Of a stretch of DNA of 64,000 bases, positions 1 through 64,000 are shown in pieces. The first letter of the stretch is position 1; each line of letters starts with the position of its first letter. The position numbers and the translations under genes are program-made. This stretch comes from an uncultured Erythrobacter sp. (GTDB taxonomy: Bacteria > Pseudomonadota > Alphaproteobacteria > Sphingomonadales > Sphingomonadaceae). The stretch spans positions 2,157,996 to 2,221,995 of the forward strand of contig NZ_OY284433.1 of assembly GCF_958304185.1 (NCBI RefSeq), written 5' to 3'. The notes beneath the pieces are model-generated. The model had not been told where the DNA came from, did no database searches, and was given only the letters and a program-made list of their open reading frames with translations.

Positions 1-1
1 G

Positions 2-214
2 CCCGTATTGCTCGTCCTCATGGGACTGGTGGCCTTTTCGCTGATCAAGGGGATTGTCGCCTTCCTCAAGACGACCAAGATCGACCTTGAAACCGGCGAG
101 GGCTCGACCGCGACTGATATGCAGCTCGCCCAGAACAAGGCGATGTTCGCGCGCATCAAATATCAGGCGCTGGCGATCGTGGTGGTGGCGATCATCATGG
201 CAGCATCGCGTTAA
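2..214 (+). CDS. HIG1-like twin-transmembrane small protein, 5' partial
   Basis: The gene is cut by the left window edge; the open frame runs in from base 2 and about 70 residues are visible. Two hydrophobic segments flank a short polar loop: an N-terminal one around LMGLVAFSLIKGIVAFL and a C-terminal one around YQALAIVVVAIIMAA. The motif QNKAMFARIKYQALA before the second helix resembles the HIG1 domain of small alphaproteobacterial inner-membrane proteins linked to respiratory complexes. It lies 12 nt before the cobalamin adenosyltransferase, probably one operon. The TTG at base 8 is unlikely to be the true start because the frame continues upstream. Function is inferred from family resemblance only. 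Confidence 0.6.
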   Translation, partial: PVLLVLMGLVAFSLIKGIVAFLKTTKIDLETGEGSTATDMQLAQNKAMFARIKYQALAIVVVAIIMAASR

Positions 215-226
215 GCCCTTCGCGCC

Positions 227-802
227 ATGGTCAAGCTGAACCGCATTTACACCCGCACCGGGGATGACGGCACCACGGGCCTCGTCGATGGCTCGCGCTG
301 TCCGAAGCATTCCGCCCGCATCAACGCGATGGGGCTGGTGGACGAGGCGAACAGCGCCATCGGGCTCGCCATCTGCGCGCTTACGGACGAAAGCCAGCGC
401 GCGCTGCTGACGCGGGTGCAGAACGATCTGTTCGATCTTGGCGCGGACTTGGCCACCCCGGCCGAGGATGACGATTTCAGCCCGTCCGAAATGGTGCTGC
501 GGATCGTATCTTCGCAGCCCGAATGGATCGAAGGGCAGATCGACGCGCTGAATGAACGGCTCGAACCGCTGACCAGTTTTGTCCTCCCCGGCGGGAGCGA
601 AGCGGCAGCGCGCGTCCATGTCGCCCGCGCTACGACCCGTGCGGCAGAACGCGCGATGGTCGAGCTGGCCGCAGAGCTGCCGGTCAATCCGGCGGCGCTC
701 GCCTATATCAACCGTCTGTCCGACCTCTTGTTCGTGCTCGCCCGCGTGGCGAATGACGATGGCCGCGCGGACGTGAAGTGGGTCCCCGGCGCTAATCGCT
801 AG
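227..802 (+). CDS. cob(I)yrinic acid a,c-diamide adenosyltransferase, PduO type
   Basis: Transfers the 5'-deoxyadenosyl group of ATP to cob(I)alamin, making coenzyme B12 in the cytoplasm. The 191-residue length is normal for the PduO/MMAB family. The N-terminal ATP-binding motif TRTGDDGTTGL is at residues 9-19, and the helical part carries the conserved Arg-rich segment RATTRAAERAMVEL and the C-terminal NRLSDLLFVLARVAN. No cobalamin riboswitch is visible in the 12-nt gap before it, so it is probably transcribed with the small membrane protein upstream. It is followed 60 nt later by a hydroxyacyl-CoA dehydrogenase, a pairing that fits B12-dependent acyl-CoA metabolism (inference). Confidence 0.93.
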   Translation: MVKLNRIYTRTGDDGTTGLVDGSRCPKHSARINAMGLVDEANSAIGLAICALTDESQRALLTRVQNDLFDLGADLATPAEDDDFSPSEMVLRIVSSQPEWIEGQIDALNERLEPLTSFVLPGGSEAAARVHVARATTRAAERAMVELAAELPVNPAALAYINRLSDLLFVLARVANDDGRADVKWVPGANR

Positions 803-862
803 CTTTTGCCTGAGCCCGTCGCTAACAGCGCGGCAAATTGCTGCACTTGCGAAGGACACATC

Positions 863-1732
863 ATGCGCACCATCGCCGTCATCGGGGCCGGACAAATGGG
901 CACCGGCATCGCCCAGACGATTGCCGCCAACGGCATGAACGTGATGCTGACCGATGTTGACCTCGCCCGCGCAGAAGCTGGGAAGGCCAATGTCGAAAAG
1001 GCGTTGGTCAAGCTGATGGGCCGCGGCAAGATCGAGACAGCGGAGGCCGAAAGCCTGCTCGCGCGCATCACCCCCGTCGCCGATTACGCCCCTTTCGCAG
1101 AGGCCGACCTCATCATCGAAGCCGCGACCGAGCGGGAGGAGATCAAGAACGCAATCTTCGCAAACGCCGGCAAGGTGCTTAGCGCGGGCGCGATCATGGC
1201 GTCGAACACCTCGTCGATCCCGATCACGCGGATGGCCAACCATTCGCCCGATCCGGCGCGGTTCATCGGGCTCCATTTCTTCAATCCGGTGCCCGTCATG
1301 GGCCTGATTGAAGTCATCCCCGGCCTCGCGACTGCGCAGGACACAACCGACCGCGTCACCGCTTTCGCGCGCGGGTTGGGCAAGGAAGTGGTGCTTAGCC
1401 AGGACGAACCCGGCTTCGTCGTCAACCGCATCCTGCTGCCGATGATCAACGAAGCGGTGTTCGTGCTTGGTCAGAGCACGGCCGGGATCGAGGATATCGA
1501 CAAGGGCTGCCGCCTTGGCCTCAACCACCCGATGGGGCCGCTGCAACTCGCCGATTTCGTCGGGCTCGACACCTGCCTGGACATCATCAACGTGCTCTAC
1601 ACCACCACCCGCGACAGCAAGTATCGCGCGGCGCCGCTGCTGGTGAAGTATGTCGAAGCCGGTTGGCTCGGCCGCAAGACCGGGCGCGGGTTCTACGATT
1701 ACACGGGCGAGGTTCCGGTTCCCACCCGTTGA
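863..1732 (+). CDS. 3-hydroxybutyryl-CoA dehydrogenase
   Basis: NAD(P)-dependent oxidation of 3-hydroxyacyl-CoA, or the reverse reaction, in beta-oxidation, butyrate or polyhydroxybutyrate metabolism. The 289-residue protein starts with a Rossmann motif GAGQMGTG at residues 7-14. It contains the catalytic-His block GLHFFNPVPVMGLIEVI and the C-terminal helical domain with NHPMGPLQLADFVGLD. An in-frame ATG at 806 would add 19 poorly conserved residues; the ATG at 863 is preferred because GAAGGA lies 6 nt upstream and the Rossmann strand then starts at residue 3. It may be co-transcribed with the adenosyltransferase. Confidence 0.93.
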   Translation: MRTIAVIGAGQMGTGIAQTIAANGMNVMLTDVDLARAEAGKANVEKALVKLMGRGKIETAEAESLLARITPVADYAPFAEADLIIEAATEREEIKNAIFANAGKVLSAGAIMASNTSSIPITRMANHSPDPARFIGLHFFNPVPVMGLIEVIPGLATAQDTTDRVTAFARGLGKEVVLSQDEPGFVVNRILLPMINEAVFVLGQSTAGIEDIDKGCRLGLNHPMGPLQLADFVGLDTCLDIINVLYTTTRDSKYRAAPLLVKYVEAGWLGRKTGRGFYDYTGEVPVPTR

Positions 1733-1736
1733 GGGG

Positions 1737-2156
1737 TTACTTCGGTTCGATCGTCATCTCGCGGTCGGAGATAAACGGCTCGCTTACTGTCGTGGGTCCG
1801 CGGTGATCCACCATTGCGGTTGGCGATAGCGGTGCAGTCATCGGATTGCCGCCTGTGTTCGCCGCCGCGCCAGGGGCCTTTGCGACGGCTTTGCCATCGG
1901 CCCCATATTCTCCGAAGACCGCAGTTTTGCTGCCCGAGCCCGCCTCGGCCTTGCCCGGCTTGTCGCCCTGGCTCTGTCCTCCGGCAAACGCTTGCGCCTC
2001 GCTCGCGATATTGGCGCGCTGGGCGCCGATAACGTCGGACGCCTTGCCGATGATCCCGCTGTCGTCTGAAGTGCCGACGAGCGACACCGCGCTGAACAGG
2101 GTCAGTCCGGCAAAGGCGAGCGCGGCTTTGCTGTTCTGGAACACTGACTTGTACAT
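1737..2156 (-). CDS. hypothetical membrane-anchored or secreted protein
   Basis: I do not recognise a family. The 139-residue protein begins MYKSVFQNSKAALAFAG and has one N-terminal hydrophobic segment (ALAFAGLTLFSAVSLVG) that could be a signal peptide or anchor. The rest is low-complexity, rich in Gly, Ala, Lys and Pro, and ends in DREMTIEPK. The frame stays open upstream into mutS sequence, but the ATG at 2156 gives a sensible N-terminus and the upstream part is a shadow of mutS. It lies 40 nt downstream of mutS on the same strand and is preceded by an 8-bp inverted repeat (2163-2185), which suggests its own control. It overlaps nothing and ends 4 nt from the convergent dehydrogenase. Confidence 0.6.
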   Translation of the reverse strand: MYKSVFQNSKAALAFAGLTLFSAVSLVGTSDDSGIIGKASDVIGAQRANIASEAQAFAGGQSQGDKPGKAEAGSGSKTAVFGEYGADGKAVAKAPGAAANTGGNPMTAPLSPTAMVDHRGPTTVSEPFISDREMTIEPK

Positions 2157-2162
2157 ACCCTC

Positions 2163-2185
2163 GTTTAACCCCGTTGTGGTTAAAC
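2163..2185. promoter_or_regulatory. 23-bp dyad GTTTAACC-N7-GGTTAAAC
   Basis: A perfect inverted repeat with 8-bp arms and a 7-nt spacer sits between the mutS stop and the start of the small hypothetical gene, 7 nt from its start codon. The arms contain TTAACC/GGTTAA, reminiscent of CtrA half sites but with the wrong spacing (N11 between TTAA units). It could be an operator, or a hairpin in the leader of the downstream gene. Confidence 0.4.
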
Positions 2186-2196
2186 CTTGGTTGAAG

Positions 2197-4911
2197 TCAG
2201 ACAACGGATTTTGGCAGTGCCCGCTTCCATTCATAAAGCAGGTCGAGCGCCTCACGCGGGGTGAGCGCATCGAGATCGGCGTCGCGCAGGGCCTGGGCGA
2301 GTTGCTGTTCGGGTGAGGGGGGTGCCGGTTCGGCGGCCAGCGCGGCGAAGAGCGGCAGATCGCCCAGCCCTGCGGCGATGCCCCCGGTGGCCGTGCGGGT
2401 GGCTTCGAGCTTTTCGAGCACCGCTTTGGCGCGGGCGACCACCGGGGCCGGCACCCCTGCCAACCGCGCGACCGCGAGGCCGTAGGAGCGATCGGCCGGG
2501 CCGTCGGCCAGTTCGTGCAGCAACACCAGATCGCCTTGCCATTCGCGTGCGCGGACATGGTGGAGACTCAGCGCCTCGCAGGTTTCGGCCAGGCGCGCGA
2601 GTTCGTGGTAATGGGTCGCGAACAGACACCGGCAGCGGATCTTGGAATGCACCGCCTCGGCCACCGCCCAGGCGAGCGCCAAGCCATCATAGGTCGATGT
2701 GCCGCGCCCCACTTCATCAAGGATCACGAAGCTGCGCGGGGTGGCCTGCGCCAGAATGGCGGCGGTCTCGACCATTTCGACCATGAAGGTGGAACGGCCC
2801 CGGGCGAGGTTATCGGCCGCGCCCACCCGGCTGAACAACCGGTCGACGAGGCCGACACGAGCCGCCGACGCGGGGACGAAGCACCCCGCCTGCGCCAACA
2901 ACACAATCAGCGCGTTCTGGCGCAGGAAGGTGGACTTGCCGCCCATGTTCGGCCCGCCGATCAGCCACAGGCGATTGGTGTCGGCCAGCTGGCAGTCATT
3001 CGCCACGAACCGCTCACCGGCCTTGGCGAGTGCCGCTTCGACCACGGGATGACGCCCGGCGGTGATGGAAAGGCCTGCGTCCTCGGCAATGTCGGGGCGG
3101 CACCAATCGGCTTCGCTGGCGCGCTCGGCATTGCCGGCGGCGACATCGATCCGGGCGAGCGCGGCGGCGGTGGCGGCGATGGCGTGGCGCGCTGCGACGA
3201 CTTCGGCGACCAGTTCCTCGAAATGCGACTCTTCTGCCGCCAGCGCATGGCCCCCTGCCTCGGCGATGCGGGCGGCTTCCTCGTGCAGCTTCAGCGAGTT
3301 GAACCGCACCGCGCCTGCCATTGTCTGACGGTGGGTGAAGCCACTGTCGGGCGTCATCAGCGCATCGGCATAGCGCGCGCCCACTTCGATGAAATAGCCC
3401 AGCACGCCATTGTGGCGGATCTTGAGCGAGGCGATGCCGGTTTCGTCCCGGTAGCGCGCTTCCATCGCCGCAATCGCGCGGCGCGCATCGCCGGAGGTGG
3501 CGCGCAATTCGTCGAGCGCGGCGTCGTACCCGTCAGCGATAAAGCCGCCGCTTCCGCGATCGGTCGGGGGTGAGGGCACCAGCGCGCGCGTCAGCCAATC
3601 GGTCAGCGCGCCGTGGCCGGTGAGTTTCGCCAGAACGGCATCGAGCAGCGCAGGCCGATCCGGCGCACCGCTCAGCCAATGGTGCAGCCGCATCGCCTCG
3701 GACAGCCCATCGCGCAACTGGCCGAGATCGCGCGGAGAGCCGCGCCCCGCCACCACGCGCCCGAGCGCGCGGCCGAGATCAGGGATGGCGCGCAAGGCCT
3801 CACGCAATTGCGCGCGTTCAATCGGCCGGTCGCGCCAGAACTGCACCAGCCCAAGCCGTGCCTCGATCTGCGCCACATCGAGCAGGGGCGCGGACAAGTC
3901 CTCCGCCAGAAGCCGCGATCCCGCGCCCGTCACGCAGCGATCCACCGCGCCGATCAGGCTGCCCGCGCGCGCGCCGGTGGTGCTTTCAAGGATTTCGAGA
4001 CTCGCCCGCGTCGCCGCATCCATCGCCATGCCCGCCTCGGCCGCGCGCGCCACCGGGGGCAGCAGCAGCGGCAGCTTGCCGCGTCCGACATGGTCGAGAT
4101 AGGCGATCAACCCGCCCGCCGCGCCCAGCATCGCGCGGGAGAAATCGCCGAACGCATCGAGCGTGGCTACACCATGCACCGCCTTCAGCCGCTCAGCCCC
4201 GGCATCGCTGGCGAAAGAGCTGCGCGGGCGGTAGATGATGATGTCGCGAGTCCCCGCGAAGGCGGGGACCTCGTTCAGCAGGGCGCCAGAGTGCCTGAGG
4301 TCCCCGCTTCCGCGGGGACTCGCATCAGGCACTTCGGGGATAATGATTTCGCTCGGGGAGAGCCGCGCCAGCGCCGCGCCGAGCTGATCGGCAGCGCATT
4401 CTTCCAGCACCATCGCGCCGGTGGAGACATCCACCGCAGCAATGCCCACCGTCCCGCGCAATTCCGCGAGCGCCACCAGCACGTTCGCACGGCGCGGTTC
4501 GAGCAGCGCTTCCTCGGTTAGCGTCCCCGCTGTCACCAGCCGCACAATCGCGCGACCGACCAGCACCTTGGAGGACGGCGTGCCTTCGCGCTTGGCCCGC
4601 GCCTTGGCTTCGTCGGGCGTTTCGACCTGTTCGGCGATGGCGACCCGGCAGCCCGCCTTGATCAGCCGCGCGAGATAGCCTTCCGCCGAATGCACCGGCA
4701 CCCCGCACATCGGGATCGGCGCGCCGCCATGTTCGCCCCGGGTGGTCAGCGCAATGTCGAGAATCTGGGCCGCCGTGCGTGCGTCTTCGAAGAACAATTC
4801 GAAGAAATCGCCCATCCGGTAGAACAGCAGCGCATCGCCCGCTTCCTCGCGCAGGGCGAGGTATTGCGCCATCATCGGCGTGGGTTTGGAATCGGGAAGG
4901 GCAGCCATCAC
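2197..4911 (-). CDS. mutS: DNA mismatch repair protein MutS
   Basis: Recognises mismatches and starts methyl-independent or MutL-dependent repair. The 904-residue protein has the N-terminal mismatch-reading motif (FYRMGDFFELFFEDA, with the conserved Phe-x-Glu near residue 35), connector and lever domains, and the ABC-type ATPase with Walker A GGPNMGGKST near residue 650, followed by DEVGRGTSTYDGLA. The C-terminus ends in a typical helical tail. It is somewhat long for the family. Part of the excess is an in-frame insertion at about residues 197-222 that is encoded by a palindromic repeat element (see 4246-4323). The gene is divergent from maeB. Confidence 0.97.
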   Translation of the reverse strand: MMAALPDSKPTPMMAQYLALREEAGDALLFYRMGDFFELFFEDARTAAQILDIALTTRGEHGGAPIPMCGVPVHSAEGYLARLIKAGCRVAIAEQVETPDEAKARAKREGTPSSKVLVGRAIVRLVTAGTLTEEALLEPRRANVLVALAELRGTVGIAAVDVSTGAMVLEECAADQLGAALARLSPSEIIIPEVPDASPRGSGDLRHSGALLNEVPAFAGTRDIIIYRPRSSFASDAGAERLKAVHGVATLDAFGDFSRAMLGAAGGLIAYLDHVGRGKLPLLLPPVARAAEAGMAMDAATRASLEILESTTGARAGSLIGAVDRCVTGAGSRLLAEDLSAPLLDVAQIEARLGLVQFWRDRPIERAQLREALRAIPDLGRALGRVVAGRGSPRDLGQLRDGLSEAMRLHHWLSGAPDRPALLDAVLAKLTGHGALTDWLTRALVPSPPTDRGSGGFIADGYDAALDELRATSGDARRAIAAMEARYRDETGIASLKIRHNGVLGYFIEVGARYADALMTPDSGFTHRQTMAGAVRFNSLKLHEEAARIAEAGGHALAAEESHFEELVAEVVAARHAIAATAAALARIDVAAGNAERASEADWCRPDIAEDAGLSITAGRHPVVEAALAKAGERFVANDCQLADTNRLWLIGGPNMGGKSTFLRQNALIVLLAQAGCFVPASAARVGLVDRLFSRVGAADNLARGRSTFMVEMVETAAILAQATPRSFVILDEVGRGTSTYDGLALAWAVAEAVHSKIRCRCLFATHYHELARLAETCEALSLHHVRAREWQGDLVLLHELADGPADRSYGLAVARLAGVPAPVVARAKAVLEKLEATRTATGGIAAGLGDLPLFAALAAEPAPPSPEQQLAQALRDADLDALTPREALDLLYEWKRALPKSVV
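4246..4323. repeat. palindromic element inserted in frame in mutS
   Basis: Two 27-bp arms (4246-4272 and 4297-4323) are inverted copies of each other with two mismatches, separated by 24 bp. Each arm is itself a hairpin (CCCCGCGAAGGCGGGG and CCCCGCTTCCGCGGGG). The 78 bp equal 26 codons and keep the mutS frame, coding for part of SPRGSGDLRHSGALLNEVP and PAFAGTRD in the connector region. This class of GC-rich palindrome is common between genes in sphingomonads; here it lies inside an essential-type repair gene. Confidence 0.8.
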
Positions 4912-5059
4912 TCCGGCATTGCCCCATCGCCTGCGATTCGGAAATGTCCGCCGCTACGGCTTTCCCCCGCGCCGCGCCATTTCCGGCCTATCGCAACCGC
5001 CTTGGTGAGGCTAAGCGGAACGCGATTTTCCATTCGGACAAGCAGAGGGATCAGGCATC

Positions 5060-7333
5060 ATGGCCGATGAGAACGCCACACCGAACAAGGGCGGCTTCAC
5101 CGCGCGCGAGGCGCTGTTCTATCACGAGACGATCCGCCCCGGTAAGCTCGAGATCGTCGCCACCAAGCCGATGACCTCGCAGCGTGACCTCAGCCTCGCC
5201 TATTCGCCGGGTGTGGCCGTGCCGGTGGAAGCCATCGCCGCCGATCCGTCGCTCGCCGCGCGTTACACCGTCAAAGGCAATCTGGTCGCCGTGATCAGCA
5301 ATGGCACCGCGATCCTCGGGCTGGGCAATCTCGGCGCGCTCGCCTCCAAGCCGGTGATGGAAGGCAAGGCGGTGCTGTTCAAGCGGTTCGCCGATGTGGA
5401 TTCGATCGACATCGAACTCGCCACCGAAGACCCCGAAGCCTTCATCAACGCCGTCGCGCTGATGGAGCCGACCTTTGGCGGGATCAATCTTGAGGACATC
5501 AAGGCGCCGGAATGCTTCATCATCGAGGCGGCTCTGCGCGAGCGCATGAACATTCCCGTGATGCACGACGACCAGCACGGTACTGCGATCATCACGGCGG
5601 CTGGCCTGCTCAACGCCTGTCACATCACGGGCCGCGACTTCAAGGACGTCAAGGTGGTGGTCAACGGCGCGGGCGCGGCGGCGATTGCCTGCACCGCGCT
5701 GATCAAGGCGATGGGCGTGCGCCACGAAAACGTGATCATGTGCGACCGTTCCGGCCCGATCACGCCGGGCCGCGAAGGAGTCGACCAGTGGAAGAGCGCG
5801 CACGCAGTCGCCACCACCGCGACCAGTCTTGAAGAAGCGCTGGTGGGCGCGGACATCTTCCTCGGCCTGTCGGCTGCCGGTGCGCTGAAGCCCGAATGGG
5901 TGCGCAAGATGGCGGACAAGCCGATCATCTTTGCAATGGCCAACCCCGTCCCGGAAATCATGCCGGACGAAGCCAAGGCGGTCCGCCCTGATGCGATCAT
6001 CGCCACCGGGCGCAGCGATTTCCCCAATCAGGTCAACAACGTGCTGGGCTTCCCCTTCATCTTCCGCGGCGCGCTGGATGTGCAGGCGACCACGATCAAT
6101 GAAGAAATGAAGGTTGCCGCCGCCCACGCCATCGCGGAACTCGCGCGCCGTCAGGTGCCCGAGGAAGTGGCGAGCGCCTATGGCAAGAACCACAAGTTCG
6201 GCACCGATTACATCATCCCCGCCCCGTTCGACCCGCGTCTGATCGAGGTCGTGTCCTCCGCCGTCGCCAAGGCGGCAATGGATTCGGGCGTGGCGCAGGC
6301 GCGGATCGAGGATTTCGAGGCCTACCGCATCCAGCTGCGCAGCCGCCTCAACCCGACCACTTCGGTGCTGAGCGGCGTTTATGAAGTCGCCAAGGCGAAC
6401 CCCAAGCGGATGGTCTTTGCCGAAGCGGAAGAAGAAGTGGTGCTGCGCGCCGCGATTCAGTTCCGCGATTTCGGTTATGGCACGCCGATCCTGGTCGGCC
6501 GCACCAAGGCGGTGCTCGACAAGCTGCATCAGCTATCGGTCGGCGATCCGGGCAGCTTTGAAATCCAGAACTCGGCCGATAGCGAGCACGTGCCCGCGAT
6601 GGTCGATTACCTCTACAAGCGGCTCCAGCGGCGCGGTTATACCGAGCGTGATGTGCGGCGCATGGTCAATCAGGACCGCAACGTCTTCGCTTCGCTGCTG
6701 GTCGCACTCGGCCATGGCGACGGGATCATCACCGGCATGACCCGCACCTTTGCGCAGACCGTGCGCGAGGTGAACCTGGTGCTCGATCACAAACAGGGCG
6801 CGCTGCCGTTCGGCATCCACATGATGATCGGCAAGAACCACACCACCTTCCTCGCCGATACGACGATCAACGAGCGGCCCAATTCCGCAGAACTCGCCCA
6901 TATTGCCAAGGAAACCGCTGCGGTTGCCCGGCGCATGGGGCATGAACCGCGCGTGGCGTTCCTCAGCTATTCGACCTTCGGTAACCCCTCGGGCCAGTGG
7001 CTGACTTCGATCCGCGAGGCGGTGGCGATTCTCGACCGGGAGGATCCGGGCTTCGAATATGAAGGCGAAATGGCGCCTGACGCCGCCCTCAATCCCAAGG
7101 TGATGGCGCTGTACCCGTTCAGCCGCCTGTCTGGCCCGGCCAACGTCCTGATCATGCCGGGGCTGCAATCCGCGAACCTGTCGGCCAAGCTGCTGCGCGA
7201 ATTGGGCAGCAATGCCACCATTGGCCCGATGCTGATCGGGATGGAAAAGCCGGTGCAGATCGTGCCGATGACCGCCAGCGTGCCCGATGTGCTGACGCTC
7301 GCCGTGCTGGCGGGCGCGGGCATTGTGGGATGA
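5060..7333 (+). CDS. maeB: NADP-dependent malic enzyme with phosphotransacetylase-like domain
   Basis: Oxidative decarboxylation of malate to pyruvate with production of NADPH. The 757-residue protein has the usual MaeB layout. The malic domain has [11 protein letters not shown] and the metal-site segment [14 protein letters not shown]. The NADP-binding domain has [14 protein letters not shown]. From about residue 430 a phosphotransacetylase-like domain follows ([15 protein letters not shown] through the end); in this family it has a regulatory rather than catalytic role. The ATG at 5060 is preceded by GAGGGA about 8 nt upstream. It is transcribed divergently from mutS and ends at a hairpin shared with the convergent DUF892 gene. 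Confidence 0.96.
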
Positions 7334-7339
7334 GATAGC

Positions 7340-7366
7340 GGAGCCCGGCGGATCGCACCGGGCTCC
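7340..7366. terminator. hairpin between convergent maeB and DUF892 gene
   Basis: Perfect 9-bp stem GGAGCCCGG/CCGGGCTCC with a 9-nt loop lies in the 41-nt gap between two convergent stop codons. There is no T tract, so it may act as a bidirectional or factor-assisted terminator. Confidence 0.5.
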
Positions 7367-7374
7367 TGCCACGC

Positions 7375-7875
7375 TTACGCTTCGGCAGCGGCGGGGTTGA
7401 CCTCGCCCGACGCGATCTGCGTCATGTGTGTGTCGCCGCTGCGGGTGTCTTCGAGACACTGCGCCAAGACACTGGCGTCATTCTCCAGCCCGAGCCGCCG
7501 CGCGAACGCCGCCGCCGTGCCATAGCCCGAGATGCCGTAGTGGGTCATGCGCTGGTACTGCGCGATGATCGAGGCATCGCGGACATCCTCATCCGCAAAA
7601 TCGGCCTCGACCCCATGCGCGCGCGCTTCAGCGGCGAGGCCTTCCATGCCCTTGCAATGTTCGCCGCGCGGGTTGGCGTCGTGGTTTTCGATCAGGGTCT
7701 TGAGGTGATCCATACCCTCCTCGATCCCGTCCACGCCTGCGGTCAGCGCCTTGCGCAGCTGGGCCGAGCTGGCGGCTTCCTTCAGCTCGCGCGTGACCTG
7801 AATGGCCTGGCGATTGGCGCTGTAGAGGTCCTGCAACTGATCGACGTAAAGATCCTTGAGCGTCGTGATGGTCAT
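7375..7875 (-). CDS. DUF892 (YciE/YciF-like) ferritin-like protein
   Basis: The 166-residue protein belongs to the ferritin-like four-helix family DUF892, whose members are stress-induced and often sit with catalase or Dps genes. The family start is recognisable in TLKDLYVDQLQDLYSANRQ, and later segments such as HYGISGYGTAAAFARRLG match the third and fourth helices. The frame is open to an ATG at 7947, but the ATG at 7875 is preferred: GGAG lies 9 nt upstream and MTITTLKDLYVDQL is the normal N-terminus. Its physiological role is not established; metal binding is a family inference. Confidence 0.88.
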   Translation of the reverse strand: MTITTLKDLYVDQLQDLYSANRQAIQVTRELKEAASSAQLRKALTAGVDGIEEGMDHLKTLIENHDANPRGEHCKGMEGLAAEARAHGVEADFADEDVRDASIIAQYQRMTHYGISGYGTAAAFARRLGLENDASVLAQCLEDTRSGDTHMTQIASGEVNPAAAEA

Positions 7876-8018
7876 GTTGGTCGTCTCCGGTGAATGATTG
7901 CACCCCCATTCCGCTGTGGGCCCAACCGTTCCGCGATGTTCTGTCATGGGTGTGGTAAGCTGCGGGGATCGGACGAGCCGCAGGCTGGCTGCGGCAGGGC
8001 GAACAGGGAGGCGGGGCC

Positions 8019-8432
8019 ATGCGGGTCGGGACGGCAGCGGTAACCTATTGGGCCATCGTGTTTGCGCTGGGCTTCGTGCTCGGCACGGTGCGGGTGTTGT
8101 GGGTGATCCCGCTGGTGGGGTTGATACCCGCGACTTTGCTGGAACTGCCGATCATCCTCGCAGCAAGCTGGTTTGCGGCCGGCTGGATTCTGCGCCGCTT
8201 CGGCATAGCCACCCGGCGCGAGGCGCTGACCCTCGGCGTGCTCGCCTTCGCGATCCTGATGGCGGCGGAGTGGGCGCTGGCTGGGGTGCTTTCGGGCGAG
8301 ACACCGGCACAGTGGCTTGCGGGGCTGAGGCAACCGCACGCGCTGCTCGGGCTGGCAGGGCAGATGGTGTTCGCGCTGATGCCGTGGTGGCGGGCGGGGC
8401 CGGGCGGACGGGCTGCGAAACCAATTCCCTGA
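8019..8432 (+). CDS. hypothetical integral membrane protein
   Basis: A 137-residue hydrophobic protein with about four predicted membrane segments (for example AVTYWAIVFALGFVLGT, LLELPIILAASWFAAGW, LGVLAFAILMAAEWALAG and LLGLAGQMVFALMPW). A good ribosome-binding site (GGGAGG) precedes the ATG. I recognise no catalytic motif. It stands alone between the divergent DUF892 gene and the amidohydrolase 69 nt downstream. No function is proposed. Confidence 0.75.
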   Translation: MRVGTAAVTYWAIVFALGFVLGTVRVLWVIPLVGLIPATLLELPIILAASWFAAGWILRRFGIATRREALTLGVLAFAILMAAEWALAGVLSGETPAQWLAGLRQPHALLGLAGQMVFALMPWWRAGPGGRAAKPIP

Positions 8433-8501
8433 CAAAACATTGGCATGACAATCGCGCCATGGCATTCTTGCGGTGCGATCAGGGGACGAGGGGGGACTGA
8501 C

Positions 8502-9836
8502 ATGATTTCGGCTTATCTACGCGCTGGCCTTGCCGTGCTGACCGCGTGCCTGCTGGCGCCTTTCGCGCCGCTCGCCGCACAGGAGGTGGTCTTCTCCAAT
8601 GTCCGGGTGTTCGATGGCACCGCCGATACCCTTTCTGCGCCGACTACCGTGGTGGTGCGCGGCAATGTGATCGCCGCCATCGGGCCTGACGCCGCACCCG
8701 CCTCACCGGAAGCGACCGTGATCGACGGCACGGGGCAAACGCTGATGCCCGGCCTGATCGACAATCACGTCCACATGATGTTCAACAGCCTCGCACCCGC
8801 CGAAATGGCCGCGCCGGACATGAGCCTTGAGAAGGTCATGGCACTCTCCGCCGCGCAATCCAGGGCGATGCTGCTGCGCGGATTTACTGCGGTGCGCGAT
8901 GTCGGCGGGCCCTCGTTCCAGCTGAAGCGCTTGATCGACAGCGGCAAGGTGATGGGCCCGCGCATCTGGCCGTCAGGGCCGATGATCTCGCAGACCTCGG
9001 GCCATGCCGACCTGCGCGGTCCGGACGAACCGTCGCGGCGGTTCTCGGGGAAAATGTCCAAGGCCGAGGAAATCTGGGCCAGCGTCGTCGCCGATGGGCG
9101 GGACGAGGTGCTGACCGCGGTGCGCGAGAACCTCAGGCTCGGCGCCAGCCAGATCAAGATCGCGGCCGGCGGCGGCACCAGTTCGGAGTACGACCCGCTC
9201 GACGTGACCCAGTACACGCTCGACGAGATGAAGGCGGCGGTGGACGCAGCCTCGGACTGGAACACCTATGTCACCGTCCACGCCTATCACCCCAAATCGG
9301 TGCGCCGCGCGATCGAGGCGGGGGTGAAGGTGATCGAGCATGGCAATCTGCTCGATGAAGATACGCTCAAGCTGATGGCGGAAAAGGGCATCTGGCTGTC
9401 AGGTCAAATGCTAGTCGATTCGACCGAGGCGATGGACCCCAAGCGGCGCGAGAAGCGCAAACCTGTGATCGAAGGGCAAAAGATCGTCTGGCCGATGGCG
9501 AAGCGGCTCGGCGTGAAGCTGGCGTGGGGCACGGACTTCCTGTTCGAGCCTGATCTCAACGCCCAGCAAAACGCCTATATCCTGCGGCTGAAGCCCTATT
9601 TCACGCCTGCCGAACTGCTCAAGCTGGTGACCTCGGGCAATGCCGAGCTGCTGGCCCTGTCCGGCCCGCGCACGCCTTATGAAGGGCGGCTGGGCGTGGT
9701 GGAGCAGGGCGCGCTCGCCGATCTCATTCTGGTGCGGGGTGATCCGCTGGCGGATATCGACCTGATCGGCGATCCGGCGCGCAATTTCACCGTCATCATG
9801 AAGGACGGGGTGATCGTGAAAAGCGCGGCGGAATGA
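8502..9836 (+). CDS. secreted metal-dependent amidohydrolase (imidazolonepropionase-like)
   Basis: A 444-residue amidohydrolase-superfamily enzyme with an N-terminal signal peptide (LRAGLAVLTACLLAPFAPLAAQ), so it is probably periplasmic. The metal ligands of the TIM-barrel are present: HVH at residues 89-91, the lysine in ASQIKIAAGG, His in VTVHAYHP and IEHGN, and Asp in AWGTDF. It resembles the Xaa-Pro dipeptidase/imidazolonepropionase-related branch of amidohydrolases; the substrate cannot be told from sequence. The ATG at 8502 was chosen over 8445 because GGGGGA lies 5 nt upstream and the signal peptide begins there. It overlaps the next gene by 4 nt (ATGA), so the two are translationally coupled. 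Confidence 0.92.
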   Translation: MISAYLRAGLAVLTACLLAPFAPLAAQEVVFSNVRVFDGTADTLSAPTTVVVRGNVIAAIGPDAAPASPEATVIDGTGQTLMPGLIDNHVHMMFNSLAPAEMAAPDMSLEKVMALSAAQSRAMLLRGFTAVRDVGGPSFQLKRLIDSGKVMGPRIWPSGPMISQTSGHADLRGPDEPSRRFSGKMSKAEEIWASVVADGRDEVLTAVRENLRLGASQIKIAAGGGTSSEYDPLDVTQYTLDEMKAAVDAASDWNTYVTVHAYHPKSVRRAIEAGVKVIEHGNLLDEDTLKLMAEKGIWLSGQMLVDSTEAMDPKRREKRKPVIEGQKIVWPMAKRLGVKLAWGTDFLFEPDLNAQQNAYILRLKPYFTPAELLKLVTSGNAELLALSGPRTPYEGRLGVVEQGALADLILVRGDPLADIDLIGDPARNFTVIMKDGVIVKSAAE

Positions 9837-10858
9837 TCCGCGCGGGCTGGCTGGCCGCCGCCCTGGCGCTGGGTGGGTGTGTGTCCTACCCCGATGTGCC
9901 TGCTCCGGTCGCGGCCACGCCTGCATCCGGTCCGGTCCCGGCGACGCTCAGCGTGATGACCTATAACCTCGAAGGCCTGACATGGCCCGCCCGCACCGGT
10001 CGTGGGCCGTTTCTCGAAGCGATGACCGCCGAATTTGCCCGGATGGAGCAGGCCGGTGTCCTGCCCGATGTGATCGTGTTTCAGGAGGCTTTCAGCACCG
10101 CCGCGCTGCGCACCGCCACCTCGACCCCGCACCCCCACGTCGCGCTCGGCCCGCGCGCGCCGACCCGTTCCGGCTTGCCCAAGACCCGCGATCCAGTGCT
10201 GCGCAAGCGCAACTATCTGCGCGGCGAATGGGGCATCCGCTTCATGGGCAGCGGCATCGCCATCACCTCGCGCTATCCGATCATCGCGTCCTATTCCCAG
10301 CCCTATGGCCCGACCTCCTGCGCGGGGTGGGATTGTCTGGCGAACAAGGGCGTGATGCTGGTGCGGATCGCGGTCCCCGGCCTTGCCGACCCCGTCGAGA
10401 TCGCCACCACCCATATGAACGCGCAAGGCGCCTCCAAGGCCCCGCCCGAAAAGCACCTTGCCGCCCACAATGCCCAGTCAGCCGAGCTGGCCGACTTCCT
10501 TGACCGGGTGAGCCAGGTCGCCAGCCCGATGGTGCTGGCGGGTGACTTCAATATGCGCCGCAGCCCCGCACGGTTCGATGCTTTCGAGCAGCAGAATGGC
10601 TACCAACTGGCACGCCGCTATTGTGTCGAAGCCCGCGCCGATCCCGCCCTGCCGCCCTGCGACATCCGCCTGAGCTTCGATGGGGACGAGCCGTGGTTCG
10701 ACACGCAGGACCTGCAAATCTACGATGACGGCGCGCGCACGTTACTGCGCCCAGTGCGGATCGAGGCGTGGTTTGACGGGCCGGACGCGGGCGGCAAGCT
10801 GTCGGATCACGACGCCTATGTGGTCACCTACGCGCTCCTGCCCGCCGACAAGCGTTGA
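9833..10858 (+). CDS. endonuclease/exonuclease/phosphatase-family lipoprotein
   Basis: A 341-residue protein with a lipobox LALGGC (Cys16), hence a likely outer- or inner-membrane lipoprotein facing the periplasm. The catalytic signature of the DNase I/sphingomyelinase fold is complete: TYNLEG (Asn), FQEAF (Glu), THMNAQ, GDFNMR (Asp, Asn) and SDHDAY (Asp-His pair). The start codon overlaps the stop of the amidohydrolase. The substrate could be a phosphodiester lipid, nucleic acid or phosphoinositide; sequence alone does not decide. Confidence 0.9.
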   Translation: MIRAGWLAAALALGGCVSYPDVPAPVAATPASGPVPATLSVMTYNLEGLTWPARTGRGPFLEAMTAEFARMEQAGVLPDVIVFQEAFSTAALRTATSTPHPHVALGPRAPTRSGLPKTRDPVLRKRNYLRGEWGIRFMGSGIAITSRYPIIASYSQPYGPTSCAGWDCLANKGVMLVRIAVPGLADPVEIATTHMNAQGASKAPPEKHLAAHNAQSAELADFLDRVSQVASPMVLAGDFNMRRSPARFDAFEQQNGYQLARRYCVEARADPALPPCDIRLSFDGDEPWFDTQDLQIYDDGARTLLRPVRIEAWFDGPDAGGKLSDHDAYVVTYALLPADKR

Positions 10859-10861
10859 GGC

Positions 10862-11563
10862 TTAGCGCCGTCGGAACCGGAAGTACCACACCTCATGCCC
10901 GTAGACCGTGCGGGCCTTGTGCTCGTATCGCGTCTCGGGCCAGCCGGAGGGGCGCACCTGCCAGTCCGACGGTTTCTCGACCACCCACTCGAACAGGTCG
11001 GTGTGGCGCTGCATCACCATCAGCGCATGGCGCAGATAGACGTCGTGATCGGTGCCGAACCGGAACTCGCCGCCCGGTTTCATCTTGGCGGCGAGCAGTT
11101 TGATCGGGCCGTCGTTGACCATCCGCCGCTTGGCATGGCGCGCCTTGGGCCAAGGGTCGGGATGCAGCAGATAGGCCATCGTCAGTGCGCCATCGGGGAT
11201 GCGCTGGAGCACCTCCAGCGCGTCGCCATGATGCAACCGGATATTGGCGAGGCGCTGGTCGGCCACATGGGTCAGCGCCTGCGCCACACCGTTGACGAAG
11301 GGCTCCGCGCCGATGAAGCCGTGATCAGGCAGCAGATCGGCGCGGTAGGCGAGATGCTCACCGCCGCCGAAGCCGATCTCGAAATGCAGCGGGCGCTGGT
11401 CGCCGAACAGGGTTTCGGATGTGACCGGGCCTTCGGCAGGCACAGAAATCTGCGGCAGGAGGGTATCGACCAACCCCTGCTGATACTTGCGCAACTTCTT
11501 CCCGACAGAGCGGCCATAAAGCCGCGCAATGGTGGTCGGATCGCCTTCCTTGAACGCTGTCAT
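10862..11563 (-). CDS. trmB: tRNA (guanine-N7-)-methyltransferase
   Basis: Methylates G46 of tRNA at N7 using S-adenosylmethionine. The 233-residue protein has the SAM-binding motif EIGFGGGEHL, the family signature HPDPWPKARHAKRR and the C-terminal FGTDHDVYLRHAL. A longer frame to 11620 exists, but MTAFKEGDPTTIARLYGR is the typical start, so the ATG at 11563 is used; the upstream ribosome-binding site is weak. It is convergent with the lipoprotein gene (3-nt gap) and divergent from the LuxR-type regulator. Confidence 0.95.
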   Translation of the reverse strand: MTAFKEGDPTTIARLYGRSVGKKLRKYQQGLVDTLLPQISVPAEGPVTSETLFGDQRPLHFEIGFGGGEHLAYRADLLPDHGFIGAEPFVNGVAQALTHVADQRLANIRLHHGDALEVLQRIPDGALTMAYLLHPDPWPKARHAKRRMVNDGPIKLLAAKMKPGGEFRFGTDHDVYLRHALMVMQRHTDLFEWVVEKPSDWQVRPSGWPETRYEHKARTVYGHEVWYFRFRRR

Positions 11564-11647
11564 GGGGCGGGCGCTTGGCACGCAGCCCGTCGCGGCACAA
11601 GAAAATCGTGCTGGACGCAAGGCTGCGCGCTGTGGTGATCAGAGCCG

Positions 11648-12472
11648 ATGACGACCCCGTCCCCAGTTTGTGCCGAGGCGCTTTCCGACAAGGAGCTTGA
11701 AGTCCTGCGCCTGCTGGCGGCGGGGCACACGGTGAAGTCGATTGCTGCCCGGCTGGATCGTTCGGAAGCCTCGATCAACGAACGGCTGCGCGAGGCGCGG
11801 CGCAAGACGGGGTTGGGCAGTAGCCGCGAGTTGGCGCGGCTGCTTGATGCCCAGAAAATCTGGGACAGGAAAATCGATCTGTCCCCCGGCGAACCTTCCG
11901 CAGAGGAACCGTCCGTGCCCCGCCGAAAGGGGTTCGAATGGACGAAAGGAAAGATCGCCATGCTCACCTTGCTCCCCGCCGCCGCCGCCCTCGGGCTCGC
12001 GCTTGCTGCCGGTAATGCCACCCCGGAGGCTGCCGGAACTGCGCAGGCCGCCACGGCTGCTCCGGTCAGCGGAACGCCGCTGACCGGGCGCTGGTCGCTC
12101 GATGTGGCGAAAATCCCGGAGGAGGAACGACCGCGCGCAGTTACAATCGCCTTCTCGCCTGCCCCTGAGGGGCGCTGGCACACGGTGGTTATGATCGAGA
12201 GCCCCGACGGCGCGCTACAAAAGGCCGAATCGACCGCTGCGTTGGATGGCGTGGCGGTGCCGGTGACGGGATCGATGGGGGGTATCGACTCGGTGTCGCT
12301 GCGCCAACCGGAAGCCGGAACGCTGGTGATGACGCTCGGCAAGGACGGCAAGCGCGTTTCGACGCGGGTCTATACCGTGGCCGGGGATGGGAGGACGATG
12401 ACAGAAACCATCGTTTGGGCCGCCGAGGGGATGCCGGACATCGTGACGACGACCTTCAACCGCATAAGCTGA
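11648..12472 (+). CDS. membrane-anchored LuxR-type HTH regulator with extracytoplasmic domain
   Basis: A 274-residue protein with an N-terminal LuxR/GerE-type helix-turn-helix (LSDKELEVLRLLAAGHTVK through SEASINERLREARRK, residues 12-66). A linker and one membrane segment follow (about residues 103-122, AMLTLLPAAAALGLALA). The C-terminal part of about 150 residues (TGRWSLDVAKIPEEERP to the end) would lie in the periplasm. The topology resembles one-component membrane regulators such as ToxR or CadC, although the DNA-binding domain is of a different family. No response-regulator receiver domain is present. Targets are unknown; it is divergent from trmB and convergent with ctrA. Confidence 0.82.
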   Translation: MTTPSPVCAEALSDKELEVLRLLAAGHTVKSIAARLDRSEASINERLREARRKTGLGSSRELARLLDAQKIWDRKIDLSPGEPSAEEPSVPRRKGFEWTKGKIAMLTLLPAAAALGLALAAGNATPEAAGTAQAATAAPVSGTPLTGRWSLDVAKIPEEERPRAVTIAFSPAPEGRWHTVVMIESPDGALQKAESTAALDGVAVPVTGSMGGIDSVSLRQPEAGTLVMTLGKDGKRVSTRVYTVAGDGRTMTETIVWAAEGMPDIVTTTFNRIS

Positions 12473-12478
12473 AACGCA

Positions 12479-12506
12479 AACGCCCGGAGCCAAGGCCCCG
12501 GGCGTT
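12479..12506. terminator. hairpin downstream of the LuxR-type regulator
   Basis: Perfect 9-bp stem AACGCCCGG/CCGGGCGTT with a 10-nt loop starts 7 nt after the stop codon. No long T tract follows. It lies between convergent genes and may serve both strands. Confidence 0.55.
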
Positions 12507-12531
12507 CCCGTCAACAATTATGTAGCGCGCT

Positions 12532-12630
12532 GTTCCGGCCCAAAGGGACGCAAGGCCGACCGGCCGCCCGCAGGCGCTCGATCCTGAAAGGATCGAACCG
12601 CGCCGAGGACGAGGGCGCGGAGGCGCCCTC
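12532..12630 (-). repeat. structured repeat element, copy A (3' of ctrA)
   Basis: Read on the minus strand, immediately after the ctrA stop, are: stem P1 GAGGGCGC/GCGCCCTC closing a CTCC loop (12611-12630); the constant stretch TCCTCGGCGC; P2 with inner arms CGATCCT/AGGATCG inside a GGCGC/GCGCC stem; P3 GGCC/GGCC; then a weak P4. The skeleton is nearly identical to copies at 16473 and 52908 while the arms differ and still pair. It lies within the presumed 3' untranslated region of ctrA. Confidence 0.75.
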
Positions 12631-12638
12631 GCAATAAA

Positions 12639-13334
12639 TTACGCCGCTTCGACCACCGCTTCGTCGTCGCGCAGCACGTAGCCACGGCCCCACACGGTTT
12701 CGATGTAGTTCTCACCGCCGCAAGCCAGCGACAGCTTCTTGCGCAGCTTGCAGATGAACACGTCGATGATCTTGAGTTCCGGCTCGTCCATCCCGCCATA
12801 GAGGTGGTTGAGGAACATTTCCTTGGTCAGCGTGGTGCCCTTGCGGAGCGAAAGGAGCTCCAGCATCGCATATTCCTTGCCGGTGAGGTGCACGCGGGCG
12901 CCATCGACTTCGACGGTCTTGGCGTCGAGGTTCACTGCCAGCTTGCCGGTGCGGATGACCGACTGCGAGTGGCCCTTCGAACGGCGCACCACGGCATAGA
13001 TGCGGGCGACCAGTTCTTCGCGGTGGAACGGCTTGGTGACGTAATCGTCAGCGCCGAAGCCGAAGCTGCGGATCTTCGAATCCATTTCCGAAATGCCCGA
13101 GAGGATCAGCACTGGCGTTTGCACCTTGGCAACGCGCAGCTTCTTGAGCACGTCATAGCCATGCATGTCAGGCAGGTTCAGGTCGAGCAGGATGATGTCG
13201 TAATCATACAGCTTGCCGAGATCCAAACCTTCCTCGCCGAGGTCGGTCGAATAGACATTGAAACCTTCGGTGGTGAGCATCAGCTCAATCGCCTTGGCGG
13301 TGGTCGGTTCGTCTTCGATCAGCAGAACGCGCAT
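12639..13334 (-). CDS. ctrA: cell-cycle response regulator CtrA
   Basis: Master cell-cycle and motility regulator of alphaproteobacteria, an OmpR-type response regulator. The 231-residue protein has a receiver domain with the acidic pocket IEDEP and phospho-acceptor Asp51 in [12 protein letters not shown], Lys in VTKPF, and a winged-helix domain with the conserved [17 protein letters not shown] and [12 protein letters not shown]. It ends in Ala-Ala, the terminus that in Caulobacter directs ClpXP degradation (family knowledge). The promoter region carries paired GAGTC sites and CtrA-box-like sequences, implying CcrM- and self-regulation. Structured element A follows the stop codon. Confidence 0.97.
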
Positions 13335-13429
13335 CTTAGTCCCCCGTGAAATCCGGTGTCTGTCCCCTGGTAACCCCTGCTTAGGAGAGGTTGCCGTCTG
13401 TTAACCACGCCACTTCTCACCAAAAAAGG

Positions 13430-13478
13430 TTAATAAGAAGTTTAGCGCGTTAACGTTTTGAAGTGAGTCTTTCGAGTC
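13430..13478 (-). promoter_or_regulatory. ctrA promoter region: CtrA-like box and two GANTC sites
   Basis: Upstream of ctrA a TTAA-N7-TTTA box (13430-13444) is one mismatch from the CtrA consensus TTAA-N7-TTAA, with further TTAAC motifs at 13401 and 13450. Two GAGTC sites (13465-13469, 13474-13478) match the CcrM target GANTC and start 9 bp apart. In Caulobacter the ctrA P1 promoter is controlled by exactly these two signals; the assignment here is by analogy. Confidence 0.55.
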
Positions 13479-13549
13479 ACACCCCCGCAGCAGCGAATTA
13501 TCGCGCAGGGTGAGACGTTTACGGATGGGCCGCCCAATGCGGGAAAATC

Positions 13550-15049
13550 CTAAGATGCGCCCGCCAGCTTCTTCGCCCGCCGCCGCTCGGCGCTGGAGCC
13601 CAGCCCGATCGCTTCGCGGTATTTCGCGACGGTGCGCCGGGCGAGGTCGAAGCCTTCTTTCTGGAGCATTTCGGCAAGTTGTTGGTCAGACAGGATATTC
13701 TTCGCGGTCTCTGCGTCGATCAGCGCCTTGATGCGGGACTTGATCGCGGCGGAGGACGCGCCTTCGCCGTCGGCTGAGGCGACCCCGCTGGTGAAGAAGT
13801 ATTTCAGTTCAAACGTCCCGCGCGCGCAGGCGAGGTACTTGTTGCTGGTCACCCGGCTGACCGTGCTTTCGTGCATTTCGATCTTCTCGGCCACTTCGCG
13901 CAAGGTGAGCGGGCGCAGTTCGGAAACTCCCCGGCGGAAGAACCCGTCCTGTTGCTTCACGATTTCCGCGGCGGTTTTGAGAATCGTCTTCTGCCGCTGG
14001 TCAAGCGCGCGAATCAGCCAGTGCGCGTCGGCGAGCTTCTCTTTGAGCCAGCCCTGCGATTCCTTGGATGTCGCCCCGGCGTTCAATTCCACGAAGTAGC
14101 CGCGATTGACGATCAGCTTGGGCAGGGTGTCCTCGTTGAGCGCAATATCCCACCCGCCGGCGGCATTGGCGGTGATCAGGATGTCTGGCACCACAGAGCT
14201 GCTGTCGGACGGCATGAAGGCCAGGCCCGGTCGCGGGTTGTAGCTGCGCAATTCGCGCAGCATGTCGGCAAAGTCCTCGTCATCGACGCGGCACAGGCGC
14301 TTCAACCGCTCCACCTCGCCGCGCGCGACCAGATCGAGATTGCTGATGAGCGCGGCCATGCAGGGGTCATAGCGGTCGGCCTCGCGCGCCTGGATCGCGA
14401 TGCATTCGGCCAGATTGCGCGCGCCCACGCCCGTGGGGTCGAGCGATTGCACCAGCGTCAGCGCCGCCTCGGCCTCGAACAGTTCCACCCCCAGATCATC
14501 GGCGACTTCGTCAATCGGCGTGCCAAGGTAGCCCGCATCGTCGAGCAGCCCGATGATATGGCGTGCGATGAACCCGGTGCGCGGATCGCTGGTGAGCGCG
14601 CCGATCTGGCCTTCGAGATGTTCGGAGAGGGTGATTTCGGCGGCGCGCAGTTGCTCCCAATCAGGCGCGTCATCGAAGTCGCCGCCCGATCCGCTGGCTG
14701 CCGCGCCCCATTCGGCATCGCGGGCATTGCGCGCCTCGCCGTCGCCAGTGTCCCAGTCACGATCCACCGAGGACAGGTCGAGCGGCGCGTCGCTCTCTCC
14801 CCCGCCGCGCAGCATCAATTCATCGGCAGGCGCATCCTCACCCGGCGGGGCCGCAAGTTCGATCCGCTCCGGCTCACTCACATCTGCGGGCCCACCGGTG
14901 TCGAGCAACGGATTGGCCTCCAGCGCCTCAGCAATGAAGCTTTCGATTTCGAGGTTGGAGGCCGCCAGCAGCTTGATCGCCTGCTGCAACTGCGGCGTCA
15001 TCACCAGCGATTGCGATTGCCTCAGGTCAAGGCGGGGACCTAATGCCAT
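13550..15049 (-). CDS. rpoN: RNA polymerase sigma-54 factor
   Basis: Sigma-54 recruits RNA polymerase to -24/-12 promoters and needs an AAA+ activator. The 499-residue protein has the glutamine-rich activator-interacting region I (LDLRQSQSLVMTPQLQQAI), an acidic region II, the core-binding region, a helix-turn-helix (LREVAEKIEMHESTVSRVTS) and the RpoN box ARRTVAKYRE near the C-terminus. It lies 11 nt downstream of lptB, the common lptB-rpoN order in proteobacteria. A perfect -24/-12 site is present upstream of glnK in this window (50913-50928), a likely target. Confidence 0.97.
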   Translation of the reverse strand: MALGPRLDLRQSQSLVMTPQLQQAIKLLAASNLEIESFIAEALEANPLLDTGGPADVSEPERIELAAPPGEDAPADELMLRGGGESDAPLDLSSVDRDWDTGDGEARNARDAEWGAAASGSGGDFDDAPDWEQLRAAEITLSEHLEGQIGALTSDPRTGFIARHIIGLLDDAGYLGTPIDEVADDLGVELFEAEAALTLVQSLDPTGVGARNLAECIAIQAREADRYDPCMAALISNLDLVARGEVERLKRLCRVDDEDFADMLRELRSYNPRPGLAFMPSDSSSVVPDILITANAAGGWDIALNEDTLPKLIVNRGYFVELNAGATSKESQGWLKEKLADAHWLIRALDQRQKTILKTAAEIVKQQDGFFRRGVSELRPLTLREVAEKIEMHESTVSRVTSNKYLACARGTFELKYFFTSGVASADGEGASSAAIKSRIKALIDAETAKNILSDQQLAEMLQKEGFDLARRTVAKYREAIGLGSSAERRRAKKLAGAS

Positions 15050-15060
15050 GCCAATCAGCG

Positions 15061-15837
15061 CTAGAGCGTGAAGCTCTCACCGAGATAGAGCCGCCGCACG
15101 TTCTCGTCCGCGACCAGTTCCTGGGGGGAGCCGGCGAACAGCACCTGCCCGCCATAGATGATGCAGGCCCGGTCAACGATATCGAGCGTCTCGCGCACGT
15201 TGTGATCGGTGATCAGCACACCGATGCCGCGACCCTTGAGATCCCGCACCAGCTCCCGGATATCGTTGATCGAGAGCGGGTCGATCCCGGCAAACGGCTC
15301 GTCCAGCAGCATGATCGAAGGCTTGGCCGCCAATGCGCGAGCAATCTCACAGCGCCGCCGCTCCCCGCCCGACAGCGCCATCGCAGGCGATTCGCGCAGA
15401 CGGGTCAGGCCGAATTCGTCGAGCAGCCGTTCCAACTCGGACGCGCGAGTGGCGGCATCAGGCTCGCCCAGTTCAAGCACGCAGGCGATGTTCTGCTCCA
15501 CGGTCATGCCGCGAAAGATGCTGGTTTCCTGCGGCAGATAGCCCAGCCCGAGGATCGCGCGGCGATACATCGGCAGCTTGGTCACATCCTCGCCGTCCAT
15601 CAAGATGCGGCCCGAATCCGGCTTCACCAGCCCCATGATCGAATAGAAACAGGTGGTCTTGCCCGCGCCATTGGGGCCGAGCAGACCGAACACCTCGCCC
15701 TTGGCCACCTCGAAAGAGATATCGGTCAGCACGGCGCGCTTGTCATAGCTCTTGGCGATCGAGATCACTTCAAGCCCGCTGCCAAGCGGCTGAACCGGCG
15801 CTGCCTCGCTGGGCGGATCGGAAAGGGTCGTGGCCAT
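15061..15837 (-). CDS. lptB: LPS export ABC transporter ATP-binding protein LptB
   Basis: ATPase of the LptBFG complex that extracts lipopolysaccharide from the inner membrane and pushes it along the Lpt bridge. The 258-residue protein has Walker A GPNGAGKTT, the ABC signature LSGGERRRCEIARAL, Walker B IMLLDEPFAGIDP and the switch His in ITDHNVRETL. It is first in an operon with rpoN; lptA and lptC, which often precede it, are not adjacent here because the next upstream gene is on the opposite strand. Confidence 0.96.
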   Translation of the reverse strand: MATTLSDPPSEAAPVQPLGSGLEVISIAKSYDKRAVLTDISFEVAKGEVFGLLGPNGAGKTTCFYSIMGLVKPDSGRILMDGEDVTKLPMYRRAILGLGYLPQETSIFRGMTVEQNIACVLELGEPDAATRASELERLLDEFGLTRLRESPAMALSGGERRRCEIARALAAKPSIMLLDEPFAGIDPLSINDIRELVRDLKGRGIGVLITDHNVRETLDIVDRACIIYGGQVLFAGSPQELVADENVRRLYLGESFTL

Positions 15838-16089
15838 GTGTCTGCGAGCCTTAGCAGCCTTCGAGCCGCAGAAAAGGGGCGCAAGGCGTTTGGCAGGATT
15901 TTTGCTGAGTGCTCACCTATCGACCTCATACTGGCGCAACGTCAAACAAAGCCCCGGTCATTTGAGCAGCTTGTGCCTAGTCCTGTGCGTTTGGCGCAAC
16001 AAAATGGCGGATTTCCGTGCCTTCTTGCAACCTTGGAGAAGCTTTGCGATACTGCCCGCATCACAACAGCCCGTTGGGGAGCGGCCAGC

Positions 16090-16467
16090 ATGATGAAATC
16101 CAATGAGCGGGGCAAAATCGAGGCACTGTCCGCCACCCGGGCGCGAGACTGGCGCAAGGCGATGAGCGATCATGTCGCCTATGGGCTGCTGGCCTATACC
16201 GCGTTGCAAATCTTCGTGACGGTCAAGGCGTTGGCAGAAGGCACGTCGAGCCTGCTGCCCTATTTCGCGCTGGTCGTGTTGGTGGCCGGGATCATCCCGG
16301 TGTGCCGTTGGTTTGAAAAACGCTGGTCGGTGCTGAGCGATGCTGAAGCGGTTGACCCGTCCTACGCTCCCGCCTTCAAACGCGATGTGATGACGCTGTG
16401 GGCGCTGGCGATCGGGCTGCCCTTCGGGCTGACGCTGTTGTTCAAGGCGCTGTTGAGCGTTTTTTGA
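16090..16467 (+). CDS. hypothetical membrane protein
   Basis: A 125-residue protein with about three hydrophobic segments (HVAYGLLAYTALQIFVTV, LLPYFALVVLVAGIIPVC, LWALAIGLPFGLTLLF). The frame is open far upstream across lptB, but that part is antisense shadow. The tandem ATGs at 16090 and 16093 follow a GGGGAG-like ribosome-binding site. I do not recognise a family. Structured repeat element B begins 6 nt after the stop codon. The 250 bp before the gene (15838-16089) hold nothing I can assign beyond a presumed promoter. Confidence 0.7.
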   Translation: MMKSNERGKIEALSATRARDWRKAMSDHVAYGLLAYTALQIFVTVKALAEGTSSLLPYFALVVLVAGIIPVCRWFEKRWSVLSDAEAVDPSYAPAFKRDVMTLWALAIGLPFGLTLLFKALLSVF

Positions 16468-16472
16468 TTTGT

Positions 16473-16568
16473 GAGCGGGCCTCCGCCCGCTCATCCTCGG
16501 CGCTGTTCCTTCGCTACGCTACGGGCGCCTGCGGGCGGCCAGTCGGCCTTGCGGTTGCTGCGCAACCG
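16473..16568 (+). repeat. structured repeat element, copy B
   Basis: P1 arms GAGCGGGC/GCCCGCTC close a CTCC loop (16473-16492). Then come TCCTCGGCGC, a variable insert between GGCGC and GCGCC, the constant TGCGGGCGGCC and AGTCGGCCTTGCG, and P4 CGGTTGC/GCAACCG (16552-16568). Skeleton and order match copies A and C, with different arm sequences. It follows the small membrane-protein gene in sense orientation. Confidence 0.75.
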
Positions 16569-16604
16569 ACATTAGCGCCTCCCTGACCGCCCAGCGGCTA
16601 TCCC

Positions 16605-17138
16605 TTACTTTCCAGCGTTATAACGCTCGATCGCCTCAAGCGTGATCTGACGCGCTTCGGCGGCGTCGCCCCACTTGCCCACGCGCACCCACTTTTCGGC
16701 TTCCAGATCCTTGTAGTGGGTGAAGAAGTGCTCGATCTGCTGGAAGATGATCGAGGGCAGATCGCTCGTTTCGACCACGTCGGCGTAGTAGGGGAAGGTC
16801 TCCTTCACCGGCACGCAGATCAGCTTTTCATCGCCGCCCTGCTCGTCTTCGAGGTTGAGCACCCCGATGGGCCGCGCGCGCACCACGCAGCCGGGGATGA
16901 AGGGCGAGCGCGAGATCACCAGCGCATCGAGCGGATCGCCATCGGGCGAAAGCGTGTGCGGCACGAAGCCGTAATTCGCCGGATAGCGCATCGGCGTGTG
17001 CAGGATGCGGTCAACGAACAGCGCGCCGCTTTCCTTGTCGAATTCATACTTCACCGGCTCGCCCCCGGTGGGCACTTCGATGATGACGTTGAGATCATCG
17101 GGCGGATTGACGCCGGTGGGGATCTTGTCGATGCGCAT
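16605..17138 (-). CDS. ppa: inorganic pyrophosphatase
   Basis: Hydrolyses pyrophosphate to drive biosynthetic reactions in the cytoplasm. The 177-residue length matches family I enzymes. The metal-binding signature DGDPLDALV is present, with further conserved residues in YPANYGFVPHT, KEFDK-like (KYEFDKESGALFVDR) and HYKDLE. The ATG at 17138 is preceded by a purine-rich stretch (AAAAAGAGACC). It is divergent from hisS. Confidence 0.97.
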   Translation of the reverse strand: MRIDKIPTGVNPPDDLNVIIEVPTGGEPVKYEFDKESGALFVDRILHTPMRYPANYGFVPHTLSPDGDPLDALVISRSPFIPGCVVRARPIGVLNLEDEQGGDEKLICVPVKETFPYYADVVETSDLPSIIFQQIEHFFTHYKDLEAEKWVRVGKWGDAAEARQITLEAIERYNAGK

Positions 17139-17242
17139 GGCAGGTCTCTTTTTGGCTTGCGAATGAGAGAGGTAACGCGCGGGCCTTTAATGCGTGCCGC
17201 AGGATTGCGAAAGAGCCTGCGTAAGCCTAATCGCGCAGCCCT

Positions 17243-18496
17243 ATGAGCAAGAAAACCCCGCAAGCCATACGCGGCACCCAGGACATCTTCGGCGCTGATG
17301 CCGAGGCTTTCGCCTTCGTGGTCGAGACCTTCGAGCGCGTGCGGCGGCTGTATCGGTTCCGCCGGGTGGAAATGCCGGTGTTCGAAAAGACCGAGGTTTT
17401 CGCGCGTTCGCTCGGCGAGACCACCGATGTGGTGTCGAAGGAGATGTATTCCTTCGACGACCGCGGCGGCGAATCGCTGACCCTGCGTCCCGAATTCACC
17501 GCCGGGATTGCGCGCGCGTTCCTCACCAATGGCTGGCAGCAATATGCGCCGCTGAAGGTGGCGACCCACGGCCCGCTGTTTCGTTACGAGCGCCCGCAAA
17601 AGGGCCGCTACCGCCAGTTCCACCAGATCGACGCGGAGGTGATCGGCGCAGGCGAGCCGCAGGCGGATGTCGAGCTGCTGGCGATGGCGGATCAGCTGTT
17701 GAAGGAGCTGGGCATCCACGATGTGACCCTGCACCTCAACACGCTGGGCGATGCGACAAGTCGTGACGCATGGCGGGCGGCGCTGATCGAATATTTCCGC
17801 GCGGTGAAGGGCGAGCTGTCCGAGGAATCGCAGGAGCGGCTGGAGAAGAACCCGCTGCGGATTCTGGATTCCAAGGATGCGCGCGACAAGCCGTTTCTGG
17901 CCGATGCGCCGAAGATCGATGCTTTTTTGTCGGATGAGGCGGCCCGATTCTTCGATGATGTGAAGTCAGGTTTGGCGGCAGCAGGCGTGAAGTGGGTGCC
18001 ATCACCTATGCTCGTCCGAGGCCTCGACTACTACCGTCACACGGCGTTCGAATTTATTCCCGACGAGGGCGGCGTATCGGCTGCGGCTTTGGGGTCGCAG
18101 AGTACGGTGCTGGCCGGCGGGCGCTATGATGGGCTGATGGAAAGCCTCGGCGGCGCGCCGACGCCTGCGGTGGGCTGGGCTGCGGGGATCGAGCGGCTGG
18201 CGATGCTGGTGGGGGCGCGGGAGGATGAGGCGCTTCAAGTGGCAGTGATTGTCGAGGATGACAGCCTCGTTTCGATGGGGATTTCTGCAAACTCTGCGCT
18301 GCGCCAAGTGGGAATTTCTAGCGAGCTAGTTGCTGCGGGCAGCCCGCGGAAACGTTTCGATAAAGGTGCCAAATTGGGTGCGTCAGCAATCGTCGTTTAT
18401 TCGCTCGTAGATGGGCACCCCGACATCCGGATGAAGTCGATCGACGATGATCTTGCTGAGCGAATCAAGAGCGTCGTTTACGATAGCCCAGAATGA
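17243..18496 (+). CDS. hisS: histidine--tRNA ligase
   Basis: Charges tRNA-His; class II aminoacyl-tRNA synthetase. The 417-residue protein has motif 1 around [19 protein letters not shown], motif 2 [18 protein letters not shown], the histidine-specific motifs [15 protein letters not shown] and LAGGRYDGL, and motif 3 near [11 protein letters not shown]. The C-terminal anticodon-binding domain ([16 protein letters not shown]) is slightly shorter than usual. A dispersed inverted-repeat element lies directly after the stop. Confidence 0.96.
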
Positions 18497-18502
18497 CTGC
18501 CA

Positions 18503-18593
18503 CACCCCCGCCCCGGGCCTGACCCGGGGCCCCGCTTCCCTTTTTCCGCCGCTCCAATAGAAGCGGGGTCCCGGCTCGGTGGCCGGGACGGTG
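18503..18593. repeat. dispersed inverted-repeat element between hisS and prfA
   Basis: Left arm 18503-18539 and right arm 18560-18593 are imperfect inverted copies, sharing CCCGCTTC/GAAGCGGGG next to the centre. Each arm folds on itself (CCCCGGGCCTGACCCGGGG; CCCGGCTCGGTGGCCGGG). The type matches GC-rich palindromic elements scattered in sphingomonad genomes. It fills nearly the whole gap. Confidence 0.7.
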
Positions 18594-18608
18594 AGTTAGA
18601 AAACAGCC

Positions 18609-19676
18609 ATGCAAATCCCCCCCGAACGCCTTGACCAGATCGCGCACCGCTTTGCGGAGCTGGAAGCGCGCATGGCGTCGGGCACGCTCGAGGGCGAGGC
18701 CTTTGTCCGCGCTAGCCGCGACTATGCCGAGCTCGAACCCGTCGCCAAAATCGCCGCCGAGGTGAAATCCGCGCGCGAGGAAATGGCGGGGCTGGCCGAA
18801 ATGCTCGCCGACCCCGAAATGAAGGCTATGGCCGAGGACGAGCTCGCCCAGATCAAGGCGACGCTCCCCGATCTCGAACGCCGCCTCGCCATCGCGCTGC
18901 TGCCGCGTGACAGCGCGGACGCCAAGCCCGCGATGCTCGAAATCCGCGCCGGGACCGGGGGCGATGAAGCCGCGCTGTTCGCCGCCGACCTCTACCGGAT
19001 GTATGAACGCTATGCCGCCGAGCAGGGCTGGAAGGTCGAAGCGGTCAGCATCAACGCCTCGGACATTGGCGGCTTCAAGGAAGTGATCGCCAACGTCACC
19101 GGCACCGGTGTGTTCGCCAAGCTCAAGTTCGAAAGCGGCGTCCACCGCGTCCAGCGCGTGCCCGTGACCGAGAGCGGCGGGCGCATCCACACCTCGGCGG
19201 CGACCGTGGCTGTGCTGCCCGAGCCGGACGAGGTGGACGTTTCGATCGAGGAGAAAGACCTCAAGATCGACGTCTACCGCGCGTCCGGCGCAGGCGGCCA
19301 GCACGTCAACACCACCGATTCGGCGGTGCGGATCACCCACTTGCCGACCGGCACGGTCGTCACCTGTCAGGACGGGCGCAGCCAGCACAAGAACAAGGAA
19401 AAGGCGATGCAGGTGCTCCGCACGCGGCTGTATGATGCCCAGCGCGAAGCCACCCAGGGCGCCGAGGCCGAAGCGCGCAAGGCGATGGTCGGTTCTGGCG
19501 ATCGCTCGGAGCGCATCCGCACCTATAACTTCCCGCAGGGCCGGGTGACCGATCACCGTATCGGGCTGACGCTCCACAAGCTGGAGGAAGTGCTCGCTGG
19601 GGCAGGCCTTGGCGAAATGATCGACGCGCTGATCGCCGAGGATGAGGGCAAGCGGCTGGCAGCGCTGGCGGAATAG
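18609..19676 (+). CDS. prfA: peptide chain release factor 1
   Basis: Recognises UAA and UAG stop codons and triggers peptide release. The 355-residue protein has the codon-reading tripeptide region [12 protein letters not shown] (PVT) and the catalytic GGQ in [17 protein letters not shown] near residue 230. It is followed by prmC, whose product methylates the GGQ glutamine, the usual genome pairing. Between the two lies an inverted-repeat element that reaches into the 5' part of the prmC frame. Confidence 0.97.
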
Positions 19677-19695
19677 TCCCAAACCTCGCATAGAC

Positions 19696-19790
19696 TCCGT
19701 TCGTGCTGAGCTTGTCGAAGCACCGCTTTTCTTTTTTGCGTGCGAGGCCAAAGTGAAGGACGTCCCTTCGACAAGCTCAGGGCGAACGGA
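19696..19790. repeat. dispersed inverted-repeat element fused to the 5' end of the prmC frame
   Basis: Left arm 19696-19724 and right arm 19761-19790 are inverted copies built on the core CTGAGCTTGTCGAAG, with few mismatches. The prmC reading frame is open through the whole element and would encode SVRAELVEAP and PSTSSGRTD. This element type is frequent between genes in sphingomonads, and its translated form appears as spurious tails on annotated proteins. Confidence 0.8.
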
Positions 19791-19797
19791 TGTATTG

Positions 19798-20709
19798 GTG
19801 GGCGACGCCATCCGCGCCGCCGCGACACGCCTGGCCCCCGTCAGCGATACCGCGCGGCTCGATGCGGAATTGCTGATGGCGCACGCGCTCGGCGTCACTC
19901 GCACCGATATGCTGCTGAGGGCGATGCGCGACCCCGCGCCTGAAGGTTTCGCAGCGCTGATTGAACGCCGCGCGGGGTACGAACCTGTCGCCTACATCAC
20001 CGGCACTGCCGAGTTCTACGGCCTCACGCTGGCCGTCACCCCCGCGACGCTGATCCCGCGCGGTGACAGTGAGACATTGATTGAAGCGGCCCGCGAAGCT
20101 TTTGCGGATCGCCCGGCCCCCCAGCGCATCCTCGACCTCGGCACCGGATCGGGAGCGCTGTTGCTGGCGGCGATGTCGGTGTGGCGCGAGGCAGAAGGTA
20201 TCGGGGTGGAGCGCGATTTCTTCGCTGTCGTCGTCGCGGGGCAGAATGCCGAAAGCACCGGGATCAACGTCGCGCCGGACCCTGCAGAGCTTGAGCGATT
20301 CAAGGGTGAACTTGCGCGGATGGGTGTGTCCGGCGGAGCGATCGGCTATGTCGGAGGAAGGGCGCGCTTCCGCGCTCTGGATTGGAAGAAGCGCGGCTGG
20401 CGGGCGCATCTGGGCACCTTCGACCTCATCCTTTGCAATCCCCCTTATGTCGAGGAGGACGCCGAACTCGACCCGCAAGTGCGCGATCACGAGCCTGCCA
20501 GCGCGCTGTACGCGGGACCGGAGGGGCTCGACGATTACCGCGCCCTGATCCCGCAATTGCACGCGCTGCTGAACCCGGATGGCATCGCGATCCTTGAGAT
20601 CGGAGCGAATCAGGCCGAGGCTGTCGGTGCGCTGGCGGCGGCATCGGGCTTTGCGACGGCGCTGCGCCGCGACCTTGCTGGCCGGCCCCGTGCGCTGATC
20701 CTCATGTGA
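19798..20709 (+). CDS. prmC: peptide chain release factor N5-glutamine methyltransferase
   Basis: Methylates the GGQ glutamine of RF1/RF2 with S-adenosylmethionine. Motif I LDLGTGSGALLLAAM and the substrate-binding NPPYVEEDAELDPQV are clear. The start is uncertain. The frame is open from an ATG at 19642 inside prfA and through an inverted-repeat element. Family N-termini begin near VGDAIRAAATRLAPVSDTAR, so the TTG at 19795 or GTG at 19798 is chosen. Between motif I and NPPY there is an extra stretch of about 30 residues (NVAPDPAELERFKGELARMG and onward) relative to what I expect of the family. The enzyme core looks intact. Confidence 0.88.
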   Translation: MGDAIRAAATRLAPVSDTARLDAELLMAHALGVTRTDMLLRAMRDPAPEGFAALIERRAGYEPVAYITGTAEFYGLTLAVTPATLIPRGDSETLIEAAREAFADRPAPQRILDLGTGSGALLLAAMSVWREAEGIGVERDFFAVVVAGQNAESTGINVAPDPAELERFKGELARMGVSGGAIGYVGGRARFRALDWKKRGWRAHLGTFDLILCNPPYVEEDAELDPQVRDHEPASALYAGPEGLDDYRALIPQLHALLNPDGIAILEIGANQAEAVGALAAASGFATALRRDLAGRPRALILM

Positions 20710-20878
20710 CAGAAAAACAAGGCAGGGCTTGGCAAACCGCTTCGGCATCGCTACGTCCCCGATAGGCCAGATGATCTGCGAAGGGCGCAAATCGCTGAGC
20801 CAAGCTCCTAAACTCAGCTGATTCGGCCGTCAGGGCGTGTCCCCGACTGCGGCAGCGCGGAGCGCGCAGCACGCCCGG

Positions 20879-20895
20879 CCTGACATCATGTCAGG
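20879..20895. promoter_or_regulatory. 17-bp palindrome CCTGACAT-C-ATGTCAGG
   Basis: Perfect 8-bp arms around a single central base lie in the 274-bp gap between prmC and the DUF4167 gene. It is followed by partial repeats of CCTGAC. The form is that of an operator for a dimeric regulator, or a small hairpin; no regulator is assigned. Confidence 0.4.
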
Positions 20896-20983
20896 GCCTG
20901 ACGTAAGGCGCAGGGACAAGGGGTCTGTTGACCGCGCGTGCAGGCATTTTTTTGCACCGGGTCACTGATAAGGAACTACTTCC

Positions 20984-21850
20984 TTGAATAATAATAACAA
21001 CAATAATAACCGGAATAACCGTCGTCGTGGGCGCGGTAACCGTAATCAGAGCGGCAATGGCGCCCAGCTCAACCGGATCGACAGCCGGGCGCGCGGCAAT
21101 GCCCCGCAGATGCTCGACAAGTACAAGAAGCTCGCGCAGGACGCCCACCACAATGGCGACCGCGTGCAGATGGAGTACTATCTCCAGTTCGCGGATCACT
21201 ATTTCCGCGTGATCGCCGATAACAAGGCCCGCGTGGACGAGCAGCGCGGCGGCCCGCGCCGCAATGACGAGCGCGATCAGGCCGAAGAATATGGCGATGA
21301 CGATATCGATTTCGGCTCTGGCCGTCGCAACGAGCAGCCGACCCGCTCGCGCTACGAACAGCAGGACAATGCCTCGCGCTCCGACATGGACGAGGGCGAG
21401 GCCGGTCAGGAGGGCGAGAGCTTCCTGAACGATGATCGTGACATCGGGCGTGATGACGGGCGCAACGATGACCGCAATGATGATCGCGGCGACCGCCAGT
21501 CGAACGCGCGTCGCCAGCCGCGTAAACCCAGAGATGGTGGACGTGATGGGGCCCGAGAGGGTGGACGTGACGACAACCGCCAGGACCGCGGTGACCGCGC
21601 GCCGCGTGCCGCCCGTCCCGAACGGATCGAGCGCCCCGAACGCAGCGAAAACCGCCCTGACCGGGCCGAAGCGCCGCGGGCTGAGAAGCCCGTTGAAGCC
21701 CGCGCCGAAAAGCCCGTCCGTGCGCGTCGCCCGCGCAAGGTGGCGGATGATGATCGCGCCGTGATCGATTCGTCGATCCTCCCGCCCTCGATCCGCGGGG
21801 ACGATGGCGGCTCGGGCGAAACCGGCGGCGCGCTCGAAACGGTCGAATAG
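20984..21850 (+). CDS. DUF4167 domain-containing protein
   Basis: A 288-residue protein with an N-terminal run of asparagines and RNRR repeats, then the DUF4167 domain (about residues 30-85, RIDSRARGNAPQMLDKYKKL, DRVQMEYYLQFADHYFRVI). The rest is a long charged tail rich in Asp, Arg, Gln and Glu. The domain is nearly confined to alphaproteobacteria; the basic and low-complexity parts suggest nucleic-acid binding, which is inference. The start is TTG at 20984 with AAGGA about 10 nt upstream; the first codons are an AAT/AAC microsatellite. Confidence 0.88.
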   Translation: MNNNNNNNNRNNRRRGRGNRNQSGNGAQLNRIDSRARGNAPQMLDKYKKLAQDAHHNGDRVQMEYYLQFADHYFRVIADNKARVDEQRGGPRRNDERDQAEEYGDDDIDFGSGRRNEQPTRSRYEQQDNASRSDMDEGEAGQEGESFLNDDRDIGRDDGRNDDRNDDRGDRQSNARRQPRKPRDGGRDGAREGGRDDNRQDRGDRAPRAARPERIERPERSENRPDRAEAPRAEKPVEARAEKPVRARRPRKVADDDRAVIDSSILPPSIRGDDGGSGETGGALETVE

Positions 21851-21856
21851 GCTGCG

Positions 21857-23464
21857 ATGATGGAGCGGCTGGCTGCGGTTGCGGCGCTGATGCAGCGCCG
21901 TCCGGCGCTTGCCGCCATCGCGTTCGGGCTGATCGGGGCCTGCGCCTATCCGCCGCTGCACCTGTGGCCGTTGGGCCTCGCCGCGCTGGCAGGGTTCGTG
22001 TGGCTCGTTCACGCAGCGCCCACCAAGCGCGCGGCGCTGTGGATCGGGTGGTGTTTCGGCTGGGCGCATCTGACGCTCGCCAACAACTGGATCGCCACCG
22101 CCTTCACCCATCAGGCCAAGATGCCCGAGTTCCTCGGCTGGCTGGCGGTGCCGCTCCTGTGCATCTACCTCGCATGGTATCCCGCGTTGGCGGCGCTCGC
22201 CGCGCATATTCTGGCGAAGAAGCGCCCGCTGTGGGCCTTCGGGCTGGTGCTGGCGGGGGCATGGATCATCACCGAATGGCTGCGCGGCTGGGTGTTCACC
22301 GGCTATCCGTGGCCGCCGGTGGGGCTGATGCTGCTGGGCGGGTGGGATACGCCCGGAATGGCGCGTCTGCTCCCGTGGACGGGAACTTACGCCCTGTCGG
22401 GCCTTGCGTTCGTCTGTGCCGTGGCAATCGCCGACTGGGCCGCCTTTCGCCGTGACGTGTTGACTGGCGTTGCGGGGCTTGCAGCTCTTGCCATGCTGAT
22501 GCTGGGCGGTGGAAGCAGTAGCGCCGATAGCACTCTGCGCTACACCCTCGTCCAGCCCTACATCCCGCAATCGGAGATCAACGACGGTTCCAAGTTTGAG
22601 GAGCAATTCGTCCGCATCGCCCGCCTCACCACCCAGTCGCGCGACCAATCGCGGATCGTGCTGTGGCCCGAAAGCGCGCTGCCGGACTATCTCGAGGATG
22701 GCTATCCTGACCGTTACTATCTCCAGATGACCGCTGGCGGCGATCCCAAGCTGGCGCGGCGGCGCATCGGCACGGTGATCGGCCCGCAATCGACGCTGCT
22801 GACCGGGGTGGTGAACCTCAATATCGCGCCGCGTCCCGGCAACGTCCCCGGCGCCGTCAGCGCGCGCAATTCGGTGATGGCGATCAATGGCGAAGGGCAG
22901 ATCGTCGGCGGTTACGACAAGGCGCATCTCGTGCCTTACGGCGAATACCTCCCGCTGCGCCCGATCCTTGAACCGCTCGGCCTGTCGCGGTTGGTGGCGG
23001 GGAGCATCGACTACCTACCCGGCCCCGGCCCGCGCACGCTTGATCTCGGGGTGCATGGCAAGGCGGGGGTGATGATCTGTTACGAGATCGTGTTCTCGGG
23101 CGCGGTGGCGGACAAGGCGAATCGCCCGGACTACATCTTCAACCCTTCCAATGATGGCTGGTTCGGCTGGTGGGGGCCGCCGCAGCATCTGGCCCAAGCG
23201 CGGATGCGCGCGGCTGAGGAAGGCCTGCCGGTGCTACGCTCGACCACCACCGGCATCAGCGCGGTGATCGACGCGGACGGCGTGGTGCGCGGGCATATTG
23301 CCACGGGCAAGGCCGACAAGTTGGAAGGCTTCATCCCCGCAGCCAAGCCCGCCACCCTGTTCGCGCAGTTCGGCCATGCCCTGACGCTGGCCTGGGCGGT
23401 GCTGTTCATCGCACTGGGCTTGGGACTTCCGAGAGTGCTTGCGCTCATCCGCGCGCGCGGCTAG
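21857..23464 (+). CDS. lnt: apolipoprotein N-acyltransferase
   Basis: Adds the third acyl chain to bacterial lipoproteins in the inner membrane. The 535-residue protein has about six N-terminal membrane segments, the nitrilase-like periplasmic domain and a C-terminal membrane helix. The catalytic Glu-Lys-Cys triad can be seen in LWPESALPDY, GGYDKAHLVPYGEYLP and GVMICYEIVFSG, and the loop FNPSNDGWFG is conserved. It starts 7 nt after the DUF4167 gene, probably one transcript. Confidence 0.96.
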   Translation: MMERLAAVAALMQRRPALAAIAFGLIGACAYPPLHLWPLGLAALAGFVWLVHAAPTKRAALWIGWCFGWAHLTLANNWIATAFTHQAKMPEFLGWLAVPLLCIYLAWYPALAALAAHILAKKRPLWAFGLVLAGAWIITEWLRGWVFTGYPWPPVGLMLLGGWDTPGMARLLPWTGTYALSGLAFVCAVAIADWAAFRRDVLTGVAGLAALAMLMLGGGSSSADSTLRYTLVQPYIPQSEINDGSKFEEQFVRIARLTTQSRDQSRIVLWPESALPDYLEDGYPDRYYLQMTAGGDPKLARRRIGTVIGPQSTLLTGVVNLNIAPRPGNVPGAVSARNSVMAINGEGQIVGGYDKAHLVPYGEYLPLRPILEPLGLSRLVAGSIDYLPGPGPRTLDLGVHGKAGVMICYEIVFSGAVADKANRPDYIFNPSNDGWFGWWGPPQHLAQARMRAAEEGLPVLRSTTTGISAVIDADGVVRGHIATGKADKLEGFIPAAKPATLFAQFGHALTLAWAVLFIALGLGLPRVLALIRARG

Positions 23465-23492
23465 GGAGGTCGGCAAGAAAGTGAGACATAAA

Positions 23493-23510
23493 GGTTTCCT
23501 TATATCTCTA
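23493..23510. promoter_or_regulatory. AT-rich dyad upstream of metK
   Basis: The stretch ATAAAGGTTTCCTTATAT in the 100-bp metK leader is an imperfect palindrome, and it overlaps a second dyad AAGGTT...AACCTT enclosing CTTATA/TATAAG. It is markedly AT-rich against the background. Its place before metK suggests an operator for a methionine-cycle repressor (ArsR-type regulators use such sites in alphaproteobacteria) or a leader hairpin. I do not see a SAM-II or SAM/SAH riboswitch consensus. Confidence 0.4.
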
Positions 23511-23564
23511 TAAGACAACCTTCACGCCCACCCCGATCCGCACTCTCCAGCCCCCGGAGTATTC

Positions 23565-24776
23565 ATGCGCACCAATTACTTGTTCACTTCCGAAAGCGTT
23601 TCCGAAGGCCACCCCGATAAGGTTGCCGACCAGATTTCGGACGCGATCGTCGACCTGTTCCTGTCGAAAGACCCCGAAGCGCGCATCGCCTGCGAAACGC
23701 TGACCACCACCCAGCTGGTCGTCCTCGCCGGTGAAATCCGCTGCAAGGGCGTGTTCGAGAACGACCAATGGGCGCCCGGCGCTCAGGAAGAAATCGAAGC
23801 CACCGTGCGCGAAACGGTGAAGCGTATCGGTTACGAGCAGGACGGCTTCCACTGGGAGAAATTCGAATTCATCAACCGCCTGCACGGCCAGTCGGCGCAT
23901 ATTGCGCAGGGCGTGGACGCGGGCGAGAACAAGGACGAAGGCGCGGGCGATCAGGGGATCATGTTCGGTTATGCCACCGACGAGACTCCGGGCCTGATGC
24001 CTGCCACGCTCTATTACAGCCACAAGATCCTCGAGCGTATGGCGGCTGACCGCCACTCGGGCGCGGCACCCTTCCTTGAGCCTGATGCCAAGAGCCAAGT
24101 GACCCTGCGTTACGAAGGTTCGCTGCCGGTCGCCGCGACCGCCGTTGTCGTTTCGACCCAGCACAAGCCGGGCTATGACGAGAACAATCCGGCCAAGCAG
24201 GCCGAGCTTGAAGCCTATGTGAAGAAGGTGATCGCCGACGTGATCCCGCCGGTGCTCCTGCGTGAGACCGAATATTTCATCAACCCCACCGGCACGTTCG
24301 AAATCGGCGGGCCGGATGGCGACGCCGGGCTGACCGGCCGCAAGATCATCGTCGACACCTATGGCGGCGCGGCCCCGCACGGCGGCGGCGCGTTCAGCGG
24401 CAAGGACCCGACCAAGGTTGACCGGTCGGCGGCCTACATCACCCGCTATCTCGCCAAGAATGTGGTCGCCGCTGGCCTCGCCACGCGCTGCACGATCCAG
24501 ATCGCCTATGCGATCGGCGTGTCGAAGCCGCTGTCGCTCTATGTCGATACGCATGACACCGGCACCGTGGGCGACGACAAAATTGAACAGGCGATCCTCG
24601 GCATTGCCAAGCTCGGCGGTCTCACCCCCCGCTCGATCCGCACGCATCTTGGCCTCAACAAGCCGATCTACCAGCCGACCGCCGCCTATGGCCATTTCGG
24701 CCGCGCGGCAGAGGGCGACTTCTTCCCGTGGGAGAGGCTCGATCTGGTTGCAGATCTGAAGGCTGCGCTGGGCTGA
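23565..24776 (+). CDS. metK: S-adenosylmethionine synthetase
   Basis: Makes S-adenosylmethionine from methionine and ATP. The 403-residue protein has [20 protein letters not shown] at the N-terminus, the [12 protein letters not shown] hexapeptide region (GAGDQG), the P-loop-like [19 protein letters not shown] and the C-terminal [13 protein letters not shown]. The preceding 100 bp contain an AT-rich dyad that may control it. The DUF418 gene follows after 13 nt. Confidence 0.97.
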
Positions 24777-24789
24777 TTTTGGAGTAAGG

Positions 24790-25992
24790 GTGCTGTCAGT
24801 GACGGCACCCGCTCCTTCCCCGAACCGCATCCTCGCGCTCGATGCGCTGCGGGGACTTGCCGTGATCGGGATCGTGGGCATGAATGTCCACGCCTTCGCC
24901 TTGCCGGGGCCAGCCTTTTACAACCCGCTGTCCTACGGCGCGACGAGCCCGCTGGATTACTGGGTGTGGCTGGGGAGCTTCGTCTTCATCGAAGACAAGT
25001 TCCGCACGCTGTTCGCGATGCTGTTCGGCGCCGGGTGCCTGATCCTGATCGAGCGGAGCGGCGCTGCACCATGGCGAGCGCATTATGCGCGCATGACGGT
25101 GCTGCTGGCGATTGGTCTGGCACACGCGATCCTGCTCGCCAGCAATGACGTTTTGCGCGCCTATGCGCTGGCGGGAATGGCGCTGCCGCTGTTGGCGGGG
25201 CTATCGGCGCGGGCGCTGATCAACGTCGCGCTTGGCTTGCTCTTGGTTCACGTTGCCCTGGGCTTGGTCGCGCTGGGTGCTCCCTTGGTGGCCTATCACG
25301 TGGGGCAGGGCGGGCATGATGCCCTGCTGTGGGCCGAGCGACAGTTCGGCCGCGATGCGCCGACGATTGCGATGCTGCTCGAACAGGGCCGCGAGGGGCT
25401 GGCCGAGCGGATCGCGCGTCGCAGCCTCGGCATTCCGGCGCAGCTGAAGGCGGTCGCGGCGTCGCTGCCGCTTAACCTGTCAGCCATCGCGCTCGGCATG
25501 GGACTGTGGCGGGGCGGGATGCTGAAGGGCGAATGGCGGACGTTCCGGCTGCAACGGATCGCCGGGATGAGCGCGCTGGTGGCGCTGCCGGGTCTGTTGC
25601 TGCTGGCGGTGTGGCTGGTGCGAACCGGCTTCCCCGCCCCGCTGGTCGGGCCGGTGGCGCTGGTGCTTTCGGCCCCGTTCGATACGCTGATGGGGGTGAG
25701 CTATGCCGCGCTGGCGATGGCGTTTCTCAACCAGGACAGCGGCTTGACCCGCAGGCTGGCGATGGTCGGCCGACTGTCGCTGACCAATTATCTGATGACG
25801 AGTGTGATCCTGTCCGCGATCTTTGCGAGCTGGGGACTGGGGCTGTTTGGCGAGGTGACCCGCTGGCAGTCCCTCGCGCTCGGGCTGGTGCCAGTGGCGG
25901 CGATGCTGGCGTGGTCGCCGTGGTGGGTAACGAAGGTGGGGCAAGGTCCGTTTGAACGGCTATGGCGCGCGGGCGCGCGGGCCTTGTCTTAG
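24790..25992 (+). CDS. DUF418 family membrane protein
   Basis: A 400-residue multi-pass membrane protein. The N-terminus RILALDALRGLAVIGIVGMN and the C-terminal block MVGRLSLTNYLMTSVILSAI are typical of the DUF418 (YeiB-like) family, related in form to acyltransferase-3 membrane enzymes; the biochemical role is unknown. The GTG at 24790 has GGAG 5 nt upstream; a second GTG at 24799 is possible. It overlaps the convergent membrane-protein gene by 4 nt at the stop codons. Confidence 0.88.
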   Translation: MLSVTAPAPSPNRILALDALRGLAVIGIVGMNVHAFALPGPAFYNPLSYGATSPLDYWVWLGSFVFIEDKFRTLFAMLFGAGCLILIERSGAAPWRAHYARMTVLLAIGLAHAILLASNDVLRAYALAGMALPLLAGLSARALINVALGLLLVHVALGLVALGAPLVAYHVGQGGHDALLWAERQFGRDAPTIAMLLEQGREGLAERIARRSLGIPAQLKAVAASLPLNLSAIALGMGLWRGGMLKGEWRTFRLQRIAGMSALVALPGLLLLAVWLVRTGFPAPLVGPVALVLSAPFDTLMGVSYAALAMAFLNQDSGLTRRLAMVGRLSLTNYLMTSVILSAIFASWGLGLFGEVTRWQSLALGLVPVAAMLAWSPWWVTKVGQGPFERLWRAGARALS

Positions 25993-26423
25993 CCGCCGTC
26001 CTGCGCCGCGCGCTGCGCTTCGCGCCAGCGGCCCCAGCTGGTGCCGGTGACGAGGCCCGCGAAGCCGCCGGGCAGGCTGAGGAACAGCACTTCGCCGCCG
26101 ACGCCTCCGCCCATCCACAGGGTCACCGCAACCGGGACCAGCAGGCCGAGAACCGCGCCCGTCATTGCATAGGTGCCGCCGTGCTCCTTCGCGCTTTCGC
26201 TGAGGAAAAAGGTCAGCGGTAAGCCGAACAGCAGCGCCGATCCCAGCACGAAAGCCCCGGACAGGGCGAGCGGGAACAGCACCAGCATGGAGGCCGAAAG
26301 GGGGGCCTCGCCGTCCCAAAGGCTAAAGAGCATGGGGACGAACAGCAGCGCCATATAGGGCGTGGCGCCCGCTAGCGTCCCCCAACCGACAGCGCGGGCA
26401 AAGGCGATCAAAGCGTTGGTCAT
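25989..26423 (-). CDS. hypothetical membrane protein of the GbsR-linked cluster
   Basis: A 144-residue protein with about four hydrophobic segments (AVGWGTLAGATPYMALLF, LVLFPLALSGAFVLGSAL, TYAMTGAVLGLLVPVAVT, GEVLFLSLPGGFAGLVTG). A strong ribosome-binding site (GAGGAGG) precedes the ATG. It lies 57 nt after another membrane-protein gene on the same strand, which in turn follows the GbsR-type regulator. I recognise no family. Confidence 0.7.
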   Translation of the reverse strand: MTNALIAFARAVGWGTLAGATPYMALLFVPMLFSLWDGEAPLSASMLVLFPLALSGAFVLGSALLFGLPLTFFLSESAKEHGGTYAMTGAVLGLLVPVAVTLWMGGGVGGEVLFLSLPGGFAGLVTGTSWGRWREAQRAAQDGG

Positions 26424-26480
26424 GGCAGCCTCCTCGCAAGCGGAGGGGGCGGCGCGAAGGCCGCCCCCTTGGCGGGTTGA

Positions 26481-26879
26481 TCAGGCCTCGGGGCCCGCAG
26501 GCCGTGCGGCGGCTGCCCATTGTTCCTCGCGGAACCAGGTGCCGACCTTGCGGCCGAACTTCGCGATGGCGTTCATGTTGAAGAAGTGCATGAAGCCGAG
26601 CGCGACCACCACGACGCCGATCTTGGTCGAGAGGAAGCGGATCACATCCGCCGCATCTTCGGGCGAGGCGCCGAAGCGCAGGGTCAGCAGGATCCAGCCG
26701 AGATTGACGAGGTAGAACCCGACCACCAGCAGGTGATTGGTCGACTCTGCGAGGGTCCGGTCGTGTCCGAAGCATTCGACGAGGAACACCAGACCGTTTT
26801 TCGAAAGCGTCTGAGCGACCCAGATGGTCAGGCCGATGCTGACCGCGAGGTAGGCGACATAGGCATAGATATCGTACAT
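26481..26879 (-). CDS. hypothetical membrane protein under putative GbsR-family control
   Basis: A 132-residue protein with three or four hydrophobic segments (YAYVAYLAVSIGLTIWVA, LLVVGFYLVNLGWILLTL, LSTKIGVVVVALGFMHFF) and a short basic/acidic tail. Both GTG 26882 and ATG 26879 are possible; ATG is chosen because AGGAG then lies 6 nt upstream. A dyad TTCTGTAATTACCGAA (26896-26911) sits directly upstream and resembles the palindrome in front of the GbsR-type regulator gene. Function unknown. Confidence 0.72.
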   Translation of the reverse strand: MYDIYAYVAYLAVSIGLTIWVAQTLSKNGLVFLVECFGHDRTLAESTNHLLVVGFYLVNLGWILLTLRFGASPEDAADVIRFLSTKIGVVVVALGFMHFFNMNAIAKFGRKVGTWFREEQWAAAARPAGPEA

Positions 26880-26895
26880 CACTATCTCCTGTTTG

Positions 26896-26911
26896 TTCTG
26901 TAATTACCGAA
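26896..26911. promoter_or_regulatory. candidate GbsR-family operator upstream of the membrane-protein gene
   Basis: TTCTGTAATTACCGAA is a 16-bp dyad (GTAATTAC core; one arm mismatch). It resembles the site at 27532-27551 through TTCTGTA and the opposing GAA arm. It lies just upstream of the ribosome-binding site, where bound repressor would block transcription. Confidence 0.45.
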
Positions 26912-26962
26912 ATACAACCACGTGAGTTTGCTCCATGCGTTTCTCCTTTTGCGTATCTCAGA

Positions 26963-27511
26963 TCAGTTGCGGTCGCCGCCCCCGGGCAGGAAACGTGCGA
27001 TGCCGCGGCCGAGCTTCATGAGCCGGACAAGTGTGGGCTTCGGCAGGTGGCGCACGTCGGCATACCAGCCGGTCAGCGTGCCGATGAATTCGTGCATCCG
27101 CCCGATCCGCTCACGCACATGGGGCGGCACTTCGCCGCGCGCCTTCACGCTCGCGGAAAGCTCTCCGAGAAGCCGGATGGTGGGATCGAGCTCGCGCTTC
27201 TTGCGCTCTTCGGCAAGCTGCATCAGCACCTCCCACAGGTCAGTCTCGGCAACGAAGTGGTCGCGGCGGTCGCCTTCGATATGGACGCGGCGGACGATGC
27301 CGTAACCCTGCAATTCCTTGAGGCCTGTCGAAACGTTCGACCGCGCAAGGCCGAGCACTTCGGTGATTTCCTCGGCATGAAGCGGCCGGTCGCTGAGATA
27401 GAGCAGCGCGTGGATCTGCGCGACCGAACGGTTGACACCCCAGGCGCTGCCCATCTCCCCCCAGTGGAGGATGAAGGCGCGGGCCTCGGGAATGTCCATC
27501 AGATCGGGCAC
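26963..27511 (-). CDS. GbsR/MarR-family transcriptional regulator
   Basis: A 182-residue winged-helix regulator of the GbsR type. The conserved WGVNRSVAQIHALLYLSDRP leads into the HTH EEITEVLGLARSNVSTGLKEL and the wing VRRVHIEGDRRDHFVAET. In other bacteria these proteins control osmoprotectant, transport or membrane genes. The GTG at 27511 is used: AAGGAG lies 9 nt upstream; an ATG 12 nt downstream is the alternative. A perfect dyad in its promoter (27532-27551) and a similar one before the next gene suggest autoregulation and control of the two membrane-protein genes. Confidence 0.9.
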   Translation of the reverse strand: MPDLMDIPEARAFILHWGEMGSAWGVNRSVAQIHALLYLSDRPLHAEEITEVLGLARSNVSTGLKELQGYGIVRRVHIEGDRRDHFVAETDLWEVLMQLAEERKKRELDPTIRLLGELSASVKARGEVPPHVRERIGRMHEFIGTLTGWYADVRHLPKPTLVRLMKLGRGIARFLPGGGDRN

Positions 27512-27531
27512 GATTCGCAGCTCCTTTCTTG

Positions 27532-27551
27532 ATTTCTGAAAATACAGAAAT
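27532..27551. promoter_or_regulatory. palindrome ATTTCTG-N6-CAGAAAT upstream of GbsR-type gene
   Basis: Perfect 7-bp inverted arms separated by AAAATA, 21 nt before the regulator start. It is probably the regulator's own operator; a related dyad is found at 26896-26911. Confidence 0.55.
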
Positions 27552-27747
27552 TGGAGATGAAGGCAAGCGCAATCCGTTCAGGGCGCGGTTTGCGCGGCTT
27601 TCCTACGCCAGCGCCGGATGGCAGGTTGGTGCGGATGACACGTCTTGCCTGCCCTTCCCCCATGTCCGTTTTCGAGGGGGTTAGCGGGGCAGGTTTTCTG
27701 CTTCTAGACAGTGTCTCATGTGTCTCCAACACGCGCTCGCGGCGCCG

Positions 27748-28899
27748 TCAGCCGTGCTCTCCGTGGATCGGGGAGGGCCGGTCGAGCGCCAGTTCCGCGT
27801 CCGAGAACACGAAGGGACTGCGCACCCCCGCCATCCCGCCCAGCTCCACCCGCATCCCGCGCGCGATGATCTGGGGGTCGGCGAAGACCTCGTCCAGCCG
27901 GTTGATCGGCCCCGCCGGAACGCCAGCGGCATGGCAGGCATCGAGCAGGCCCTGCTTGGTCCAGCCCGCCGTCGCTGCCGCGATCTCGGCGTCGAGCGCC
28001 TTGGCATTCGCCGTGCGGTCGCCATTGGCGGCAAAGCGCGCATCGGTGGAGAGATGCTCCAGCCCCAGCACCGCCATCAGCTTGTGGAACAGCCCGTCAT
28101 TGGCAGGGGCGAGGATCACGTGACCATCACTCACCGCAAACACCCCGTAAGGCGCGACCTGCGCGTGGGCGTTGCCCATGCGGGGCGGGTTGTGGCCGGT
28201 GGTGAACAGGTAGGTCGCCTGATTGGCGAGCAGTCCGACCGAGCACTCGATCAGGCTCATGTCGACCTGTTGCCCCTTGCCCGTCCGCGCCCGCATCAGC
28301 AGTGCGGCCTGCACGCCGTTGGCGGCCCAGACTCCGGTGGCGAGGTCGCTGATCGAGATGCCCATCTTGACCGGATGCCCCTCCGGCTCGCCAGTGAGCG
28401 ACATCAGCCCGCTCATGCCCTGGGCGACGAAGTCATACCCCGCCTCATGCGCCCTCGGCCCGGTCTGGCCGAAGCCGGTGATCGAGCAATAGACGAGACC
28501 CGGATTGGCGGCCGCAAGGCTGGCGTAGTCGAGGCCGAACTTGGCGAGGCTGCCGGTCTTGAAGTTCTCAATCACCACATCCGCTTCAGCGCACAGGCCG
28601 CGCACGCGAGCGAGGTCGTCGGCGTCGCCGAAATCGGCGATGATCGAGCGCTTGCCCCGGTTGCAGGCGTGGTAATAGGCCGCCTCGCGGTGGACTGTGC
28701 CGCTTGCGTCGGTGCGCTCGACCCACGGCGGCCCCCACAACCGGGTGCCGTCGCCTTCCGGGCTTTCGACCTTGATCACATCCGCGCCGAGATCAGCGAG
28801 GATCTGCCCGCAGAACGGGCCCGCCAGCACGCGCGCGAGCTCCACCACCTTGAGGCCGGCGAGCGGTGCGTTGGGGTTGCGGGGTTCGGCCAGCCACAT
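27748..28899 (-). CDS. CaiB/BaiF class III CoA-transferase
   Basis: Transfers CoA between carboxylic acids. The 383-residue length is usual for family III. Visible family blocks are LKVVELARVLAGPFCGQILA, DLGADVIKVE, the catalytic Asp in GYDFVAQGMSGLMSLTGE, and HPVKMGISISDLATGVWA. It is the last gene of a minus-strand cluster that begins with scoA-scoB and includes an alpha/beta hydrolase. The particular acyl substrate cannot be predicted. The 236 bp between this gene and the GbsR-type gene carry a promoter dyad for the latter and nothing else I can assign. Confidence 0.93.
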   Translation of the reverse strand: MWLAEPRNPNAPLAGLKVVELARVLAGPFCGQILADLGADVIKVESPEGDGTRLWGPPWVERTDASGTVHREAAYYHACNRGKRSIIADFGDADDLARVRGLCAEADVVIENFKTGSLAKFGLDYASLAAANPGLVYCSITGFGQTGPRAHEAGYDFVAQGMSGLMSLTGEPEGHPVKMGISISDLATGVWAANGVQAALLMRARTGKGQQVDMSLIECSVGLLANQATYLFTTGHNPPRMGNAHAQVAPYGVFAVSDGHVILAPANDGLFHKLMAVLGLEHLSTDARFAANGDRTANAKALDAEIAAATAGWTKQGLLDACHAAGVPAGPINRLDEVFADPQIIARGMRVELGGMAGVRSPFVFSDAELALDRPSPIHGEHG

Positions 28900-28902
28900 C
28901 GC

Positions 28903-29787
28903 CTATTCGCCCATCCGCGCCTTGAGGAAGGCGACAGAGTCGGCCAGCACCGGCCCCTTGCTGCGGAACGGCACCGAAAGCGCCATCACGATCTCCTCGT
29001 GATCAAGCGGGCCGTAGTTCTTGACCTCCACCGGTGCGCCAAGCTCGCGCAGCTTGGCGGCGAGGTTGTTGGCGTTCTTCGGGCGGACGGTCTCATCGCC
29101 TTCCGAGGTCACAAGCAGCATCGGCGGCGCATCCGCGCGGGCGAAGGTGATCGGCTGGGTCTCTTCAGGGCGCGGCCACTGACTGAAGGCCGCAATCGAG
29201 CGCGGCTTGTCGAAGGGGTAGAAGTCATAGGGCCCGGACAGGCCGACCGCTGCCTTGACATTGGCCGGGTCGGCTCCGGCCGCCACCAACCGCTTGCTGT
29301 CCAGCGCGAGCATGATCGCCTCGTAAGCCCCGGCGGAGTGGCCCATGAAGGCAAGGCGTTGCGGATCGCCCCCGAACTGCGCGATGTTGTCCTCCACCCA
29401 CGCGGCCGCCTCGGCTCCGTCATCGAGGAAGGCGGGGAAGTGGACCTGCGGCACCTTGCGGTAATCGGGGATCACCACCACAAACCCCGCCCGCGCCAGC
29501 GCTCTCCCGGCAAAGGCGTAGGAGGTGCGGTCGCCCTTGGCCCAGCCGCCACCATACCAGAAGATCACCACCGGCCGCGCCGCGCCGCCAGCCTCTTCGG
29601 GCGCCCAGATGTCGAGCGTCTGCCCGTGGGTGCCGAAAGCCACGCCCTCGGCCACCTGCTGCGCGCCCGCCGTCCCGCCGCGCGCCCGGTCATAGAGCGA
29701 AAGCAGCCGCGGGGGCGAGGTGAAGGCGAGGAAGCTCCCGATCACGAGAACCAGCGCAAACAGCCCGAGCGCAATGCCACGGCGCAT
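28903..29787 (-). CDS. alpha/beta hydrolase (esterase/lipase-like), membrane-anchored
   Basis: A 294-residue protein with an N-terminal hydrophobic anchor or signal (IALGLFALVLVIGSFLAF). The oxyanion segment FWYGGGWAKGD, nucleophile elbow FMGHSAGAY, acid SEGDETV and His in PLDHEEIV form a complete esterase triad. Neighbouring genes are CoA-transferases, so it may release acids from esters for activation, which is inference. It overlaps scoB by one base (29787) and ends 3 nt before the class III CoA-transferase, pointing to one operon. Confidence 0.9.
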   Translation of the reverse strand: MRRGIALGLFALVLVIGSFLAFTSPPRLLSLYDRARGGTAGAQQVAEGVAFGTHGQTLDIWAPEEAGGAARPVVIFWYGGGWAKGDRTSYAFAGRALARAGFVVVIPDYRKVPQVHFPAFLDDGAEAAAWVEDNIAQFGGDPQRLAFMGHSAGAYEAIMLALDSKRLVAAGADPANVKAAVGLSGPYDFYPFDKPRSIAAFSQWPRPEETQPITFARADAPPMLLVTSEGDETVRPKNANNLAAKLRELGAPVEVKNYGPLDHEEIVMALSVPFRSKGPVLADSVAFLKARMGE

Positions 29788-30425
29788 CAGATCACGTAAT
29801 GCGCGGTTGTGGTCGCGGCGATATCCGCCTCGGTCACACCCGGCGCCATCTCGATAAGGCGGAACGGCGAATTGTGGTCGGGGCGCTGGAACACCGCGAG
29901 GTTGGTGATGACCATGTCCACCACGCCCGCGCCGGTCAGCGGCAGGGTGCAGGCCGGGATGAACTTGGGAGAGCCGTCCTTGGCGGTGTGGTCCATCACC
30001 ACGATGATCTTCTTGACCCCTGCGACCAGATCCATCGCGCCGCCCATGCCCTTGATCATCTTGCCTGGGATCATCCAGTTGGCGATGTCGCCGTTCTCGG
30101 CGACTTCCATCGCGCCCAGCACGGTGAGGTCGATATGCCCGCCGCGGATCATCGCAAAGCTGGTCGCGCTGTCGAAATAGGCCGAGTGCGGCAGCTCACT
30201 AATGGTCTGCTTGCCCGCGTTGATGAGGTCAGGATCGACCTCGTCGTCATAGGGGAACGGCCCGATGCCGAGCATCCCGTTTTCGCTCTGCAACGTCACC
30301 ATCATCCCTTCCGGAATGTGGTTGGCCACCAGCGTCGGGATGCCGATGCCGAGATTGACGTAATAGCCGTCCTTCAGCTCCCGTGCGGCACGGGCCGCCA
30401 TCTGGTCGCGGTTCCAGCCCATCAT
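29787..30425 (-). CDS. scoB: 3-oxoacid CoA-transferase subunit B
   Basis: Catalytic subunit of succinyl-CoA:3-ketoacid CoA-transferase-type enzymes, which activate acetoacetate. The 212-residue protein has [20 protein letters not shown] and the active-site Glu in [10 protein letters not shown]. The C-terminal part contains [15 protein letters not shown]. Tandem ATG codons follow GGGAG. It overlaps the stop of scoA by 4 nt, giving translational coupling of the two subunits. Confidence 0.95.
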
Positions 30426-31144
30426 GCCGACTCCCTTTCCCGGACAGTCCGGAACTCGATCTTCTTGTCATAGGGCGCGCCGCAGACGATCCGGTTGACG
30501 AAGACGCCTGCCAGATGGATCTGATCGGGGTCGAGCGCCCCTGCCGGGACCACTTCCTCGACCTCGGCAACGCAGATCTTGCCGCATGTTGCGGCAGGCA
30601 GGTTGAAGTTGCGCGCGGTTTTGCGGAAGATGAGGTTGCCGGTCTCATCCGCCTTCCACGCTTTGACGATGGCAAGGTCGGCGAAGATGCCGTGTTCGAG
30701 GATATAGGTCTGCATCACCCCGTCACGATCGGGGAAGTCCTTGTGCTCCTTGCCCTGTGCGACTTCGGTGCCGACGCCGGTGCGGGTGTAGAAGCCGGGG
30801 ATGCCTGCGCCGCCCGCCCGCATCCGTTCGGCGAGCGTCCCCTGGGGGCAGAACTCGACCTCAAGCTCGCCTGCCAGATATTGCCGTTCGAACTCCTTGT
30901 TCTCGCCGACATAGGAGCTGATCATCTTCTTGACCTGCCGGGTGCGCAGCAGCTTGCCGATGCCTTCGTTGTCGATCCCGGCATTGTTGCTCGCGAAAGT
31001 CAGCCCTTTCACGCCCGAGTCGCGGATCGCATCCAGCAGCCGCTCGGGCAGTCCGCACAGACCGAAGCCTCCTGCGGCAATCAGCATATCATCGCGCAGC
31101 ACGCCGGCGAGCGCGCTGGCTGCGTCGGGATAGAGCTTAGTCAT
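30422..31144 (-). CDS. scoA: 3-oxoacid CoA-transferase subunit A
   Basis: Partner subunit of ScoB. The 240-residue protein has the family motif [19 protein letters not shown] near the N-terminus, [14 protein letters not shown], and [15 protein letters not shown]. It is the first gene of the minus-strand cluster scoA-scoB-hydrolase-CoA-transferase. The upstream region is the 611-bp non-coding stretch that also holds the candidate sRNA. Confidence 0.95.
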
Positions 31145-31450
31145 CGGGCCTGTCTGCCTTTTGTGGTCGTGGGCAAGGTCAATCCCTCCGCTCGGGATCG
31201 AGGCCGTGACTAGAGCGTTACCGGGCTGCTGTCACGCCCACCTGACGAGCCAAGTCGAATCGCGATTCATGTTGCGTCGCAATACCGTCACACTCCAGAA
31301 ATCTGCCCAATTTTTGAGCGACTGCCGCCGCTTTGGGCAGAAATTTGCAAGTTTGCGCACGAACCTGCACATTTCCGGGAGTTGTTTGCGTTCTTTGCAA
31401 CAAAAAACGCTTCTTTCGCACTTGCACAATGGGGCCAGTTGCGCCATTTA
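31145..31450. other. non-coding stretch upstream of scoA
   Basis: No convincing coding frame. This is an AT-richer stretch presumably containing the scoA promoter (reading left). It holds one clear dyad, TCTGCCCAA (31302-31310) against TTGGGCAGA (31333-31341), a 9-bp stem with a 22-nt loop, and several TTTGC repeats around 31345-31400. A possible -35 element TTGCAC (31422-31427) starts the candidate sRNA promoter. Confidence 0.5.
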
Positions 31451-31515
31451 GAACCTGCCTTTCAGGCATCCTCTCCCAAACTTTTCAAGCCCGGCACCCA
31501 GTGCCGGGCTTTTTT
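31451..31515 (+). ncRNA. candidate small RNA with intrinsic terminator
   Basis: An intrinsic terminator (AGCCCGGCA/TGCCGGGCT stem followed by six T, ending 31515) has no protein gene upstream on its strand. It is preceded by a short hairpin (CCTGCCTTTCAGG) and a single-stranded-looking stretch with CCTCTCCC, an anti-Shine-Dalgarno-like motif found in several alphaproteobacterial sRNAs. TTGCAC at 31422 with ATTTAG 18 nt later could be the promoter. The 5' end is a guess. Confidence 0.42.
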
Positions 31516-31605
31516 CTTGCCGGGCACAAAATCTCAGGCGAGGGCGCGCCGGGCTTTTTTCTTGCTTGGCACAATACCCCAAGCGAGGCCGTGCCGGGTG
31601 CTTTT
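31503..31605 (+). repeat. 45-bp tandem repeat, about 2.3 copies, terminator-like
   Basis: Units start at 31503, 31548 and 31593, an exact 45-bp period. Each begins GCCGGG followed by a T-rich run (GCTTTTTTCTTGC in the first two, TGCTTTTT in the third); the first two share GGCACAA and end with GCGAGG. The first unit supplies the 3' arm of the sRNA terminator, so the array looks like duplicated terminator halves. Confidence 0.7.
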
Positions 31606-31755
31606 TGCCCGCTCGCGATACATCGCCGTGCGCTGACCCGATGCTGCCTGACCTACCTCTGCCCCTATCGGCCAACCCTCCGATTGCATTCGATTGCCGC
31701 CGTTCCTAGCTATCGGTCTCGCAAATGAATCTCTTCGAATGCACAGGAACGCCCA

Positions 31756-34062
31756 ATGGCCGACGCCGAAATCGCCACACCCACCCGCAGCGTGCGGTTG
31801 CAGGTTGCCCCAGCGCGCCAGGAAGAATCGGGAGCCGGGATCGCGCGGATGCCGCGTTCGGCGTTCCAGAAGCTCGGGATAACCGAGGGCGATGTGGTCG
31901 AAATTCGGGGCAAGCGCACCACCGCCGCGATCGCGATGGCGGCCTATCCGGAGGACGATGCGCTGGATGTGGTGCGGCTCGACGGTTTGCAGCGCGGCAA
32001 TGCGCAAGGCGGATCGGGTGAGCATGTCGAGATCGTGCACGGCGAGTCGCGCCCTGCAACGCGCGTGGTCTTCGCTCCGGCGCAGCGCGAAATGCGGCTG
32101 CAAGGGCCGACACAGGCCTTGAAGCGCAATTTCTTCCGCCGTCCGCTGATGGCGGGCGATCTGGTCGCCACCACCGGGCAGCAGCCGGTGCAGAACATGC
32201 CAGCCGATGTGCGCCAGCTGTTGCGCGCGCCCGCCTATGCCTTGACCCAGATCCGCCTCACCGTTGCCTCGACCAGCCCCAAGGGCATTGTCCATATTGA
32301 CGAGAACACCGAGGTCGAGCTGCGCGCCGAGTTCGAGGATCCGAGCCACGGCCGCGCTGTCGTAAACTATGACGATGTCGGCGGGATGGAGGAGACCATC
32401 CGGGCCCTGCGCGAAATGGTCGAGCTGCCGCTGCGCTATCCCGAACTGTTCATCCGCCTCGGCGTCGAACCGCCCAAGGGCGTGCTGCTCCACGGCCCGC
32501 CGGGCACTGGCAAGACCCGGCTGGCGCAAGCCGTCGCGAATGAAAGCGACGCGACCTTCTTCACCATCAACGGCCCGGAAATCATGGGCTCGGGCTATGG
32601 CGAATCCGAAAAGCGCCTGCGTGAAGTGTTCGAGGAGGCCAGCCGCGCCGCGCCCGCGATCATCTTTATCGACGAGATCGACTCCATCGCGCCCAAACGC
32701 ACGCAGGTGCCTGGCGAGGCGGAGAAGCGGCTGGTCGCGCAACTGCTCACCCTGATGGACGGGCTGGAGAAGCGCGCCAATTTGGTGGTGATCGCCGCGA
32801 CCAACCGCCCTGACGCGATCGACGAGGCGCTGCGCCGTCCCGGCCGGTTCGACCGCGAAATCGTCATCGGCGTCCCCGACCAGCGCGGGCGGCGCCAGAT
32901 TTTCGGCATTCACACCCGCGGGATGCCGCTAGAAGGCGCGGTTGATCTCGACGAACTCGCCCGCGTGACCCACGGCTTTGTCGGCGCGGATATTGCCGCG
33001 CTGGCGCGCGAGGCCGCGATCGAAGCGGTGCGCCGGATCATGCCAAGGCTCGACCTTGATGAGCGGACAATCCCGCCCGAAGTGCTCGAAGACCTGTGCG
33101 TGTCGCGCGACGATTTTCTCAGCGCCTTGAAGCGCGTCCAGCCTTCGGCAATGCGCGAGGTTATGGTGCAGGTGCCGAATGTCGGCTGGGACGACATCGG
33201 CGGCGCGAGCGAGGCGACCGACAAGCTGCGCGAGGGGATCGAACTGCCGCTGAAGAACCCCGAGGCGTTCCGCCGTCTGGGCATCCGCCCGGCCAAGGGC
33301 TTTTTGCTCTATGGCCCTCCGGGGACAGGCAAGACCCTGCTCGCCAAGGCCGTCGCCAAGGAGGCCGAGGCGAACTTCATCTCGATGAAGTCGAGCGACC
33401 TACTCTCCAAGTGGTATGGCGAAAGCGAACAGCAGATCGCCAAGCTGTTCGCCCGCGCCCGCGCGGTGGCGCCCTGCGTGGTGTTCATCGACGAGATCGA
33501 TTCGCTGGTGCCCGCGCGCGGCTCGGGGCAGGGCGAACCGCAGGTGACGGGCCGGGTGGTCAACACCATCCTTGCCGAAATGGACGGGCTGGAGGAGCTG
33601 CAATCCGTGGTCGTGATCGGCGCGACCAACCGGCCGACGCTGGTTGACCCGGCGCTGCTGCGGCCGGGCCGGTTCGACGAGCTGGTCTATGTCGGCACCC
33701 CGGACAAGGCCGGGCGCGAACATATTCTCGGCATTCACACCGTCAAGATGCCGCTCGCCAAGGACGTCGATCTGGCGCTGCTGTCAGGCAAGACCGAGCG
33801 CTTTACCGGCGCGGATCTGGAAGATCTGGTGCGCCGTGCGGGTCTTTCCGCGCTGCGGCGCTTGGGTGGGGATGTCACCGAAGTCGCGGCGCAGGACTTC
33901 GAGGCCGCGCTCATCGATTCGCGCGCCACGGTCACGGTCGAGATGGAGGACGAATACAAGAAGATGCGCGGCGAGCTGAAGAAGCGCGCCGCCGCCGTCC
34001 AGCCGATCGGCTTCTTCCCGCCGGAAACGCTGACCCCGACGCGGGACAAGAAGCACGACTAG
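31756..34062 (+). CDS. CDC48/VCP-like double AAA+ ATPase
   Basis: A 768-residue protein with the full archaeal/eukaryal CDC48 architecture. An N-domain (residues 1 to about 200) has the double-psi-barrel pattern RMPRSAFQKLGITEGDVVEI. AAA module D1 has Walker A GPPGTGKTRL near 247, IIFIDEIDSIAPKR and RRPGRFDREI. Module D2 has GPPGTGKTLL near 520, VVFIDEIDSLVPAR and the pore motif KWYGESEQQ. It would unfold proteins or remodel complexes using ATP. The C-terminus TRDKKHD lacks the HbYX motif that docks archaeal homologues to the 20S proteasome. The gene stands alone; a parS-like site follows 12 nt after its stop. Confidence 0.93.
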   Translation: MADAEIATPTRSVRLQVAPARQEESGAGIARMPRSAFQKLGITEGDVVEIRGKRTTAAIAMAAYPEDDALDVVRLDGLQRGNAQGGSGEHVEIVHGESRPATRVVFAPAQREMRLQGPTQALKRNFFRRPLMAGDLVATTGQQPVQNMPADVRQLLRAPAYALTQIRLTVASTSPKGIVHIDENTEVELRAEFEDPSHGRAVVNYDDVGGMEETIRALREMVELPLRYPELFIRLGVEPPKGVLLHGPPGTGKTRLAQAVANESDATFFTINGPEIMGSGYGESEKRLREVFEEASRAAPAIIFIDEIDSIAPKRTQVPGEAEKRLVAQLLTLMDGLEKRANLVVIAATNRPDAIDEALRRPGRFDREIVIGVPDQRGRRQIFGIHTRGMPLEGAVDLDELARVTHGFVGADIAALAREAAIEAVRRIMPRLDLDERTIPPEVLEDLCVSRDDFLSALKRVQPSAMREVMVQVPNVGWDDIGGASEATDKLREGIELPLKNPEAFRRLGIRPAKGFLLYGPPGTGKTLLAKAVAKEAEANFISMKSSDLLSKWYGESEQQIAKLFARARAVAPCVVFIDEIDSLVPARGSGQGEPQVTGRVVNTILAEMDGLEELQSVVVIGATNRPTLVDPALLRPGRFDELVYVGTPDKAGREHILGIHTVKMPLAKDVDLALLSGKTERFTGADLEDLVRRAGLSALRRLGGDVTEVAAQDFEAALIDSRATVTVEMEDEYKKMRGELKKRAAAVQPIGFFPPETLTPTRDKKHD

Positions 34063-34074
34063 GTGTTCTGCCAA

Positions 34075-34090
34075 TGTTCCACGTGAAACA
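34075..34090. other. parS-like centromere site
   Basis: TGTTCCACGTGAAACA is identical to the Bacillus subtilis Spo0J parS consensus as I know it and one base from the TGTTTCACGTGAAACA form. It lies inside the larger near-palindrome formed by CAATGTT (34073-34079) and AACATTG (34087-34093). It is intergenic, between the CDC48-like gene and polA. ParB binding would make this region origin-proximal. Confidence 0.72.
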
Positions 34091-34101
34091 TTGGCGCCCG
34101 C

Positions 34102-34182
34102 CGTCATCCCAGCGAAAGCTGGGACCTAGAGCGACAAAGTGCAGCGTTCGCCGCCCTAGGCCCCAGCTTTCGCTGGGGTGAC
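34102..34182. repeat. dispersed inverted-repeat element next to parS
   Basis: Two 28-bp arms (34102-34129 and 34155-34182) are inverted copies with two mismatches, built on CCCAGCGAAAGCTGGG and CCCCAGCTTTCGCTGGGG. A partial third copy (CTGGGGTGACG) follows at about 34193-34203. It belongs to the common sphingomonad intergenic palindrome class. Confidence 0.75.
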
Positions 34183-34209
34183 GAAAAAAGGACTGGGGTG
34201 ACGATAAGC

Positions 34210-37056
34210 CTAATGCGCCGCATCCCATGACAGGCCGGTGCCGATATCGACCCCGAGCGGCACCGTCAGCTCCACCGCGGGCAGTGCCGCTTCGGCCATC
34301 ACGCGGCGGATGATCGAGGTGGCAGCCTCGACCCGTTCCTCGGGCAGTTCGAACACCAGTTCGTCATGCACCTGTAGCAGCATCCGCACATCGCTCAGGC
34401 CTGCATCCGCCAGCGCAGGCAGCATCCGCGCCATCGCGCGCTTGATGATGTCGGCGCTGGTGCCTTGAATCGGAGCGTTGATCGCGGCGCGCTCCGACCC
34501 CTGCCGTTCGGCCTGGTTCTTGGAGTTGATCCGCGGAAACCACGTCTTGCGGCCGAACAGCGTCTCGGAATAGCCCTTGGCCCGCACGCTTTCGAGCGTT
34601 TCGTGGATGTAGCGCTGGATGCCGGGGAAGCGCTGGAAGTAGGTGTCGATCATCGCCTGCGCTTCTTCCGGCGGCACTTCCAGACGGCCCGCCAGACCCC
34701 AGCGCGAAATCCCGTAAAGTATTGCAAAATTGATGGTTTTCGCTCGCGCCCGGGTATCACGCGTGACTTCACCGAACATCTCGCGCGCGGTGCGGGCGTG
34801 GATGTCCTCACCTTGGGCAAAGGCGTCCTTCAGGCTGTCCACACCGGCCATATGCGCGGCGAGCCGCAGTTCGATCTGGGAGTAATCCGCCGCCAGCAGG
34901 ACATTGCCGGGTTCGGGCACGAAAGCCTCACGGATCTGTCGGCCAATGGCGGTGCGGATCGGGATGTTCTGCAAATTGGGATCGGTCGAGGACAAGCGCC
35001 CGGTCTGTGCGCCGACCAGGCTATAGCTGGTGTGAACCCGCCCGGTTGCCGGGTTGATCGCCTCCTGCAAGGCGTCGGTATAAGTCGACTTGAGCTTCGC
35101 CAGCTGGCGCCATTCCAGCACCTTGCGGGCAATCGGCGCGCCTTCGACTGCGAGCTTCTCCAGCACCGAAACGTCGGTCGAATATTGCCCGCTCTTGCCC
35201 TTCTTGCCGCCCTTGTGGCCGAGCTTGTCGAACAGGATGTCGCCCAGCTGCTTGGGGCTGCCGACGGTGAATTCCTGGCCCGCGAGCGCGTGAATCTCAC
35301 CCTCCAGCCGGCCGATTTCGATCGCGAATTCCTCCGACAGCTTGGCGAGCCGCGCGCGGTCGACCCGGATGCCTTCGCGCTCCATCGCTGCGACCACCGG
35401 GATCAGCGGGCGGTCGACCCGCTCGTAAACCCGGCTCCCGCCCTCCACCGCAAGGCGCGGCTTCAGGTGGCGGTAGAGCCGCAGAGTGACGTCCGCATCC
35501 TCGGCGGCATAAGCGGTGGCGCGGTCCAAGGGGACTTCGCCGAACAGGATCGCTTTCTTGCCCGTGCCGCACACGTCCTTGAACGGGATCGGGGTGTGGC
35601 CGAGGTGGCGCTGGCTAAGTTCGTCCATCCCGTGGCCACCGCCCATGCCTTCCTCACCGCGCCCGGCATCGAGCGCGAAGCTGATCACCATCGTATCGTC
35701 GATGGGCGCTACGGCGATGCCCACACGGGCGAGGATGTTGAGATCATACTTGCCGTTCTGGAACACCTTGAGGACAGATTCGTCCTCCAGCAGCGGTTTC
35801 AGCGCGGCGAGGGCTGCAGTTAGCGGCACCTGCTCGGGCTTTTGCGCGAACATGTCCGTCCCGCCGTGCGCCAGCGGGATGTAGCACGCATCATTGGGGC
35901 CGAGCGCGAGGCTGACGCCGACCAGCTCCGCGCGCATCGGATCGAGCGACGTGGTCTCGGTATCGACCGCCACCAGCCTCGCGGCGGTGGCGCGCGCGAC
36001 CCACGCTTCCAGGCGTTCGAGCGTCTGCACGGTTTCATAGGCGCTGTGATCAATCGGGGCCATTTCGGGGAGCGGCTGGCGGCTTCCCTCACCGCTCCCG
36101 TTCGCGCCCGCGGTCGTCGGCTTGGGCGGGTTCAGATCGGTGGTGCGTGACGGGCTGCCCGATCCCGCATCTAGCCGCCGCAGCAGCGAGGTGAAGCCGT
36201 GCTTTTCGAGGAACGCCGCCAGCGGTTCGGGCGGCACCGGCCCCAGGACCATTTCCTCGAGCGGCTGCGGCAGGTCGCAATCCTCTTTCAGCGTCACCAG
36301 CACCTTGCTGAGTTCCGCGTCGGCCCGCCCTTCGATCAGGCGCTCCTTGAGCTTGGAGGGTTTCATCGCAGGCGCCGAATCGAGCGCCGCTGTCAGCGAG
36401 CCATGCTCGGCAATCAGTTTCGAAGCGGTCTTCGGGCCGATCCCGTAGATCCCCGGCACATTGTCGACCGCATCGCCCATCAGCGCCAGCACATCGCCGA
36501 CCAGTTCTGGGCCGACGCCGAACTTCTCCTCGACCTCCTCCAGCCAGATGCGCTGGTTCTTCATCGTGTCGAGCATGTCGATCTTGGCAGGGCCAAACTC
36601 GGTGGCGACCTCGCCGATCAGCTGCATCAGATCCTTGTCGGAGCTGACGATGGTGACGTCCCAGCCGCGTTCCTGCGCGCGGCGGGCATAGGTGGCTATC
36701 AGATCGTCCGCCTCCAGCCCCGGCACTTCGATGCAGGGCAGGCTGAAGGCGCGCGTGGCGTCGCGGATTAGCGGGAATTGCGGGACAAGGTCCTCGGGCG
36801 GTTCGGGCCGGTTGGCCTTGTAATGTTCGTAGAGATCGTTGCGGAAGCTCACGCCGCTCGCATCCAAGATCACTGCAAGGTGCGTCGGCCCGTCCGCCGC
36901 GTCCAGATCGGCGGCCAGCTTCCACAGCATCGTGGTATAGCCATAGACCGCGCCGACCGGCGTGCCTTCCGGGTTCGTCAGCGGCGGCAACCGGTGATAG
37001 GCGCGGAAGATATAGGACGAGCCATCGACGAGATAGAGGTGGTGCTTTTCGGCCAT
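34210..37056 (-). CDS. polA: DNA polymerase I
   Basis: Repair and Okazaki-fragment polymerase. The 948-residue protein has all three domains: the 5'-3' exonuclease (HHLYLVDGSSYIFRAYHRLP; GDAVDNVPGIYGIG), the 3'-5' exonuclease with an intact DxE (LVAVDTETTSLDP), and the polymerase with LLAADYSQIELRLAAHMAG, the finger helix RARAKTINFAILYGIS and the catalytic LLQVHDELVFELP. The frame is open to 37116, but MAEKHHLYLVDGS at 37056 is the typical start. The 228 bp upstream of the gene hold nothing I can assign beyond promoters. Confidence 0.96.
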   Translation of the reverse strand: MAEKHHLYLVDGSSYIFRAYHRLPPLTNPEGTPVGAVYGYTTMLWKLAADLDAADGPTHLAVILDASGVSFRNDLYEHYKANRPEPPEDLVPQFPLIRDATRAFSLPCIEVPGLEADDLIATYARRAQERGWDVTIVSSDKDLMQLIGEVATEFGPAKIDMLDTMKNQRIWLEEVEEKFGVGPELVGDVLALMGDAVDNVPGIYGIGPKTASKLIAEHGSLTAALDSAPAMKPSKLKERLIEGRADAELSKVLVTLKEDCDLPQPLEEMVLGPVPPEPLAAFLEKHGFTSLLRRLDAGSGSPSRTTDLNPPKPTTAGANGSGEGSRQPLPEMAPIDHSAYETVQTLERLEAWVARATAARLVAVDTETTSLDPMRAELVGVSLALGPNDACYIPLAHGGTDMFAQKPEQVPLTAALAALKPLLEDESVLKVFQNGKYDLNILARVGIAVAPIDDTMVISFALDAGRGEEGMGGGHGMDELSQRHLGHTPIPFKDVCGTGKKAILFGEVPLDRATAYAAEDADVTLRLYRHLKPRLAVEGGSRVYERVDRPLIPVVAAMEREGIRVDRARLAKLSEEFAIEIGRLEGEIHALAGQEFTVGSPKQLGDILFDKLGHKGGKKGKSGQYSTDVSVLEKLAVEGAPIARKVLEWRQLAKLKSTYTDALQEAINPATGRVHTSYSLVGAQTGRLSSTDPNLQNIPIRTAIGRQIREAFVPEPGNVLLAADYSQIELRLAAHMAGVDSLKDAFAQGEDIHARTAREMFGEVTRDTRARAKTINFAILYGISRWGLAGRLEVPPEEAQAMIDTYFQRFPGIQRYIHETLESVRAKGYSETLFGRKTWFPRINSKNQAERQGSERAAINAPIQGTSADIIKRAMARMLPALADAGLSDVRMLLQVHDELVFELPEERVEAATSIIRRVMAEAALPAVELTVPLGVDIGTGLSWDAAH

Positions 37057-37284
37057 GCCGCTTGCTAGCACCCGCCGCGCGCCGCGGGTAGGGGTCTGGG
37101 AGAGACCCATGCGCATCTCAATTGTGGCAAAAATACGGCGGAATTGGGGCGGAGTGCCTTATTCCACCTTGTCGAGCCGGGCTTCCCTCCCTATCTTCTT
37201 TCTTGAACCGGACGAGAGAGAAACCGGTTTCGGCGCGCATTGCCCAGCATCGCGTTGCAATCGCAGAGATAAGGAATTCTAATC

Positions 37285-37572
37285 ATGCGCAAGATCATCC
37301 TCGCTGCCGCCATCGCTACTTCGGCCCTCGGTCTGGCCGCTTGCAGCGAATCCACCGAAACCGAAACCGATGAAGCCGTCGACGCGATGGCCGCCGACGC
37401 TGAAGCCGCTGGCGATGAAGTTGCCACCGACGTGACCACCGCTGCTGACGCGACGGCTGAAGACATCAACGCCGCCGCCGACGAAGCTGCCGATGAAGCT
37501 GTGAAGACCACCGACGAAATCGGTGAAGCTGCCGCGAACATCGCTGCCGAAGCCGAAGACGCCGCCGAGTAA
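37285..37572 (+). CDS. small acidic Ala-rich lipoprotein
   Basis: A 95-residue protein with a lipoprotein signal (LAAAIATSALGLAAC, lipobox LAAC). The mature part is made almost only of Ala, Glu, Asp, Thr and Val in a pattern that could form a continuous amphipathic helix or coiled coil (EAVDAMAADAEAAGDEVATD). I recognise no enzyme motif; small abundant surface lipoproteins of this composition are common in sphingomonads. It is convergent with the beta-lactamase-like gene, with a bidirectional terminator between. Confidence 0.78.
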   Translation: MRKIILAAAIATSALGLAACSESTETETDEAVDAMAADAEAAGDEVATDVTTAADATAEDINAAADEAADEAVKTTDEIGEAAANIAAEAEDAAE

Positions 37573-37613
37573 TCGGCCCGAGGCCCGGTGCCGCCCAAGC
37601 GGCACGGGCTACG

Positions 37614-37651
37614 AAAAAAGGGGCGGTGCCATCCGGCGCCGCCCCTTTTTG
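37614..37651. terminator. bidirectional intrinsic terminator
   Basis: A GGGGCGGTGCC/GGCGCCGCCCC stem (one G-T pair) with an ATCC loop is flanked by six A on the left and five T on the right. It serves the lipoprotein gene on the plus strand and the beta-lactamase-like gene on the minus strand. Confidence 0.85.
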
Positions 37652-37674
37652 CTGCCTATTGTCATGGCGAAGGC

Positions 37675-38706
37675 TCAGCCGCCGGTGGCGTAAGGCGCGT
37701 TCGCCCAATTCCGGGTCGGATTGGCCTGCGCGCGGACAGCGAAGCCATCGTAAAGCGCACGCGCAATTGCGGCGATGCGTTCTTCGCGGGCCTGCTTGGT
37801 GCCTTGTCCGGTGACATAGATCGCGACCGCTATCGTGCGGCCATCGGGACATTCGATGATGCCGATATCGCTTGAAGTGTTGTTGAGCGATCCGGTTTTG
37901 TGGCTCACCCGCGCTTCAAGCGGGATGTGCGCCGGGATGCGGCGCTTGCCAGTGACGGTGCGGCTCATCGCAGCGAGCAGTACCTGACGGCTTTGATCGG
38001 AAAGGAAATCGCCGCGATAAAGCCCGGACAGCAGTCGCACCATCGCGCGCGGGGTTGCGGCATCGCGGGTGTCGATGTGGACGGCGGGGTTGTACTCGCC
38101 GTCATCGCGCACCAGCGTGGCAATGTCGCGGTTGATCGAGAAGTTGGTGATCCCCTGCCGCCGGATCCAGTCATTCACCACTGCCGGGCCGCCGACGGCT
38201 GCCAGCAGCGCGTCAGTAGCCGGGTTGGACGAGCGGGTGATCATGATCTCGATCAGGTCAATCGCGGGCATATACTGGCCCGCGCGCACCGGGGCCTTGG
38301 TCGAGGAATACTTGGCCGAGGCGACCGGCATCATCAGCGGAAATTCGGACGTGAGCGTGTAGCGCCCCTTTTCGACCATTTCGAGGAAGGTGGCCGCAAT
38401 TGCGACCTTGCTGGTCGACGCCATCGGGAAGAGCTGATCGCCCAGCACCATCACTTCTTCGCCGGTGGCCAGGTCAACCGCGGCAACCCCTATACGACCC
38501 TGCGCCGGATCGGCGAGTTCGGCGATGCGCTGCTGCCAGTTACCGGCATAGAGCGCTTCGAAGCTGGGAGGCTGGCGGACTTCGGTGCCGAAGGTCGCCG
38601 CGAAGGTATCCTCAAGATCTTCCGGGCCTGCCGCAGCAGGGCTCGCAATCGCTGCAAGCGAGGCGGCAAGGCCGGTGAAGGCAGCGAAAAAGCGAGGGCG
38701 TGTCAT
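37675..38706 (-). CDS. class A beta-lactamase-like serine hydrolase
   Basis: A 343-residue secreted protein (signal peptide ending ASPAAAG) with the class A beta-lactamase/DD-peptidase fold. The nucleophile motif STSK is at residues 97-100, SSN (in TRSSNPATD) replaces SDN, and HKTGS is intact. The omega loop reads DDGEYNPAVH. If its Asn is aligned with Asn170, the position of the deacylating Glu166 holds Asp. This may lower beta-lactam turnover, so a cell-wall-related or weak lactamase activity is equally possible. The gene stands alone; the 260 bp before its start hold nothing I can name. Confidence 0.85.
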   Translation of the reverse strand: MTRPRFFAAFTGLAASLAAIASPAAAGPEDLEDTFAATFGTEVRQPPSFEALYAGNWQQRIAELADPAQGRIGVAAVDLATGEEVMVLGDQLFPMASTSKVAIAATFLEMVEKGRYTLTSEFPLMMPVASAKYSSTKAPVRAGQYMPAIDLIEIMITRSSNPATDALLAAVGGPAVVNDWIRRQGITNFSINRDIATLVRDDGEYNPAVHIDTRDAATPRAMVRLLSGLYRGDFLSDQSRQVLLAAMSRTVTGKRRIPAHIPLEARVSHKTGSLNNTSSDIGIIECPDGRTIAVAIYVTGQGTKQAREERIAAIARALYDGFAVRAQANPTRNWANAPYATGG

Positions 38707-38966
38707 GAGGACAAGCTACTCCAACAGGGTTTCTTGGGGCTTAACGATGCACTTATCCACGCCCGATTCGCCGCGGCAAGCACTCTTCTGGGCGCATGCG
38801 ACGAAAGGTGCGGCGCACGCGACAGAGCCGCCCGCTGTGACGTCATGCGACTGCTCGACTGGGGTTGGGAGTTCGTCGAAAGCCATCTTGCGCAGTGTCA
38901 CATGGGCTTGACTGGCCAGCGTAAGGCGGCAGTCTGCGGGTCAAGCACTTCTCCAAGGGGACAATC

Positions 38967-41249
38967 ATGATCGACACCGCTCACCGCAGCGCCGCGCGCG
39001 CTGCCTTTGCCGCTTTGCTGCTGTCCACCTCGGGCGTCGCCTACGCCCAGACCGTGCAGATCGTCCAACCGGGCGCGCCGGGGCAGGCCAGCAAGACGCT
39101 GACCGCCGATCAGGCGACCAAGCTGGCACAGGCGAGCTACACCGCTTCCGACGTCGCCTTCATGCAGCACATGATCGTCCACCATCAGCAGGCCGTCGAG
39201 ATGGCGGTGCTGGTGAAGGATCGCACCAACACCGCTGACCTGCTCTCGATCGCGGGCCGAATCGAATCGAGCCAGGCGGACGAGATTGCCTTCATGAAAG
39301 CCTGGCTGAGCGAGCGGGGCGAGCCGGCGGAAGACCCGATGATGCAGGGTCACGGCGAACATATGCACCACATGATGAAGGGCATGGCCTCGCCTGATCA
39401 GATGAAGGCGCTGGCTGCGGCCAAGGGGGTGGAGTTCGACCGCCAGTTCCTGACCCTGATGATCGCGCATCATGAAGGCGCGGTGGACATGGTCGAAAAG
39501 CTGCTCGACGAAGACGGCACGGCCGCTGACCCCGTGCTATACCAGTTCGTCGGCGATATCGACAGCGAGCAGACCACCGAAATCAAGCGGATGGACAAGC
39601 TGCTGGCCGGCCTGTCGGGCGATCCGCGCTCGGGTCTCGCCGCCGGGTTCGACAATGCGGGCGAGGCGATCCTGAACCTCACCAAGGTGGCGACTCTGCC
39701 CAAGCCCGCCGGGTTCTTCAACCCGGCCAACCCGGCCGATCTGCGCCCGCCGGTGCCGCCCAAGAAGGACAAGGACGAGGCGAAGGAGGAAGCCAAGCCC
39801 GAAGCCGCGCCTGCACCCGCCGTCGCCGCTGCTGACCCCGCCGCCGCCACTCCGGAGCGCGAGGAGGAAGATCTCACCGAATTCGCCGAGCGTTCCCCGC
39901 TGCTCGATTTCGCCAATACCGACATCGCTTTCTTCGACGATGTGATGGTGGCGGGCTCGTATCACGGGTTCAACATCTACAAGCTCGGCGCCGACGGTCT
40001 GCCTAACCTGATGAGCAGCGTCGTCTGCCCCGGCGGGCAGGGCGATGTCTCTGTGGTCGGCAACATCCTTGTGATGAGCGTCGAGCAGACCCGCGGGCGG
40101 GTCGATTGCGGGCTGGAAGGCGCGCCGGGTAAGGTCAACGAGGAACGCTTCCGCGGCCTGCGCATCTTCGACATCTCCGATCTCGCCCGTCCGGTGCAGG
40201 TCGGCGGGGTGCAGACCTGCCGCGGCAGCCACACCCACTCGATCGTCAGCGCCGATGCGACCCGGATCGTCGTCTATAACTCGGGCACCGCCGGCATCCG
40301 CGAGACCGAGGAGTTGGCGGGCTGCATCGGCGAGATTCCGGGCGACACCCGCACCGCGCTGTTCTCAATCGACGTGATCGAGATCCCGTTGGCCGATCCT
40401 TCCAAGTCGCGCATCGTCAAGAGCCCGCGCGTCTTTGCGGATGAGAAAACCGGCTCAATCGCGGGCCTGTGGACCGGCGGCGATCATGGCGACGGCACCC
40501 AGCGCACCGCGCCGACCGATCAGTGCCACGACATTACAGTCTTCCCGGCGCTGAAGATGGCGGCGGGCGCGTGCTCGGGCAACGGCCTGCTGTTCGACAT
40601 TGCCGACCCGCTCAACCCCAAGCGGATCGACGCGGTGACCGACACCACCTTTGCCTATTGGCACTCGGCCACCTTCAACAATGATGGCACTAAGGTGATC
40701 TTCACCGACGAATGGGGCGGCGGCGGGCGGCCGCGTTGCAAGGCCTCTGATCCCAAGACCTGGGGCGCCAACGCGATCTACGACATCGTCGACCGCAAGC
40801 TTGTGTTTCGCGCGCACTACAAGATGCCCGCTCCCCAGACCGACAAGGAAAACTGCGTCGCGCATAACGGCTCGATCGTTCCGGTGCCGGGTCGCGATCT
40901 GTTCGTGCAGGCCTGGTATCAGGGCGGCCTCAGCATCATGGACTTCACTGACAGCGCCACGCCTAAGGAAATCGCCTATTTCGACCGCGGGCCGATCGAT
41001 ATGAAGCAGATGGTGCTGGGCGGTTACTGGTCGGTCTACTGGTACAAGGGCCACATCTACGGCACCGAGATCACCCGCGGGATCGACGTCTTCACCCTGA
41101 AGCCGAGCGAGCACCTCACCGAAGCGGAAATCGCCGCCGCCGAGGCCGCGAAGTACGAAGACAACCGCTTCAATCCGCAGACCCAGACTCGTGTGACATG
41201 GGACAAGGGGGTGGTTGAGGCCGCCGAAGCCAGCCGCAGGGGCGGCTGA
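38967..41249 (+). CDS. secreted DUF305 and LVIVD-repeat fusion protein
   Basis: A 760-residue protein with a signal peptide (ending GVAYAQ). Two DUF305 half-domains follow (about residues 60-215), with the His/Met metal-type motifs FMQHMIVHHQQAVEMA and LTLMIAHHEGAVDM separated by HGEHMHHMMKGM. Next come a Pro/Lys/Glu/Ala linker (about 265-305) and then LVIVD-type beta-propeller repeats such as RGLRIFDISDLARPVQVGG, GNGLLFDIADPLNPKRID and GLSIMDFTDSATPKEIAYF. DUF305 proteins are linked to copper/metal handling in the periplasm; the fused propeller may bind partners or ligands. The gene is monocistronic. Confidence 0.88.
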   Translation: MIDTAHRSAARAAFAALLLSTSGVAYAQTVQIVQPGAPGQASKTLTADQATKLAQASYTASDVAFMQHMIVHHQQAVEMAVLVKDRTNTADLLSIAGRIESSQADEIAFMKAWLSERGEPAEDPMMQGHGEHMHHMMKGMASPDQMKALAAAKGVEFDRQFLTLMIAHHEGAVDMVEKLLDEDGTAADPVLYQFVGDIDSEQTTEIKRMDKLLAGLSGDPRSGLAAGFDNAGEAILNLTKVATLPKPAGFFNPANPADLRPPVPPKKDKDEAKEEAKPEAAPAPAVAAADPAAATPEREEEDLTEFAERSPLLDFANTDIAFFDDVMVAGSYHGFNIYKLGADGLPNLMSSVVCPGGQGDVSVVGNILVMSVEQTRGRVDCGLEGAPGKVNEERFRGLRIFDISDLARPVQVGGVQTCRGSHTHSIVSADATRIVVYNSGTAGIRETEELAGCIGEIPGDTRTALFSIDVIEIPLADPSKSRIVKSPRVFADEKTGSIAGLWTGGDHGDGTQRTAPTDQCHDITVFPALKMAAGACSGNGLLFDIADPLNPKRIDAVTDTTFAYWHSATFNNDGTKVIFTDEWGGGGRPRCKASDPKTWGANAIYDIVDRKLVFRAHYKMPAPQTDKENCVAHNGSIVPVPGRDLFVQAWYQGGLSIMDFTDSATPKEIAYFDRGPIDMKQMVLGGYWSVYWYKGHIYGTEITRGIDVFTLKPSEHLTEAEIAAAEAAKYEDNRFNPQTQTRVTWDKGVVEAAEASRRGG

Positions 41250-41686
41250 ACGGCGCGGGCGATTTGGTGGACGGCAGCTTTTCGGTCTTTGCGCCGGAAA
41301 GCCGCCGCTCGGGAAGTGACCCCATAGCCGTCAAGCGCATCTCTCCCTTTGCGGGAGAGATACGGAGACTTGGCAGCTTGCTGCCTAGCCGCAGTAGAGA
41401 GGGGGCAGGGCCGGAGCTTTGCTCCGGTCCCCTCTCGCGGGCCCTCTCCCGCAAGGGGAGAGGGCTAAGACTGCAATTCACCCACTCCCCGTCACTCCCG
41501 CACCAAACGCTGGCTCCCGAAAGCCGCCGCTGCATGGGCGGACCGTAGCGGCCTGCACCCCATCCCCCTTGCCTTTGCGCCCTGTCCCGCCTAAGCGCGC
41601 GCACTTCACTGACACGAATCAATCAGCCAGCCTGGCGACAAGGGCTGCCATGGCCGGTTCCGACGTGTCTCTATTAGGAGATGAAA
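41250..41686. other. 437-bp non-coding stretch upstream of rpmI
   Basis: No convincing coding frame. It contains a composite inverted-repeat element (41339-41466) and two copies of the 13-mer GAAAGCCGCCGCT (41297-41309 and 41519-41531) that flank it at a distance. The last about 100 bp presumably carry the rpmI promoter and leader; I see no infC gene here. Confidence 0.6.
41339..41466. repeat. composite palindromic element upstream of rpmI
   Basis: The ends CTCTCCCTTTGCGGGAGAG (41341-41359) and CTCTCCCGCAAGGGGAGAG (41444-41462) are inverted copies with one mismatch, and each folds as a hairpin. Two more hairpins lie inside: GGCAGC/GCTGCC (41372-41385) and CCGGAGC/GCTCCGG (41411-41427). It resembles mobile palindromic elements widespread in alphaproteobacteria. 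Confidence 0.7.
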
Positions 41687-41890
41687 ATGCCCAAGCTGAA
41701 GACCAAGAGCGGTGTGAAGAAGCGCTTCAAAATCACCGCCACCGGCAAGGTCAAGCACGGCGTCGCTGGCAAGCGTCACCGTCTGATCAGCCACAATGCG
41801 AAGTATATCCGCACCAACCGCGGCACCTCGGTTCTGTCGTCGCATGATACGCCGACGATCAAGAAGTGGGCGCCCTACGGGCTGGATTGA
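41687..41890 (+). CDS. rpmI: 50S ribosomal protein L35
   Basis: A 67-residue basic ribosomal protein, with [20 protein letters not shown] and [13 protein letters not shown], matching L35 throughout. An ATG at 41681 is in frame, but the TTAGGAG ribosome-binding site abuts it, so the ATG at 41687 with 6-nt spacing is the start. It is followed after 48 nt by rplT; a GCGGGC/GCCCGC hairpin lies in that gap. Confidence 0.97.
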
Positions 41891-41938
41891 TGTGAGCGGG
41901 CTTTGGCCCGCGCGTCTGCAAGATAAGGATATACTGAT

Positions 41939-42298
41939 ATGACTCGCATCAAACGCGGTGTTACCACCCGCGCCAAGCACAAGCGGATCCTCGAGCAAGC
42001 CAAGGGCTATCGTGGTCGCCGCAAGAACACCATCCGCGTCGCCCGTCAGGCGGTCGAAAAGGCTGGCCAGTACGCTTACCGTGACCGCAAGGTTAAGAAG
42101 CGCACGTTCCGCGCCCTTTGGATCCAGCGCATCAACGCGGCTGTCCGCATGGAAGGCCTGACCTATTCGCAGTTCATGCACGGCATCAAGCTGGCGGGCA
42201 TCGAACTCGACCGCAAGGCGATGGCCGATCTCGCGATGAACGAAGGTGGCGCCTTCAAGTCCGTGATCGCTCAGGCGAAGGCGGCTTTGCCTGCATAA
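41939..42298 (+). CDS. rplT: 50S ribosomal protein L20
   Basis: A 119-residue 23S rRNA-binding assembly protein. Typical blocks are [40 protein letters not shown] and the C-terminal [20 protein letters not shown]. In an operon with rpmI and followed by an intrinsic terminator. L20 often autoregulates this operon in other bacteria; no such site is claimed here. Confidence 0.97.
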
Positions 42299-42358
42299 AG
42301 CAGGCGGGGGCTGCTCTTCCGGCATAAGCGCCTCGCGGCTTCGGCCCGAACATCAGAT

Positions 42359-42394
42359 CAGGGGCGGGTTCCTTTGCGGAATCCGCCCCTTTCT
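42359..42394 (+). terminator. intrinsic terminator after rplT
   Basis: A CAGGGGCGG...CCGCCCC-type stem with a TTCC-TTTGC-GGAA apex is followed by TTTCTGTT, 61 nt after the rplT stop. It fits the end of the rpmI-rplT transcript. Confidence 0.75.
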
Positions 42395-42513
42395 GTTGCG
42401 CGGTGTGCGACCGTAGATTGTATGAATCCGCCATCGTTCTTGTAAAACCGCGCCACCTGCGGCTATCTGACGCGGTGGGGAATGGAGGATACCAGCACGC
42501 CGCGGGCGGGCAT

Positions 42514-43395
42514 ATGCCGCCGGTGGGCCAACGGCTGACAGCCGAATTCCGCGAACCGCCGGCGCAGTTCGCAGGGTGCTTTACGACCTTTTATCATCTG
42601 ACGCTTGATCTCCCCGAAGCGGACGCTGTGGTGACCGACTATCTCCAGCCCGAATGGGCCAATATCCGCTTTTTCTGCGGCACTGCGCCCGAGGCGGAGA
42701 TTGCCTCCCACAAAGTCAGCGGCGCGCCGTTCGTCGGCACCGGCCCGAGCACGTTGCCCTGCCGCTTCACGCTGGGGCCGGTGCGGATGTGGGGCGTCGG
42801 CTTCCTCCCGCTGGGCTGGTCGCGCTTCTTCGATGCCGATGCGAGCGATTGCGCCAATGTGATCTGTGACGGAGCAACGCACCCGGCCTTTGCCCATTTC
42901 GGCGCAATGACCGATGTCTTGTGCGATCCCGAAGCCACGCTTGACGAGCAGTTCCAAGCGCTGGTCACGGCGATGGAGCGCGCAATGCGGCCCAATCGGG
43001 AGGAGGCGCGCATTACCCGTGTCCACGCCGCGCTCGTGAACGGCGATCACGCATCGGTGCACGATCTCGCCGAGGCCTGCGCGATGAGTATCCGCACGCT
43101 CGAACGGGTGTGCACGCGCTATTTCGGCTTTGCGCCCAAGCTCTTGATGCGCCGCCAGCGGTTCATGCGCAGCTTGGCGACCTTCATGCTCCATCGCGGC
43201 CGTCCGTGGACCGAGGCGATGGACGCGCATTACCACGATCAGGCGCAATTCACGCGCGAATTCCACGAATTCATGACCATGAACCCGAGCGAATATGCGG
43301 CGCTGGATCACCCGATCCTGACCTCGTTCATGGAGGCGCGGGCGCGGGCGAGGGGCAGTGCGGCGCAGACCTTGGACCCGCCTGCGCCGCGGTGA
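42514..43395 (+). CDS. AraC-family transcriptional regulator
   Basis: A 293-residue regulator. The N-terminal domain (FREPPAQFAGCFTTFYHLTL onward) is ligand-binding in type. The C-terminal AraC HTH pair is at about residues 185-265, with VHDLAEACAMSIRTLERVCT, YFGFAPKLLMRRQRFMRSL and FTREFHEFMTMNPSEY. The frame extends to a GTG at 42403; the ATG at 42514 is chosen as the first plausible start, but the ribosome-binding site is poor and GTG 42475 is possible. No obvious target lies next to it; pheS starts 143 nt downstream on the same strand. Confidence 0.85.
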   Translation: MPPVGQRLTAEFREPPAQFAGCFTTFYHLTLDLPEADAVVTDYLQPEWANIRFFCGTAPEAEIASHKVSGAPFVGTGPSTLPCRFTLGPVRMWGVGFLPLGWSRFFDADASDCANVICDGATHPAFAHFGAMTDVLCDPEATLDEQFQALVTAMERAMRPNREEARITRVHAALVNGDHASVHDLAEACAMSIRTLERVCTRYFGFAPKLLMRRQRFMRSLATFMLHRGRPWTEAMDAHYHDQAQFTREFHEFMTMNPSEYAALDHPILTSFMEARARARGSAAQTLDPPAPR

Positions 43396-43538
43396 TTTGG
43401 CGCAGGTCTTCGACCGAGGCCCAGACGGCGGTGCTGAAATTGTCCTGCACCGCGATGAACAGACAGGTGCTTTGCAATGTGGGCGATTTGCCGCTAGCGG
43501 GCGGCGGCAAGTTTCCTGCGTGCAGATGACCCGAGGCC

Positions 43539-44639
43539 ATGACCGACAAACCATCCCAGACAGAGGCTGCGCTGGCCGCGATTGCGGCGTCGGGCACCCT
43601 CGATGCGCTTGAAGCGCAGCGGCTCGAAGCGCTCGGCAAGAAGGGCTGGGTCAGCCTTGCCTTGAAGACGCTGGGCGGCATGAGCCCCGAAGAACGCACC
43701 GCCGCCGCGCCCGCGATCCAATCCGCCCGCGCCGCGATTGCCGAGGCGCTGGATGCCAAGAAAGCCGAGCTGGAAGCCGCCGAGCTGGAAGCGGCCCTGG
43801 CGCGCGAGACGATCGACCTGACTCTGCCGGCGCAGGCAGCACCCAAGGGATCGGTGCATCCGGTCTCGCAGGTCATGGACGAACTCGCCGAAATCTTCGC
43901 CGACTTGGGCTTCGCCGTGGCGACGGGGCCCGAGATCGAGGACGACTGGCACAATTTCACCGCGCTCAACATGGACGAAACCCACCCCGCGCGGGCGATG
44001 CACGACACGTTCTACTTCCCGGACAAGACGGCTGACGGGAAGGAGATCTTGCTCCGCACCCACACCTCGCCGGTCCAGATCCGCTCGATGCTGGATCAGG
44101 GCGCGCCGATCCGCATCATCGCTCCGGGCCGCGTCTACCGCTCGGACAGCGACGCCACTCACACGCCGATGTTCCATCAGGTCGAAGGGCTGGTGATCGA
44201 CAAGGACATCCACCTCGGCCACCTGAAATGGACGCTGGAGACCTTCTTCAAGGCCTTCTTTGAGCGCGAGGATATCGTCCTGCGTCTGCGCCCCTCCTAT
44301 TTCCCCTTCACCGAACCCAGCGTCGAGGTCGATGTTGGTTATTCGAACGAGGGCGGCCGCCGCGTGGTCGGCGGGCACGGCGATGCGCCGGGTCATGCGT
44401 GGATGGAAATCGGCGGCAGCGGCATGGTGAATGCGCGTGTGCTGGAATTCGCCGGGCTTGATCCGGCAGAGTGGCAAGGCTTCGCCTTCGGCCTCGGAAT
44501 CGACCGCATCGCGATGCTCAAATATGGGATGAACGACCTGCGCGCCTTCTTCGACGGCGATCCGCGCTGGCTGGCGCATTACGGCTTCTCGCCGTTCGAC
44601 CAGCCGACCCTGTCCGCCGGTGTGGGAGCGCGCGCATGA
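43539..44639 (+). CDS. pheS: phenylalanine--tRNA ligase alpha subunit
   Basis: Catalytic subunit of the alpha2-beta2 synthetase. The 366-residue protein has the N-terminal coiled-coil region, motif 1 HPVSQVMDELAEIFADLGFA, motif 2 RVYRSDSDATHTPMFHQVEG and motif 3 near GLGIDRIAMLKYGM. The stop overlaps the pheT start by ATGA. It heads a tight gene chain pheS-pheT-SDR-prfC in which each junction overlaps by 4 nt. Confidence 0.97.
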   Translation: MTDKPSQTEAALAAIAASGTLDALEAQRLEALGKKGWVSLALKTLGGMSPEERTAAAPAIQSARAAIAEALDAKKAELEAAELEAALARETIDLTLPAQAAPKGSVHPVSQVMDELAEIFADLGFAVATGPEIEDDWHNFTALNMDETHPARAMHDTFYFPDKTADGKEILLRTHTSPVQIRSMLDQGAPIRIIAPGRVYRSDSDATHTPMFHQVEGLVIDKDIHLGHLKWTLETFFKAFFEREDIVLRLRPSYFPFTEPSVEVDVGYSNEGGRRVVGGHGDAPGHAWMEIGGSGMVNARVLEFAGLDPAEWQGFAFGLGIDRIAMLKYGMNDLRAFFDGDPRWLAHYGFSPFDQPTLSAGVGARA

Positions 44640-47023
44640 AGTTCTCGCTGACCTGGCTCAAGGATTACCTTGAAACGACCGCTTCGGTGGCGGAGATTTG
44701 CGATGGGCTGAATGCCATCGGCCTCGAGGTCGAAGGTGTGGAAGACCCGGCCGAAAAGCTCGCCGGCTTCCGCATCGCCCACGTGCTGACCGCCGCGCGT
44801 CACCCCGATGCCGACAAGCTGCAAGTGCTCACTGTCGACACCGGCGATGGCAATCCGCTGCAAGTCGTCTGCGGTGCGCCCAATGCGCGTGCGGGCATGA
44901 AGGGTGTGCTGGGGCTCCCCGGCGCGGTCGTTCCCGCCAACGGCATGGTGCTCAAGAAGAGCGCGATCCGGGGCGTCGAGAGCAACGGCATGATGTGCTC
45001 GGTCCGCGAATTGGAACTGGGCGAAGATCACGACGGCATCATCGAACTGCCCGATGATGCGCCCGTCGGCACCAGCTTTGCCGACTACCACGGCGCCGAT
45101 CCGGTGATCGAGGTTGCGGTTACGCCCAACCGCCCCGACTGCATGGGCGTTTACGGCATCGCCCGCGATCTCGCCGCCAAGGGGCTGGGCACGTTCAAGC
45201 CGATCGCTATGCCCGCTTTTACGGCGAGCGGTTCCTGCCCGGTCGAAATCCGCACCGATGACGCGCAAGGCTGCCCCGCCTTTTACGGACGCGTGGTGAC
45301 AGGCGTGACCAACGGCGCTTCGCCTGACTGGCTGCAGGCGCGCTTGAAGAGCGCGGGCCAGCGGCCGATTTCGCTGCTGGTCGACCTGACCAACTACCTG
45401 ATGCTCGGCTTCGGCCGTCCGGCGCACGCCTATGACCTCGCCAAGCTTTCGGGCGCGGTGGTCGCGCGGCGGGCCAAGGATGGCGAGCAGGTGCTGGCGC
45501 TTAACGAGAAGACCTACACGCTCGATGCCGAGATGACCGTGATCGCCGACGACAACGGCGTGCACGACATCGCCGGGATCATGGGCGGCGAGCATTCGGG
45601 CGTCAGCGAGACGACCACCGATGTGCTGCTCGAAATCGCGTACTTCGACCCCGCCCGCATCGGCGCGACGGGGCGCAAGCTGGGGCTGTCGAGCGATGCC
45701 CGCACCCGCTTCGAGCGCGGGGTGGATCCGGAGTTTCTGAACGCGGGCCTTGATCTGCTCACCGGGCTGATCGTGGAACTCGCGGGCGGAAGCCCGAGCG
45801 AAGTAGTCCGCGCCGGTTCGCCGCCGTCTGAGGCCAAGGTAATCGCCTTCGATCCCGGCCTGACGCTCCGCCTCGGCGGCGTGGAAGTGCCTGAGGCCGA
45901 ACAGAAGCGCATCCTCGAAAGCCTCGGCTTTACGGTCAGCGCTGATTGGCAAGTCACGTGCCCGCTGCGCCGCCACGACATCGAAGGCCCCGCTGACATC
46001 GTCGAGGAAGTCGTGCGTATCCACGGGCTCGACAAGGTCGCCAGCGTCGCGCTGCCCCGGGTGGAGGGCGTCGCCCGTCCGACGGCGACGCCGCAACAAA
46101 AGCTCGAACGCGGCCTGCGCCGCGCGGCTGCGGCAAGCGGGTTGAACGAAGCGATCACATGGAGCTTCCTGCCCGAGTGGGCCGCCGAGCATTTCGCTTC
46201 CGATCAGCCGCTGTGGGTGCTCGCCAATCCGATCAGCGAAGACATGAAGGCGATGCGCCCCGCGCTGCTGCCCGGCCTGCTGATGGCGGCCAAGCGCAAC
46301 GCCGATCGCGGCGCTGCGGCCTCGCGCTTGTTCGAAATCGGGCGGCGCTATTTCCGGGCTTCTGACGGACTCAGCGATGAAAAGCCCACGCTTGGCATCG
46401 TGCTGGCAGGCGAAAAGACGGCGCGCGGCTGGCAGAGCGGCAAGGCCAAGCCCTTCGATGCCTATGATGCCAAGGCGCTGGCGCTCCAGCTGCTCGAAGC
46501 CGCCGGCGCTCCGGTTGCCAATCTGATGGTGATGGGGGATGCGGGCGCGCAGTTCCATCCCGGCCAGTCGGCGACCCTCAGGCTTGGCCCCAAGACCGTG
46601 CTGGCGCGCTTCGGGATGGTGCATCCGACGACGCTCAAGGCCTTCGACGTTGACGGCCCGATCGCGGCGGTTGAGCTGTTCCTTGACGCGATCCCCGCCA
46701 AGAAGGGCGCGGCCTTCGCCCGTCCCGGCTTCACGCCGCCCGCGCTGCAAGGTGTGACTCGCGACTTCGCCTTCCTCGTCCCGGCCACGCTGGCAGCGGG
46801 CGATCTCGTCCGTGCAGTTCAGGGGGCGGACAAGGCCGTCATCACCGGCGTGCGCGTGTTTGATGTTTTCGCAGGCCAAGGCGTGCCGGAAGGCCACAAG
46901 TCCATCGCGGTCGAAGTGACGCTCCAGCCGGGCGAGACCAGCTTCAAGGACGCCGACCTCAAGGCGATCGCCGAAAAGGTCGTGGCCGCTGCCACCAAGC
47001 TTGGCGCGGAGCTACGCGGATGA
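44636..47023 (+). CDS. pheT: phenylalanine--tRNA ligase beta subunit
   Basis: A 795-residue tRNA-binding and editing subunit. It starts MKFSLTWLKDYLETTASVAE, has the EMAP-type tRNA-binding domain (AHVLTAARHPDADKLQVLTV), the B3/B4 editing domain and the C-terminal ferredoxin-fold anticodon-binding domain (PALQGVTRDFAFLVP). The ATG at 44636 overlaps the pheS stop; the upstream frame is a shadow of pheS. It overlaps the SDR start by 4 nt. Confidence 0.97.
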   Translation: MKFSLTWLKDYLETTASVAEICDGLNAIGLEVEGVEDPAEKLAGFRIAHVLTAARHPDADKLQVLTVDTGDGNPLQVVCGAPNARAGMKGVLGLPGAVVPANGMVLKKSAIRGVESNGMMCSVRELELGEDHDGIIELPDDAPVGTSFADYHGADPVIEVAVTPNRPDCMGVYGIARDLAAKGLGTFKPIAMPAFTASGSCPVEIRTDDAQGCPAFYGRVVTGVTNGASPDWLQARLKSAGQRPISLLVDLTNYLMLGFGRPAHAYDLAKLSGAVVARRAKDGEQVLALNEKTYTLDAEMTVIADDNGVHDIAGIMGGEHSGVSETTTDVLLEIAYFDPARIGATGRKLGLSSDARTRFERGVDPEFLNAGLDLLTGLIVELAGGSPSEVVRAGSPPSEAKVIAFDPGLTLRLGGVEVPEAEQKRILESLGFTVSADWQVTCPLRRHDIEGPADIVEEVVRIHGLDKVASVALPRVEGVARPTATPQQKLERGLRRAAAASGLNEAITWSFLPEWAAEHFASDQPLWVLANPISEDMKAMRPALLPGLLMAAKRNADRGAAASRLFEIGRRYFRASDGLSDEKPTLGIVLAGEKTARGWQSGKAKPFDAYDAKALALQLLEAAGAPVANLMVMGDAGAQFHPGQSATLRLGPKTVLARFGMVHPTTLKAFDVDGPIAAVELFLDAIPAKKGAAFARPGFTPPALQGVTRDFAFLVPATLAAGDLVRAVQGADKAVITGVRVFDVFAGQGVPEGHKSIAVEVTLQPGETSFKDADLKAIAEKVVAAATKLGAELRG

Positions 47024-47769
47024 AAACGGCCTTTGTCACCGGCGCCACTGCCGGGATTGGTCTTGCGACTGTGCGCACTCTGGTCGCGAACGGCTGGCGC
47101 TGCGTCGCCACCGGGCGGCGGCAGGAGCGGCTGGATGCGCTGGTCGCAGAACTAGGCGCGGATAAGGTCCACGCGGTGTGCTTCGATGTGCGCGATACCG
47201 CCGCACTTGACGCTGCGCTCGCGGGCCTACCCGAAGGGTTCCGCGATATCGATCTGCTGGTGAACAACGCGGGCCTCGCTCAGGGCCTCTCGCCCGCACA
47301 GAACGCCGATCTGAATGACTGGCACACGATGATCGACACCAACATCACCGCGATGGTGGTGCTGACGCGCAAGCTGCTGCCGCTGCTGATCGAACGGCGC
47401 GGCGCGATCATCGCCATCGGCTCGGTGGCGGGGAGCTACCTCTATCCCGGCGGCAATGTCTATGCCGGGTCCAAGGCCTTCGCCAATCACTTCACACTGG
47501 CCCTGCGCGCCGACCTGCACGGCACCGGCGTGCGCGTCACCAGCATCGAGCCGGGCATGGTCGAGACCGAATTCACCGTGGTGCGCACGGGCAGCCAGCA
47601 GGCTTCGGACGATCTCTATCGCGGGGTCAATCCGATGACCGGGCAGGACATCGCCGACACGATCCTGTGGATCGCAACCCTGCCGCCGCATCTCAACATC
47701 AACCGGATCGAGCTGATGCCGGTCAACCAGGACTTCGCGGGCTTCCGCGTCGCACGCGACCCGCAATGA
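47020..47769 (+). CDS. SDR-family NAD(P)-dependent oxidoreductase (YdfG-like)
   Basis: A 249-residue short-chain dehydrogenase. It has the NADP-binding TGATAGIG near residue 8, NNAG in DLLVNNAGLAQG, catalytic Ser in IAIGSVAGSY and the YxxxK motif in VYAGSKAFANHF. The C-terminal EPGMVETEF is shared with serine/3-hydroxy acid dehydrogenases such as YdfG. It starts inside the pheT stop and its stop overlaps the prfC start, so it is translated as part of a housekeeping translation operon, an unexplained partnership. Confidence 0.92.
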   Translation: MKTAFVTGATAGIGLATVRTLVANGWRCVATGRRQERLDALVAELGADKVHAVCFDVRDTAALDAALAGLPEGFRDIDLLVNNAGLAQGLSPAQNADLNDWHTMIDTNITAMVVLTRKLLPLLIERRGAIIAIGSVAGSYLYPGGNVYAGSKAFANHFTLALRADLHGTGVRVTSIEPGMVETEFTVVRTGSQQASDDLYRGVNPMTGQDIADTILWIATLPPHLNINRIELMPVNQDFAGFRVARDPQ

Positions 47770-49286
47770 CCTCCAATCGCCGCACCTTCGCGATCATCTC
47801 GCACCCTGACGCGGGTAAGACCACGCTCACCGAAAAGCTGCTGCTGCAAGGCGGCGCGATCCATTTGGCGGGCGAGGTCAAGGCACGCGGGCAGGCGCGG
47901 CGGGCGCGGTCGGACTGGATGAAGATCGAGCAGCAGCGCGGGATCTCGGTCACCTCCTCGGTGATGACCTTCCAGAAGGACGGGATCGTCTTCAACCTGC
48001 TCGATACGCCGGGCCATGAGGACTTCTCGGAGGACACCTATCGCACGCTGACGGCGGTGGATTCGGCAGTGATGGTGATCGATGCGGCCAAGGGGATCGA
48101 GCCGCAGACCCGCAAGCTGTTCGAGGTCTGCCGCTTGCGCTCTGTGCCGATCATCACCTTCGTCAATAAGGTCGACCGCGAAGGCCGCGATCCGTTCGAG
48201 ACGCTGGACGAGGTCGCCGACATGCTGGCGCTCGACGTGTCGCCCCAGATGTGGCCGATTGGCATGGGCGGCGAGTTTGAGGGCCTGCTCGACTTCGCGA
48301 CCGGCACCATCGGCCGCCCAGAAGGGCCGAGCCGCGAATATCTCGGCACGCGCGACACTGCCACGATCCCTCAACGCTTCGCCGACGAGATCGAGCTGGC
48401 GCGCGGCGGCTATCCTGAGTTCGACCTTGAAGCCTTCCGCCACGGCGATCTGACACCGGTCTATTTCGGATCGGCATTGAAGAACTTCGGCGTCACCGAA
48501 TTGATCGACGCCATTTCCCGCTATGCCCCGCCGCCCCGGCCTCAGCCTGCGGGCGAGGAGCAGATCAGCCCGGACCGCGACGAAGTGACCGGCTTCATCT
48601 TCAAGGTGCAGGCCAATATGGATCCCAACCACCGTGACCGGATCGCCTTCATGCGGCAGGTCTCGGGCACCTTCAAACGCGGGATGAAGCTGACGCCGTC
48701 AGGCCTCGGCAAGCCGATCGCGGTGCATTCCCCCATCCTGTTCTTTGCACAGGACCGCGAGCTCGCCGACACCGCCGAAGCGGGCGACATCATTGGCATT
48801 CCCAACCACGGCACGCTCCGGGTGGGCGATACCCTGAGCGAGCGCAATCAGGTGCGCTTCACCGGCCTGCCCAACTTCGCACCCGAAATCCTGCGCCGCG
48901 TGCAATTGCGTGATCCGACCAAGACCAAGCAATTGCGCAAGGCCTTGGACGACCTCAGCGAAGAGGGCGTGATCCAGGTGTTCTACCCGGACATTGGCTC
49001 GGCCCACATCGTCGGGGTGGTCGGCCAGCTTCAGCTTGAAGTGCTGATTTCGCGGCTGGAGGCGGAATACAAGGTCGAAGCCGTGCTCGAACCTTCGCCC
49101 TTCGCCACCGCGCGCTGGATCAAGGGCGACGAGAAGACGCTGGAGGAATTCGCCGGGTTCAACCGCGCCAACCTCGCCCGTGACCGTGATGGCGATTACG
49201 TGTTCATGGCCAAGAGCCCGTGGGACGTCAGCTATCAGGTTGAGAAGAACCCGCAGCTGACCTTCTCTGCCACGAAGGAACGGTAG
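47766..49286 (+). CDS. prfC: peptide chain release factor 3
   Basis: A 506-residue translational GTPase that recycles RF1 and RF2. The G domain has the P-loop HPDAGKTTLTEKLL, switch region RGISVTSSVMTF, DTPGHEDFSEDTYRTL and NKVDREGRDPFE. Domains II and III follow, with GDTLSERNQVRFTGLPNFAP. The ATG at 47766 overlaps the SDR stop. The upstream frame extension to 47667 is a shadow. Confidence 0.96.
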   Translation: MTSNRRTFAIISHPDAGKTTLTEKLLLQGGAIHLAGEVKARGQARRARSDWMKIEQQRGISVTSSVMTFQKDGIVFNLLDTPGHEDFSEDTYRTLTAVDSAVMVIDAAKGIEPQTRKLFEVCRLRSVPIITFVNKVDREGRDPFETLDEVADMLALDVSPQMWPIGMGGEFEGLLDFATGTIGRPEGPSREYLGTRDTATIPQRFADEIELARGGYPEFDLEAFRHGDLTPVYFGSALKNFGVTELIDAISRYAPPPRPQPAGEEQISPDRDEVTGFIFKVQANMDPNHRDRIAFMRQVSGTFKRGMKLTPSGLGKPIAVHSPILFFAQDRELADTAEAGDIIGIPNHGTLRVGDTLSERNQVRFTGLPNFAPEILRRVQLRDPTKTKQLRKALDDLSEEGVIQVFYPDIGSAHIVGVVGQLQLEVLISRLEAEYKVEAVLEPSPFATARWIKGDEKTLEEFAGFNRANLARDRDGDYVFMAKSPWDVSYQVEKNPQLTFSATKER

Positions 49287-49312
49287 TCTTGCAGCAAGCC
49301 GAGGTTCGCGGC

Positions 49313-50194
49313 ATGGCAAGCGTCATGCACGACACCGGCCCGACCTCGCAGACCTTCATCTCGCAGCGCCTTCGCCTGAATTACCTCGACTGGGGTGGTC
49401 GCGGGAAGCCGCCGCTGGTGCTGGTACATGGTGGGCGCGATCATGCGCGCTCGTGGGACTGGACCGCCGAGGCATTGAGTGCGGATTACCACGTCATCGC
49501 GATGGATCACCGCGGGCATGGCGATAGCGACTGGGTGTCGGACGGGGTCTATTCCGCGGGCGATATGGTCTACGATCTGGCCCAGCTGATCCATCAGCTC
49601 GGTGTCGGCCCGGTGCGGATGGTGGCGCATTCGATGGGCGGCAATGTCGCGCTGCGCTATGCAGGTGCGTTTCCGGACATGGTGACAAAGCTCGTCGCGA
49701 TCGAAGGCCTCGGCCCGTCGCCGGAAATGCGCGCCAAGCAGCGCGCGGTGCCTTACCCCGAACGCCTTGCCGAATTCATCGAGAAGAAGCGCAAGGCCGC
49801 AGGCCGCTCCCCGCGCAAATATGAAAGCATCGAAGCTGCCTTTGCGCGGATGATTGAGGAGAACGCCTACCTCACTGAGGAACAGGCGCGGCACCTCACC
49901 GTCCACGGCGTCAACCGCAACGAAGACGGCACCTATAGCTGGAAGTTCGACCCGCACCTCAACGTCTGGCCGGTCGAGGATATCGGCGACGAATTCATTG
50001 AGGCACTTTGGGGCGCGATCACTTGCCCGACTCTGTTGTTATATGGCGCAGATAGCTGGGCATCGAACCCGGAGAAGGACGGGCGCATCGCCCACTTCAA
50101 AACCGCCAGCGTGATCGAGTTCGAGAAGGCCGGCCACTGGCTCCACCACGACCAGTTCGACCGCTTCATTGCCACCTTGCGCGATTTTCTCTGA
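49313..50194 (+). CDS. alpha/beta hydrolase
   Basis: A 293-residue enzyme with the alpha/beta hydrolase fold: oxyanion segment LVLVHGGRDHARSWD, the MDHRGHGDSD loop, nucleophile elbow VAHSMGGNVALRY, acid in LLYGADSW and a C-terminal His in KAGHWLHHDQFDRF. No signal peptide, so probably cytoplasmic. TTG 49289 and ATG 49325 are alternative starts; 49313 is preceded by GAGG. The substrate is unknown. It follows prfC after 26 nt and precedes the PNPOx-fold gene by 16 nt. Confidence 0.88.
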   Translation: MASVMHDTGPTSQTFISQRLRLNYLDWGGRGKPPLVLVHGGRDHARSWDWTAEALSADYHVIAMDHRGHGDSDWVSDGVYSAGDMVYDLAQLIHQLGVGPVRMVAHSMGGNVALRYAGAFPDMVTKLVAIEGLGPSPEMRAKQRAVPYPERLAEFIEKKRKAAGRSPRKYESIEAAFARMIEENAYLTEEQARHLTVHGVNRNEDGTYSWKFDPHLNVWPVEDIGDEFIEALWGAITCPTLLLYGADSWASNPEKDGRIAHFKTASVIEFEKAGHWLHHDQFDRFIATLRDFL

Positions 50195-50210
50195 GCATAC
50201 GGGGGCGGCG

Positions 50211-50786
50211 ATGGCGGATTTCTTCGAGGCATTGAACGAGAAGCACATCGCCATGATCGCCGCCCAGCCGGTGTTCTTCGTCGCGAGCGCGGCGGCGGAG
50301 GGGCGCATCAACCTCAGCCCCAAGGGTTATGACGCCTTCCGCGTGCTGTCGCCCACGCGGGTCGCCTATCTCGATCTGGGCGGTTCGGGTAACGAGACTC
50401 ACGCGCATCTTGCCGCCGAGCAGGCCGATCAGGGGCGGATCACGCTGATGTTCTGCAATTTCCAGCAGCCTGCGTTGATCCTCAGGATCTACGGACGCGG
50501 ACGGGCGGTGTTGCCGCAGGATGCCGAGTGGGAGGGGCTGGCCGCGCATTTCACGCTGATGCCCGGCACGCGCCAGATCTTCGATGTCGCGGTCGAAAGC
50601 GTGCAGTCGTCGTGCGGTTGGGGCGTGCCCTTCATGACACTGGAGAGCGAGCGCGATACGCTGAAGAAGGCGCATCGTCAGTCCGATCCTGCGGCGTGGG
50701 AAGCCAAGATGGCGCAACGCACCCGCAGCATCGACGGCCTGCCGACCCGCACGACCGACCGCTACATCATGGGCGACGAAAGCTAA
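50211..50786 (+). CDS. pyridoxamine 5'-phosphate oxidase-fold protein
   Basis: A 191-residue flavin-binding split-barrel protein: EKHIAMIAAQPVFFVASAAA, RINLSPKGYDAFRVLSP, VAYLDLGGSGNETHAHL and RITLMFCNFQQPALILRIYG match the FMN-reductase-like branch of the family rather than true PdxH. The C-terminus has CGWGVPFM. The start at 50211 follows GGGGGCGG. It is probably co-transcribed with the alpha/beta hydrolase. Confidence 0.85.
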   Translation: MADFFEALNEKHIAMIAAQPVFFVASAAAEGRINLSPKGYDAFRVLSPTRVAYLDLGGSGNETHAHLAAEQADQGRITLMFCNFQQPALILRIYGRGRAVLPQDAEWEGLAAHFTLMPGTRQIFDVAVESVQSSCGWGVPFMTLESERDTLKKAHRQSDPAAWEAKMAQRTRSIDGLPTRTTDRYIMGDES

Positions 50787-50831
50787 GCAGCGGCGCGCCT
50801 CGGCGCAAATCTTGCACAATCGTTAATCACC

Positions 50832-50862
50832 TGCCTAATTGTTAGGCACATATTCTTGTGCA
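50832..50862. promoter_or_regulatory. candidate NtrC enhancer sites upstream of glnK
   Basis: TGCCTAA-TTG-TTAGGCA (50832-50848) is a perfect 17-bp dyad of the TGC-N11-GCA type used by NtrC. A second dyad GGCAC...GTGCA overlaps it (50845-50862). Both lie 51-81 bp upstream of the -24 element, the usual enhancer distance for a sigma-54 promoter. Confidence 0.5.
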
Positions 50863-50882
50863 AGTGCGAAGAAAAGCGCTGA

Positions 50883-51311
<429 letters not shown>

Positions 51312-51323
51312 AGGGGCCATGCA

Positions 51324-52769
51324 ATGAAGCGTATTCTTTCGACAACTGCGGTGCTGGCAACGGGAGCTATCATGCTCGCCGCGCCAGCCTTTGCCGCGCC
51401 TGTGGCCGATGCGGCCGCTGCCGCCGCCGAAGCCGCGCCTGCCGCCTTCACCCCCACCGCCGAGATGGTCAACAAGGGCGACGTCGCCTGGATGATGGTC
51501 TCGACCGCGCTCGTATTGATGATGAGCGTGCCTGCGCTCGCGCTGTTCTACGGCGGCCTCGTGCGCGCCAAGAACATGCTGAGCGTGCTCATGCAGGTGC
51601 TCACCATCGTCTGCGTTGCTGCGCTGGTCTGGTTTGGCTGGGGCTACTCGATGGCCTTCACCTCCACGGGCACCCCCTTCCCGGCGCTGTTCGGCGGGCT
51701 CGACAAGGCGTTCCTTGCCGGGGTCAATCCGGGCACTTTTGCCGCGACCTTCTCCAACGGGGTTTACCTGCCGGAACTCGTCTTCGTGATGTTCCAGATG
51801 ACCTTCGCCTGCATCACGCCGGCGCTGATCGTCGGGGCCTTTGCGGAACGCGTGAAGTTCACTTCGCTGATCATCTTCGTGGTCGCCTGGATGACGCTCG
51901 CCTATTTCCCGATCGCACACATGGTGTGGTACTGGGCCGGCCCGGACTTCCTGCCCAACGCGCCCACTGACATGGGCCTGCTTTGGGGCTGGGGCGCGCT
52001 CGACTTCGCTGGTGGCACCGTGGTGCACATCAACGCCGGGATCGCTGGTCTGATCGGCTGCCTCATCATCGGCCCGCGCATCGGCTACAAGAAGGAGCCC
52101 ATGCCCCCGCACAACCTGGTGATGACCATGATCGGCGCCAGCCTGCTGTGGATCGGCTGGTTCGGGTTCAACGCTGGCTCGGCGCTCGAATCCAACGCCT
52201 TCGCTGCCCTCGCCTTCATCAACACCTTCGTTGCCACGGCAGCAGCGGGTGCGGCCTGGGCGATCATCGAACAGATCACCCACAAGAAGCCTTCGCTGCT
52301 CGGCGCGGTTTCGGGTGTGGTGGCTGGCCTTGTGGCGATCACGCCGGCGGCAGGCTTTGCCCACCCCGGCACGGCGATCATCCTCGGCGCTGTGGCTTCG
52401 GTGATCTGCTACTTCTTCGTCACCACGGTGAAGAACAAGCTGAACTACGACGATAGCCTTGATGTCTTCGGCATCCATGCCGTGGGCGGGATTGTCGGCG
52501 CGATCGGCACCGGCATCGTCGCCGATCCGGCGCTCGGCGGTCAGGGCTGGATCGACTACACCGCTCCGGTGGCTGTCGCTGGCGAGTTCGACATGGCCGG
52601 GCAGGTCATCACCCAGATCTATGCGGTCGGTGTGACGGTCGCCTGGACGGGGGTCGTCTCGGCCGTCCTGTTCATGATCCTCAAGTACACCCTGGGCCTG
52701 CGCCCTGACGCCGAAGCCGAAACCAACGGCCTCGACATCTCCGAACACGGGGAGCGCGCCTACAACTAG
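51324..52769 (+). CDS. amtB: ammonium transporter
   Basis: A 481-residue channel-like transporter with a cleavable signal peptide (LATGAIMLAAPAFAAP) and eleven predicted membrane helices. Conserved sites include the periplasmic Trp/Phe gate region (WFGWGYSMAF), the twin pore histidines in GGTVVHINAGIAGL and DVFGIHAVGGIVGAIG, and GWFGFNAGSA. It forms an operon with glnK. It ends in a hairpin and an intrinsic terminator, after which structured element C follows. Confidence 0.96.
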   Translation: MKRILSTTAVLATGAIMLAAPAFAAPVADAAAAAAEAAPAAFTPTAEMVNKGDVAWMMVSTALVLMMSVPALALFYGGLVRAKNMLSVLMQVLTIVCVAALVWFGWGYSMAFTSTGTPFPALFGGLDKAFLAGVNPGTFAATFSNGVYLPELVFVMFQMTFACITPALIVGAFAERVKFTSLIIFVVAWMTLAYFPIAHMVWYWAGPDFLPNAPTDMGLLWGWGALDFAGGTVVHINAGIAGLIGCLIIGPRIGYKKEPMPPHNLVMTMIGASLLWIGWFGFNAGSALESNAFAALAFINTFVATAAAGAAWAIIEQITHKKPSLLGAVSGVVAGLVAITPAAGFAHPGTAIILGAVASVICYFFVTTVKNKLNYDDSLDVFGIHAVGGIVGAIGTGIVADPALGGQGWIDYTAPVAVAGEFDMAGQVITQIYAVGVTVAWTGVVSAVLFMILKYTLGLRPDAEAETNGLDISEHGERAYN

Positions 52770-52788
52770 GCACCTCTCCACCAAGCTT

Positions 52789-52829
52789 GGCGGGGGGAGA
52801 TCTCTCTCTCCCTCTCCTCTCCCCCCGCC
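52789..52829. other. 12-bp perfect hairpin after amtB
   Basis: GGCGGGGGGAGA pairs with TCTCCCCCCGCC around a 17-nt CT-rich loop, 19 nt after the amtB stop. It has no T tract; it may protect the 3' end or act with the intrinsic terminator 37 nt further on. Confidence 0.55.
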
Positions 52830-52866
52830 TCACTACGTTCCTCCTGCGAACGAACAAACTGAACAC

Positions 52867-52900
52867 GGCCGGAGTAGCGCAAGCTCTCCGGCCTTTTTTT
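52867..52900 (+). terminator. intrinsic terminator of glnK-amtB
   Basis: Perfect 8-bp stem GGCCGGAG/CTCCGGCC with an 11-nt loop is followed by seven T. Confidence 0.88.
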
Positions 52901-52907
52901 GTGTTTC

Positions 52908-53008
52908 GCTCGCCCCTCCGGGCGAGCGTCCTCGGCGCTGTTTCGCGCGTGCCGCGCGAGCGCCTGCGGGCGGGCGGTCGCCGTTGCGGCCCGTCCTTCG
53001 ACGGGCCG
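52908..53008 (+). repeat. structured repeat element, copy C
   Basis: P1 GCTCGCCC/GGGCGAGC closes a CTCC loop (52908-52927). TCCTCGGCGC follows, then P2 with inner arms TCGCGCG/CGCGCGA inside GGCGC/GCGCC, then TGCGGGCGGGCGGTCG as P3. P4 is CGGCCCGTC/GACGGGCCG (52987-53008). The skeleton matches copies A and B while every variable stem has new, still complementary arms. It begins 8 nt after the amtB terminator and reads in the amtB direction. Confidence 0.78.
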
Positions 53009-53037
53009 TAGTCAGCACCGTTGGGAGTGCTCGTGCT

Positions 53038-53117
53038 GGTCCGGGCGCGCAGCGACCGCAAGGCCGGCCGGCCGCCGCGCCTTATGGCGCGTAAGCCAAG
53101 CGGCCCGGACGGGCCGC
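53038..53117 (-). repeat. structured repeat element, divergent copy D
   Basis: On the minus strand, 22 nt after the GMC oxidoreductase stop: P1 GCGGCCC/GGGCCGC with a GTCC loop, P2 CGCGCC/GGCGCG with an ATAA apex, the core GCGGCCGGCCGGCCTTGCGG, then a GGTC...GACC stem. It lacks the TCCTCGGCGC linker but keeps order and core. It is convergent with copy C. Confidence 0.55.
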
Positions 53118-53139
53118 GCCCGGCGCTTGAGGGCGTGGA

Positions 53140-54723
53140 CTATTCAGACGCCATCACGAAGTCAGCGCAACGCTCTCCGATCATGATGCTCGGCGCGTTG
53201 GTGTTGCCGCTGACGAGCTTGGGCATGATGCTCGCATCCGCCACCCACAGACCCTCCAGCCCGTTCAGCTTCAGCGTCGGATCGACCACGGCGTCCGGGT
53301 CGTTGCCCATCCGGCAGGTGCCGACAGGGTGATAGACCGAATCCGAGCGATTGCGGATCAGCTGGTCCAGCGCAGCATCATCATGCAGGTCGACCGGGTG
53401 GCGGTCCTTCGGGCCGAACGCCTGCATCGGCGGCGCTTCGGCAATCCGGTGCGACAGGCGCACACCGGCGCGTAGCACCGCCATGTCGCGATCATCGGCG
53501 AGGAAGTTGGGATCGATCACCGGCGCGGCGGCCGCATCGCCGCTCCCCAGCCGCACGGTGCCGCGGCTCTCTGGCCGCAGCACGCAGGCGTGGAGCGAGA
53601 AGCCATGCGCCTTCACCTTCTCGCGCCCGTGATCCTCCAGGACCGCAGGCACGAAATGCCACTGCACGTCAGGGGCGGGGCTATCGGGCATCACGCTCCA
53701 GAACCCGCCCGCCTCGGCATAGGGCGTGGTCATCACCCCCGTTCGCTTGCGGCGGTGCTCAACCATGGCCGCCGCCATCTTGAGCGTGCCTTTGAGTGTG
53801 CTGCCGATCGGAATGTCGCTCTCCGTCTCCCAGCCGGAGACGTAGTCGATATGATCCTGCAAGTTGCCGCCGACCGCCGGGCGATCCAGCACCACGTCGA
53901 TCCCGTGCGCCTTCAGGTGATCGGCCGGGCCGATGCCCGACAGCATCAGGATTTGCGGAGAGTTGAATGCGCCTGCGCTCAGCACAACACCGCGCCGGGC
54001 GAGCAGCGTTTCTGACTGGCCCCCGCGACGGATCTGCACGCCGGTGACGCGCCCGCCCTCGATCACCAGCTTCTCGACCAGCGTATCGGTGCGCACCGCG
54101 AAATTGCCGGCATCGCGGATCGGCTCGACATAGGCGCGGGCCGCTGACCAGCGTTCACCTTTGCGCTGCGTGACCTGATAAAGACCGAAGCCCTCCTGGT
54201 GCGCGCCGTTGAAATCCCCATTGGTGCGCAGCTGGAGCGCGGCGGCCGCTTCGACAAAGGCGTAGGAGGAAGGGTTGGCGGCGGTCTGATCGGACACGAA
54301 CAAGGGCCCGCCCGCGCCGTGGAAATCGTCCCCCCCGCGCTCGTTCGCCTCGGCGCGGCGGAAGTAGGGGAGCACGTCGTCATAGGCCCAGCCGGAGCAG
54401 CCCATCGCGGCCCAGTTGTCGTAATCCCAGCGGTTGCCGCGGATATAGACCATTGCGTTGATCGCCGAGGAGCCGCCGAGCCCGCGTCCGCGTGGCTGGT
54501 ATCCGGTGCGGCCGTTCAGCCCCTTTTGCGGGACGGTTTCATAGCGGTAGTTCGACTTTTCGGGGATGAAGGGCATGAAGCCCGGCGTCTTGATCCAGAC
54601 ATTGTCGTTGCGCCCGCCCGCTTCCAGCAGACACACCCGCCGCGTGCCATCTACCGCGAGCCGCCCTGCGACAGCGCTACCGGCACTGCCACCGCCAATG
54701 ACGATGTAGTCGAAACTTTCCAT
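53140..54723 (-). CDS. GMC-family FAD oxidoreductase (choline dehydrogenase-like)
   Basis: A 527-residue flavoprotein. The FAD-binding GGGSAGSAVAGRLA is at the N-terminus, the GMC signatures are RGRGLGGSSAINAMVYIRG and SAGAFNSPQILMLSGIGPA, and the catalytic His lies in VYHPVGTCRMGNDP. The closing block TNAPSIMIGERCADFV is typical. It oxidises an alcohol; the substrate (choline, long-chain alcohol, polyethylene glycol) cannot be told. It follows the sterol-desaturase-like gene by 24 nt on the same strand, which suggests lipid or alcohol substrates. Confidence 0.94.
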   Translation of the reverse strand: MESFDYIVIGGGSAGSAVAGRLAVDGTRRVCLLEAGGRNDNVWIKTPGFMPFIPEKSNYRYETVPQKGLNGRTGYQPRGRGLGGSSAINAMVYIRGNRWDYDNWAAMGCSGWAYDDVLPYFRRAEANERGGDDFHGAGGPLFVSDQTAANPSSYAFVEAAAALQLRTNGDFNGAHQEGFGLYQVTQRKGERWSAARAYVEPIRDAGNFAVRTDTLVEKLVIEGGRVTGVQIRRGGQSETLLARRGVVLSAGAFNSPQILMLSGIGPADHLKAHGIDVVLDRPAVGGNLQDHIDYVSGWETESDIPIGSTLKGTLKMAAAMVEHRRKRTGVMTTPYAEAGGFWSVMPDSPAPDVQWHFVPAVLEDHGREKVKAHGFSLHACVLRPESRGTVRLGSGDAAAAPVIDPNFLADDRDMAVLRAGVRLSHRIAEAPPMQAFGPKDRHPVDLHDDAALDQLIRNRSDSVYHPVGTCRMGNDPDAVVDPTLKLNGLEGLWVADASIMPKLVSGNTNAPSIMIGERCADFVMASE

Positions 54724-54747
54724 GTTCTCTCCCTTTGGCGGGGGAGA

Positions 54748-55713
54748 TTAGGCAGCTTCTTGGCCGCCTGCAATCGGGTTTCGATCCGCCACTGAAGTTG
54801 CGGCGGGCGCAACCTCGCCGGTGCTTCGCCGCGCCTGCCACCGGCTGCGGATCATGTCGGAGGTTTCGCGGCTGCCGTCATGGCTCCAGCCGGGCTCGCG
54901 CAGCAGGTAGCTGAGCTTATGCTTCCACGGCGCATGCCAGATGTCGGCAATCATCCCGATCCATTCGTGGAACACCGACCACAACAGATTGAAACTGCCG
55001 AGTTGCTTGACGATGCCATAGCGGATCTTTTCGTCATCGACCTCGGGGGTGAAGGTGCCGAACAGCTTGTCCCAGATGATGAACACACCCGCGTAATTGG
55101 TGTCGAGATAGCGCGGGTTGGTCGCATGGTGGACGCGGTGGTGGCTGGGCGTGTTCATCACCGCCTCGAACCACGCGGGCATCCGCTTGATCGCCTCGGT
55201 GTGGATCCAGAACTGGTAGATGAGATTGAACCCGCCGCAGATCGCGATCATCACCGGATGAAAGCCCAGCAGCACCAAGGGAATGGCGAAAAGCACCCCG
55301 AAGGTGAAGGCTCCGGTCCAACTCTGCCGTAGCGCGGTCGACAGGTTGTAGTGCTGGCTCGAATGGTGGTTCACATGTGACGCCCACATCCAGCGGATGC
55401 GGTGCCCGGCGCGGTGTACCCAGTAATATTTGAGGTCGTCGAGCACGAAGCACAGCGGCCAGGCCCACCACACCGCCCACCATTCCGGCCCGAAATCCAC
55501 CACCCGCCAGTCATAGGCAAGCAGCATCAACGTGATCGCAAAGCCGCCCAAGAGCGCCCCGGCAACGGTCGAGCCCAAGCCGAACGATAAGCTGACCAGC
55601 GTGTCCTTCGGCTCATAGGCTTCCGGCGCGCGCAGCTTGGCCCAGATCATCTCGGCCAGGACCGCCACCACGAACAGCGGCACGGCATATTGGGTGGGGT
55701 TGAATTCAGGCAT
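54748..55713 (-). CDS. sterol desaturase / fatty acid hydroxylase family protein
   Basis: A 321-residue membrane di-iron enzyme. The three histidine boxes are present: HRAGH, HVNHHSSQHYN and HHRVHH. Four or five hydrophobic segments are seen (VPLFVVAVLAEMIWA; FGVLFAIPLVLLGFHPVMI). It hydroxylates or desaturates a lipid, possibly a hopanoid, carotenoid or ornithine lipid; the family is broad. It overlaps the next upstream gene by 8 nt (55706-55713), and the GMC gene follows. Confidence 0.92.
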   Translation of the reverse strand: MPEFNPTQYAVPLFVVAVLAEMIWAKLRAPEAYEPKDTLVSLSFGLGSTVAGALLGGFAITLMLLAYDWRVVDFGPEWWAVWWAWPLCFVLDDLKYYWVHRAGHRIRWMWASHVNHHSSQHYNLSTALRQSWTGAFTFGVLFAIPLVLLGFHPVMIAICGGFNLIYQFWIHTEAIKRMPAWFEAVMNTPSHHRVHHATNPRYLDTNYAGVFIIWDKLFGTFTPEVDDEKIRYGIVKQLGSFNLLWSVFHEWIGMIADIWHAPWKHKLSYLLREPGWSHDGSRETSDMIRSRWQARRSTGEVAPAATSVADRNPIAGGQEAA

Positions 55714-56134
55714 CCTGCGGCTTGCTTACCCCATTGATGGTTGCGACCCAAGCCTGCGGATCGTCAATCGCAAGGTAGATATCGCCGAACAAGGTCTGAC
55801 CGGTCCGCACCACCAGCACTGTCTCGCCCAGACCAATGTTGAGCGTCGCATTTGCGTCGGCATCGAGCATCCGTCCGGTAAAGCGGTTGCCGTGGCGCTT
55901 GATCACCATGATCCGCCCCTGCGCGTCGCGGGCGATCGCGGCCACGCCCTCACCGTCGCGGGCAATGGCGACAGGATCGAACCCGTCCTCCACCTCGCCT
56001 GCTGCGCGCCGCACATCATCATCACTGGTGAGCGTCGGAGAACCGCCCAGCTTCAGCCGCCACGCCAAACCCGCCAGCGCAAGGATGGCGGCCAGCGACA
56101 CCATCGTCTGGATCAGCAACGGCGGCACATTCAT
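55706..56134 (-). CDS. hypothetical membrane-anchored protein
   Basis: A 142-residue protein with one N-terminal membrane helix (LIQTMVSLAAILALAGLAW) and a soluble domain (EVEDGFDPVAIARDGEGVAA; DADANATLNIGLGETVLVV) of unknown fold. The start ATG is 12 nt from the phosphatase-like gene stop, and the gene overlaps the desaturase start by 8 nt, so the order phosphatase-like, this gene, desaturase, GMC looks like one operon. I recognise no family. Confidence 0.75.
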   Translation of the reverse strand: MNVPPLLIQTMVSLAAILALAGLAWRLKLGGSPTLTSDDDVRRAAGEVEDGFDPVAIARDGEGVAAIARDAQGRIMVIKRHGNRFTGRMLDADANATLNIGLGETVLVVRTGQTLFGDIYLAIDDPQAWVATINGVSKPQDA

Positions 56135-56145
56135 GTCGGAGCGCC

Positions 56146-56577
56146 TCAGCGCGCGGCGAGCATGTCGATCATCGCGCGAATCGGGCTGACGTCATAGCCT
56201 GCCCGCGCCGCTGTGCGGGCGATGTCATCTGGCTCGACGCCCTGCTTGGCGGCGGCCAGCGCCCACAACAAGGTCGATCGGGTGCCCGAACGGCAATAGG
56301 CGAGAATCGGGCCCTCGGCCTGTTCCAGCGCGTCGATCATGGCGTTGACCTGCGGTTCGCTGAAGCCTGAGTGGCCGATCGGAATGGCGACATAATTCAT
56401 TCCCGCTGCCGCTGCCGCTGCGGCGATTTCGTCCCCCTGCGGTGCCGAGGGTTCCTCACCATCGGGTCGATTATTGACGATAAGGCCCACGCCCAGCGCC
56501 GCCGCCGCCGCGATATCCTCCAGCGCAAGTTGCGGGCTCACCAGCACATTTTCGGTCAGTTGGCGAAAATCGCTCAT
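56146..56577 (-). CDS. TIGR01244-type DUF442 phosphatase/sulfurtransferase-like protein
   Basis: A 143-residue protein of the Blh-like family: RQLTENVLVSPQLALEDIAA, IVNNRPDGEEPSAPQGDEI and the cysteine loop AYCRSGTRSTLLWALAA. The C-x5-R loop is that of tyrosine phosphatases; family members are annotated as sulfur transferases or beta-lactamase-hydrolase-like phosphatases. First gene of the minus-strand cluster. Function is not settled. Confidence 0.88.
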   Translation of the reverse strand: MSDFRQLTENVLVSPQLALEDIAAAAALGVGLIVNNRPDGEEPSAPQGDEIAAAAAAAGMNYVAIPIGHSGFSEPQVNAMIDALEQAEGPILAYCRSGTRSTLLWALAAAKQGVEPDDIARTAARAGYDVSPIRAMIDMLAAR

Positions 56578-56847
56578 GATCAGTCCTGCTTTCCCTACTG
56601 TCTGGCCCAGTGTTGTTGCCGCCTTTCATGCCCAAAGCGGGTGCAGCGCACAAGCACCCCCGCGCGGCGGTAGCACGGCGGACGGGCACCCCGGTAAAAT
56701 CGTTCGCAAAGCAAGCTTTTGTGCGCTATAAGTTTCACACGTGCGCGCCGGACTACAAGCTCGGCGCGTCTGGCTCCGGTGCGGCTCACTGTCCACGACA
56801 TCGGCGCGATTGAGGCCGGGCAGTGTGGCTAAGGTACGTACTGATCT

Positions 56848-57633
56848 ATGGGTTACGATAGGGGACGCCGGCGCGGACGCGATAAGCGCGACGGTTTCGG
56901 CGAAGATGGCTTCGATCCGTTTGGCGGTGGGAATGATGGTTTCTCGCCTCCGCGCGAATTTGGCGGCGGCGGCGATCGCTTTGGTGGCGGTGGCGACCGG
57001 TTTGGCGGCGGCGGCGGCGGTGATCGCTACGGCGGCGGTGGCGGAGGCGGTGCCCCGCGCAGCGGCGGTGGCGGCTTCAGTGGCGGCCCGCGTGGTCCTG
57101 GCGGCGGCGGCGGCGGTGGGTTTAGCGGCGCGCCGCGCATGCCTGCCCAGATCGTTGGCACCGGCAAGGGCACCGTGAAGTTCTTCAATACACAGAAGGG
57201 CTTCGGCTTCATCCAGCAAGAAGGCGGCGGCGAAGATGTGTTCGTACACATCAGCGCAGTCGAGCGTGCTGGTCTTGAAGGTCTCGCTGAAGGTCAGGAA
57301 CTCCAGTACAATCTCGTGGATCGCGGCGGCAAAGTGTCGGCACAGGATCTTCAGGTTGTCGGTGATGTGATCGCAGTGGCGGCCAAGCCTGCTGCTCCGG
57401 CTCGCGAACTGACGGGTGAGCGCGCCAAGGGCACGGTCAAGTTCTTCAACGCGATGAAGGGCTTCGGCTTCCTCGTCCGTGATGATGGCCAGCCCGATGC
57501 CTTCGTCCACATCAGCGCGGTCGAGCGTTCGGGGCTTTCCGCCTTGAACGAAGGCGAACGCTACGAATTCGATCTCGAAGTCGATCGACGCGGAAAACAT
57601 TCCGCCGTCAATCTGGCACCGATCGAAGGCTGA
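56848..57633 (+). CDS. double cold-shock-domain protein with Gly-rich N-terminus
   Basis: A 261-residue RNA-binding protein. Residues 1-20 are Arg/Asp-rich, then about 75 residues of Gly-rich repeats (GGGGDRFGGGGDRFGGGG and similar, with FGGG and RGG-like units). Two cold-shock domains follow at about 106-175 and 194-258, each with the RNP1/RNP2 pattern (GTVKFFNTQKGFGFI ... DVFVHISAVERAGL; GTVKFFNAMKGFGFL ... DAFVHISAVERSGL). The layout recalls plant glycine-rich cold-shock proteins with order reversed. The 270-bp upstream gap may contain a long leader, usual for cold-shock genes. Two hairpins follow the stop. Confidence 0.92.
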   Translation: MGYDRGRRRGRDKRDGFGEDGFDPFGGGNDGFSPPREFGGGGDRFGGGGDRFGGGGGGDRYGGGGGGGAPRSGGGGFSGGPRGPGGGGGGGFSGAPRMPAQIVGTGKGTVKFFNTQKGFGFIQQEGGGEDVFVHISAVERAGLEGLAEGQELQYNLVDRGGKVSAQDLQVVGDVIAVAAKPAAPARELTGERAKGTVKFFNAMKGFGFLVRDDGQPDAFVHISAVERSGLSALNEGERYEFDLEVDRRGKHSAVNLAPIEG

Positions 57634-57642
57634 CCTCGGCCG

Positions 57643-57660
57643 AAACCGCCCCCGCGGTTT
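57643..57660 (+). terminator. hairpin after the cold-shock gene
   Basis: AAACCGC/GCGGTTT with a CCCC loop starts 9 nt after the stop. A second hairpin ATGGCGGC/GCCGCCAT (57695-57721) is followed by TTGCG. Neither has a proper T tract, so termination is only suggested. Confidence 0.45.
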
Positions 57661-57766
57661 GACGCAGGGTCAGCGGAAGATTACCGGATTGTAGATGGCG
57701 GCTCTGGCTCAGGGCCGCCATTTGCGTTTCAAGTCCCCCCGATTCTCACAATTCAGGACAAAGCCC

Positions 57767-58966
57767 ATGTCGATTACCCCGCTCATGCCCGTCTATCCGC
57801 GTTGCGGTGTCCGGCCGGTGCGCGGCGAGCACTGCCATCTCATCGACGAGGACGGCACCCGCTATCTCGATTTCGCCAGCGGCATCGCGGTGAATCTGCT
57901 CGGACATTCGCATGAAGGGCTGATCGGCGCGATCCAGCAGCAGGCCGCGACGCTGATGCACGTCTCGAACCTCTATGGCAGCCCGCAGGGTGAGCGACTG
58001 GCGCAGACGTTGGTCGACACGACCTTCGGCGACACGGTGTTCTTCACCAATTCGGGCGCCGAGGCCGTCGAATGCGCAATCAAGGCTGCGCGCGCCTATC
58101 ACCAGAACGCGGGCGAGGCGGGGGACGCTAACCGGTTCGAAATCATCACCTTCCACAATGCCTTCCACGGCCGGACGATGGCGACCATCTCGGCCTCGAA
58201 CCAGACCAAGATGCACCATGGCTTTGCGCCGCTGCTCGAAGGGTTCAAGTATGCGCCGTTCGATGATCTGGAAGCGGCCAAGGCGCTGATCGGGCCGCAC
58301 ACGGCGGGCATTCTGGTTGAGCCGATCCAGGGGGAGGGCGGTATTCGCCCTGCGTCACAGGAGTTCATGGCGGGCCTGCGCGCCTTGTGTGACGAGCACG
58401 GGTTGATGCTGATCCTCGACGAAGTTCAGTGCGGCGTTGCGCGTACCGGCAAGCTCTATGCCTATGAGCATTACGGGGTCGAGCCCGACATCATGGCGAC
58501 CGCGAAGGGCATCGGCGGCGGCTTCCCGCTCGGCGCCTGCATCGCTACCGAGCACGCCGCGCGCGGCATGACCTTCGGCACCCACGGATCCACCTACGGC
58601 GGCAACCCGTTGGCGATGGCGGCCGGGATGGCGGTGATGGACGCGGTGGCTAACGAGGAATTCCTCGCATCGGTCCGCGACAAGGGGGAGCGCCTGCGCT
58701 CGCGCCTCGAACAGTTCATCGGCAATTACCCGGAGCTGTTCGAACTGGTGCGTGGCAAGGGCCTGATGCTGGGTCTCAAGATGAAGATGGAGAGCCGCCC
58801 GTTCTACGTCCACCTGCGCGATCATCACCAGCTGCTGACCGTGGCGGCGGGCGACAACACCATCCGCGTCATCCCGCCGCTCGTGATCGGCGATGCCGAG
58901 ATCGACGAGTTCTTCGACAAGCTGTCGGCGGGCGCGGCGAGCTTCAAGGTGCCTGAACCGGCATGA
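57767..58966 (+). CDS. argD: acetylornithine aminotransferase
   Basis: PLP enzyme of arginine synthesis. The 399-residue protein has [37 protein letters not shown], the pyridoxal-lysine region [18 protein letters not shown], and [20 protein letters not shown]. The frame extends to 57695, but [15 protein letters not shown] at 57767 with AGGA 8 nt upstream is the start. The stop overlaps argF by ATGA. It might also act as succinyl-diaminopimelate aminotransferase, as in other bacteria. Confidence 0.95.
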
Positions 58967-59913
58967 CCGCTGCATCGGGGGCCTATCGCCACTTCCTCAA
59001 TCTCGGGGATGCGGGCGGCGATGATATCGCAGCGATGATCAATGATGCGATCGATCGCAAGGCGGCGCGCGTGGGCCTGCCCAAAGGCGCGCCCGATGCC
59101 GATGGCCCGCTCAAAGGCCGCGTGCTGGCGCTGGTGTTCGAGAAGAATTCGACCCGCACCCGCGTCAGCTTTGACATTGCGATGCGCCAGCTGGGTGGCA
59201 GCGTGTTGCTGCTCGATTCGGCCTCAAGCCAGCTTGGGCGGGGGGAGAGCATCGCCGATACGGCCCGTGTGCTCAGCCGGATGGTCGATGGGATCATGCT
59301 TCGCACCGATGATCACGCCAAGATCGAGGAAATGGCGCGCCATGCCACGGTGCCGGTGATTAACGGCCTGACCGATATGTCGCACCCCTGCCAGATCATG
59401 GCCGATCTCCTCACCGTGATCGGGCATGGCAAGTCGCTGCCGGGGCTCGAGGTCGCGTGGTTCGGGGATGGCAATAATGTGCTGCACTCGATCCTTGAGG
59501 CGGCCGGACTGATGAAGTTCAACGTCCGCGTGGCGACCCCGGCGGGGTATGAGCCTGATCCGGCCTTCGTCGAACTGGCGCGGGCGGGCGGAGCGACTGT
59601 CACTCTGACGCAGGATGCCGCCGCTGCCGCGCGCGGGGCGGATGTGATCGTAACCGATACCTGGATCTCGATGGGGCAGGAGCACGTCCACAACAAGCTG
59701 GCGGCGATGGCCCCCTATCAGGTGAACGCCGCGCTGATGGCGCATGCTAAGCCTGATGCAGTGTTCCTCCACTGCCTGCCCGCCCACGTGGACGAGGAAG
59801 TCAGCGAAGAGGTATTCGAAGGCCCGCAGTCGGTGGTGTTCGACGAAGCCGAGAACCGCATCCACGCGCAGAAATCGGTGCTGTTGTGGAGTTTCGGGCT
59901 GCTCAGTAGCTAG
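58963..59913 (+). CDS. argF: ornithine carbamoyltransferase
   Basis: Condenses ornithine and carbamoyl phosphate to citrulline. The 316-residue protein has the carbamoyl-phosphate motif [19 protein letters not shown] and the ornithine-binding [13 protein letters not shown]. Directly coupled to argD by a 4-nt overlap; hslO follows after 54 nt. No arginine operator was recognised. Confidence 0.96.
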
Positions 59914-59967
59914 GGTGCGTCAGCGGGGGTCTTTCGCCCGACACGATCGATCCCCATATGGCCCGGC

Positions 59968-60867
59968 ATGACTGACACGACCGACATGACCGAGACCTTC
60001 GCCGACACCCTGATGGGCTTCACCTTGCCGGGCCGCAGCGCGCGCGGGCGTATCGTGCGGATGGACAGCGTGCTGGAACAGGTGCTCTCGGCACATGATT
60101 ACCCCGCGCCGATCACGCACCTGCTGGGCGAGGCGTTGGTGCTGGGCACGCTGATGGGCGGCCTGCTGAAGGGCGATGCCGCGCAGCTCACCATGCAGGC
60201 GCAGACGCAGGGCGGGATCGTGAAACTGCTGGTGGTCGATTATCGCGACGGCGCAGTGCGCGGCTATGCGGATTTCGATGGCGAGCGGCTGGCGAAGCTG
60301 GGGTCCAATCCCGCGCTCCAGACGCTGTTCGGCGAAGGCTATCTCGCGATCACATTCGAAGCCGCGGGCAATAAGCGCTATCAGGGAATCGTCACGCTGG
60401 AAGGCGATAGCCTCGCCGAAGCGTGTGAGAGCTATTTCAGCCAGTCCGAACAGATCCCGACGCTGATTCGCGTCGCCAGCCGCGCCGGTGCAGGCGGGCG
60501 CATGGCCGCAGGGCTGCTGATCCAGCATCTGGCCGATGGCGAGGAGGGGCGCGAACGGCTGCACGTCCGCCTCGACCATCCCGATTGGGAACATGTTGCG
60601 GTGATGGCTGGCTCGATCAGCCATGACGAACTGCTCGACCGCACGCTCTCGCTCGAGGCGATCGCGTGGCGGTTGTTCCATGAGGAAGACGAGGTCCGGG
60701 TCGTGCCGGGTGCGGCGCTGTCGCGGGGATGCCGGTGCAGCGCGGCGCATTACGAGACGATTATCGCGCGCTTCCCGGCCGATGAGCAGGAAGAGATGCG
60801 CGGCACCGACGGCCTGATCGCGGTCGATTGCGCCTTCTGTTCGCGCACTTTCGCACTGGCGATCTGA
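59968..60867 (+). CDS. hslO: redox-regulated chaperone Hsp33
   Basis: A holdase activated by oxidation. The 299-residue protein has the typical N-terminal region (MGFTLPGRSARGRIVRM; ALVLGTLMGGLLKGDAAQLT) and the C-terminal zinc switch with CRC in SRGCRCSAAHY and CAFC in VDCAFCSRTF. It lies directly after argF, as in several related alphaproteobacteria. Confidence 0.95.
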   Translation: MTDTTDMTETFADTLMGFTLPGRSARGRIVRMDSVLEQVLSAHDYPAPITHLLGEALVLGTLMGGLLKGDAAQLTMQAQTQGGIVKLLVVDYRDGAVRGYADFDGERLAKLGSNPALQTLFGEGYLAITFEAAGNKRYQGIVTLEGDSLAEACESYFSQSEQIPTLIRVASRAGAGGRMAAGLLIQHLADGEEGRERLHVRLDHPDWEHVAVMAGSISHDELLDRTLSLEAIAWRLFHEEDEVRVVPGAALSRGCRCSAAHYETIIARFPADEQEEMRGTDGLIAVDCAFCSRTFALAI

Positions 60868-60953
60868 CGCTTCGTCGAAAAAACATCCACATCGGGCTCA
60901 TTTCGGCCAAAATGTGCAATGGGACGGGACAGAAAGCTGCCATGAGGACGGGC

Positions 60954-61373
60954 ATGACCTATCGAACCGACAGCAGAATGCGCGTACTTGCTTTGGGGGC
61001 GATTGCAGCCGGGGCGGCACTGTGGTTTGCCGTGCCGGTTGTGGCGCAGGGCAATGGCCTTGCGATGCTCGGCACGCTGACCAAGGGCGAGTGGACCATC
61101 AAGCAGCGCGGTATGGCGCGGGATCGCAAGATCTGCGTCAAGTCAGGCGCCGAGCTGATCCAGCTGATGCACCGGGAAAGCGGGTGCAGCCAGTTTGTCG
61201 TGGAGGATGGCGCCGCGCGCGTCACGGTGCAGTACACCTGCCCGGGCAATGGCTACGGCCGCACCAGCATTCGCCGCGAGACCGGCGCGCTCGCCCAGCT
61301 GGAAAGTCAGGGCATCCATGATGGCATGCCGTTCCAGCTGACGGCTGAGGCACGCCGCACGGGCGCCTGCTGA
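60954..61373 (+). CDS. DUF3617-like secreted protein
   Basis: A 139-residue protein with an N-terminal signal peptide (MRVLALGAIAAGAALWFAVP, ending VVAQ). The mature part (TLTKGEWTIKQRGMARDRKI; RESGCSQFVVEDGAARVTVQ; CPGNGYGRTSIRRETG) has the Trp and paired cysteines of the DUF3617 family of small periplasmic proteins. ATGs at 60942 and 60954 compete; 60954 has GAGG 6 nt upstream. Function unknown. Confidence 0.78.
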   Translation: MTYRTDSRMRVLALGAIAAGAALWFAVPVVAQGNGLAMLGTLTKGEWTIKQRGMARDRKICVKSGAELIQLMHRESGCSQFVVEDGAARVTVQYTCPGNGYGRTSIRRETGALAQLESQGIHDGMPFQLTAEARRTGAC

Positions 61374-61418
61374 TCGCACTGCGATTGCCTTTGCGCGCGT
61401 CCATGTTAGGTGCGCGGC

Positions 61419-62117
61419 ATGAGCGGTTCTGAACATACGCGCATGCAGCCGCTGGCGGTGGTGCTGCTGTCCGGCGGGCTGGATTCGATGGTGACAGCAG
61501 CGCTGGCGCAGGAAGCCGGCTTTGCGGTCCATGCGCTGACGGTCGATTACGGGCAGCGTCACCGGCTTGAGCTGGAATCCGCCGCACGCATCGCCAAACA
61601 GTTGAGACTTGTCCGCCACACCCCAATCGCGCTCGATCTGCGGGCATTTGGCGGATCGGCGCTGACCGATGCAATCGATGTGCCCAAGGGCGGCGTGGGG
61701 GACGACATTCCGGTGACCTATGTCCCGGCGCGCAATCTCGTATTCCTCGCGCTCACCACCGCCTGCGCTGAAGCAGCAGGCGCGCGCGATGTGTTCATCG
61801 GGGTGAATGCGCTCGACTATTCGGGCTATCCTGATTGCCGCCCGGAATTCATCGCCAGCTTTGCCGAAACCGCACGGCTCGGCACCAAGGCGGGGGTGGA
61901 AGGCGCGCCCTTTACCATCCACGCCCCGCTCCAGCACATGACCAAAGCCGACATCGCCCGCGAATGCGCGCGGCTGGGGCTTGATCCGGCCTGGAGCTGG
62001 TCCTGTTACGATCCGACGCCCGAGGGGCTAGCCTGCGGCTTGTGCGATTCGTGCCGCCTCAGGAAAAAGGGTTTTGCCGAGGCGGGGATTGTCGATAGCA
62101 CGCGCTATAAGGCGTGA
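61419..62117 (+). CDS. queC: 7-cyano-7-deazaguanine synthase
   Basis: ATP-dependent step of queuosine and archaeosine precursor synthesis (CDG to preQ0). The 232-residue protein has the PP-loop VVLLSGGLDSMVTAALA, YVPARNLVFLALTTACAEA, INALDYSGYPDC-like GVNALDYSGYPDCRPEFI and the zinc cysteines in SCYDPTPEGLACGLCDSCRL. GTG 61410 is a possible earlier start. No preQ1 riboswitch is seen upstream, and queD/queE are not adjacent. Confidence 0.95.
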   Translation: MSGSEHTRMQPLAVVLLSGGLDSMVTAALAQEAGFAVHALTVDYGQRHRLELESAARIAKQLRLVRHTPIALDLRAFGGSALTDAIDVPKGGVGDDIPVTYVPARNLVFLALTTACAEAAGARDVFIGVNALDYSGYPDCRPEFIASFAETARLGTKAGVEGAPFTIHAPLQHMTKADIARECARLGLDPAWSWSCYDPTPEGLACGLCDSCRLRKKGFAEAGIVDSTRYKA

Positions 62118-62168
62118 CAGGCCTCATGGCCGGTCGATAAGCAGAGCATCCGGGATAGGGGATCAGCA

Positions 62169-63725
62169 TTGAGCGAGAAAGCCGAAGCGGCCGAAAGCCG
62201 CAGCGAGGATTCCGTCCCCGCCTATAGCTGGTATGTGCTCGGGGTGCTGGTTGTGGTCTACATCCTCAACTTCATCGATCGGCAGATCCTCTCGATCTTG
62301 GCGGTCGACATCAAGCGCGATCTTCAGCTGACCGACGGCGAGCTCGGCTTTCTCGGCGGTGCGGCTTTTGCGGTGTTCTATGCGCTGTTCGGTGTCCCGC
62401 TTGGCCGTTTGGCGGACCGCTGGCACCGGGTGCGCCTGCTGACTATCGGCCTGTTGCTGTGGTCGGCGATGACGGCAATGTCCGGATTTGCGCGCAACTA
62501 TCTGACCCTGTCACTGGCGCGCATGGGCGTGGGCGTGGGCGAGGCGACGGCCAGCCCGACGGCCTATTCATTGATTTCGGATTATTTCCCAGCGCGAAAG
62601 CGCGCCACCGCCTTGGCGATCTATTCCTCGGGCCTCTATCTCGGCGGCGGGGTCTCGCTGCTGATCGGAGCCAAGATTTCGAAGGTTTGGGACGCGGCCT
62701 ATCCGGGCGGCGGGATGGCTGGGCTGGTGGGCTGGCAGGCCGCCTTTCTCGCCGTGGGGATTCCAGGAATCCTGCTCGCGATCTGGGTCGCCTCGCTGCG
62801 TGAACCGGCGCGGCCGGCTGCCGAGACTGTAGGAGGGCGTCATCCACTGGTCGACTTCTTCATCGACCTGTCGATGCTGCTGCCCCCGTTCACTCTGTAC
62901 CACGCAATGCGCCGCGGCCCGATGGCAGCGACCGTCAACCTCGCGATGGCGGCCGCGATGACCGGCTTCGCGCTGATCATGATCGAGCTGACCGGCAATC
63001 TCCCGCAATGGTCGTCGATTGCATTCGGCTATTATGCGGTGTTTTCATGGGCATCGACACTGCGCAGGCACGACCCGGCGACCTTCAGCCTGATCTGGGG
63101 CACGCCGGCCTTCATCTGCACGGCGCTGGGCTATGGCCTCGTATCGCTCGGCGCCTATGCGCTGGCGTTCTGGTCGGCGCCCTATGCCGAGACCGTGCTC
63201 AAATTGCCCAAGGACGAACTTGCCTTCGTGCTGGGCGGCAGCGGTGCGGTGTCGGGCTTTCTGGGGGTGATTCTCGGTGGGCGACTGTCGGATTGGCTGC
63301 GTTCGCGCAATCCGTCGGGGCGGATTCTCGTCATCATGTTTGGCATTGTCGCGCCGGTCATTCCGATCTGGATTGGCTTCACGACCGAAATTCCCGCCCT
63401 GTTCTACCTGATGAACTTTCTCGCAGGGATGTTCGCCGCGACCGCACTGGGGGCTGCTGCTGCCACGACGCAGGATCTGGTGCTCCCGCGGATGCGCGGA
63501 ACTGCTACGGCCTCGTTCTTCCTCGCGACAACCTTGGTCGGCCTTGGGCTCGGCCCCTATATGGTCGGGCAGATTTCCGAGCTGAGCGGGAGCATGCGGA
63601 TCGGCGTCCTGTCACTGATCGGAGTAGCGCCGATATCGCTGGCGCTGCTGATCTACGCCTATCGCACCCTGCCAATGGCCGAGGCGACGATTGCGGAGCG
63701 GGCGCGGGCTGCTGCTGGCGAATAA
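62169..63725 (+). CDS. MFS transporter (Spinster-like)
   Basis: A 518-residue major facilitator with about twelve membrane segments. The first helix YVLGVLVVVYILNFIDRQIL and the loop-2/3 motif FALFGVPLGRLADRWHRVRL-like segment (ALFGVPLGRLADRWHRVR) are typical of the Spinster-type/hexuronate-related MFS branch frequent in sphingomonads. The start is TTG at 62169 with AGGGG 8 nt upstream. The substrate cannot be predicted; there is no neighbouring pathway beyond queC, 51 nt upstream. Confidence 0.9.
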   Translation: MSEKAEAAESRSEDSVPAYSWYVLGVLVVVYILNFIDRQILSILAVDIKRDLQLTDGELGFLGGAAFAVFYALFGVPLGRLADRWHRVRLLTIGLLLWSAMTAMSGFARNYLTLSLARMGVGVGEATASPTAYSLISDYFPARKRATALAIYSSGLYLGGGVSLLIGAKISKVWDAAYPGGGMAGLVGWQAAFLAVGIPGILLAIWVASLREPARPAAETVGGRHPLVDFFIDLSMLLPPFTLYHAMRRGPMAATVNLAMAAAMTGFALIMIELTGNLPQWSSIAFGYYAVFSWASTLRRHDPATFSLIWGTPAFICTALGYGLVSLGAYALAFWSAPYAETVLKLPKDELAFVLGGSGAVSGFLGVILGGRLSDWLRSRNPSGRILVIMFGIVAPVIPIWIGFTTEIPALFYLMNFLAGMFAATALGAAAATTQDLVLPRMRGTATASFFLATTLVGLGLGPYMVGQISELSGSMRIGVLSLIGVAPISLALLIYAYRTLPMAEATIAERARAAAGE

Positions 63726-64000
63726 CTCGTGGAAGTGGGCGGCTGGCCCGGCTGACCCCGCACCCGGTGATAATGACGGCACGCTCAGTCTGAGCCGTGG
63801 GCATGGCGAATCACCGTCTGCTTGGAGCGATGGCTTACTGCCAAGTCCGGCGCGTCCTTGCGACGTTCACCCCTGCCTAGCGCCCTCACCGAATAGCAGT
63901 ACTGCACCCCATCCGAGGGGACTGTGCTGATTGGCCAGCTTGCAGAGAGCCTTGGCCTCCTGCGTCTCTCGCTTGATCGACGCACAATAAAAAAGGGGCC
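63726..64000. other. 275-bp right-edge stretch without an assignable gene
   Basis: No convincing gene. On the minus strand an open frame enters from the right edge and ends with LANQHSPLGWGAVLLFGEG and a stop near 63874; it could be the 3' end of an unseen gene, but codon use is not persuasive. AAAAAAGGGGCC at the edge could be the left arm of a terminator. Confidence 0.35.

Follow-up and report, generated by a model that had tools for sequence, protein, structure and literature searches.

The window, a stretch of 64,000 nucleotides from the genome of an uncultured Erythrobacter sp., carries members of a family of interspersed four-hairpin repeats, which sit directly behind stop codons, are gained and lost at orthologous sites, and vary the arms of their hairpins whilst keeping them paired. 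We propose that the family is a repeat of the REP/BIME kind acting at gene 3' ends, where it would tune ribosome release and 3'-end decay, and we give this reading a probability of roughly one half.

Copies in the window and anatomy of the unit

The element order proposed in a sequence-only reading of the window, P1 with a CTCC loop, TCCTCGGCGC, P2, GCGCCTGCGGGCGG, P3, TTGCG and P4, was borne out for copies A, B and C. Copy A is a single type I element at 12525..12638 on the minus strand (model match 12548-12634, 99.7 bits), which starts directly after the stop codon (12639-12641) of ctrA (CtrA by NCBIfam NF045991) and has a terminator-like hairpin (GCCCGGGGCCTTGGCTCCGGGCG TTTGCG) downstream. 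Copy B, also a single type I element, occupies 16468..16572 on the plus strand (model match 16469-16554, 103.5 bits); the match starts 1 nt past the stop TGA (16465-16467) of an ORF without a Pfam or NCBIfam match, which is convergent with an inorganic pyrophosphatase gene (16605-17138, minus strand). In the sequence and the model scan, P1 has 9 bp and a CTCC loop in both A (12610..12631, minus strand) and B (16472..16493, plus strand). P2 of B is an imperfect hairpin (CTTCGCTACGCTACGG). The third site is an inverted composite, C-D (52901..53139; sequence, model scan and type pattern), in which a type I half on the plus strand faces a type IV half on the minus strand; composites had no place in the sequence-only reading, and C and D are the two halves of this one. 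Copy C (52904..53008, plus strand; model match 52904-52989, 80.4 bits) is laid out as P1 at 52907-52928, the core TCCTCGGCGC at 52929-52938 and P2 to 52964, then CTGCGGGCGG, P3, TTGCGG and P4 to 53008. Directly before it, behind an ammonium transporter gene (Amt by NCBIfam TIGR00836), an intrinsic-terminator-like hairpin with T7 was read from the sequence at 52867..52900 on the plus strand. Copy C is 134 nt past the amt stop, beyond this terminator, and is anchored to a stop codon only via D, the divergent half (53040..53139, minus strand; model match 53056-53121, 19.5 bits), whose first base adjoins the TAG (53140-53142) of a GMC oxidoreductase gene (53140-54723, minus strand) and so fixes the right end of the composite. 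The position of C is thus explained by its being half of a composite whose partner directly follows the oxidoreductase stop. D had been listed as a fourth copy: the P3/TTGCGG/P4 part and a P1 with a GTCC loop are indeed common to it and the others, but the rest is not shared, and D is of a variant whose middle part contains TTGGCTTACGCGCCATAAGGCGCGGCGGCCGG. All three sites lie between convergent genes.

The scores given above were obtained by scanning the window, unfiltered, with R1, a covariance model trained on six exact-core copies of the own genome, A, B and C included; these three have E values of 2.7e-19 to 1.2e-14, and the fourth match, D, has an E value of 0.024, with noise from 15.4 bits down. 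Since A, B and C are training copies they match R1 by construction, and independent evidence must come from elsewhere. The exact core pattern occurs six times in the own genome and the pattern read backwards does not occur there. The unit is about 100 bases long and can be written as P1-UCCUCG-P2-CUGCGGG-P3-UUGCGG-P4. In the consensus, the 5' part consists of the stop codon, a leader YYTGNT, TKCG, P1 (9 bp, loop CTCC or ATCC) and UCCUCG, and the 3' part of P2 (inner hairpin variable), CUGCGGGCG, P3 (4 bp, loop often GGUC), CUUGCGG and P4, the last often followed by a short CAGCGC. Sorted by author-made type patterns, 219 unique copies comprise 162 of type I (CCTCGGNGC), 15 of type II (CTCGCTCA; P1 of 8 bp), 9 of type III (CTCGCTA) and 33 that are other or altered. 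Type IV (TTGGCTTNCGCGCC), for which a pattern of its own was used, was found besides D at four further loci (L055, L071, L115 and L243), together with one chance match. An anti-Shine-Dalgarno role of the CCTCC loop was dropped on inspection; ATCC is the second commonest loop (37/157).

A family with rewritten, paired arms

Folding of single copies as RNA gave z values against shuffles of -2.2 for B, -2.4 for A, -3.5 for C and -2.0 for D; as this is only moderately above shuffles and competing folds exist, the case for structure rests on comparison. The expected covariation among copies proved strong. In an alignment of 130 distinct copies, which was fitted to the structure and therefore favours these figures, standard pairs fill 97.8% of the paired cells as against 74.8% after shuffling, double-sided changes occur in 15 of 18 pairs, and the covariation score is 0.505 as against 0.108 shuffled and at most 0.050 in controls with a slid partner. 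P1 has 82 different 5' arms by position in 166 unique copies and double changes in eight of its nine pairs, many of them swaps of C-G to G-C. The site B copies of the own genome and G028 have different P1 and P2 hairpins and are nearly identical in P3, P4 and the unpaired core. Among eleven ortholog groups (ctrA being entered twice), the mean difference of the 5' arm is 0.19-0.35 in nine, 0.0 in one and 0.56 in one, with seven to nine of the nine P1 pairs kept; the rows used are those with CCTC behind P1 (e.g. 9/10, 3/5 and 2/4), so that the near-zero difference of the core is partly built in. Gene conversion that homogenises P1 within a genome was not seen: arms are identical in 12 of 496 pairs within the own genome and in 126 of 5408 pairs against other genomes.

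Further copies in related genomes, anticipated by the sequence-only reading, were found with covariance models in the own genome, the genus and the order. R1 matches at least 51 places of the own genome at E <= 1, at least 41 of them at E <= 1e-3, when the best 150 of 4835 first-look candidates are scored. At E <= 0.01, it has a match in all 37 genomes of the own genus (own genome included; 1 to 48 each) and in two of 24 genomes that belong to other families within the order, where the match is single and weak (61 genomes searched altogether). With a wider model (R2), built from 132 sequences, and a limit of E <= 0.001, 69 of the 296 genomes searched in the order have a match; 23 belong to the own genus and 46 do not, and the 69 fall within the same family, in 16 of 79 genera; as the best 15 candidates per genome were scored, copy numbers from this search are lower bounds. 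There is no own-genus genome among the 20 listed of the 227 without a match. Beyond the order, a scan with the exact core pattern only gave at least 117 stretches; among the 80 listed, the named genomes are mostly Erythrobacter, Porphyrobacter, Qipengyuania, Tsuneonella and Aurantiacibacter, with Altererythrobacter, Pelagerythrobacter, Parerythrobacter and Alteraurantiacibacter as further genera. Seven listed loci come from clearly unrelated organisms (L074, L079, L084, L085, L123, L125 and L127) and are taken as chance, since they have no model match at E <= 0.001. To date, copies are documented only from a clade around Erythrobacter.

The earlier statement that no named RNA family fits also stands, there being no Rfam match to the element, in the window or at four loci. 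Over the gathering threshold, the window contains only RF00519 (suhB/mmgR sRNA; 31450-31525, plus strand, 49.8 bits) and nothing at A-D; at E <= 2, the four loci gave one weak match outside the element (sR32, 15.8 bits versus 40), and membership of an Rfam family was rejected with no family over its gathering threshold. A 45-base direct repeat with GCCGGGCTTTTTTCTTGC (31503-31592) overlaps the end of the RF00519 match. A literature search on repeats, structured RNAs, the clade, Term-seq and sRNAs returned no titles on this family, which apparently has no existing name; the search was at title level, with much subscription literature outside its reach, and does not establish absence from print.

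Placement behind stop codons and turnover at orthologous sites

The most telling feature of the family, absent from the sequence-only reading, is its anchoring to stop codons. Gene calls were made with a crude, home-made gene finder, and the loci stem mostly from the matches with the best scores. Placed in this way, 88 of the 219 unique copies lie between convergent genes, 12 between divergent genes and 11 at locus edges; between co-directional genes, where 108 of the 208 placeable copies are found, 80 run along and 28 against the gene direction (p 6e-7). Where a stop codon lies upstream on the same strand, 117 of 168 copies start within 9 nt past it (mode 6 nt; 8 of the 117 overlap the stop), whilst uniform placement in the same gaps predicts 17.6 and reached at most 30 in 1000 draws; the remaining 51 are not within 9 nt. 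An earlier count of 163 copies agrees: 133 have a gene upstream on the same strand, and 95 of these 133 start within 9 nt past its stop, five of the 95 overlapping it. At the modal spacing P1 starts about 10 nt past the stop; for terminator hairpins the median start is 48.5 nt (n=40). Several genes carry the element recurrently, as orthologs in several species or genera: RsfS at 10 loci, NusG at 7 (one own site being counted twice), CtrA, a LytTR regulator and a HerA-like protein at 6 each and glutaredoxin at 5, with names assigned by NCBIfam and Pfam. The carriers are mixed housekeeping genes and form no regulon. Five copies, including those behind rplA and nusG, lie within 6.4 kb at G000 C1:1651105-1657462.

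Inward-facing pairs were found at 25 of 137 sites. The 24 composites listed span 201-293 bp, have a roughly mirrored order and in many cases share the outer ends TTTGTTTGCG ... CGCAAACAA; of the ten between co-directional genes, eight have a stop within 15 nt of one of their ends. With regard to the features of MITEs, inverted ends are present in the composites and in none of the single copies, and no target-site duplication was found in comparisons that had no close empty site. Copies are also repeated directly in tandem, at a period of about 102-106 bases, at G000 C2:112900-113093 and C1:1655251-1655448.

The sequence-only reading had likewise not seen the family as a REP/BIME-like repeat that is gained and lost, which is evident at ctrA. 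Among 31 genomes of the genus searched, 28 have a readable ctrA stop codon, and behind it ten carry the element (L213, L243, which is of type IV, L244, L245, L246, L248, L249, L250, L252 and L268), 17 do not, and one is ambiguous (L251). The model matches the own copy and those in L244, L245, L246, L248, L249, L250 and L252, and L243 weakly; the element in L268 has a large deletion and was recognised by eye. Most sites without the element have a terminator-like hairpin close downstream, and in one of them (L247) a P4-like hairpin is followed by the T-run TTTT. Judged by eye, a GC-rich terminator hairpin is kept past the element in seven of the ten carriers (L213, L243, L246, L248, L249, L250 and L268), and in the own genome the element separates the stop codon from a terminator shared with relatives lacking the element. 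Across the family, 30 ctrA loci (29 readable) show the element by eye in the own locus only; two loci of other genera, L103 and L134, have it behind ctrA. At L231 (G349), in another genus, the ctrA stop is followed by a different repeat with an ATCC-loop hairpin and CCCTGCGGGCG segments (TTTGTTTGGCCCCTGCGGGCGCAGGCCATCCGGCCTGC), which perhaps represents a sister family. At site B, the position is occupied in four of five relatives, by single or composite elements whose types differ, and in the fifth (G010) there is no element and another gene is present. The flanks of site C were not found in 15 stretches of five relatives, and only L115 (Porphyrobacter sp. UBA7686) was seen to carry this C-D pair at that gene end.

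Sense RNA, DNA palindromes and the proposed role

An RNA helix tolerates G-U and does not tolerate A-C, and mismatches in 215 unique copies were counted in the sense of the upstream gene. P1 has 9 G.T against 26 A.C (118 distinct hairpins, p 0.006), P2 7 against 0 (79 of the 215 copies parsed, 56 distinct), P3 9 against 4 (46 distinct) and P4 17 against 11 (102 distinct), which amounts to 33 against 37 for P1, P2 and P4 pooled and 42 against 41 with P3. In the control, hairpins before T-runs at the same loci, there are 41 G.T against 11 A.C (82 distinct, p 4e-5); as the copies are related, these p values are too small by an uncertain factor. The bias in P1 speaks against plain selection on the sense transcript, and the mismatches in P2 lean towards RNA where those in P1 lean away from it. 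The earlier description of the hairpins as carrying the signature of selection on structure consequently keeps its pairing and covariation but loses selection on a sense RNA, for which P1 shows no wobble preference. The pairing of P1 could be kept at the DNA level, via a transcript of the other strand, or by template switching. There is a warning in this, as the strong covariation alone would have passed for a new RNA, whilst the wobble test gives P1 no support as sense RNA.

REPs that are linked to a RAYT carry a GTAG or GGAG tetranucleotide at the foot of the hairpin, and REPINs are paired inverted REPs that form a unit and depend on RAYT. Our family resembles a REPIN in having an inverted pair as a unit, but the transposase that a REPIN needs is missing: RAYT/Y1 searches gave no match in the own genome and none in 57 of 61 genomes of the genus (four positive), with a match in 5 of 14 control genomes, and in G001, which has six Y1 matches, the only element is a weak one. 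A RAYT-linked REP in the strict sense was thus rejected. As a palindromic intergenic repeat of at least 41 copies, partly in inverted composites, the family behaves as REPs and BIMEs do, and as the RAYT is lacking we file it with them by behaviour and not by membership. The RIME and ABC elements of Rhizobium are likewise alphaproteobacterial and intergenic, mosaics that contain large palindromes, and the likeness is one of description. The nearest, as judged by behaviour, are the REP/PU and BIME repeats of E. coli, which are also short intergenic palindromes in many copies, with inverted composites, at gene 3' ends; here, in contrast, the unit has four hairpins in about 100 bases, fixed unpaired segments, freely rewritten arms, a very sharp spacing from the stop and mostly no RAYT. 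According to the passages of PMC12306157 that deal with Liang et al. 2015, ribosomes in E. coli are stalled by REPs that lie no more than 15 nt from a stop codon, and 260 of 496 REPs were assigned a role in translation; in its own E. coli survey, only 446 of 4,072 predicted REPs have a stop within 15 nt. A table in the same source (RepRanger) gives Erythrobacter cryptus 3,055 predicted REPs, a generic palindrome count, and the accompanying passages contain no Erythrobacter family, consensus or stop-codon analysis. Br-REP1 and Br-REP2 of Bradyrhizobium, as outlined in PMC5082802, are likewise alphaproteobacterial repeats in 3' UTRs, with fast turnover between related species; Br-REP1 was first seen between convergent genes and has three palindromes in a row. 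Their conserved part is a fixed palindrome (CCGGAATCTCGAGATTCCGG) at about 200 sites, whereas in our family the stems vary and the unpaired parts are fixed, and the consensus printed there is unlike ours when compared by eye rather than by alignment.

In the mechanism we propose, the element would be transcribed together with the upstream gene and open its 3' untranslated region, ahead of the terminator. As P1 lies about 10 bases past the stop, where a REP hairpin stalls the terminating ribosome in E. coli, the element most likely tunes ribosome release and 3'-end mRNA decay of the upstream gene, by analogy with those repeats. Copies would spread rarely, by a route other than RAYT, and would survive mainly where the hairpin adjoins a stop codon. 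Counting against such a role are the missing RNA wobble bias in P1, the very helix next to the stop, the copies directed against two co-directional neighbours (28/208) or lying between divergent genes, the distance of C from the amt stop, the mixed nature of the genes, the 51 copies off the stop, the small share of predicted E. coli REPs that the PMC12306157 survey places near one, and the failure to find a target-site duplication or a mobiliser.

The same observations could be accounted for if the copies were selfish DNA palindromes, whose single-stranded or cruciform hairpins are the sites of a recombinase or transposase that prefers gene 3' ends or is tolerated only there, so that position and pairing serve transposition and not the host mRNA. 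We regard this as possible, at well below even odds. The inverted composites with their matching outer ends, the placement of eight in ten of the co-directional ones by a stop, the gain and loss at ctrA, the tandem copies and the lack of a sense-strand wobble preference in P1 all agree with it. Yet neither the own genome nor 57 of the 61 genus genomes has a Y1/RAYT match, the six-Y1 genome is nearly devoid of elements, there is no sign of a recent burst (identical P1 arms are no commoner among own copies than between these and the copies of other genomes), and the sharp 0-9 nt spacing is not what random insertion produces. An autonomous transposon with these ends was rejected, with no inward pair 0.5-5 kb apart among the 51 listed own-genome matches, and so was a phage or plasmid origin, with no match to one 106-base query in plasmid or phage records. 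We consider it improbable that template switching at DNA palindromes, a mutation mechanism outlined in PMC8794818, produced perfect pairing without selection on structure by re-copying one arm from the other. It would account for the few wobble intermediates in P1 (9 G.T in 118 hairpins, against 41 in 82 terminator hairpins) and for the double changes with their C-G to G-C swaps; at site B, compared via its flanks, P1 and P2 change between the own genome and G028 whilst the unpaired segments stay nearly the same, a contrast that template switching alone does not explain; copying one arm does not change both. In other copies and ortholog groups the contrast is partly built in, because the model that finds them rewards fixed segments. 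Even less credible, and in our view very improbable, is a Rho-independent or bidirectional terminator module for convergent genes, which is suggested by the three window sites, by the 88 of 208 placeable copies between such genes and by the hairpin with TTTT in L247. No T-run directly follows P1-P4 in the pairs and sites read by eye, and the linker of the L042 composite has a separate hairpin with T5. Moreover, a separate terminator hairpin lies downstream in seven of ten carriers at ctrA and another precedes C, and co-directional genes flank 108 of the 208 copies, among them one behind nusG, where the next gene follows after 48 nt.

Going beyond our preferred reading of a REP/BIME-like repeat at gene 3' ends, we entertain as a doubtful extension that the family is a lineage-wide class of 3'-end elements which reads translation termination. 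It would be a modular multi-hairpin platform with fixed unpaired segments as possible protein or ribosome contacts, set exactly behind the stops of housekeeping genes (nusG, rplA, rsfS, def, purH and ctrA). Selection would maintain it through its pairing only, and it would spread by a RAYT-independent mechanism aimed at stop codons. The clustering of REP-like palindromes at stop codons is an unsolved problem in the field; the sharp spacing, the missing usual transposase, the occupied and empty orthologous sites and the arms that vary but stay paired make selection versus mobility, and RNA versus DNA, directly testable in this family. Two other long inverted repeats are present in the window, one at 34102-34183 with 8 bases between the arms (CGTCATCCCAGCGAAAGCTGGG...) and one at 4246-4323 with 24 bases between the arms (GCGAGTCCCCGCGAAGGCGGGGACCTC), and these are perhaps other palindromic repeats.
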